Source: a virus. Taken from it: DNA of 25,903 bases. The stretch covers positions 1-25,903 of the IMG/VR virus record IMGVR_UViG_3300032235_000836; one strand, given 5' to 3'. The notes under the pieces are model-generated. The model did not search any database and had not been told where the DNA came from. It saw only the letters and a list, made by a program, of their open reading frames with translations. Position numbers and translations under genes: made by a program. Positions 1-25,903 of this stretch are shown here, in pieces (position 1 is the first letter of the stretch; each line of letters opens with the position of its first letter).

Positions 1-615
1 ACGGCAATTGACATTTCTCAATACATGGATTATGAAGGACCACAAATTCCTATTCAAATATTAAAATGTGGTATCTCAGATGAGATGTATGAAATGTATC
101 CTGAATTAAAAGAGAAGAGAGTTGGTCTCGGTGTTGCCAATATTTCAATGGAATATTTGGAGAATCTTAATCGTTTTAAATTTACTGAAGATAAAACGGA
201 AATTAAGAATCGTATGGTAAAACAATTTCAAGCATCTCAAGCGGGTATATCAGAAAACAAGTTAGATGGTAGGGGTAAAATTAACTTGGCAAAATACTTT
301 GTAACGATTGAATGTTATGATTATTCTGTAAGTGAAGATGAGACTATTAATTTAAAAGATGGCGTTAAGAATATGATGGTTACTCGTTTGGGTCTACAAG
401 TTAGATTTACTGATGCAGAAACCGGTGTTGTGTTTGGAGCTTCGGGATTGGGTGAAGCTAAAACAGTTAGAGAATTAACATTATTATCTGACGCAACAGT
501 TGACCCAGTTAAATTTAATCAATCAACAATTTCTATTTCAACAAAGAAAGCACTTGATATTGCATGTGCAAGAATTTTAGATAGGATGATTAAGAAAGGA
601 ATTTTTACAAAATAA
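1..615 (+). CDS. csgG: CsgG-like curli secretion pore protein, 5' end outside window
   Basis: The frame is open from base 1, so the true start and any lipoprotein signal lie upstream; the first ATG in the window is at 25. About 204 residues are visible. The layout matches the CsgG family: a stretch with FKFTEDKTEIKNRM and then QASQAG, where CsgG has its LDR/LQE region, followed by a beta strand ending in FVTIECYDYSVSED, and then VRFTDAETGVVFGASGLGEA, which fits the family pattern of a strand, DxxTGxV and a Gly-rich turn. CsgG proteins form the outer-membrane pore that exports curli subunits in bacteria. CsgG-like genes have been reported in some T4-like marine phages, so a phage copy is not unique. 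The next two genes also encode membrane or exported proteins and follow closely, suggesting one envelope-directed operon. The family call is by pattern only; a general outer-membrane lipoprotein is the alternative. Confidence 0.72.
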   Translation, partial: TAIDISQYMDYEGPQIPIQILKCGISDEMYEMYPELKEKRVGLGVANISMEYLENLNRFKFTEDKTEIKNRMVKQFQASQAGISENKLDGRGKINLAKYFVTIECYDYSVSEDETINLKDGVKNMMVTRLGLQVRFTDAETGVVFGASGLGEAKTVRELTLLSDATVDPVKFNQSTISISTKKALDIACARILDRMIKKGIFTK

Positions 616-620
616 AAATT

Positions 621-770
621 ATGGAAAAATTATATAAAGTATTGTCGGGTGCAACATTAACATTCATTTTATGTGCGTTAATTTTTGATGGTGTTATGAT
701 TTATACTCATTTTTTTAATGAGGAATTAAATAACACTATTATCAATAACATAGATAAGGTAATATATTAA
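621..770 (+). CDS. Small single-pass membrane protein, 49 aa
   Basis: The ATG at 621 lies 5 bases after the stop of the CsgG-like gene, and the TAA at 768-770 overlaps the junction with the next gene (TAATGATTG). The protein begins MEKLYKVLSG and has one hydrophobic segment at about residues 8-31 (LSGATLTFILCALIFDGVMI), followed by an Asn-rich polar tail. It has no lipobox or recognisable domain. Its position between a CsgG-like pore gene and an exported protein gene suggests an inner-membrane partner of the same cassette, but that is inference from context. CsgE and CsgF, the usual accessory proteins of CsgG, are soluble exported proteins, so this is not an obvious version of either. Confidence 0.6.
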   Translation: MEKLYKVLSGATLTFILCALIFDGVMIYTHFFNEELNNTIINNIDKVIY

Positions 771-773
771 TGA

Positions 774-2336
774 TTGAAAAGGTTAAGAAATTTTTTAAGT
801 GTATTTTTTATATTTTGTCTAGCTTCCAAAGCTGATGCACAGACATTTACACAAACGTTTATCGATAAGTGTAGTGGGGAACTAAAAATAGCAACAACTA
901 CCTATGTAAAAGGTAACGCTTATGTTTCCTTCTATGACCAAATGAGGGTCTTTACACCGGCTGAAGTAACAAGTGGTGCTATGCAAGTTTGGTTACAATC
1001 CGTATACATCACATACTCAACAGTAGGTTGTCCAACAAATCAGGTTGTACAACAAACAGTTCAACAAACGGTTAATCAAGCAGTAGCAGCCGCAGCACAA
1101 CAAGCGGCAACACAAGCTGCTAGTGCCGCCGCGGCTCAGGCGGCAAGTGCAGCTGCATCATCTGCTGCCAGTTCGGCCGCGAGTAGTGCTGCATCATCTG
1201 CAGCGAGTAGTGCAGCATCATCAGCAGCAAGTTCGGCAGCGTCGTCCGCCGCAAGTGGTGCCGCCAGTTCATCAGCTTCATCTGCTGCAAGTAGTTCTGC
1301 AAGTTCGGCAGCATCATCAGCGGCAACTCCACCTCCAACACCATCTACACCAACACCGGCAGCTTCATCATCAAGTAGTTCATCGGCACCTGCACCATCT
1401 TCAAATTCGTCATCTTCATCTAATAATAGTAGTTCATCATCAAGTTCATCTGACAATAAGAGTAGTTCTTCATCAGAAACTAAATCGGAGACTAAAAGTG
1501 AAACTAAATCGGAAAGTAAATCAGAATCTAAGTCTGAGAGTAAATCTGAGGAAAAGAAAGAAGAATCTAAGTCTGAATCTAAAAAAGAAGAAAAGAAGGA
1601 AGAATCTAAAGAAGAAAAGAAAGAGGAGAAAAAAGAATCTAAAAAGGAAGAAAAGAAAAAAGAATCAAAACAATCTCCAATAAATCCATTATTAATTGCT
1701 TCTGATTTATCAACCGTACAAACATCAAGTGACCAATGGTCAGTAATTTTGTCGATAGGTATGAGTCGTTCTTCATTGATGGGGGATAAAAGTTATTCAT
1801 TAAATTCAATGACTTGGAGTAATCTTAAACAATTTGCATTAAGTGGTGGTATTACTAAAATGAATTTAAATGATAAGGGGTCTTTAACCTCTATTAATTC
1901 ATATTCATTAACCACAGCTTATTTATCGGGTAGTTTAATGGCTTTGGGTGGATTTACTAAAATTATACCAAATCCTAAATTGGGAACTTATGGTTATAAT
2001 TTGGGTTTGGTTACATTATTATTACAAAATACCAAAGGTGGATATGATGTTAGTTTGAGTAATTCATCTGTTGTATTTTGGACTAAACCATATCCACAAA
2101 GTAAGAAACTAACATTGTCACCGCAAATATTTGTAATTCCTCCTGGGATGAGTGTTAACACTAAAACAGGTCAAGTATCTTACGGTAACTCTATTGGTAT
2201 ATTGGCGGGTACTTCTGTAGATTATAAAATAAGTAAAAGGTTTGGTTTTAGTTTTAACTATAAAATCAACGCATCAACGGCACCCGGAGCACCTGCATTA
2301 AGTAATTTCCTCATAGGTTCGAGGATGATGCTTTAA
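774..2336 (+). CDS. Exported Ala/Ser- and Lys/Glu/Ser-repeat protein with beta-rich C-terminal domain
   Basis: The 520-residue protein must start at TTG 774, because an in-frame TGA lies immediately upstream at 771-773 and the residues after the TTG form a good signal peptide (KRLRNFLSVFFIFCLASKADA, likely cut before Gln23). Order of parts: a small N-terminal domain with Cys33 and Cys86, a QQTVQQTV heptad-like stretch, about 80 residues of SSAA repeats (103-184), a Pro/Thr linker, a poly-Ser stretch (197-233), ETKSESK then EEKKEES repeats (234-297), and a 220-residue C-terminal part rich in alternating polar and hydrophobic residues. The C-terminal part looks like an outer-membrane beta-barrel, although it ends in Leu rather than the usual Phe. 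The gene follows a CsgG-like gene and a small membrane protein gene in tandem. I do not recognise the family. It could be a surface protein displayed on the infected host, or a fibre-like protein. Confidence 0.72.
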   Translation: MKRLRNFLSVFFIFCLASKADAQTFTQTFIDKCSGELKIATTTYVKGNAYVSFYDQMRVFTPAEVTSGAMQVWLQSVYITYSTVGCPTNQVVQQTVQQTVNQAVAAAAQQAATQAASAAAAQAASAAASSAASSAASSAASSAASSAASSAASSAASSAASGAASSSASSAASSSASSAASSAATPPPTPSTPTPAASSSSSSSAPAPSSNSSSSSNNSSSSSSSSDNKSSSSSETKSETKSETKSESKSESKSESKSEEKKEESKSESKKEEKKEESKEEKKEEKKESKKEEKKKESKQSPINPLLIASDLSTVQTSSDQWSVILSIGMSRSSLMGDKSYSLNSMTWSNLKQFALSGGITKMNLNDKGSLTSINSYSLTTAYLSGSLMALGGFTKIIPNPKLGTYGYNLGLVTLLLQNTKGGYDVSLSNSSVVFWTKPYPQSKKLTLSPQIFVIPPGMSVNTKTGQVSYGNSIGILAGTSVDYKISKRFGFSFNYKINASTAPGAPALSNFLIGSRMML

Positions 2337-2473
2337 GATATTACCTCTTTATCAACCTTTAATGGTTGTGTGTGTTGTCTTTGTCTTTTAGGACCATACT
2401 CGGTTGTCATTTTAGAAATTGTGGCACCTAATGAACCACACATAAGAAATAAGATTAATACTAATTGTATCAT
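2333..2473 (-). CDS. Small membrane or exported protein, 46 aa
   Basis: The ATG at 2473 (read leftward) opens a 46-codon frame. The N-terminus is hydrophobic (MIQLVLILFLMCGSLGATIS) and the rest is polar and basic (YGPKRQRQH). Its stop overlaps the stop of the exported repeat protein by 3-4 bases in a convergent arrangement, which is typical of compact phage genomes. The hydrophobic segment could be a membrane anchor or an uncleaved signal. There is no lipobox consensus around Cys12 (LMCG lacks a good -3 to -1 pattern). I do not recognise it. The evidence is the hydrophobic-then-polar layout and the tight fit with the neighbour, so it could still be a chance frame. Confidence 0.45.
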   Translation of the reverse strand: MIQLVLILFLMCGSLGATISKMTTEYGPKRQRQHTQPLKVDKEVIS

Positions 2474-2599
2474 AATAATTGTGTTTTTTTAATATAACTA
2501 TTGTAAAAGTACAAAAAATATATTAAAAAACGAAGAAAAATAGGATTTTATTAATAAGTTAAAAAAGGTTCTTTATATAATACAATTATTATTTATGGG

Positions 2600-2640
2600 T
2601 AAACAAAAATCCCCACAACTAAAAGTCGTAGGGATTCTGA
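2600..2640 (-). terminator. Imperfect hairpin terminator after the 2710-4062 operon
   Basis: AATCCC (2608-2613) pairs with GGGATT (2631-2636), with a partly paired inner stem and a loop of about five bases. On the - strand it is followed by TTTTTG. It sits 70-110 bases downstream of the stop of the unknown gene at 2710. The rest of the gap 2474-2709 is A/T-rich and holds no gene I can support, apart from a 20-codon frame at 2595 that looks random. Confidence 0.45.
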
Positions 2641-2709
2641 ATTTTTATATTAATTAATTAATATGATTGAAATTGTACCTCTCTCCTGATACTTTAATAA
2701 TATATGTAA

Positions 2710-3057
2710 TTATTTTTTAGTAGTCAACTCTTCATGTAATTTTTTTACATCCTCACAAATTTCATATTCTTCTATTTCCTCAAAATAAGGTATAACATCT
2801 CTTGATAAAACAACGGTATCCGATTTATTAAATTTAAATTCAGTATCCCATTCTAAACCATGAATTATTGCTTGAATGTACAATGTTAATACTCTTTTTT
2901 TACTCTCACCTGTAAACCCTTTAAAAACCTCAATAATATTTTCATATATTGGTCTTTTATTGATAGTGTAAAAATCGGTAAAATCTTCATATTTACCTTT
3001 TATGTACATTTTTCTATATGGGGTTTTGGTGGTTCCTTTATATGCCATTATTTCCAT
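2710..3057 (-). CDS. Hypothetical protein, 115 aa
   Basis: This is an intact frame on the - strand, starting 2 bases after the stop of the cREC gene, so it is the last gene of a tightly packed three-gene operon. Two starts are possible: MEIMAYKG at 3057 or MAYKG at 3048. The second would leave a basic N-terminus (AYKGTTKTPYRKMYIKGKYED). The protein is mixed charged, with an acidic segment near the end (PYFEEIEEYEICED), and has no signal peptide or membrane segment. I do not recognise a domain. Its neighbours suggest a non-structural accessory protein, but nothing in the sequence shows its role. Confidence 0.7.
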   Translation of the reverse strand: MEIMAYKGTTKTPYRKMYIKGKYEDFTDFYTINKRPIYENIIEVFKGFTGESKKRVLTLYIQAIIHGLEWDTEFKFNKSDTVVLSRDVIPYFEEIEEYEICEDVKKLHEELTTKK

Positions 3058-3059
3058 TA

Positions 3060-3479
3060 TTATAAATTTATGGTTGTATGTTCTATACGTACTCTTACGC
3101 AGTTTTGAGGTAATCTATTGATGTGTCTATAATTGTTGATGTAACCCATGATATTGGCACTACCGATAGCGTTTGCAGAATGTGTGAACACATCAACTAC
3201 CGGTTGACCGTCCATCCATTGTTCAACTAACCATTTTGCACAATCCATACCGGTTTTTTCGGTAATGTTATTATAATCTAATTTATAGTTATGATAAACA
3301 TTAGTGTGCCATTCTTTCATGGCGGTATCTCCTAAATCGTGGTCTAACGAAATGATATTAATATTCTCCAATCCGTTGTACATTACGGTACTAACAAATT
3401 GTTCATAATTTCTAACAACGGTCCACCCATCTTCAATAGGTGTTCTAATGTCATCTAAATAAATTCTAATCTTTGACAT
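3060..3479 (-). CDS. Cyclic-phosphate-processing receiver-like (cREC) domain protein
   Basis: This 139-residue protein has a receiver-like fold signature: IYLDDIRTP with Asp9-Asp10 at the end of the first strand, WTVVRNYEQF, IISLDHDLGD with Asp46-His47-Asp48, TGMDCAKWLVEQ, and a late VFTHSANAIGSANI with His100 and Asn103. This pattern (LDDxRxP, SLDHDLG, HSANPxG) is that of the cREC family, which is common in phages. The family has been proposed from comparative genomics to act on cyclic phosphate ends such as those of RNA; the activity is a prediction for the family, not something visible here. It differs from signalling receivers because the DHD and HSxN motifs replace the usual phospho-acceptor arrangement. 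The ATG at 3479 is preceded by AATTTATA with no Shine-Dalgarno. It lies between the SGNH hydrolase gene and an unknown gene with gaps of 1-2 bases. Confidence 0.78.
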   Translation of the reverse strand: MSKIRIYLDDIRTPIEDGWTVVRNYEQFVSTVMYNGLENINIISLDHDLGDTAMKEWHTNVYHNYKLDYNNITEKTGMDCAKWLVEQWMDGQPVVDVFTHSANAIGSANIMGYINNYRHINRLPQNCVRVRIEHTTINL

Positions 3480-3480
3480 A

Positions 3481-4062
3481 TTATAAATTTTTTAACACCC
3501 AACTTGAGAACTTTTTATGTCCTGAGGATTTAAGATGAATACCGTCACCTGAATCTTGATATGTTACCGTGGTATCCATGGGTATGATTTTACATCCCAA
3601 TAATCTTTCTTGCATTTTATTTTGTAATTTAACATACCTATCACGACACACTTTAGTTACATTGTCTGTGTATACGGTTTTTTTAATAACTTTATTTGGG
3701 TCATATCCAACAATCACAATAACTTCCATTTCATATAGGTTACCTAAGTTAACCATTGATTGTAAATTATTAATTGTTGTTGATTCTTTGGTACTAGCGA
3801 AAGAATCATTAATACCTCCGTATATGATTAATGTATTATGGTGAGGACCATTTTCCAAATAATTTTGTAAAGTTTTTAACATCCAATCGGTTCTTTTACC
3901 ACCTTTTGATATGTTAACATAACCCATACCCATACCTTTTGCTACGGTATGTTGCCAACCATTTGAATAACAGGTTAGACTATCTCCTATAAACAAGATT
4001 TTAACATCCTTCCTTGAAGGAATGAATAAAAATAAAAAAAGTGATATTAATAGTGTTTTCAT
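3481..4062 (-). CDS. Exported SGNH/GDSL-family hydrolase
   Basis: This 193-residue protein begins with a short hydrophobic signal-like segment (MKTLLISLFLFLFIPS) and then carries the SGNH blocks in order: FIGDSL with nucleophile Ser28 (block I), the Gly54-Gly55 turn (block II), YGGINDS with Asn85 and Asp86 (block III), and GDGIHLKSSGH with Asp173 and His176 (block V, DxxH). The complete catalytic set predicts an active ester hydrolase. Family members act on acyl esters, including acetyl groups of cell-wall or capsule sugars; the substrate here is unknown. The signal segment suggests action in the periplasm or at the surface. The gene follows a lipoprotein gene on the same strand, with a terminator hairpin between them, and is followed after 1 base by the cREC gene. 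Confidence 0.82.
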   Translation of the reverse strand: MKTLLISLFLFLFIPSRKDVKILFIGDSLTCYSNGWQHTVAKGMGMGYVNISKGGKRTDWMLKTLQNYLENGPHHNTLIIYGGINDSFASTKESTTINNLQSMVNLGNLYEMEVIVIVGYDPNKVIKKTVYTDNVTKVCRDRYVKLQNKMQERLLGCKIIPMDTTVTYQDSGDGIHLKSSGHKKFSSWVLKNL

Positions 4063-4070
4063 AATAAAAA

Positions 4071-4095
4071 ATATGGCCGGCTATTAACCGGCCTA
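4071..4095 (-). terminator. GC-rich hairpin terminator after the lipoprotein gene
   Basis: GGCCGG (4075-4080) pairs perfectly with CCGGCC (4088-4093) around a 7-base loop. On the - strand the stem is followed by ATATTTTTTATT, which runs into the start of the SGNH gene. On the + strand it is followed by TATTTTT. It lies just downstream of the lipoprotein stop at 4099, so it probably limits read-through into the SGNH operon. Confidence 0.6.
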
Positions 4096-4098
4096 TTT

Positions 4099-4266
4099 TT
4101 ATTTTGTTGCAGAACTATCAGCAGGTGCTGTAGTAGAATCTGTTGTAGATACTGCAGTAGTATCAACTGTAACTGAGTCTGTTGTTCCTTCTGTGGTAGA
4201 CTTTGAACCACATGCCGCCAATGTGAACATCACACCAACAGCAAAAACTAAAATTATTTTCTTCAT
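4099..4266 (-). CDS. Small lipoprotein, 55 aa
   Basis: The ATG at 4266 opens a 55-codon frame. It encodes MKKIILVFAVGVMFTLAACG, a textbook signal peptide II with lipobox LAAC, so Cys19 would be lipidated after cleavage. The mature part is about 37 residues of Ser, Thr, Asp and Val, with TTDS-like repeats and no aromatic residues, and is probably disordered. It resembles the very short Thr/Ser-rich lipoproteins common in Bacteroidota. No clear TAnnTTTG box is visible upstream; TATATTTA at 4270-4277 is close but not a match. A phage lipoprotein next to an exported hydrolase could act in host surface change or superinfection exclusion; that is inference. Confidence 0.75.
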   Translation of the reverse strand: MKKIILVFAVGVMFTLAACGSKSTTEGTTDSVTVDTTAVSTTDSTTAPADSSATK

Positions 4267-4311
4267 ATATTTTTAAATATACACAAAAAATACCAGACTA
4301 CAAAATATCCA

Positions 4312-4343
4312 ATAAAAAAACCCCAACGAGTTGCTGGGGTTTT
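4312..4343 (-). terminator. Strong intrinsic terminator
   Basis: AAAACCCCA (4317-4325) and TGGGGTTTT (4335-4343) form a 9-bp stem around a 9-base loop. On the - strand the stem is followed by a run of seven T (complement of 4314-4320). It would end transcripts from the Clp gene and from the candidate short RNA. Confidence 0.8.
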
Positions 4344-4411
4344 AAGGTCTTTCGGTGGATTCAACTCCACTTACTTAAAAAACGAAAAGGTAATCGACAA
4401 AGAGAACCTAT
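4312..4411 (-). ncRNA. Candidate short non-coding RNA, about 100 nt
   Basis: On the - strand, a TATTTATA late-type box (4424-4417) is followed by about 70 bases with no ATG and then a strong intrinsic terminator. If transcription starts about six bases after the box, as in T4, the transcript would run from about 4411 to about 4312. It would contain an internal hairpin with stem GTGGA/TCCAC (about 4355-4370) and the 9-bp terminator hairpin. It lies between the stop of the Clp gene (4448) and the lipoprotein gene. The box lacks the 5' G found in the six + strand late boxes, so the promoter is weaker evidence. The alternative is that this is only the 3' untranslated region of the Clp mRNA. Confidence 0.35.
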
Positions 4412-4416
4412 GAGAA

Positions 4417-4424
4417 TATAAATA
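4417..4424 (-). promoter_or_regulatory. TATTTATA box, possible late promoter of the candidate short RNA
   Basis: Read leftward, the exact 8-mer TATTTATA is found in the Clp-lipoprotein gap. The preceding base is A, not the G seen at all six upstream + strand sites. In DNA this A/T-rich such an 8-mer occurs by chance several times in 26 kb, so position is the main support. Confidence 0.35.
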
Positions 4425-4447
4425 TATATAATTTCTCAAAAAGTCAA

Positions 4448-6469
4448 TTATTTATCACTATTTTTAGAAATTTTTAATTCATTTTCTTCAAAAATTATTG
4501 AAATTTCTTCGTTTTCTACTATGTTACCCATTAAAATTTGTTCACTCAAGAAATCTTCACAAAGATTTTGAATGATACGTTCCAAAGGACGAGCACCGTA
4601 TTCTTCTTGTGTGTTAAGGCTAAAGATTTGGTCAATAACACTTTGTTCGAATGTGATTTTATAACTCTTTTCAATTAATCTCGAGTTCAATTTACCTAAT
4701 TCTACATTAACAATACGTTTTAATGTTTCATCATTCAATGAATTGAATAAAACTATGTCATCAATACGATTTAAGAACTCTGGATTGAATTGTTGTTTCA
4801 ATGATTTTTGAATCATGGACTTTTTAACCTCATATTTTTGGGTTTCTGATGATGAGGTGGTAAAACCAACACCTCCACCAAACTCTGAGACCTTTTTAGC
4901 TCCAACATTTGAAGTCATAATGATTAAACAGTTGGTAAAATTAACTTTTCGACCAAAAGAATCGGTTAAATGACCTTCATCTAAGATTTGAAGTAAGATA
5001 TTGAACACATCTTTATGTGCTTTCTCAATTTCATCAAATAAAATCACAGAAAATGGGTTATTTTTCACTTTTTCAGTCAATTGACCTCCTTCATCATGTC
5101 CAATATATCCCGGAGGAGAACCAATTAAACGAGATACGTTGTGACGTTCCATATATTCACTCATATCGACACGAATAATCTTCTCTGGGTCACCGAAAAG
5201 GTTCTCAGCTAAGGATTTAGCTAGGAAGGTCTTTCCAACCCCCGTAGAACCCAAGAAAATGAATGAACCGATAGGTTTATTTGCATCTTTAATACCAACA
5301 CGATTACGTCTAATGGCTTTAGAGATTGAACTGATAGCCTCATCTTGACCAATAACCTTAGCAGATAAGGTTTTCTCCATATTTAATAGATTTACCGTCT
5401 CTTTTGTGTCCAATTTAGTGATTGGGACACCGGTCATTTCAGAAACAACAGAATAAACATCATCGATACTAACAGGAATTTTATTATCCTTTTGACTATC
5501 CATCCATTTTTTCTTTTCTTCATCTAACTTGAGATTAACTTTACGTTCTTCATCACGAAGTTTTGCAGCTTGTTCGTAATTTTGTTTTTTAACTACGTCA
5601 AGTTTTTTCTCTTTAATATCCTCAGCTTCTTTCTTTAATTTTTCAATAACTTCAGGAATTTGACTTGTAACTCGTTTTTCCGCACCTAATTCATCAAGAA
5701 CGTCAATAGCTTTATCAGGAAATTGTCTATCGGTGATATATCGGCCGGCCAATTTAACAACAGTTTCAATAACATTATCTTCATAATTTACTTTATGAAA
5801 ATCTTGATAAGAATTTTGTAGGTTTTTAAGAATCGCAACCGTTTCTACTTGAGTTGGTTCTTTTAATATTACTTTTTGGAACCTACGAGATAATGCACCA
5901 TCTTTTTCGATGTGTTTTTTGTATTCATCAAATGTTGTTGCCCCAATACATTGCATTTCACCACGAGCAAGTGCTGGTTTCATGATATTCGCCGCATCCA
6001 TTGCTCCACTTGCGTTACCGGCACCAACCATAGTATGTAATTCGTCAATAAAGACAATAACGTTAGGTGCATCTTGTAATTCGGCAAGAATTGCTTTGAT
6101 TCTTTCCTCAAATTGTCCACGATATTTTGTACCGGCAACCAATGAAGTTAAATCCAATGACATAATACGTTTATCTAACAATACTGTAGGACATTCACCC
6201 TTTTGAATCATTAATGCCAATTTTTCAACAATTGCGGTTTTACCCACACCGGCGTCACCAACAATTACCGCATTGTTTTTCTTTTTACGTGATAGAATTT
6301 GTGCAATTCGTTTCACTTCTTTGTCCCTACCAATAATAGGGTCAATCTTACCTTCCTCAGCAAGTTTAATTAAATCTCGTGAGAAATTATCTAAAATTGG
6401 TGTGTTTGAACCCTTTTTGGTTCTCTTTGGATTGATGGTTGGACCATCTTCGAAGAATTCTACAGACAT
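4448..6469 (-). CDS. ClpC-like AAA+ unfoldase lacking the N-terminal domain
   Basis: This 673-residue protein has two AAA+ modules. D1 has Walker A GDAGVGKT (71-78), Walker B VIVFIDE (137-143) and an arginine pair in SRRF (195-197). D2 has Walker A GSTGVGKT (407-414), Walker B VILFDE (475-480) and sensor-2 GARPLER (625-631). The linker between them carries a UVR-like stretch (QNYEQAAKLRDEE, about 296-308), as in ClpC, instead of the long ClpB coiled coil. The usual 140-residue Clp N-terminal domain is absent: D1 begins by residue 30. After the D2 core, a VGF tripeptide (534-536) sits where ClpC has its ClpP-docking loop. This suggests an unfoldase feeding a ClpP peptidase, probably the host's, rather than a ClpB disaggregase. 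It is divergent from hsp20 across a repeat-rich regulatory region with a host-type promoter. Confidence 0.9.
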   Translation of the reverse strand: MSVEFFEDGPTINPKRTKKGSNTPILDNFSRDLIKLAEEGKIDPIIGRDKEVKRIAQILSRKKKNNAVIVGDAGVGKTAIVEKLALMIQKGECPTVLLDKRIMSLDLTSLVAGTKYRGQFEERIKAILAELQDAPNVIVFIDELHTMVGAGNASGAMDAANIMKPALARGEMQCIGATTFDEYKKHIEKDGALSRRFQKVILKEPTQVETVAILKNLQNSYQDFHKVNYEDNVIETVVKLAGRYITDRQFPDKAIDVLDELGAEKRVTSQIPEVIEKLKKEAEDIKEKKLDVVKKQNYEQAAKLRDEERKVNLKLDEEKKKWMDSQKDNKIPVSIDDVYSVVSEMTGVPITKLDTKETVNLLNMEKTLSAKVIGQDEAISSISKAIRRNRVGIKDANKPIGSFIFLGSTGVGKTFLAKSLAENLFGDPEKIIRVDMSEYMERHNVSRLIGSPPGYIGHDEGGQLTEKVKNNPFSVILFDEIEKAHKDVFNILLQILDEGHLTDSFGRKVNFTNCLIIMTSNVGAKKVSEFGGGVGFTTSSSETQKYEVKKSMIQKSLKQQFNPEFLNRIDDIVLFNSLNDETLKRIVNVELGKLNSRLIEKSYKITFEQSVIDQIFSLNTQEEYGARPLERIIQNLCEDFLSEQILMGNIVENEEISIIFEENELKISKNSDK

Positions 6470-6489
6470 AGTTATAATATTTTATTTCA

Positions 6490-6521
6490 CAAACATAACA
6501 CATTTCATACTAAGTTCCAAA
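6490..6521 (-). promoter_or_regulatory. Bacteroidota-type promoter of the Clp gene
   Basis: Read leftward, TTTGG (6521-6517) and TATGTTTG (6497-6490) are separated by 19 bases, fitting the -33 TTTG / -7 TAnnTTTG consensus of the main Bacteroidota sigma factor. The box ends 20 bases before the Clp ATG. It is the most complete host-type promoter in the window. Confidence 0.7.
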
Positions 6522-6524
6522 TAA

Positions 6525-6582
6525 ATGTCAAAATGTCTAAAAAAATGTCTAACGGATGTCTAAATGTCACTTTTAGACATTT
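6525..6582. repeat. ATGTC direct-repeat array with terminal inverted copy (putative operator)
   Basis: ATGTC occurs five times in 44 bases (6525, 6533, 6545, 6556 and 6564), three of them as ATGTCTAA or close, followed by the inverted GACAT at 6576-6580. The last two units form an inverted repeat, AAATGTC (6562-6568) and GACATTT (6576-6582), with a 7-base spacer. The array abuts the -33 box of the Clp promoter and lies upstream of hsp20, so it is placed to control both genes. It does not resemble CIRCE (TTAGCACTC-N9-GAGTGCTAA). Confidence 0.65.
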
Positions 6583-6640
6583 GGTTTATAATTTGTAAAA
6601 TAAAAGGTTAATAATATGTAAAATAAAAACTTAAAAAACT

Positions 6641-7006
6641 ATGATGACATTATTTAAAGACCCGTTGTTTCAATCATTGGATAGTGTATTTGAAACACCA
6701 AAACAAATTAATCAACCTAAAATAACAAGAACGGATGAGAATTATCAGGTACACATTGCGGTACCCGGTTTAACCAAAGATGATTTAACTATCTCAACCA
6801 AAGAGGGGTATTTATACATTTCTTATCTTAAAGAAGAAACCGACGATAAAACATATTCGTTTACAAGTTCATTTAAGAAAACATACCACATACCTGATGA
6901 TGTAGATGAAAAACAAATTATTGGTAGTGTTGAGAATGGTGTGTTGGGAATTATTCTCCCAAAAAGTAAAAAGAAGTCGTCAGAACGATTTATTTCACTT
7001 ACTTAA
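6641..7006 (+). CDS. hsp20: Small heat-shock protein (Hsp20, alpha-crystallin domain)
   Basis: This 121-residue protein has the alpha-crystallin core: YQVHIAVPGLTKDDL (35-49) with the conserved VPGL, LYISYLKEE, and the end motif ENGVLGIILPK (98-108, matching GxLxxxLPK). A C-terminal ISL (118-120) fits the IxI/V docking motif used for oligomer assembly. Hsp20 proteins hold unfolding proteins in a refoldable state without ATP and hand them to ATP-driven chaperones. They are a recurrent gene in T4-like phages. The start could be either of two adjacent ATGs (6641 or 6644). A perfect terminator hairpin follows directly. The divergent Clp unfoldase gene suggests a joint response to protein stress late in infection, or help with virion protein quality control. 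Confidence 0.9.
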   Translation: MMTLFKDPLFQSLDSVFETPKQINQPKITRTDENYQVHIAVPGLTKDDLTISTKEGYLYISYLKEETDDKTYSFTSSFKKTYHIPDDVDEKQIIGSVENGVLGIILPKSKKKSSERFISLT

Positions 7007-7010
7007 TGAT

Positions 7011-7034
7011 AACCCCGAGAAATCGGGGTTTTTT
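7011..7034 (+). terminator. Perfect 8-bp terminator hairpin after hsp20
   Basis: AACCCCGA (7011-7018) and TCGGGGTT (7023-7030) form a perfect stem with a GAAA tetraloop, followed by a T-run. It begins 4 bases after the hsp20 stop. Confidence 0.9.
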
Positions 7035-7038
7035 ATTT

Positions 7039-7047
7039 GTATTTATA
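7039..7047 (+). promoter_or_regulatory. GTATTTATA late-type promoter box
   Basis: The exact 9-mer lies between the hsp20 terminator and the 56-codon gene, 13 bases before its ATG. It is identical to the boxes before the terminase, portal, protease and scaffold genes. Confidence 0.6.
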
Positions 7048-7060
7048 TTAAATTCATATC

Positions 7061-7231
7061 ATGAACAAAGAATCAATGAAAAGAAAACATATGGAAGAAT
7101 CCAATGTAATTCTACAAAACAGATTAAACAATAAAACATCAGAACCTTTGTTTTCGGGTAATGTAGAAAAAAGTAATCAAAGAAAGGATATATTAAAAGA
7201 TAAATTAATAAATCAATTAAAAGGTAAATAA
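7061..7231 (+). CDS. Small basic hypothetical protein, 56 aa
   Basis: The ATG at 7061 opens a 56-codon frame that begins MNKESMKRKHMEESN and ends NQLKGK. It is very hydrophilic, rich in Lys, Asn and Glu, and probably helical, with no membrane segment or Cys. It lies 13 bases after a GTATTTATA box and just behind a terminator, which supports its being a real, separately transcribed gene. No family is recognised. Confidence 0.6.
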   Translation: MNKESMKRKHMEESNVILQNRLNNKTSEPLFSGNVEKSNQRKDILKDKLINQLKGK

Positions 7232-7245
7232 TATAAATTTTTTGT

Positions 7246-7253
7246 TATATTTG
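7246..7253 (+). promoter_or_regulatory. TATATTTG host-type -7 box
   Basis: TATATTTG matches TAnnTTTG and lies 24 bases before the ATG of the KTSC gene. No convincing TTTG is seen about 19 bases further upstream, so only the -7 element supports it. Confidence 0.5.
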
Positions 7254-7277
7254 CACTGTACTAAAAAAAAATAATAT

Positions 7278-7523
7278 ATGTCAATTTTATCTGAAAAAAT
7301 TAATGGTAAGTTGATTGATATTGAAATCAATTCAACAAATTTGACTTCGGCTTCTTACAATACAGAAAATGAAGATTTATTGGTAACTTTTAAAAACGGT
7401 GCTATTTATGAATATAATAAAGTTCCTTGGAATAAGTTTACCAAACTAAGGTTAGCTGAATCTCAAGGGAAATACTTTAACGAACATATCGCTAAAGAAC
7501 ATACCTACAAAAAAGTTAAATGA
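7278..7523 (+). CDS. KTSC-domain protein
   Basis: This 81-residue protein matches the small KTSC domain along most of its length: a polar strand ending in SASYNTENEDLLVTF, then NGAIYEYNKVP (41-51), then ESQGKYFNEHI (61-71) and a short basic tail. KTSC domains are named after the family member at the end of lysyl-tRNA synthetase and are common as stand-alone phage proteins; their role is not established, though RNA or nucleotide binding has been suggested. The TGA overlaps the next start (ATGA, 7520-7523), so the two genes are probably translationally coupled. Confidence 0.8.
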   Translation: MSILSEKINGKLIDIEINSTNLTSASYNTENEDLLVTFKNGAIYEYNKVPWNKFTKLRLAESQGKYFNEHIAKEHTYKKVK

Positions 7524-8278
7524 GTTTATTTGAAGAACTAATTGAGGTTACATCTACTGATAAGAAAATAGTTAAATCTTTCAAAACAAAAGATTCACTA
7601 TCCGGAGTCATATTTGATTCAAAGGGTGGTGAATTTTTTATGCGTAATGAAATTAAAGATAGATTATTAGAAATATCAGATGATTTTATTGAGTTTTTAG
7701 GTATTGACTTTTTTATTCACGATATAATCCTTACAGGTTCATTGGCCAACTATAACTGGTCTGACTATTCAGATGTTGATTTACACATTTTAATTGATTT
7801 CAAAGAGACAGATTATAAGTTAGATATCTTAAAAGAATTTTTTGATTCTAAAAAAAATCTTTGGAATAAGAACCATAATATCAAGATTAAAAAATATGAT
7901 GTAGAACTATATGTTCAGGATGTGGATGAAAAACATTTATCTTCCGGTGTATATTCTGTACTACATGATAAATGGTTAGTTGAACCTGAAAAATCAAATC
8001 CCAAGATTGATGATAGAAAAATTATTGAAAAAGGTGAGGAATATGGTACCCAAATAGACAATTTAATTTCAAAAAGTAAGGATGGTGAAGATGTAAGTGA
8101 AGAAATTGATGAATTAAAAGATAAGATAAAGAGATTTAGACAAAGTGGTTTAGATGACGGTGGTGAGTACTCATATGAGAATCTAACCTTCAAATTACTT
8201 CGTAGAAACGGTTATATAGAAAAATTAATTAATTTAAAAAGTGAAGTTGCGGATAAGAAATTATCCATAACACAATAA
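7520..8278 (+). CDS. Nucleotidyltransferase-superfamily protein
   Basis: The 252-residue protein carries the polymerase-beta-type nucleotidyltransferase signature: ILTGSLANYNWSDYSDVDLH, with Gly73-Ser74 and the metal-binding pair Asp85 and Asp87, plus a third acidic site in KKYDVELYV (Asp127 or Glu129). Such enzymes transfer nucleotides to RNA, proteins, small molecules or ends of nucleic acids; nothing here identifies the target. The C-terminal third is helical and charged (EEIDELKDKIKRFRQSG), possibly a substrate-binding domain. It overlaps the KTSC gene by 4 bases, which suggests a functional pair. No HEPN-like partner is seen beside it, so a toxin-antitoxin reading is not supported. Confidence 0.78.
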   Translation: MSLFEELIEVTSTDKKIVKSFKTKDSLSGVIFDSKGGEFFMRNEIKDRLLEISDDFIEFLGIDFFIHDIILTGSLANYNWSDYSDVDLHILIDFKETDYKLDILKEFFDSKKNLWNKNHNIKIKKYDVELYVQDVDEKHLSSGVYSVLHDKWLVEPEKSNPKIDDRKIIEKGEEYGTQIDNLISKSKDGEDVSEEIDELKDKIKRFRQSGLDDGGEYSYENLTFKLLRRNGYIEKLINLKSEVADKKLSITQ

Positions 8279-8306
8279 AGAACCTTATTTTTTTCCGTAT
8301 TACAAT

Positions 8307-8315
8307 GTATTTATA
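8307..8315 (+). promoter_or_regulatory. GTATTTATA late-type promoter box
   Basis: The 9-mer lies 34 bases before the first of four tandem genes (8350-12604). It is the only promoter candidate for that operon, which ends at the terminator 12628-12651. Confidence 0.6.
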
Positions 8316-8349
8316 GGATAAGAATAAGTTAATCTAATTTATATACAAA

Positions 8350-9534
8350 ATGGCAGATTTAAAACCACTTGGTAGTGAGAAGCTCAATGGGGATGACAAA
8401 TTGAAAAGAATCCTTGAATTGACATACTACAAAACCGATAATAAGAAAAATACATCAAAAGCTGAGGTTGTAAAAGAATCTAAAACTGGTGGTGTATATG
8501 GTATCGTTAAAGAAAAAGACGGATACTATGTAAAAAGAGGATTGAACGAAAGTTCTCTTGATTATATCGGAGGAATGTTCATGAAGAACAAAAATAAGTT
8601 TTCATCATATGCTGAAGCGGTTAAACGTCTTGAATTAATTAAAGGTCAAGAAGAGTTACTTAATGAAGCTACAAAATATGTTTTAAAAACTGATAAACCT
8701 GCACAAGCAGAAGCACCGGCACCTGTACCAGCGATGCCTGAAGAACCAGTTGCGGATGAGGCGTTACCTCCATTACCACCGGTAGAAGGTGGTGAGGCTC
8801 CGGCGGGTGAAGAACCATTACCTGAATTACCTCCTGTAGAAGGTGGTGAAGACATGGGTGGTGAAGAAGAAGCACCTTCAGAAGGAAAACGTTCTGATTA
8901 TATGGCAGAAGCTCAAAAACATGCCGGTAGATTAGGTCAAGAATTAAGAGATATTAAAGATAAAATGGAAAGTGATGATATTAAGTACATTCTTAATATG
9001 ATTATTTCCGCAGTTGATTTAGACAAATTAGACGATGAAGATATCGAAGACATTGCAGAAAAATTTGAAAGAGATGAAGAACAAGGAGCAGTTGAGGGTG
9101 GAGAAGATAATTTTGGGGGTGAAGAACTTGGCGGTGAGGAATTACCTGCAGAAGAGCCAGTCGCAGCTGATGAAGAATTAGGAGAAGAAGCAAATCCAAT
9201 GGACGCTTTAGAAAGTTTTATTAATTCATCAATTGATGAAGAATATACAGACTTTAACGAGGAAGATTTATCAGGATTAGATAATGAAGAAGAAATGTAC
9301 GAATTTAACATCGATGATTATGCTGACTTAGATGAAGAAGCTATTGATGATAGTATGTTTGATTTCAAACCAGATTACGTATCACCAAGTTTAAGTGGGG
9401 AAGAATCTATGGAAGATGAAGAAATAATGGAAGATGATGATATTATGGAAGATGAAGTTGAAATCGACTTAGACGAAATTAAAAACGAAATTAACAATAA
9501 TATTCACACAACATTAGCAAAATATTTTAAGTAA
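8350..9534 (+). CDS. Acidic probable virion or prohead-associated protein, 394 aa
   Basis: An ordered N-terminal part (1-112) contains GGVYGIVKEKDGYYVKRG and LDYIGGMFMKNKNKFSSYAE, then a lysine-rich helix. A Pro/Ala/Glu-rich linker follows with PPLPPVEGGE and PELPPVEGGE as near repeats. A helical middle (YMAEAQKHAGRLGQELRDIK) is followed by a long acidic tail dense in Glu and Asp, and the protein closes with the helix NEINNNIHTTLAKYF. Strongly acidic, low-complexity proteins are typical of prohead cores and packaged scaffolding, but I do not recognise a T4 counterpart. The gene is first in an operon behind a GTATTTATA box, directly before three probable structural genes and the terminase. Calling it structural is inference from position and composition. 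Confidence 0.7.
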   Translation: MADLKPLGSEKLNGDDKLKRILELTYYKTDNKKNTSKAEVVKESKTGGVYGIVKEKDGYYVKRGLNESSLDYIGGMFMKNKNKFSSYAEAVKRLELIKGQEELLNEATKYVLKTDKPAQAEAPAPVPAMPEEPVADEALPPLPPVEGGEAPAGEEPLPELPPVEGGEDMGGEEEAPSEGKRSDYMAEAQKHAGRLGQELRDIKDKMESDDIKYILNMIISAVDLDKLDDEDIEDIAEKFERDEEQGAVEGGEDNFGGEELGGEELPAEEPVAADEELGEEANPMDALESFINSSIDEEYTDFNEEDLSGLDNEEEMYEFNIDDYADLDEEAIDDSMFDFKPDYVSPSLSGEESMEDEEIMEDDDIMEDEVEIDLDEIKNEINNNIHTTLAKYFK

Positions 9535-9537
9535 ACA

Positions 9538-9936
9538 ATGCACCTCATCTATGTCAACGAAATTGGTTCCGATTATAAGGGTCAAAAACAGTATGAGTTC
9601 ATTTTTAGTACAAGTACTGAGATTGACATGGATGAGTGGTTTACAATTCCCGCTTCTTTAGAAGTATCATCAAAATCCCCTGACGTTGAATACGTCGACA
9701 CCGTGGGATTATTAAAAGACACAGATTTACAGTTAGAATTAGTTCAAGACTCCGATTATTTCGGAGTTATTGACGCTGTAGATGGTGTAGTTGCTTTAGC
9801 GTGGGAAAAATTTGATATTGACTCGGATGAAGAAAGATTAACATTTAAATTCGGTGAATCAATTGATAGTGTTACAAAGAAATTAAAATTTAGAAGTTAT
9901 CTTCTAATAAATGAGGAAATAAAATTCAAAGACTAA
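9538..9936 (+). CDS. Hypothetical protein, 132 aa
   Basis: The ATG lies 3 bases after the previous stop, and the TAA shares its last base with the next ATG (TAATG), so the gene is locked into the operon. The protein begins MHLIYVNEIGSDYKGQKQYEF and is acidic with regular beta-strand patterning, no Cys and no membrane segment. The pattern of short strands and turns suggests a compact beta domain such as a small virion or head-completion protein, but no family is recognised. Confidence 0.72.
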   Translation: MHLIYVNEIGSDYKGQKQYEFIFSTSTEIDMDEWFTIPASLEVSSKSPDVEYVDTVGLLKDTDLQLELVQDSDYFGVIDAVDGVVALAWEKFDIDSDEERLTFKFGESIDSVTKKLKFRSYLLINEEIKFKD

Positions 9937-11063
9937 TGAAAAGAAACGAAATAATTCAGAAACTGATAAACGAAGGATTCTCAGAGAAAACTTTAGTTAA
10001 CTTCACCGATAAACAACTTAATGATTTATCATCAAGAATGTTAGGTGAACAATCAACTGGTAGAGGTGCTGTGATAATGAGAAAGGGTAGTAATCCAAGT
10101 GACATTAAAAAAGTTACCGATTCTGGTATGAATGTTGAATTACGAGAAAAAGAAGAAGGTGGATTAAATGATGTTGATACATTGAAGTCTGATGAAATTT
10201 CTAAAATTTGGAATCATATTAAAGGTGGTGAAGAACCGTCAAGAAAAGAAATGAAATTGGATATCTTCAAATACATGAAGAAACACGATTGTACATTAGA
10301 TTCTTTGAAAGATAAATGTTTAAAAGAATCAAAATTGGAAATGACTGAGTGGGTTAGTAACTTAGCTGAAACAAATTATCACAGTTTCACATCTAAGAAT
10401 GAAATCATGGAATTAATATCAATGAAATTAAATGAATCAGAACTTCACGAATTTGGACCGGGTGTCACAGTAGGTCACAACGGTATTCCTGAGTGGTTTT
10501 CATCTAAAGCAATTAAAGGTAACAATCCGGCACCCGTAATTGCACCACCAAAAACTAAACCGGGTACAACTCCTAAGAGAAAGAACCCTTATCAACCGGG
10601 ACCTGGACCAAATCCAAGACCTGACGCAATAATGGAGTTAGGTGAAAACAATCCTGCACCTGTTAAAGCACCACCAAAGGTTAAACCAGGTACTAAACCA
10701 AAAAGAAAGAGTCCGTATCAACCAGGACCGGGGCCAAATCCAAGACCTGATGCTTTAATGGAATTAGATGAATTTAAATTACCACAGAGAAAAAGAGACA
10801 ACGACCCAATCGACCCATTTAGAGGGCCATATAAAAATGACCCAATGAGAAGATTCAATGAACCTGAGGAACCTAAAACAAATCCAAAGAAAAAAGAGGA
10901 AAAGAAAAAAGACTATCCGGTAGCGTTGGAAGTTGCAGAACAACAACCTGCGCCTGTAAAGACTCCACCAAAAATTAATCCGGGAACAAAACCAAAAAGG
11001 AAGAATCCATATCAACCGGGACCAGGACCAAATCCAAGACCTGACGCTAAGGCAAAAAAATAA
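9936..11063 (+). CDS. Repeat protein with three PGPGPNPRPD units, 375 aa
   Basis: The N-terminal 30 residues (RNEIIQKLINEGFSEKTLVN, then FTDKQLNDLSSRML) form a small helical domain. Residues 30-190 are mixed and charged. The C-terminal half has three copies of a 36-residue unit (10521-10628, 10647-10754, 10941-11048) of the form xxPAPVxxPPK, PGTxPKRKxPYQPGPGPNP, RPDA. The first two are separated by 6 residues; the second and third by a 62-residue charged insert rich in Lys, Pro and Glu. The units are basic, proline-rich and extended, unlike the acidic neighbours, and look like repeated linear binding motifs. I know no family for it. A role in binding another head protein or DNA is inference. 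Confidence 0.72.
   Translation: MKRNEIIQKLINEGFSEKTLVNFTDKQLNDLSSRMLGEQSTGRGAVIMRKGSNPSDIKKVTDSGMNVELREKEEGGLNDVDTLKSDEISKIWNHIKGGEEPSRKEMKLDIFKYMKKHDCTLDSLKDKCLKESKLEMTEWVSNLAETNYHSFTSKNEIMELISMKLNESELHEFGPGVTVGHNGIPEWFSSKAIKGNNPAPVIAPPKTKPGTTPKRKNPYQPGPGPNPRPDAIMELGENNPAPVKAPPKVKPGTKPKRKSPYQPGPGPNPRPDALMELDEFKLPQRKRDNDPIDPFRGPYKNDPMRRFNEPEEPKTNPKKKEEKKKDYPVALEVAEQQPAPVKTPPKINPGTKPKRKNPYQPGPGPNPRPDAKAKK
10521..11048 (+). repeat. Three 108-base coding repeats (PGPGPNPRPDA unit)
   Basis: Copies are at 10521-10628, 10647-10754 and 10941-11048, each exactly 36 codons. Protein identity is higher than DNA identity because many third positions differ, which points to selection on the peptide rather than recent duplication. 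Confidence 0.85.
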
Positions 11064-11089
11064 TTTACCAAAAAAATAAAAATTAAAAC

Positions 11090-12604
11090 ATGAAAGTTAC
11101 AAAGGAAAAATTATTATCTTTGGTAAAACAAAATTTACAAGAGATGCCAATGGATTTTGATGGTCCTGAAAGACCAAACCCTGATGTTGAAAGAGATTTA
11201 CAAAGAGGTGATATACCACTTAGTATTGTTCCAACACCCCAACCTAATAGAGCGGACCAAAGTTTCTTTGAACTTTTGGCTTCTGAACGATATAGAGAGG
11301 TTGTTGAACGTGTTAGACAGATAACTGACTATCATGGTCCAATTGTTGGTATGAGATTGGGTCCATTATCAACTATGATGATGGGTGCACATAGAGATAT
11401 TCTTAGATTAGAATCTGCACATAAAGATGAACTTATAGCATTGGCAATTGCGGTTGTTAAAAAAGAGATGGGTTTACCTGAAAATGTAGAGGAACATATT
11501 AATTTTATTGTTGATTTAGAACTCCCAAGTCAGGAAGGTTTTAATAGAGGTGGACAAATTTCACCACCTAAACAACAATCCCCAAATGTTCAAAATACTG
11601 AATTATTGTCTGATGATGAAATAGCTCAAATTCCAGAAGAAAATAGAGAAATGGAAATGGAATTGTTTCAAGATGTTCAAAATATTGACACAACCCAAGA
11701 ATTAGAAGAATCAAAATATCGTTTAATAAAGGCAATTATTGCTGGTTCATCAAAAAAAGGACATTGGATGTACCAACAACTTCGAACAAAATTAAGAGAA
11801 ATTACCGGTTCGGATACTTTATTTAATTTATATGGTGTGATGATGTCAATCAATGATTTGAATTATTGGCAATTTGACAATGCTAGTTTATTGTTGGCGA
11901 CTGTTGCTGGTAAAGTTAATGTTATTAGACCGACAGCAACCGATGATGAAGGTGATGATGAAGAAGAAGGTGGTATGGGAGGTGAAGAAGATGAAGAAGA
12001 TGATTTTACACCACAAGATGAAAGAATTGACCCAACAAGAACAAACATTGTAGTTAAAGGTGCTAATTTTCCTGTATTAATACATGAATTATTAAAAGGT
12101 TTAATGAAAACATATGCATTACAGGGTCAACCTAAAAAAGATATGTTTGTTGATGTTAGAGAAAACCAAGAAAAATTAGAGTATGAAATTTGGGATTTGC
12201 GTTTAGGTCCGGCAATTTGGCGTAGATTATATCAATCATTTCCTGAAGATGCATTAGAAGACCATAATAGAGAACTTCAAAATTACATCTTGACCGATGT
12301 TTTTAAATTACCGGCTAAGAAATTCTTAGTATTAATGAAAGAAATAATGGGAGAAACTGACCGTGGTAAAAGATTAATTTCATTAATATACGATGGTATT
12401 GTTAGAATTATGAATGATGAGGATTATCAAGATGCGATTGATAGATATAGTATGGAATTAGATGATATTGCAGATAACACAGATGACGACCAATTATTAA
12501 ATGATTTAAATGGTATATTAGATGGTAAAGGTATAAGTTTATCTAAAGATGATTTAGGTGACGATGAGGAAGATGATGAAGATTACCTAAATCGATTTAG
12601 ATAA
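11090..12604 (+). CDS. Probable structural protein, 504 aa
   Basis: The protein begins MKVTKEKLLSLVKQNLQEMP and has helical regions around residues 50-140 (LASERYREVVERVRQIT; HKDELIALAIAVVKKEMGLP) and 215-270, an acidic low-complexity stretch near 285-310 (DDEGDDEEEGGMGGEEDEED), and a further globular part from 325 to 450 (YEIWDLRLGPAIWRRLYQSF). The end is again very acidic (DDLGDDEEDDEDYLNRF). There is no signal peptide or catalytic motif I can name. It closes the operon in front of the terminase and is followed by a terminator. The length and position suggest a head, neck or packaging-related protein, but I cannot match it to a T4 gene. Confidence 0.7.
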   Translation: MKVTKEKLLSLVKQNLQEMPMDFDGPERPNPDVERDLQRGDIPLSIVPTPQPNRADQSFFELLASERYREVVERVRQITDYHGPIVGMRLGPLSTMMMGAHRDILRLESAHKDELIALAIAVVKKEMGLPENVEEHINFIVDLELPSQEGFNRGGQISPPKQQSPNVQNTELLSDDEIAQIPEENREMEMELFQDVQNIDTTQELEESKYRLIKAIIAGSSKKGHWMYQQLRTKLREITGSDTLFNLYGVMMSINDLNYWQFDNASLLLATVAGKVNVIRPTATDDEGDDEEEGGMGGEEDEEDDFTPQDERIDPTRTNIVVKGANFPVLIHELLKGLMKTYALQGQPKKDMFVDVRENQEKLEYEIWDLRLGPAIWRRLYQSFPEDALEDHNRELQNYILTDVFKLPAKKFLVLMKEIMGETDRGKRLISLIYDGIVRIMNDEDYQDAIDRYSMELDDIADNTDDDQLLNDLNGILDGKGISLSKDDLGDDEEDDEDYLNRFR

Positions 12605-12627
12605 TCATAACATACAGTTTTATTAAG

Positions 12628-12651
12628 AAAGGAGGTTTACCTCCTTTTTTT
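12628..12651 (+). terminator. Terminator directly joined to the terminase promoter
   Basis: AAAGGAGG (12628-12635) and CCTCCTTT (12640-12647) form a perfect stem with a TTTA loop and a T-run to 12651. The next base begins the GTATTTATA box of the terminase gene. Confidence 0.9.
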
Positions 12652-12660
12652 GTATTTATA
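12652..12660 (+). promoter_or_regulatory. GTATTTATA late-type promoter box of the terminase gene
   Basis: The box ends 4 bases before the ATG at 12665. With T4-like geometry the first transcribed base would fall at or inside the start codon, giving a leaderless mRNA. Confidence 0.7.
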
Positions 12661-12664
12661 GTAT

Positions 12665-14449
12665 ATGAATAGTAAATTAGAACAACTAAAAGAATATGCT
12701 CGTATCATTAAAGATACGCCATATGCGTTAAGAACGTATCTACAAACATACGATAACACGCAAAAGAAATACGTTCCAATGAACCTATTTCCTGACCAAT
12801 TACAGTTAATTCAGGATTACGAAGATTACAACGAAAACATCACAAAGAAATATCGTCAAGCCGGTGTTACAACCGTAACTGCCGCTTGGTTATCAAAGAA
12901 ATTACAACTAGCCAAACCTGAGAATCCTGAAAGGGTTTTGATTATTGCCAATAAGAAGGATACTGCCGTGGAAATGGCAAATAAGATTAGAAACTTCTTA
13001 GACCAATGGCCGGAATGGTTAAATGTTGGGTTCTCACCTGATAAAAACTCTGAAAGTAGATTTAGGTTAAATAACGGGTCTGAAGTTAAGGCGGTCGCAA
13101 CATCTGCGGATGCACTTCGTGGTTTTACACCTACCGTACTTGTATTTGACGAGGCTGCATATATTGAAGCCGGTGAAGACTTTTGGGCAGCATCTATGGC
13201 GTCCCTATCTACGGGTGGTAAGATTATTCTTATCTCAACACCAAATGGTTATGACCCAATTTACTATGGTGTATATGACCAAGCAATTCGTGGAATAAAT
13301 GACTTTCATATTACTGATTTAAGATGGTTTAAAGACCCTCGTTATACCAAAGACTTACGATGGATTAAATGTCAAGATATATGTCATTACATGTTAAACA
13401 GAGAACAATATGATGACAATGAGGTTGTTCTTTATGAGTTTGATATGTCTAATTATCGAGAATTGGAAGAACAAGGTTACAAACCGTATTCATCTTGGTT
13501 TGAATCCATGTCTAAAAAGTTTAAATACGATAGACGTAAGATATCACAAGAATTAGAGTGTGACTTCTTAGGGTCAGGAGATGGTGTAATACCGGGATTT
13601 GTTCAAGAGAATATTACCAAGAACATGATTCGTGTTCCTATTGAGAAATACATGCAAGCCACTCTATGGCAATGGAAGGAACCAATTGAGGGTCATCGTT
13701 ATATTATGGGTGTCGATGTTAGTAGAGGTGATAGTGAAGACTTTTCCGCAATTAATATTGTCGATTTTGATGATAGAGAACAAGTACTTGAATACATTGG
13801 TAAAATACCACCAGATGACTTGGCCCAAATTGCCTATAAGTGGGGTGTAATATATGGTAATGCATTTATTGTAATTGATATCACCGGTGGTATGGGTGTT
13901 GCAACATCGAGAAAACTACAAGAATTAAATTATAAAAATTTATATATTGACGGTGTAAACACTCAAAACATTTGGGAATATAACGCGAAGGCCATGGAAA
14001 AAATACCCGGTCTTAATTTTAACAATAAAAGAACGCAGATTGTTGCAGCATTTGAAGAACAGTTAAGAAAAGGTTTTCAAGTTAGGTCAAGTAGACTATT
14101 AAATGAACTTAATACGTTTGTTTATATGAACGGAAGACCTGACCACATGAAAGGTGCTCACGATGATGCGATTATGAGTATGTCGATGGCGTTATACGCG
14201 GGAGATTTATGTTTTAATCAATTACAAAAAACTGAATCAGTTAATAGAGCAATGATTGAATCATGGACAATGTCTGAAAGAACATATGAACCACAAAAAT
14301 CTTTTTATTCTTATGGTGGGTCATTTGACCAAATAGGTTCTATGGGTATGGATGGTAGTAATTCAATGTATGGGGGTAATACTAATCAACAAGTTGGTAG
14401 AGAAGCATATATGGAATACTCATGGTTATTTAATGGAAGAAAAAAATAA
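12665..14449 (+). CDS. gp17: Terminase large subunit, T4 gp17-like
   Basis: This 594-residue DNA-packaging motor combines an ATPase and a nuclease. ATPase part: a Gln motif near FPDQLQLIQ (42-50); the Walker A position reads KYRQAGVTT (62-70), which lacks the usual GK[ST] lysine; Walker B VLVFDE (158-163); coupling motif ISTPNG (190-195). Nuclease part: MGVDVSRGDSEDF with Asp351, FIVIDITGG with Asp405, and GAHDDAIM with Asp500-Asp501. T4 gp17 is about the same size and works docked on the portal, cutting concatemeric DNA and pumping it into the prohead. The C-terminal 80 residues are Gly/Ser/Met/Tyr-rich (YGGSFDQIGSMGMDG) and look disordered. The start is fixed by the box and terminator just upstream. 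The portal gene follows behind its own late-type box. Confidence 0.95.
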   Translation: MNSKLEQLKEYARIIKDTPYALRTYLQTYDNTQKKYVPMNLFPDQLQLIQDYEDYNENITKKYRQAGVTTVTAAWLSKKLQLAKPENPERVLIIANKKDTAVEMANKIRNFLDQWPEWLNVGFSPDKNSESRFRLNNGSEVKAVATSADALRGFTPTVLVFDEAAYIEAGEDFWAASMASLSTGGKIILISTPNGYDPIYYGVYDQAIRGINDFHITDLRWFKDPRYTKDLRWIKCQDICHYMLNREQYDDNEVVLYEFDMSNYRELEEQGYKPYSSWFESMSKKFKYDRRKISQELECDFLGSGDGVIPGFVQENITKNMIRVPIEKYMQATLWQWKEPIEGHRYIMGVDVSRGDSEDFSAINIVDFDDREQVLEYIGKIPPDDLAQIAYKWGVIYGNAFIVIDITGGMGVATSRKLQELNYKNLYIDGVNTQNIWEYNAKAMEKIPGLNFNNKRTQIVAAFEEQLRKGFQVRSSRLLNELNTFVYMNGRPDHMKGAHDDAIMSMSMALYAGDLCFNQLQKTESVNRAMIESWTMSERTYEPQKSFYSYGGSFDQIGSMGMDGSNSMYGGNTNQQVGREAYMEYSWLFNGRKK

Positions 14450-14490
14450 TATTTCCATTACTAATAATTTAGTTTATATTATAAAAAAAA

Positions 14491-14499
14491 GTATTTATA
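14491..14499 (+). promoter_or_regulatory. GTATTTATA late-type promoter box of the portal gene
   Basis: The box ends 3 bases before the ATG at 14503, the closest spacing in the window. Confidence 0.7.
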
Positions 14500-14502
14500 T
14501 AA

Positions 14503-16317
14503 ATGGCAGAACAGAATTTTACAGTTTTTCAGAAATTGACCAAGATGTTTGGATATCCGGGGAAAACAAGACCCGACCAAGTACCATCGTTTAGTTTCTC
14601 AAAAGACGAATTATTAAAGACCGATAGTAGAGAAGAATACGAAAAGGCGTTATTACAAGCCCAACAAAGTCAGTACATTGCAGATAAATGGGCTAAACTT
14701 GACCAATCATTATATAACCAATCGGTTTATTACGAACCAAATAGATTGGCAGCATATTATGATTATGAATCTATGGAATTTACTCCGGAGATTTCCGCAG
14801 CTTTAGATATCTATGCTGAAGAATCAACCACAATGTCTGAGAAGGGTGAAATATTAACAATATTTTCTGAATCAACAAGAGTAAAGAATATCCTTGATGA
14901 CTTATTCAAAAACGTATTAGATGTTAACACCAACTTACAAATGTGGACAAGAGGTCTATGTAAGTATGGGGATAACTTTGTATACTTAAAAATTGACCCT
15001 GAAAAGGGTATCATTGGGTGTCAACAATTACCAAACATTGAAATTGAAAGATTGGAAGGTGCATCAAGTAAAACTGCGGGACAAGCTAGAGATGTTAAAA
15101 TGCCGTCACGTGAATTGAGATTCCATTGGAAGAATAAAGATATGGAATTCCAAGCTTGGGAAGTTGCACACTTTAGAATCTTAGGTGACGATAGAAAATT
15201 ACCTTATGGTACTTCTATGTTAGATAAGATTAGACGTATTTGGAAACAATTACTTCTTGCTGAAGATGCGATGTTAATTTATAGAACATCAAGAGCACCT
15301 GAAAGACGTATCTTTAAAATATTTGTGGGTAACATGGATGATAAGGATATTGAGGCGTATGTACAACGTGTGGCAAGTAAATTCAAAAGAGACCAAATAT
15401 CCGACCCACGTAATGGTCAGGTAGATATGAGATATAATCAAATGTCAGTAGACCAAGATTATTTTATCCCTGTACGTGACCCTGCAGCTCCAAGTCCAAT
15501 CGATACATTACCCGGAGCAACAAACTTAGGTGAAATTGCCGATATTGAATATATTCAAAAGAAACTACTTGCTGCTTTACGTATACCAAAAGCTTTCTTA
15601 GGTTTTGAAGAGGTTGTTGGTGAAGGTAAGAGTTTAGCATTAATGGATATTCGTTTTGCTCGTACAATTAACAGAATTCAAAAATCAGTTATTCAAGAGT
15701 TAAATAAAATAGCATTAGTTCACTTGTATCTATTAGGTTTAGAGGATGAATTAAATAACTTTACGTTAGGTTTAACTAATCCATCAGCACAATCTGATTT
15801 ATTACGTATTGAACAATGGAAAGAAAAGGTTACTCTTTATAAGGATGCAACATCTGACCAATCTCAAATGGGTATTTTACCGGTGTCTCATACATGGGCT
15901 AAGAAAAATATTCTTGGTATGAGTGATGCTGAAGTATTACTTGATTTACAACAACAACGTCTTGAAAGAGCGGTTGGTTTCGAATTAATGAATACGAGTC
16001 AGTTAATCATTAAACGTTCAGGTATCTTCGACAATGTTGATGCCAAGTATGGTATCCCTGAGGAAGAAAGAGAAAAGGCTGAAGCTGCCGCAGGTGGTGG
16101 TGAAGCTGCTGCCGGTGGTGGAATGGATATGGGTGGTGGAGCACCTGCCGAAGCACCTGCTGCGGAACCATTAAGTGAATCTACTTCAAGAAAATCAAAA
16201 ATATTAGGTATGTTAGGTGAGGAAAAAGAAGATTTTAATATCTTATTTGATATGAATAAAGCACAACAGAATATTTATGAAATAGAAACTAAAATAACAG
16301 ACATATTAAACGACTAA
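14503..16317 (+). CDS. gp20: Portal protein, T4 gp20-like
   Basis: This 604-residue protein matches the T4 gp20 portal family throughout: RLAAYYDYESMEFTPEISAA (81-100) with LDIYAEE following, MWTRGLCKYGDNFVYLKI (147-164), YRTSRAPERRIFKIFVGN (260-277), the stem region YIQKKLLAALRIPKAFLGFE, and IRFARTINRIQKSVIQEL further on. The portal forms the dodecameric ring at one vertex, through which gp17 packages DNA and to which the neck binds. A Gly/Ala-rich stretch (AAAGGGEAAAGGGMDMGGGA, about 528-547) joins the conserved body to a helical C-terminus ending NIYEIETKITDILND; such a linker is not part of T4 gp20. The next gene begins 2 bases after the stop. Confidence 0.95.
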   Translation: MAEQNFTVFQKLTKMFGYPGKTRPDQVPSFSFSKDELLKTDSREEYEKALLQAQQSQYIADKWAKLDQSLYNQSVYYEPNRLAAYYDYESMEFTPEISAALDIYAEESTTMSEKGEILTIFSESTRVKNILDDLFKNVLDVNTNLQMWTRGLCKYGDNFVYLKIDPEKGIIGCQQLPNIEIERLEGASSKTAGQARDVKMPSRELRFHWKNKDMEFQAWEVAHFRILGDDRKLPYGTSMLDKIRRIWKQLLLAEDAMLIYRTSRAPERRIFKIFVGNMDDKDIEAYVQRVASKFKRDQISDPRNGQVDMRYNQMSVDQDYFIPVRDPAAPSPIDTLPGATNLGEIADIEYIQKKLLAALRIPKAFLGFEEVVGEGKSLALMDIRFARTINRIQKSVIQELNKIALVHLYLLGLEDELNNFTLGLTNPSAQSDLLRIEQWKEKVTLYKDATSDQSQMGILPVSHTWAKKNILGMSDAEVLLDLQQQRLERAVGFELMNTSQLIIKRSGIFDNVDAKYGIPEEEREKAEAAAGGGEAAAGGGMDMGGGAPAEAPAAEPLSESTSRKSKILGMLGEEKEDFNILFDMNKAQQNIYEIETKITDILND

Positions 16318-16319
16318 AA

Positions 16320-17057
16320 ATGAACAAATTTGGAATATTAAAAACAAAGATATTAAAGAAACTAACTGAATCTTATTCAAACAAGAATAAAGGTGAAGTT
16401 AAAGATATCTTAAATACAATTAAAGAAAACAAAGATTTCAAAGAAATGTATTTGTTTTATGAAGAAATCGAAAACAAATACTTCGATGATAAAGAAATTG
16501 CTAAACTGTATGTAGAAGAAATTCAATCGGTCTTAAAAGACAAGTCAGATAAAATCGCAAGTTTCACAAAAAATTTAAATACAAAGTTAAAAGACATAGA
16601 AATTAACGAAAACGAATTATATTCAAACTTAGACTTATTAGTTCAAGAAGAAAATTTAAGTAATGTTGACAAAAAAATTATTGCAAAGAAAAAATTAGTA
16701 GAACATTTAACAACAAAAAAAGAAATCGTTAAAAAAGAAGAAACACAATTAGTGGAAAATGAAAATCTTCTATATGCAGTATTAGCAAACAATTTTAATG
16801 TATTATATAATAATTCATTAAATGAATCACAGAAAAAAGAATTACAGGGTATTTTATCTTTAACGGATGAAGACCTTGAAGTTAAAATAAGTGATTTAAA
16901 AGAATCTATTTTAGGTCAAGTAGGTAGTATCCTGAGTGAATCTAAAGATAATGATTTAACCGGTAAATTAACCAAAGTAAAAGACGAGGTTAATGAAATG
17001 AAACCATCGAAATTTAATTATTACAGATTGGTACAATTAAAAAATGGTCTTGTTTAA
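16320..17057 (+). CDS. Helical prohead-region protein, 245 aa
   Basis: The protein begins MNKFGILKTKILKKLTESYS and is mostly Lys/Glu/Asn-rich helix with coiled-coil character. It ends in the more distinctive MKPSKFNYYRLVQLKNGLV. It sits between portal and protease, where T4 has the small prohead core genes 67 and 68, and starts 2 bases after the portal stop, so it is cotranscribed with the portal. The position and helical make-up suggest a core or portal-associated assembly protein. The length is larger than T4 gp67 or gp68, and I see no direct sequence match, so the name is left open. The stop codon lies in the loop of a bidirectional terminator. Confidence 0.75.
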   Translation: MNKFGILKTKILKKLTESYSNKNKGEVKDILNTIKENKDFKEMYLFYEEIENKYFDDKEIAKLYVEEIQSVLKDKSDKIASFTKNLNTKLKDIEINENELYSNLDLLVQEENLSNVDKKIIAKKKLVEHLTTKKEIVKKEETQLVENENLLYAVLANNFNVLYNNSLNESQKKELQGILSLTDEDLEVKISDLKESILGQVGSILSESKDNDLTGKLTKVKDEVNEMKPSKFNYYRLVQLKNGLV

Positions 17058-17074
17058 TCAAGACCATTTTTTTT
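17041..17074. terminator. Bidirectional 12-bp terminator with both stop codons in its loop region
   Basis: AAAATGGTCTTG (17041-17052) pairs perfectly with CAAGACCATTTT (17059-17070) around the loop TTTAAT, with T-runs on both strands. The stop of the + strand gene (17055-17057) and the stop of the oppositely oriented bS21 gene (17054-17056) overlap in the loop, so each gene's end codes for half the hairpin. Confidence 0.9.
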
Positions 17075-17242
17075 CTGTAGATAAACAGCTTTCAATTTCT
17101 GTTTTCTCTTAGTAACTGAGGGTTTTGTAAACTCTTGTCTTTCTCTTAATTTTTGAACAAGCTTTGTTTTTAAAACTTTACTCTTAAAAGTTCTTAACGC
17201 ACTCTCAATACTTTTTTCTTTACTTAAATCAATAATTAACAT
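17054..17242 (-). CDS. rpsU: Ribosomal protein bS21
   Basis: This 62-residue, highly basic protein aligns end to end with bacterial S21: MLIIDLSKEKSIESALRTFK, then a basic helix (KSKVLKTKLVQKLRERQEF), then TKPSVTKRKQKLKAVYLQKK. The MLII start, the RxFK..V helix, RxxQ/HFxKPSVxxR and KxKAxY are hallmarks of the family. bS21 sits on the small-subunit platform beside the 3' end of 16S rRNA. In Bacteroidota, bS21 with bS6 and bS18 is known to help sequester the anti-Shine-Dalgarno sequence; Tyr54, in a position implicated in that contact, is present here. Phage copies of bS21 are known in several marine and large phages. The gene is opposite to the surrounding head genes and has a host-type promoter overlapped by a late-type box, so it may be made both early and late. 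Confidence 0.92.
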   Translation of the reverse strand: MLIIDLSKEKSIESALRTFKSKVLKTKLVQKLRERQEFTKPSVTKRKQKLKAVYLQKKNGLD

Positions 17243-17262
17243 ATGAAAATTAGTTTATATTA

Positions 17263-17274
17263 CAAATATAAATA
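17263..17274 (-). promoter_or_regulatory. Overlapping host-type and late-type promoter boxes of rpsU
   Basis: Read leftward, TATTTATA (17274-17267) overlaps TATATTTG (17270-17263) by four bases. The second fits the Bacteroidota -7 consensus and lies 20 bases before the rpsU ATG. The first is the late-type 8-mer, without the 5' G. Either alone would be plausible. Confidence 0.5.
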
Positions 17275-17347
17275 TATTTTTTTGTATTTAAATTTTTTTT
17301 ACTTATATTTTGAATACACCATAAAAATATAATAATATGAAAAGTTA

Positions 17348-17773
17348 ATGAAAATAGGAAAGTATATCCCTTTAGGGGAATACAATAACGTAAAAATTGG
17401 TTATGGTACCGTTGATTACAAAAATTTAAAAACCGTTTACTTAAAATTAAATTCGTGGGTTCAACCCGAAAACGAAACTGATGATTTCGACTCATCAATT
17501 TTTAAAACAAGACGTAAAATAAAAGATTCAATTTACGAATTAAGAAATCCATTATTTAAACAACAATGTATTGTTGATTTGGATATAAGAACAAAAGGAA
17601 TAAAACTTGAAAAAAGGTCCTTTATGAACTTAGAGATTACACTTTTTGTTGAAAATCAATTTGATATTAAAACAAAAGATATAAAAAATACAATCAAAAA
17701 ATTAATTTCGGGTATAATTGATGATAGTTTAACTAACAAAAATTTATACAATTTTCACAAAACAAAGAAATAA
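17348..17773 (+). CDS. Hypothetical protein in head module, 141 aa
   Basis: The start at 17348 (MKIGKYIPLGEYNNVKIGYG) is the first ATG of the frame; an ATG at 17338 is closed after three codons. The protein has a VYLKLNSWVQPENE strand-turn motif, a basic helix (FKTRRKIKDSIYELR), a VDLDIRTKGI segment and KRSFMNLEITLFV, giving an alternating alpha/beta pattern. There is no signal peptide. Its conserved-looking tryptophan and Pro turn, and its position just ahead of the protease in the head module, suggest a virion or assembly role, but I recognise no family. No clear promoter box is seen in the gap to rpsU; TATTTAAA at 17285 is one base off the late box. Confidence 0.68.
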   Translation: MKIGKYIPLGEYNNVKIGYGTVDYKNLKTVYLKLNSWVQPENETDDFDSSIFKTRRKIKDSIYELRNPLFKQQCIVDLDIRTKGIKLEKRSFMNLEITLFVENQFDIKTKDIKNTIKKLISGIIDDSLTNKNLYNFHKTKK

Positions 17774-17786
17774 CTTAATTATCGAT

Positions 17787-17795
17787 GTATTTATA
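17787..17795 (+). promoter_or_regulatory. GTATTTATA late-type promoter box of the protease gene
   Basis: The box ends 13 bases before the ATG at 17809. The leader between them reads GTAAAAACTATAA, with no Shine-Dalgarno. Confidence 0.65.
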
Positions 17796-17808
17796 GTAAA
17801 AACTATAA

Positions 17809-18492
17809 ATGAAGATTTTAGGTCCGAACGAAACAGGAAAAGGTATTCTTATTGAATACGATGCTGGTCATGTATCTCCTGACGATAATAAAAAAATTAT
17901 ATCAGAGATGAAGGATATGGACTTTTCAGAAGACCTTATCCTTTATGCTGTTTTACAAAAATACGACACACCAAATAAAAACGGGAGAATCTATCCTGAA
18001 ATGCTTCTTAAAAGAGAAGTAGAAAAATATCAAACACTTATTAAAAAAGGTGGAGCTCTTAATGAGTTAAACCACCCATCATCATCTCTTATCGATTTAG
18101 ATAGAGTATCACATTCAATTCTTGAAACATGGTGGGACGGAAAAATATTAATGGGTAAAATAAAATTATTTACTTCACCAGGTTGGAAGAAGATGGGTAT
18201 TGTTTCTACTAAAGGTGACCAAGCCGCAATGTTAATCATGAATGGTGCAACTTTAGGTATATCATCACGTGGTGTTGGTTCATTAAAAAGTGAAAGAGGT
18301 CAAAATATAGTTCAAGAAGATTTTGAATTAGTATGTTTTGATTTAGTTTCTTCACCATCTACACCGGGTGCGTATGTATTTAATGACCCGGCAGATAGAG
18401 ACCAATATCAAGAGTCAATACAAGAGAAACCTGAACTTAATGACAGAATGAAAAAATTAATGGGTGGTTTAGACAAATTTTTATCTAAATAA
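17809..18492 (+). CDS. gp21: Prohead maturation protease, T4 gp21-like
   Basis: This 227-residue protein has the herpesvirus/T4-type prohead protease signature: YDTPNKNGRIYPEMLLKREV (52-71), GGALNELNHPSSS with catalytic His89, a core strand with TWWDGKILMGKIKLF, NGATLGISSRGVGSL with the nucleophile at Ser152 or Ser153, and FELVCFDLVSSPSTPGAYV (172-190). T4 gp21 is activated inside the prohead, then cuts the core, gp23 and itself after (I/L)xE sites so that DNA can enter. The size is very close to T4 gp21. The C-terminal 35 residues (NDRMKKLMGGLDKFLSK at the end) are helical and may be removed during activation. The gene has its own late-type box, and the scaffold gene follows with another. 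Confidence 0.94.
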   Translation: MKILGPNETGKGILIEYDAGHVSPDDNKKIISEMKDMDFSEDLILYAVLQKYDTPNKNGRIYPEMLLKREVEKYQTLIKKGGALNELNHPSSSLIDLDRVSHSILETWWDGKILMGKIKLFTSPGWKKMGIVSTKGDQAAMLIMNGATLGISSRGVGSLKSERGQNIVQEDFELVCFDLVSSPSTPGAYVFNDPADRDQYQESIQEKPELNDRMKKLMGGLDKFLSK

Positions 18493-18546
18493 TAGATTTT
18501 ATTTTGTTTATGACCCCGTTAAAAGAGATTTTTTAATAAAACCATA

Positions 18547-18555
18547 GTATTTATA
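18547..18555 (+). promoter_or_regulatory. GTATTTATA late-type promoter box of the scaffold gene
   Basis: The box ends 18 bases before the scaffold ATG. No separate box is visible before the capsid gene, so this one may drive both. Confidence 0.65.
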
Positions 18556-18573
18556 AGATAATAAAACAAAAAA

Positions 18574-19761
18574 ATGACTGAAAAATCAATTTTAGAACAA
18601 GCGTTACTTCAAGTACAAACACTTGAAGAAGCAGTAAAGCAAAATGCAAAGGGTATACTTGCTTCAACAATGAAACAAGAACTAAATGACTTGCTTAAAG
18701 AAAGTATGGAAGATGAGGAAGAAGTTGCTGAGCAACCAAATCCTGAAGAAGAGGAAACAGATGACATGTCAGACGAAGGTGCCGATGAAGAAGGTGCTGA
18801 AGATGCTGAAGGAGAAGAAAGCCTTGATAACGAAATGCCAGCAGGATTAGATTCTGAGGAAGGTGAAGATTTAGATTCAGAAGAAGGAGAAGACGAAGAG
18901 TATTCTTCAGAAAGTGAAGAAGATGAGAATCCTTTTGAAGATGAAGAAGATGCGATGGATATGACAGGAGCTTCTGATGAAGAAGTAATGAAAGTATTCA
19001 AAGCTATGAAACCTGAAGATGGTATTATCGTAAAGAAAGACGGTGACTCAGTTCACTTCAGTGATGGAGATAATGATTATATCATTAAACTCGATGACGA
19101 AGCTGGTGAGGAGATGGCCGAAGAAGAATGGAATGAAGAAGAAATGGCTCATGATGAAGAAATGTCTGAAGATGAGGTAATCTACGAAATCGAATTAGAC
19201 GAAGAAGAAGAGGAAGAAGAAATGGAAGAAGAAATTTCTGAAGAAGAGGAAACTCATGAAGAAGAAATGGAAGAAGCTGCAAGAACTAAATCAAATGTAC
19301 ATGGCAACAAAGGAGGTCAAGACAGAGCTGGTTTAGATAGTAAAACAAAATATAAAGCAGGTTCAGGAGCAATCAACGAAGAAGTTGAAAAATTGAAAAA
19401 ACAAAATGGTGAATATAAGAAAGCCTTAGTTTTATTCAAGGAAAAACTTAACGAGGTTGCTGTTTTCAACGCAAACTTAGCATATTCAACTCGTTTGTTC
19501 ACAGAACATTCAACAACAAAACAAGAAAAATTAAACATTTTGAAGAGATTTGATGGTATCAATAATATGAACGAATCAAAAGCACTTTTCAATACAATAA
19601 AAAATGAGTTAGAAACTAAAAACCCTATAACAGAAACAGTGGCTAATAAAATTTCTAACACTCCAACAACATCATCTTCTAAAGAAATGTTAGCGGAATC
19701 AAAGGCGTACGAAAATCCACAATTCAAAAGAATGAAGGATTTGATGTCAAAAATAAAATAA
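18574..19761 (+). CDS. gp22: Prohead core scaffold protein, T4 gp22-like
   Basis: The 395-residue protein has the layout of T4-type core proteins. It has an N-terminal helix (KSILEQALLQVQTLEEAVKQ), a very acidic middle of about 180 residues (runs of Glu and Asp with a folded insert around VMKVFKAMKPEDGIIVKKD), and a C-terminal helical region from about residue 270 (EKLKKQNGEYKKALVLFKEK) that includes YSTRLFTEHSTTKQEKLNIL and ends FKRMKDLMSKIK. gp22 fills the prohead, guides gp23 assembly and is cut to peptides by gp21. The acidic middle is longer than in T4 gp22 (269 residues). Position between protease and capsid gene is the same as in T4. The identification rests on order, composition and the C-terminal pattern. 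Confidence 0.9.
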   Translation: MTEKSILEQALLQVQTLEEAVKQNAKGILASTMKQELNDLLKESMEDEEEVAEQPNPEEEETDDMSDEGADEEGAEDAEGEESLDNEMPAGLDSEEGEDLDSEEGEDEEYSSESEEDENPFEDEEDAMDMTGASDEEVMKVFKAMKPEDGIIVKKDGDSVHFSDGDNDYIIKLDDEAGEEMAEEEWNEEEMAHDEEMSEDEVIYEIELDEEEEEEEMEEEISEEEETHEEEMEEAARTKSNVHGNKGGQDRAGLDSKTKYKAGSGAINEEVEKLKKQNGEYKKALVLFKEKLNEVAVFNANLAYSTRLFTEHSTTKQEKLNILKRFDGINNMNESKALFNTIKNELETKNPITETVANKISNTPTTSSSKEMLAESKAYENPQFKRMKDLMSKIK

Positions 19762-19797
19762 TAAATTAAAATTAAACCAAAAAACAAAAACTAAAAA

Positions 19798-21528
19798 ATG
19801 GGAGCATTATTAGAATCAGGTATGGTTGGTAACATCGGTCTTAAGCACCTTCGTGTTATCAAAGAAGATACCATCAAAAAATGGGATGATTTAGGCTTTT
19901 TAGAAGGTCTTAACGGTCACCAAAGAGATAACATCGCGCAATTATATGAAAACCAAGCGTCTTACTTAATCAACGAAGCAGCAGTATCTGACGCTTCAGG
20001 TTCATTCGAGACAGTGGTATTCCCTATCATCCGTCGTGTATTCTCTAAATTATTAGCGAACGATATCGTTTCAGTTCAAGCTATGAACTTACCTATCGGT
20101 AAATTATTCTATTTCATTCCTAAAATTCAGGAAAGAAATGCAGGAGCACACTATTCTCCATACGGTATCCCTGGTGGAGCTGGTGGAACATCTGCTTCAA
20201 CTGGTTACACAGGAACTAATCTTTATGACCGTTTCTATGAAACTTCAGATGCTGCTGATTCAGGATTGTTCGATTACTCAAAAGGTGATTATTCAACAAT
20301 TTCTTTAACAGGAACATCAATCGTTACTTTCGCTTCAGGTGTTGAAAGTAGCCCTGTAACTCTTGCAACTGGTGATACAGCTTCAAGTGTAATTGTTAAA
20401 TTAACAGGTTTCTCTAGATTAGGACAAGGTAAATTAGCTGGTCCCGATGGAAACGAAATGGATACTGAAGAATTCTTAGCTTCTTTGGCTATCTCTTCTG
20501 CACAAGTTCAATCAGGTGCTGCTTTACCATTCAACGTGGTAACTCAAAAATATGGTAAGGGTATCGTTGCTTACGGACAAAAATCTGCAGGTACAAATGG
20601 TAATTTATACCAAGACATCTGTGATGAGGCTGGTACAATCTACTTACAAGTTGATTTACAAACTTATTCAGCTACTGCAGGTTTCAGTGACCACACAGTT
20701 GCTGGTTCAACTTTAGTTGGTTCTGACTTTGTTGCAACTTATCGTCAATACGCTTCTTTAGAATTTGAAGATGCTATCGGTGAGGTTTCTTTCGATTTAG
20801 ATTCTGTAACAGTTTCTGTAACTGAAAGAAAATTAAGAGCTTCTTGGTCTCCTGAGTTAGCTCAAGACGTTTCAGCGTTCCACAACATTGATGCTGAAGC
20901 AGAATTAACTGCATTGTTATCTGAGCAAATCGCTGCTGAGGTTGACCGTGAAATTTTACGTGATTTACGTAAAGGTGCTGCTTGGACAGCGAAATGGGAT
21001 TACAATGAGTGGAAATACGGTGGAGCATCAGGTGCTACATTACAAGGTTACACTCAAAAAGACTGGAATCAAACTTTAATCACTAAAGTTAACCAAATTT
21101 CAGCTCAAATCCACAAGACTACTTTGAGAGGTGGTGCTAACTGGATTGTTATTTCTTCAGAAGTTTCTGCAGTATTTGATGATTTAGAGTACTTCCACGT
21201 TTCAAACGCAGGTCCTGAGCAAGACTCATACAACATGGGTATTGAAAAAGTTGGTACATTAGCAGGTCGTTACCAAGTATTCCGTGACCCTTACTTCCCA
21301 GCAGGAAAAATCTTGATTGGACACAAAGGTAAGTCATTATTGGATGCAGGTTACATCTACGCACCATACGTACCATTACAATTAACTCCAACAATGTACA
21401 ATCCATTTAACTTCACACCTATCAAAGGTATCATGACTCGTTATGCGAAGAAAATGGTTAACAACCGTTACTTTGGTGTAATTAATGTAAGTGGTTTACA
21501 AACATTCTCTATCGATACTTTACGTTAA
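19798..21528 (+). CDS. gp23: Major capsid protein, T4 gp23-like
   Basis: This 576-residue protein matches the gp23 family: a helical N-terminal arm with NIAQLYENQASYLINEAA, then FPIIRRVFSKLLANDIVSVQ and AMNLPIGKLFYF; the E-loop and insertion region (about 110-320); KLRASWSPELAQDVSAFHNI; and LLSEQIAAEVDREILRDLR. The end is YQVFRDPYFPAGKILIGHKG, then YAPYVPLQLTPTMYNPFNFT, then RYAKKMVNNRYFGVINV. A protease site of the T4 (I/L)xE type is visible as INE/A at residues 58-61, close to the T4 cut after Glu65. Cutting there would remove a 60-residue arm. The insertion domain is Gly/Ser/Thr-rich. The leader before the ATG is A-rich with no Shine-Dalgarno and no late box. A strong terminator follows. 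Confidence 0.97.
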   Translation: MGALLESGMVGNIGLKHLRVIKEDTIKKWDDLGFLEGLNGHQRDNIAQLYENQASYLINEAAVSDASGSFETVVFPIIRRVFSKLLANDIVSVQAMNLPIGKLFYFIPKIQERNAGAHYSPYGIPGGAGGTSASTGYTGTNLYDRFYETSDAADSGLFDYSKGDYSTISLTGTSIVTFASGVESSPVTLATGDTASSVIVKLTGFSRLGQGKLAGPDGNEMDTEEFLASLAISSAQVQSGAALPFNVVTQKYGKGIVAYGQKSAGTNGNLYQDICDEAGTIYLQVDLQTYSATAGFSDHTVAGSTLVGSDFVATYRQYASLEFEDAIGEVSFDLDSVTVSVTERKLRASWSPELAQDVSAFHNIDAEAELTALLSEQIAAEVDREILRDLRKGAAWTAKWDYNEWKYGGASGATLQGYTQKDWNQTLITKVNQISAQIHKTTLRGGANWIVISSEVSAVFDDLEYFHVSNAGPEQDSYNMGIEKVGTLAGRYQVFRDPYFPAGKILIGHKGKSLLDAGYIYAPYVPLQLTPTMYNPFNFTPIKGIMTRYAKKMVNNRYFGVINVSGLQTFSIDTLR

Positions 21529-21550
21529 TCAATAGAATTGTAGTAATATT

Positions 21551-21579
21551 AAAAGGGACACGAAGTTGTCCCTTTTTTT
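21551..21579 (+). terminator. 10-bp terminator after the capsid gene
   Basis: AAAAGGGACA (21551-21560) pairs with TGTCCCTTTT (21567-21576) around a 6-base loop, with the T-run continuing to 21579. It closes the head module. Confidence 0.92.
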
Positions 21580-21595
21580 ATTACCAATTATTTGG

Positions 21596-21603
21596 TATAT
21601 TTG
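21596..21603 (+). promoter_or_regulatory. TATATTTG host-type -7 box of the deaminase gene
   Basis: TATATTTG matches TAnnTTTG and ends 4 bases before the ATG at 21608, so the mRNA would have almost no leader. No TTTG at the usual -33 distance is clear. Confidence 0.55.
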
Positions 21604-21607
21604 TAAT

Positions 21608-22072
21608 ATGAATTGGAAAAATTATTTTTTAAATATTGCTGAACAAGTTAAGTTCAAATCAAAAGATGAATCAACACAAATTGGTGCTGTGATTGTTGGT
21701 AAGGATAAAGAAATTTTATCTACGGGTTATAACTCATTTCCTCGGGGTTTAAGAGACGATTTACCCGAACGTCAGGAAAGACCACAGAAATACTTTTGGA
21801 TTGAACACGCGGAAAGGAATGCAGTCTACAACGCTGCTCGTATAGGTGTTTCACTTAAAGGTTCAACAATATACTTAACATCGGGATTACCTTGTGCAGA
21901 TTGTGCTCGTGCAATCATTAATTCAGGAATTACTACAGTATATTGTAAATCGGAGTGTACAACTAAAAATAAAGAGAAATGGTTAGAGTCTCAGGAAATG
22001 TCTAAACAAATGTTAGGTGAATGTGGTGTTGATGTTATTTATTATGATTCTAATTTAACATCTGAAATGTAA
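21608..22072 (+). CDS. Deoxycytidylate (dCMP) deaminase
   Basis: The start is placed at 21608 (MNWKNYFLNIAEQVKFKSKD) because the promoter box ends just before it and the family's N-terminal helix starts there; the upstream ATG at 21566 lies inside the capsid terminator. The 154-residue protein has the zinc deaminase motifs: IEHAERNA with His67 and Glu69, and LPCADCARAI with Cys96 and Cys99. An insertion holding RGLRDDLPERQERPQKYFWI precedes the HAE motif, as in dCMP-type deaminases. dCMP deaminase makes dUMP, feeding thymidylate synthesis, which suits an A/T-rich phage. The host-type promoter suggests expression before the late genes. The end overlaps the convergent 54-residue gene by 31 bases. 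Confidence 0.9.
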   Translation: MNWKNYFLNIAEQVKFKSKDESTQIGAVIVGKDKEILSTGYNSFPRGLRDDLPERQERPQKYFWIEHAERNAVYNAARIGVSLKGSTIYLTSGLPCADCARAIINSGITTVYCKSECTTKNKEKWLESQEMSKQMLGECGVDVIYYDSNLTSEM

Positions 22073-22206
22073 TATAACTTATCGGTAGCGAAATAATAAA
22101 ACTTACATTGTTTTTTTAGTACAAGTTGACCTATCTTAAAAAGATTTTCTTTTTCATTCATTGATACTTCAAAAACATACCCATTACCGTTCTTCGTGAC
22201 TTTCAT
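22042..22206 (-). CDS. Small hypothetical protein, 54 aa
   Basis: The frame could be opened at 22323, but the start at 22206 is preferred because a TATATTTG box ends 4 bases before it and the longer version would run back through the terminator at 22237-22260. The protein begins MKVTKNGNGYVFEVSMNEKE and is a likely small beta-rich domain with two strands, a turn, and IGQLVLKKQCKFYYFATDKL. It has one Cys and no membrane segment. Its stop lies 31 bases inside the convergent deaminase gene. No family is recognised. Confidence 0.6.
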   Translation of the reverse strand: MKVTKNGNGYVFEVSMNEKENLFKIGQLVLKKQCKFYYFATDKLYYISDVKLES

Positions 22207-22210
22207 ACCA

Positions 22211-22218
22211 CAAATATA
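22211..22218 (-). promoter_or_regulatory. TATATTTG host-type -7 box of the 54-aa gene
   Basis: Read leftward, TATATTTG is followed by TGGT and then the ATG at 22206, a spacing equal to that of the deaminase gene. Confidence 0.55.
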
Positions 22219-22236
22219 GAAAATATTAGACAATAA

Positions 22237-22260
22237 AAAAACCTCCACTCGGAGGTTTTT
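22237..22260. terminator. Bidirectional 10-bp terminator
   Basis: AAAAACCTCC (22237-22246) and GGAGGTTTTT (22251-22260) form a perfect stem around ACTC. It ends the - strand operon whose last stop is at 22266. Confidence 0.9.
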
Positions 22261-22265
22261 ATTTT

Positions 22266-23015
22266 TTACCATGTACGACACGCCCAATAACGTGGTTTCC
22301 AACGTGGACCTGGGTTTGCACAATTATGTCTAGCTCTAAATGATTTACGTCTTGCTGGATTATTTTTCTTTATAACCATTCTCTTACCTTTAGCGGATTT
22401 ACCACCAAAACCAAAGTTTACCTTTACAACTTTACCTTTATCGTTTTTAACGTATACTTTGAATTTCTTAATATCACCTTGCATTATTTTACCAAGTTGT
22501 ACTTTACGTCCTTGATATTCAGCTTCGTTTAATAAATTGTCTACAACAAAGTCAGTATTTTCAATAGAACCAAATTCATCTTCGTATATTAATACGGGAG
22601 TTTCTTCGTTATTTTCAAACAATCTTTTAAATTGTTGTTCAGTAATAGTTATATTCATTTTCTTACGATTTTCTTCATCAAAACGTGTCATTGTTGGTTT
22701 ATTACCTTTACCTACTTTTGGGTCTTTTTTTTCAGCCCTTCTCTTTTGAGAAGTCATAGACTTTTTTTCTTTTTTACTATATGATGATGCCACCTTTGGT
22801 GTTTCTTTAGAAACTTTTTTAGATGGTCTACATTTTGGGTATGATTTACCATCGGCATCTTTTCTACCACATGGTGGGTGTTTACCGTCTACTTTTTTAG
22901 ATACATCTACCCACTTCTCTTTAAACCATCTTCTTAAATCCTCCGCTAAAACTTCGCCGGATTTAATTGATTCAAAAATATAATCCTTATCTTCTTTTGA
23001 TACTAATATTTTCAT
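22266..23015 (-). CDS. Basic Cys/Trp-motif phage protein, 249 aa
   Basis: The start is ATG 23015, one base after the stop of the upstream gene; a longer version to 23186 would overlap that gene in another frame. The protein begins MKILVSKEDKDYIFESIKSG. Two motif regions stand out. The first (35-64) is WVDVSKKVDGKHPPCGRKDA, then YPKCRP, with Cys49 and Cys62, followed by a basic linker with MTSQKRRAEKK. The second is at the C-terminus (216-249): KKNNPARRKSFRARHNCANP, then RWKPRYWACRTW, with His230, Cys232 and Cys246 as possible metal ligands. Both patterns recur in proteins of large environmental phages, where their function is not known to me. Cotranscription with probable virion genes suggests a packaged or capsid-associated protein; DNA binding is possible given the charge. 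Confidence 0.75.
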   Translation of the reverse strand: MKILVSKEDKDYIFESIKSGEVLAEDLRRWFKEKWVDVSKKVDGKHPPCGRKDADGKSYPKCRPSKKVSKETPKVASSYSKKEKKSMTSQKRRAEKKDPKVGKGNKPTMTRFDEENRKKMNITITEQQFKRLFENNEETPVLIYEDEFGSIENTDFVVDNLLNEAEYQGRKVQLGKIMQGDIKKFKVYVKNDKGKVVKVNFGFGGKSAKGKRMVIKKNNPARRKSFRARHNCANPGPRWKPRYWACRTW

Positions 23016-23016
23016 A

Positions 23017-23529
23017 TTATTTACATTTTTTCCAACCACCACCTTTAGCTTTATAATTTTTTGCTGCCCATCCATTTGCATATGCTGAAGGATATACGTC
23101 AAATTTTCTTTTCGCTGCGACTTTTGATGCTGCCCATTTTGCTGGGTCTGTCGGACAATTTTTACTCTCATCAATTTCCATTTCAACAGATTCGTTTTTA
23201 GGTTTAATACCTTTCTTCTTCATGTTGATAGCAATTGCGGCTTGTTGTGCGGCGGATGATGCCTCATTAACTGTTTGACCTTTTTCTTTTTCATTCATAA
23301 TAAAATCAAAAACTTGGTCCATATTATTCTTAGCCTCCGATACGTGGTCATCAGCCCAATCATGTCCATTTTGTAATAAATTTTCAATCATTTGTTTATC
23401 AAAACTCAATAACAATTCACATTGTCTTTTAATTTGTTCTAAATTACTGAAAAACATATAGTTTTCAGTTTCTTGTTCCTCAATAACTTTTCTAAGTTGA
23501 GTTTTAATGATTTGATTTAAATTTTTCAT
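23017..23529 (-). CDS. Phage protein with C-terminal KWAASK/AYANGWAAK domain, 170 aa
   Basis: The N-terminal 85 residues form charged helices (MKNLNQIIKTQLRKVIEEQE; KRQCELLLSFDKQMIENLLQ). A short AAQQAAIAINMKKKGIKPK segment follows, then a compact C-terminal domain (125-170) of the form CPTDPAKWAASKVAAKRKFD, YPSAYANGWAAKNYK, GGGWKKC. This last pattern is familiar from many large and T4-like environmental phages, often next to the PPCGR/YPKC pattern seen in the following gene, which supports a shared role, though the role is unknown. The ATG is preceded after 3 bases by TATTTATT on the - strand, one base off the late box. The spacing to the downstream gene is one base. Confidence 0.75.
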   Translation of the reverse strand: MKNLNQIIKTQLRKVIEEQETENYMFFSNLEQIKRQCELLLSFDKQMIENLLQNGHDWADDHVSEAKNNMDQVFDFIMNEKEKGQTVNEASSAAQQAAIAINMKKKGIKPKNESVEMEIDESKNCPTDPAKWAASKVAAKRKFDVYPSAYANGWAAKNYKAKGGGWKKCK

Positions 23530-23543
23530 ATTAATAAATATTT

Positions 23544-24923
23544 TTATTTTTCGGATAGTATTTCAAACTTTATGTAGTTGTTATAAAATATTTCTTCAGA
23601 ATGTGTTTTACCTTTAATTTCTAAAAAATATTCTCTTGGTATTAAATAAGATGTGTCTAATGTGAAAGAATTCTCATTTGTTTTATCAATTTGAGTCCAA
23701 TCATGTACCATTACATCAACTCTACCTTCTTTGATGAACATTCTATAATAAACCTCATCAAATAAAACTGTTTTAGGTTCATTTATTGACCTGAATGAAA
23801 CTACAATTTTACGTAATTCACCACGTTTTACTTTTTCATTTTGATTGATTCCAAAATATTGAATAGAATATCTTTTTAATTCTGTTGGATTATCTCCAAT
23901 TGTATATTTTGATGTTAATGGTTTTGGAATGAATTTTTGTTTTACGTCGGATAATGAAACATCATCAATTGATAAGTTACTCCAATTATCATAGAAGAAT
24001 TTCTTTCCGTCACACACAAATACATCGCCATCAATACCAAATGTAACTTGATAAACTCCTTTTTTAATTTTTGTTGTAGTTAAATCACTTAAACCGGCAA
24101 TTGGGGTATTTGTATTATCTAAAATGTTAACTATCGGTAATTCATCTAAATCATAATAGTTTGTTCCTTTAGTTACATATAGATAAAGATTCTGATATGT
24201 CTTTTCAACAAAGTCTTGTCTGTTATCACTTATTCTGTCATCAAAAACAGATTCCATAAATGGTTCAAAGAATGTTTGTGTATATTTTGTAAAGAAAGCA
24301 ACTGAACGGTCAACGTCAGCACTTAATACTTCGTAATCTTCAACAAATTTAATACCAATACCGTGATTAGTTGTATTTCCGGTTATTATATCATTTATAT
24401 AGTTTGTAATATCAACATTTAAATTTTCATTACCGTTATCAAATTCGACTATAGTTAATGTTGTACCGGTACCAATATAAGCTCCTTGTGTTTGCCAATC
24501 TGTTAATGTATTCTTTTTAAACCAGTTTGACGGTACCTCACTAAATGTTTTATTACCCGATGTAAAATCATAACCGGCATCTTCATAGTCAAAACCATAT
24601 CCTTCATTCCAATCTTCAGTTATTTCAAATAACTCCAATCTAAATGATGTTGCCCTATCTCTTCCAGTTTGTCTGTTTTGTCCTTTTAAACCTTCATCAC
24701 CAAAAATAGTATTAGTCATTTTAAGATAATGTTTTGTATTATCATTAACAACTAAATCACCATTATCAATCATTGATTGTAACTCAGTTAAATCGATTTT
24801 AAAGATAAATCTTGAATATGCGGAACCGTAAAAAATCTCAGTAGTCGGGTTTTTAGATGTATTGACTTGAGTATTTTTTATTAATGTATTGTTTTTCTCA
24901 AAATATGAACGAAAATATGACAT
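23544..24923 (-). CDS. Probable virion structural protein, DNRLRE-like, 459 aa
   Basis: The N-terminal 150 residues resemble the DNRLRE type of beta-jellyroll surface domain: SRFIFKIDLTEL (37-48), LKMTNT, FRLELFEITEDWNEGYGFDY (94-113, with Trp105, Glu107, Gly108), and a following SNWFKKNTLTDWQTQGAYI. The C-terminal two-thirds are also beta-rich, with strands such as RGELRKIVVSFRSI and a final YFLEIKGKTHSEEIFYNNYI. No signal peptide is present, which suits a virion component rather than a host-secreted one. Candidates are a baseplate, fibre or capsid decoration protein; the DNRLRE resemblance is by eye and only moderate. The ATG is 10 bases from a late-type box, and the next gene upstream is also probably structural. 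Confidence 0.68.
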   Translation of the reverse strand: MSYFRSYFEKNNTLIKNTQVNTSKNPTTEIFYGSAYSRFIFKIDLTELQSMIDNGDLVVNDNTKHYLKMTNTIFGDEGLKGQNRQTGRDRATSFRLELFEITEDWNEGYGFDYEDAGYDFTSGNKTFSEVPSNWFKKNTLTDWQTQGAYIGTGTTLTIVEFDNGNENLNVDITNYINDIITGNTTNHGIGIKFVEDYEVLSADVDRSVAFFTKYTQTFFEPFMESVFDDRISDNRQDFVEKTYQNLYLYVTKGTNYYDLDELPIVNILDNTNTPIAGLSDLTTTKIKKGVYQVTFGIDGDVFVCDGKKFFYDNWSNLSIDDVSLSDVKQKFIPKPLTSKYTIGDNPTELKRYSIQYFGINQNEKVKRGELRKIVVSFRSINEPKTVLFDEVYYRMFIKEGRVDVMVHDWTQIDKTNENSFTLDTSYLIPREYFLEIKGKTHSEEIFYNNYIKFEILSEK

Positions 24924-24933
24924 CTTTTTATAT

Positions 24934-24941
24934 TATAAATA
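24934..24941 (-). promoter_or_regulatory. TATTTATA late-type box before the 459-aa gene
   Basis: Read leftward, the exact 8-mer ends 10 bases before the ATG at 24923, the position expected of a late box. The base before it is A instead of G. Confidence 0.5.
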
Positions 24942-24945
24942 TCAA

Positions 24946-25903
24946 TTAATTTATTCTAATTGACTTATTTAAAATATCTTCTTCAAGTTTTTGATATAAT
25001 CGTTCCATATTGTCATGTGAATCATATGCCAACTTTGCGTATGGTGCATTAATATTATGTATGTGAGTTGTTAACACATCGTACATTGAACGTAAAAATT
25101 CCAATAATGTTTCACCTCTTACAGTTGCATAAGTGTTAGGTGCGATGTCTTTTAAATAATTGTCTTGAGTTAATTCGTATTTGTCTAATTTCTCAAAATT
25201 AATTGGTTTTTGTGATACGTTGTATGGGTCGGTTGTTAAAAAATAAATCTTATCTGATTTTAACGCTGAAAATGTTTGTTCCAAACCACCGGTCAAATCC
25301 TTTAATACATTTTCTTTTTGTTTTATTGTTATTTCCGGTGGTGATATTGAAGTTTTCTGAAATGCCAAACCATGTTCGGGACCCGATTTTTCATTAATTG
25401 AAATATTTTTAAATATGTTAATACGATTTGTTAATTGTGTGTTATTTAAACCCAAGGTTTCTCTTGATTCTTTTGTTGGTCTAAAATAGAATGGGTGTAA
25501 ATCATCATTTGGATATGTGACATTAAATTCATTTAACCCTTTATAGTGTAATGTTTTAATATCATTTCTTATGGTCACATAAGTTTCTATTAAATTAGAC
25601 GCAGTTTTTGTAAATGTTGGTGTTTCGGGATTTCCATCTGTATTAATTAATTTGTAATGACCATCAATTAATTTGGCATCAATCAATGCGGTATTATATG
25701 TTCTATATACATCACCATATGCTTTGTTAACCTGATATACGTAATAATTAATTGTTACTTGACCACCATCAAAATTATCTATACTATATTCAATAAAATA
25801 TCTTATATCGGCACTAGCCAATTTTTTAGTTTCAACTTCTTCTTCTTTATATTCTTTTGCTTTGGAGAATTTTTTAAGATATAGTATGGCCGATTTTTTA
25901 CTC
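24946..25903 (-). CDS. Probable virion protein, 5' end outside window
   Basis: The frame has no stop up to the right edge, so the start lies beyond it. A TTG at 25821 could serve as a start but is not needed, and residues upstream of it (SKKSAILYLKKFSKAKEYKE) read as normal protein. About 318 residues are visible. They are beta-rich early (RYFIEYSIDNFDGGQVTINY, then YVYQVNKAYGDVYRTYNTAL), with a Pro/Tyr-rich middle (PFYFRPTKESRETLGLNNTQ). A distinctive end region (LEFLRSMYDVLTTHIHNINA, then PYAKLAYDSHDNMERLYQKL) has the helix-plus-HxH look of baseplate or tail-structure proteins. I recognise no exact family. The gene ends 5 bases before the late-type box of the next gene. Confidence 0.65.
   Translation of the reverse strand, partial: SKKSAILYLKKFSKAKEYKEEEVETKKLASADIRYFIEYSIDNFDGGQVTINYYVYQVNKAYGDVYRTYNTALIDAKLIDGHYKLINTDGNPETPTFTKTASNLIETYVTIRNDIKTLHYKGLNEFNVTYPNDDLHPFYFRPTKESRETLGLNNTQLTNRINIFKNISINEKSGPEHGLAFQKTSISPPEITIKQKENVLKDLTGGLEQTFSALKSDKIYFLTTDPYNVSQKPINFEKLDKYELTQDNYLKDIAPNTYATVRGETLLEFLRSMYDVLTTHIHNINAPYAKLAYDSHDNMERLYQKLEEDILNKSIRIN

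Follow-up and report, generated by a model that had tools for sequence, protein, structure and literature searches.

A predicted CsgG-fold protein linked to a predicted outer-membrane barrel in a proposed envelope module of T4-like phages

The stretch of DNA analyzed here in its whole length of 25.9 kb, referred to as the window, is a virus record from a T4-like phage and encodes the portal protein gp20, the terminase and gp23. Its very beginning contains three tandem open reading frames separated by 5 and 3 bases (Table 1), as described in a previous reading of the same DNA that made no use of databases (the sequence-only reading). The first frame does exist but is only a fragment, the 5' end of which is open at the window edge. 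In a 99.5% identical relative (locus L002), the full-length protein comprises 240 amino acids with a signal peptide, which places 36 residues, among them the signal peptide, beyond the window edge. Scanning the window for Rfam families and tRNAs gave no matches. Further downstream, a protein with a cREC cyclic-phosphate-processing receiver domain is encoded on the minus strand at 3060-3479 (Pfam E 6.6e-22), and its gene adjoins genes for a GDSL hydrolase (3481-4062) and a ClpB/ClpC-like ATPase (4448-6469).

Table 1. Features at the beginning of the window and positions of the upstream motif.
Feature	Position in window	Strand	Evidence
Predicted CsgG-fold protein truncated at the window edge (5' end); last 204 of ~240 residues	1..615	+	ORF; full-length relative L002:5893-6615; AlphaFold and Foldseek on L002
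Putative single-pass membrane protein, 49 aa, accessory, not conserved	621..770	+	Relatives in 3/74 loci; no significant family
Exported, predicted outer-membrane barrel protein, 520 aa, TTG start	774..2336	+	ORF, AlphaFold, Foldseek; downstream of CsgG-fold gene in 135/137 distinct loci
Signal peptide, residues 1-22; Gln23 invariant after presumed cleavage site	774..839	+	Sequence, invariant columns; model helix 2-17
Small N-terminal domain, residues 25-86; invariant Asp31, Cys33, Gly68, Trp73, Cys86	846..1031	+	Alignment columns, model
Low-confidence Ala-rich helix (90-148), followed by a disordered linker (149-305) rich first in Ser and then in Lys/Glu/Ser; variable composition	1041..1688	+	
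Predicted 12-stranded beta-barrel, residues 306-518	1689..2327	+	Model strands mostly pLDDT 80-93; Foldseek NanC, PcoB, BrkA, FapF
TATTTATA, often after a G, within ~35 bases before gene starts	8308, 12653, 14492, 17788, 18548; 24941	+; -	

The sequence-only reading took the first protein for a CsgG-like export pore. Profile searches of the window protein yielded no usable CsgG match in Pfam, PHROGs and NCBIfam; the Pfam CsgG family (PF03783) did not recognize it and was matched by a single one of 47 relatives, at E 0.01. When the phage family was aligned by hhalign with CsgG from E. coli, from two phages and from twelve genomes of the flavobacterial family, a score of 29.3 was obtained (P 0.002, probability 13%), with all of 60 column shuffles scoring lower (maximum 21.6). 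This alignment brings the conserved TG turn and the last helix into register. An AlphaFold model of the L002 protein was built on 47 relatives (mean pLDDT 76), and its top 16 Foldseek matches in the PDB are CsgG only (best E 4.6e-07, probability 1.00, 218-241 columns), at TM-scores of only 0.41-0.50. FlgT, PelC and LptE are among the matches that come thereafter. Sequence-profile support is weak; a CsgG-like fold is supported for the predicted protein because the AlphaFold model matches solved CsgG structures best.

Of the earlier proposal, the resemblance to CsgG thus stands at the level of the predicted fold. The membrane hairpins of the phage family measure 28-29 and 32-34 residues versus 31 and 40 in CsgG, and they contain an invariant Glu-Asp pair, so that a function as a pore is doubtful. 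Hydrophobicity of the lipid-facing side spoke neither clearly for nor clearly against a nonameric pore with two transmembrane hairpins in each subunit. PelC and LptE, which have related folds, are not pores by themselves. Lipobox-like LFSC, LSSC or LIGC motifs occur in one subclade, and others, including the lineage of the window, carry an ordinary signal peptide ending in AQ or SQ.

The 520-residue protein is predicted by AlphaFold to start with a signal peptide and a small domain that contains two invariant cysteines, from which a disordered linker leads to a barrel of 12 strands. The repeats noted previously (Ala/Ser, Ser and Lys/Glu/Ser) are real and reside mostly in this predicted linker. 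Three roles had been considered for this protein, that of cargo, of an outer-membrane barrel or of a partner of the pore. All Foldseek matches of the barrel are outer-membrane barrels, with NanC as the best PDB match and PcoB, BrkA, FapF (E 1.1e-03) and EspP among the others, and barrel closure is deduced from the matches to porins and autotransporter barrels. This renders it most likely that the protein is located in the outer membrane and is not pore cargo, and the cargo reading was rejected because the modeled barrel is confident. The overall architecture, an N-terminal part followed by a 12-stranded barrel, would also be compatible with a type Va autotransporter, in which the barrel carries an N-terminal passenger to the surface. 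A match to PHROG 342 ("internal virion protein", E 3e-06, residues 110-273) was dismissed as a low-complexity match in the linker, and one to NadA in the PDB (E 0.058) as poor and partial. With regard to a C-terminal beta-signal with a final aromatic residue, the barrel often ends in F in clade B (...GGKLTF) and mostly in L in clade A (...GSRMML). The TTG start codon is shared with many close clade A relatives, and there is no in-frame ATG upstream.

In 135 of the 137 distinct loci with enough sequence, the CsgG-fold gene is followed by an open reading frame with both domains of the barrel protein, in 96 of them within 100 bases, and this tight linkage supports the 520-residue protein as a partner of the CsgG-fold protein. 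L020 is the only eligible locus that has the CsgG-fold gene but no recognizable barrel gene downstream. Conservation does not extend to the third gene of the proposed cassette: relatives of the 49-residue protein are encoded in 3 of 74 close loci, no significant family match was obtained for it, and its presence is incidental. The more conserved small partner is a protein of about 105 amino acids with one predicted transmembrane segment, which is encoded upstream in all loci of two sets (45/45 and 59/59, together 104/104). Conversely, loci seeded from the gene for this protein alone contain the CsgG-fold gene in 77 of 79 cases, and the two exceptions are cut off by the end of a contig.

Six out of eight contigs longer than 100 kb in which a close gp23 is encoded also contain the CsgG-fold gene, and gp23 is present in 16 of 18 large contigs that carry the CsgG-fold gene; a single CsgG-fold query gave 507 matches in IMG/VR. 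Among 201 genomes of the host family, the phage family occurs in one, whereas ordinary CsgG, recognized by Pfam, occurs in 51, and for this reason a recent capture from the host is unlikely. The chromosomal CsgG proteins of the flavobacterial host family (L427-L438) are about 460-560 residues long, with an extra C-terminal region of some 180-290 residues after the CsgG part. In clade B, the barrel gene is followed by one for a small exported protein with similarity to the CsgG-fold protein in its C-terminal part (hhalign E 2.5e-04). This protein (L082 14092-14547 and clade B homologues) looks like a reduced paralogue, with the last helix motif common to both. Locus L052 encodes two more exported proteins that are barrel-like in appearance, one of 296 residues (2881-3771) with similarity to the barrel domain and one of 271 residues (6702-7517), the gene for which separates those for ring and barrel in several loci.

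The neighborhood of the gene pair includes genes for secreted and surface proteins. Of 16 neighbor proteins, seven bear the type IX sorting tail TIGR04183 (best E 3.9e-12), seven a cohesin domain (best 1.4e-12) and four a C-type lectin domain (Lectin_C, best 2.6e-17). In the cultured Flavobacterium phage immuto, gp013 contains a C-type lectin domain (3e-15) and gp015 a cohesin domain (5.9e-09) along with a type IX sorting tail (2.4e-08). Type IX tails, cohesins, C-type lectins and weak dockerin-like EF-hand repeats are united in one block at L082 8665-11560 (immuto gp013-gp015) and are also seen in upstream proteins of L112, L124, L137 and L151. In clade A, which includes the window, surface-domain matches are weaker and type IX tails only marginal. 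Lectin and cohesin genes differ from locus to locus, and their link to the ring-barrel pair may therefore be loose. CsgF, CsgE or curlin repeats were not recognized among the neighbor proteins read or scanned.

A further hint comes from the DNA upstream of the genes. The motif TATTTATA occurs within 60 bases upstream of six of the 23 window genes including those for terminase and portal, where 0.32 occurrences are expected, a comparison in which the AT-richness of intergenic DNA is not separated out. It is also located upstream of the CsgG-fold or lectin gene in many loci and is probably the late promoter of these Bacteroidota T4-like phages. Plain TATAAATA, counted as a pattern on both strands, was discarded in this role as it is only mildly enriched (10 found versus 5.4 expected); TATTTATA is of use where it precedes genes on their coding strand.

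Computation supports the predicted folds, the gene linkage, the domain content and the motif; what we infer in the following are the ring-barrel contact and the location, timing and purpose of the module. The occurrence of the ring-barrel pair in a block with lectins and other surface proteins suggests that the infected cell has its surface re-equipped by the virus, and a late remodeling of the host surface by an envelope module is the reading we consider most likely, tentatively and with a probability of roughly 0.4. The beginning of the window would then be where a late-expressed envelope module of Flavobacteria-infecting T4-like phages has its distal end. The CsgG-fold protein may form a periplasmic or outer-membrane ring that serves as a collar or assembly partner of the barrel, in the way PelC serves PelB and LptE serves LptD. 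The barrel would tether its own N-terminal domain through the long flexible linker and the protein of about 105 residues could connect the complex to the inner membrane, while lectin and cohesin proteins might be displayed via the type IX secretion system of the host. Such a module could alter the infected-cell surface in a way that competing phages are excluded or adhesion is changed. A more elaborate version, which appears unlikely, envisages a late phage-built surface display, in which CsgG-fold ring and barrel cross the envelope, lectins dock by cohesin-dockerin contacts onto scaffolds exported by host type IX secretion, and the re-coated cells repel rival phages or hold new hosts. Dockerin matches among the neighbor proteins are weak (best E 0.0044), which makes the docking step a guess.

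Alternatively, the module may aid phage exit, the inner-membrane protein of about 105 residues and the CsgG-fold/barrel pair breaching or linking both membranes late in infection in a spanin-like manner. The strict linkage of inner-membrane-type and outer-membrane-type proteins and the late-type motif upstream would fit such a function, and a role in lysis has been proposed for the CsgG protein of phage Melnitz (PMC9004378). However, immuto encodes an endolysin and a holin as a separate pair at a distance of about 30 kb, the neighboring lectins, cohesins and type IX cargo would be out of place in a lysis cassette, and none of the CsgG-fold, barrel and ~105-residue proteins has a spanin match in PHROGs. 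We regard an exit aid as rather unlikely. Similarly doubtful, and judged improbable here, is that the CsgG-fold protein is an outer-membrane export pore with the lectin, cohesin or barrel proteins as its cargo, as in curli. The best fold matches are to CsgG over the whole length, in pre-pore and pore forms, and pelagiphage CsgG adjoins curlin repeats. Such repeats and CsgF are not seen among the neighbors here, the hairpins are shorter than in CsgG and contain the invariant acidic pair, and for several of the surface proteins, which have type IX tails, CsgG would be dispensable. Moreover, the downstream protein is a predicted beta-barrel, and proteins of this class are normally inserted by BAM. 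Finally, the barrel could be a porin-like channel through which sugars or small solutes are taken up or released, the ring acting as its gate and the lectins capturing glycans. This would agree with the sialic-acid porin NanC as best match and with the C-type lectin neighbors but is very unlikely, given that simple porins do not usually have a long linker and a separate N-domain and that a nutrient benefit late in infection is doubtful.

That Bacteroidota T4-like phages have a separate CsgG-fold family, tied to a barrel and not to CsgF and curlins, suggests that large T4-like phages recurrently need an envelope ring and that the ring is not a remnant of curli. Type IX sorting tails joined to cohesin domains and situated beside lectins are an addition to the known phage-encoded repertoire, and the module is testable in phage immuto, which is cultured on Flavobacterium sp. 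LMO8.

Several established systems invite comparison. FapF, the secretion barrel for functional amyloids in Pseudomonas, likewise combines a 12-stranded barrel with an N-terminal region and a linker; identity is about 7%, however, and Fap amyloid genes are not seen. PelC-PelB and LptE-LptD each combine a ring or plug protein with a dedicated barrel; the phage model has fold matches to PelC and LptE, and the phage gene is adjoined by one for a dedicated barrel. Barrels of those systems have 16 or 26 strands, in contrast to the predicted 12 strands here, and no homology between the barrels was found. With E. coli CsgG (PDB 4uv2, 4uv3, 6l7a), the predicted fold agrees over the whole length at a probability of 1.00, whereas identity is about 10%, the hairpins are shorter, a lipobox-like Cys exists in some members only and CsgF and CsgA are not seen. 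The same block in a cultured relative is formed by gp013-gp019 of immuto, in which gp017 is the CsgG-fold protein (56% identity) and gp018 the barrel; the barrel domain is about 14% identical to that of the window, the 49-residue gene is absent, and gp015 has a clear cohesin and type IX tail.

In the literature covered, with subscription papers largely outside it, such phage modules are represented by reports on pelagiphages and a methylophage and by one cryoconite phage with type IX tails only. The sequence-only reading had called a linked candidate cargo less described, yet Pelagibacter phage HTVC008M and Methylophilales phage Melnitz already carry CsgF-CsgG-curlin-repeat blocks; the function of phage-borne CsgG in pelagimyophages and the methylophage was called unclear (PMC7029224, PMC9004378). 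These phages, too, are T4-like and have the CsgG-fold gene in a block for exported proteins with small membrane proteins upstream, in a genome region that starts with the gene for the ssDNA-binding protein. Their CsgG is 37-40% identical to that of E. coli and accompanied by CsgF and curlin repeats, whereas the present one is not recognized by Pfam and has a predicted barrel as partner, together with lectins, cohesins and type IX cargo. The module is a Bacteroidota-phage variant of the known phage CsgG blocks, in which a barrel and lectins replace CsgF and curlins.

Follow-up and report, generated by a model that had tools for sequence, protein, structure and literature searches.

The stretch of DNA analysed here, hereafter called the window, comprises 25.9 kb, comes from an IMG/VR virus record and has a GC content of 32.4%; in it, a gene for ribosomal protein bS21 is placed antisense to a T4-like head module carried on the plus strand, between the hypothetical genes that begin at 16320 and 17348 (Table 1). 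The product of the latter has a confident predicted fold (pLDDT 90.5) of the order beta-beta-beta-alpha-beta-beta-alpha, and the predicted structures of both bS21 neighbours gave no significant match when compared with the PDB; Rfam returned no matches over the whole window, and no match was obtained among the named phages searched at the DNA level with the bS21 region. Elsewhere in the window, a ClpA/ClpB-like AAA+ ATPase is encoded on the minus strand at 4448-6469 (PHROG 'ATP-dependent protease', E 1e-238), and McNutt et al. (PMC9976891) have speculated that in phages of such a type host bS21 could be removed by a protease of the phage. An Hsp20 small heat-shock protein gene lies at 6641-7006, and such genes reportedly often adjoin phage bS21 (PMC9723584). 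The gene for a protein with a cyclic-phosphate processing receiver domain (3060-3479; PF20274, E 7e-22) adjoins a GDSL lipase-like gene at 3481-4062.

Table 1. Features of the bS21 locus and the surrounding head module, in window coordinates.
Feature	Position	Strand	Remarks
Terminase large subunit (TerL)	12665..14449	+	
T4-type portal protein (gp20)	14503..16317	+	
Conserved hypothetical protein	16320..17057	+	Predicted all-helical; convergent with bS21
Palindromic hairpin, predicted bidirectional terminator	17039..17072	both	Across both stop codons
bS21 (rpsU-like) gene	17054..17242	-	Tyr54 at codon 54; ORF call, PF01165 match, alignment
Host-type -7 box TATATTTG (TAnnTTTG)	17263..17270	-	21-28 nt upstream of bS21 ATG
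Phage late-type box TATTTATA	17267..17274	-	25-32 nt upstream of bS21 ATG; overlaps TATATTTG
Conserved hypothetical protein, 141 aa	17348..17773	+	Divergent from bS21
Prohead protease (Peptidase_S77)	17809..18492	+	
Hypothetical gene	starts 18574	+	Between protease and MCP
Major capsid protein (MCP, Gp23)	19798..21528	+	

A first-pass annotation of this DNA had proposed that a complete 62-residue bS21, with the key tyrosine at position 54 retained, is encoded opposite to the head genes, and both statements proved correct. The reading frame runs from an ATG to a TAA, encodes 62 aa and matches Pfam Ribosomal_S21 (PF01165) with an E-value of 4e-12 and 46 bits against a curated cut-off of 27, residues 6-54 corresponding to positions 4-52 of the 55 in the profile. 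The top-scoring solved chains for this protein are bS21 proteins, among them that of F. johnsoniae (7jil_z), whose residues 1-57 align without gaps to residues 1-57 of the window protein and place Tyr54 on Tyr54. The span originally assigned to the feature, 17054-17274, reaches beyond the gene, which covers 17054-17242, as far as the outer limit of the TATTTATA box at 17274. With a median dN/dS of 0.11 over 565 pairs of the window clade, bS21 of this clade evolves under purifying selection, and the evidence supports a genuine phage bS21 that is under selection and belongs to the Bacteroidota type.

A scan of viral contigs yielded 80 loci with a bS21 that is 59-97% identical to that of the window; 79 of these have one or both of the window's flanking genes in the corresponding position with bS21 antisense to them, and at the remaining locus no other gene of the module was seen. 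The relatives with bS21 in IMG/VR carry a TerL that is 57-85% identical to that of the window over the best segments, and they were found on contigs of up to 269-336 kb, the closest of them (L242-L255, G001) on a contig of 269 kb. The latter also contains 22 tRNA genes, clustered at 203.7-210.6 kb. A second scan, which started from the MCP, returned relatives both with and without bS21: in L106, L118, L121, L122, L123 and L138 the two flanking genes occur and the interval between them lacks bS21, and none was found elsewhere in the contigs of these sister phages, which are fragments of 8-38 kb. On this evidence, bS21 is dispensable in some relatives. A fixed link between bS21 and a neighbouring gene is ruled out, since both flanking genes also occur without it. 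The absence from some sister phages could also be taken to mean that bS21 is a recently captured passenger gene without function, but the dN/dS of 0.11, the single phage clade, the fixed locus and the conserved regulatory features speak against this; it is largely refuted by selection and we regard it as scarcely credible.

Phylogenetic analysis of 39 phage bS21 proteins together with 75 cellular ones unites all phage copies in one clade (support 100/97) which sits among the Bacteroidota proteins and adjoins those of Saprospirales, on an alignment of 64 columns that are too few to settle the placement. The 80 cellular relatives retrieved belong to Bacteroidota with the exception of one probably mis-binned contig, under a search pattern that was biased in that direction. 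Other traits relevant to the host are the leaders devoid of a Shine-Dalgarno (SD) sequence, the TAnnTTTG boxes and a near cultured head module from Flavobacterium.

Residues were compared across 75 distinct host and 39 phage bS21 sequences, and Tyr54 is invariant in both sets (75/75 and 39/39). Hosts and phages also have in common K20, K22, L32, R33, R35, F38, K40, P41, S42, R46, K51 and A52; the pattern used to search for host relatives had fixed I12, A15, L16 and K20, and a reading of these four as host-invariant is therefore partly circular. Within the window clade, K22, R33, R35, K40, P41, S42 and R46 are invariant besides Tyr54, and the window protein displays the features of the type that occludes the anti-SD, namely the aromatic Y54 together with R33, R35, K40, P41, S42, R46, K51 and A52 of the C-terminal half. 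Tyr54 as a mark of translational redirection is ruled out because it is universal in hosts, and its invariance in hosts and phages alike argues for a preserved host function instead. A non-ribosomal use of the protein, for example packaging into the virion or a role as an RNA-binding regulator, has been raised in the case of packaging by Chen et al. (PMC9723584) and would agree with the position of the gene within the head cluster; however, neither a virion nor a regulatory role requires that ribosome-facing residues including Tyr54 be invariant, and such a use seems highly improbable.

The N-terminal helix presents a different picture. R14, R18 and R21 of helix 1, conserved in 97%, 100% and 93% of hosts respectively, are replaced by S, T, Q, N, K or F throughout the window's phage family (S14, T18 and S21 in the window, where the host-type basic residues are thus absent), the window clade has S, E and K in place of K7, G9 and E10, and the mean net charge of residues 11-25 is +3.0 in this clade versus +5.1 in hosts. 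As regards the rRNA-contact residues, whose loss the first-pass annotation had considered damaging to its proposal, the C-terminal rRNA-facing half is intact while R14, R18 and R21 of helix 1 are replaced. Among the Bacteroidota-type bS21 proteins of five other phage records helix 1 varies, and some of them have R18 and R21, so that the loss of these arginines is a trait of the window's phage family and not of phage bS21 generally. Helix 1 has been placed over the mRNA path, and the N-terminal helix of phage bS21 was found to diverge from that of hosts, residue 21 included (PMC9723584). These changes, with the C-terminal half kept, would be compatible with a specialised ribosome, as hypothesised in the first-pass annotation and by Chen et al., in which a swapped-in phage bS21 with an altered N-terminal helix confers a preference for phage over host mRNAs. 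Alternatively, helix 1 may have changed through drift or because the protein competes with host bS21.

The loss of charge in helix 1 can also be read in terms of host shut-off, whereby phage bS21 would displace host bS21 and lower host translation or ribosome assembly, and would not sustain phage translation. In this regard, it has been demonstrated that bS21 of pelagiphage HTVC008M incorporates into E. coli 70S ribosomes and that ribosomes with this heterologous protein make ~5% of the control protein in vitro (Mizuno et al. 2019, PMC6375957). On the other hand, this defect came from a non-cognate host, and the late box, together with the late transcription of bS21 alongside structural and capsid genes in related phages (PMC9723584), would place the protein at the time when the phage needs ribosomes. 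Host shut-off thus appears quite improbable.

The 3' end of bS21 is shared with the convergent gene of the head module, the two gene ends overlapping by 4 nt in the window and by 8 nt in many relatives. The hairpin across both stop codons consists of a 14-bp stem (17039-17052 and 17059-17072) and a loop at 17053-17058; its energy is -18.1 kcal/mol (z -5.7) on one strand and -17.6 kcal/mol (z -6.4) on the other, values that no shuffle equalled, and its sequence encodes NGL near the C-termini of both genes. Among 24 distinct versions, with stem pairs numbered from the loop side, pair 3 is T-A in 20 and A-T in 4, pair 6 is T-A in 19 and C-G in 5, and neither shows a mismatch; each gene contributes one arm, and the compensatory changes are synonymous (Gly GGT/GGA, Asn AAT/AAC). 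The hairpin combines stability, a U-run and maintenance by compensatory change, as expected of an intrinsic terminator, and we infer that it stops transcription; a terminator consensus scanner did not list it, probably because the T-run lies inside the stem.

Every bS21 with a tail of NGL followed by no more than one residue (53 distinct loci) is accompanied by the hairpin, which is missing from 31 of the 35 loci without that tail. In the sister phages L121 and L122, which lack bS21, LKNGL closes the product of the upstream gene and a hairpin stands at its stop codon, and in L118, also without bS21, the gene has a close variant of this end. The simplest account would be that the terminator originally belonged to the head gene and that bS21 reads the other arm, and an adaptation of the NGL tail to the ribosome is rejected as the simplest explanation on the strength of these loci. 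It has been suggested that the clade-wise conserved C-termini of phage bS21 serve ribosome substitution (Chen et al., PMC9723584). As the NGL C-terminus is the hairpin, conservation of the tail need not mean ribosome adaptation, and caution is warranted because conserved bS21 tails in the window clade can be a by-product of the terminator.

Upstream of bS21, the pairing of a host-type with a late-type box that had been described from the window was confirmed in the form of overlapping matches at the level of sequence, as distinct from mapped start sites. Both classes of box are enriched among the 154 regions upstream of genes in the 269-kb relative: TATTTATA is present in 41 of them versus 5.8 expected, and is near chance in the reverse sense (11 versus 6.7 expected), and TATATTTG in 13 versus 1.4 expected. 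The two boxes are distributed differently among phage groups: of 32 distinct bS21 upstreams in the window clade, 24 have the host-type box at a similar distance and 13 the late box, whereas in leaders outside this clade the late box is found in 7/8 and the host-type box in 0/8. In a wider set of 88 genes (53 from the window clade and 35 from elsewhere), the host-type box precedes 31 and 1 of these, respectively, and the late box 19 and 17. Expression of bS21 throughout infection, as had been proposed, is only suggested by this arrangement. A further box, of the GTATTTATA type, stands just upstream of 8350, 12665, 14503, 17809 and 18574 (TerL, portal, protease and other late genes); it corresponds to the T4 late box TATAAATA reverse-complemented, yet lies in the sense direction, and is a candidate late promoter of the window's phage group.

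Translation signals distinguish the phage gene from many of its host counterparts. When strong anti-SD pairing upstream of rpsU is defined as -9 kcal/mol or below, it is found in 30/33 Flavobacteriales (median -18 kcal/mol, with most genes at about -15 to -19 kcal/mol), in 8/14 Bacteroidales and in 0/16 Saprospirales, versus none of 25 distinct bS21 leaders of the window clade; the value for the window itself is +0.8 kcal/mol. In a different phage group with the same bS21 locus (L055, L059-L065), AGGAGG stands just before the bS21 start (-12.2 kcal/mol), and bS21 of this group may still be under SD-dependent control. The claim that the phage has no SD sites and uses A-rich leaders also stands, as GGAGG or AGGAG at -20 to -4 occurs in 0.6% of the genes of the 269-kb relative and the phage leaders are SD-less and A-rich. 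Leaders of Bacteroidota are reportedly likewise SD-less and A-rich, so that hiding of the anti-SD alone cannot tell phage from host mRNAs, and no feature separating the two has been established; the 3-kb host loci contain too large a share of rpsU for their leaders to be compared with those of the phage. Phage mRNA could conceivably be translated preferentially, and the specialised ribosome, which depends on this, is in our view somewhat unlikely.

In F. johnsoniae, the SD of rpsU leads to its preferential translation by ribosomes lacking bS21, and when the C-terminus of bS21 is missing, ribosomes show poor initiation on mRNA without an SD and improved initiation on rpsU (PMC9976891). If the host is one of the Flavobacteriales, phage bS21 should therefore escape the SD-based autoregulation of bS21; with a Saprospirales-type host, in which 0/16 rpsU genes have an SD, this argument fails.

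We propose that phage bS21 is a working paralogue that would enter the host 30S subunit in place of host bS21, and incorporation as such is, in our judgement, quite probable. Its C-terminal half, in which Tyr54 and its neighbours are kept by alignment, would fold the 3' tail of 16S rRNA away, and the ribosomes would stay of the Bacteroidota kind that initiates without SD, as the SD-less and A-rich mRNAs of the phage presumably need. As its message lacks an SD and is preceded by both a host-type and a late-type box, synthesis should be independent of the bS21-free ribosomes that drive rpsU in Flavobacteriales, and as phage bS21 fills the ribosomes the SD-dependent rpsU of such a host would stay repressed, conditional on host order. 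Replacement of the arginines in helix 1 may further influence mRNA binding in a way peculiar to the phage, and the one shared hairpin would punctuate the convergent end with the upstream head gene and fix the last residues of bS21.

The full account, in which phage bS21 replaces the host copy, sustains SD-less initiation and is freed from host autoregulation, strikes us as about evenly balanced between right and wrong. It draws on the family assignment, Tyr54, the selection on the gene, its single phage clade and a locus kept in nearly all relatives, on the contrast in SD between window-clade and Flavobacteriales genes with the SD-less A-rich leaders and genome-wide enrichment of the boxes, and on published work on the F. 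johnsoniae C-terminus (PMC9976891), pelagiphage bS21 incorporation (PMC6375957) and co-transcription with structural genes (PMC9723584). The ~5% activity of E. coli ribosomes with phage bS21 (PMC6375957), however, is not expected from simple replacement, several sister phages have both flanking genes and no bS21 at the locus, and the tree places bS21 beside Saprospirales, where rpsU has no SD, on an alignment that cannot settle host order.

A further step, that the window clade has rewired bS21 out of host control and also out of the ancestral phage control through lack of an SD and a host-type box in place of the late box, leading to early synthesis and a host rpsU locked off, is speculative and on the whole unlikely. 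Without an SD, bS21 of this clade would be translated by bS21-replete ribosomes, and its host-type box, which takes the position of the late box of other phage groups, may allow synthesis to begin early. If true, the phage would take over a one-gene autoregulatory loop by occupying new 30S subunits and hiding the anti-SD. The SD status of host versus phage rpsU predicts that expression of phage bS21 represses host rpsU in Flavobacteriales.

Among known systems, HTVC008M resembles the window in having a phage-borne bS21, with virus-encoded ribosomal protein genes under purifying selection, and differs in that its protein is of the alphaproteobacterial type, in a phage of Pelagibacter, a host that is not an anti-SD-hiding Bacteroidota. 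Among cultured Bacteroidota phages, the nearest head module found belongs to Flavobacterium phage Immuto (MW353176), where TerL, portal, protease and MCP follow one another as in the window at 29-44% identity; its genes are on one strand and no bS21 is annotated in the module. The host bS21 of F. johnsoniae (7JIL) shares with that of the window the family, length class, Tyr54 and C-terminal half; unlike host Bacteroidota proteins, the phage protein lacks the helix-1 arginines, has a tail of NGL(D) and is encoded without a preceding SD. The closest parallel is provided by Chen et al. (2022, ISME Commun, PMC9723584), who described 47 Bacteroidetes phage genomes of clades a-e with a reverse-strand bS21 in the same region (complete genomes 293-331 kb, GC 31-34%), found that position 54 is aromatic in every phage bS21, and proposed that the protein is exchanged into the ribosomes of the host and there benefits the transcripts of the phage. 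As in these phages, the window bS21 is antisense and flanked by two hypothetical genes within the region of TerL, portal, protease and MCP, and the GC content, Tyr54, Bacteroidetes-like bS21, helix-1 divergence and relatives with large contigs agree as well. In conclusion, the observation of a phage bS21 is correct, and the system, the Tyr54 argument and the ribosome-swap hypothesis are already published (PMC9723584); the shared terminator-like hairpin end, the SD-less phage gene as opposed to host rpsU with an SD, and the clade-specific promoter box, which are absent from the text of Chen et al., constitute modest additions to that work.
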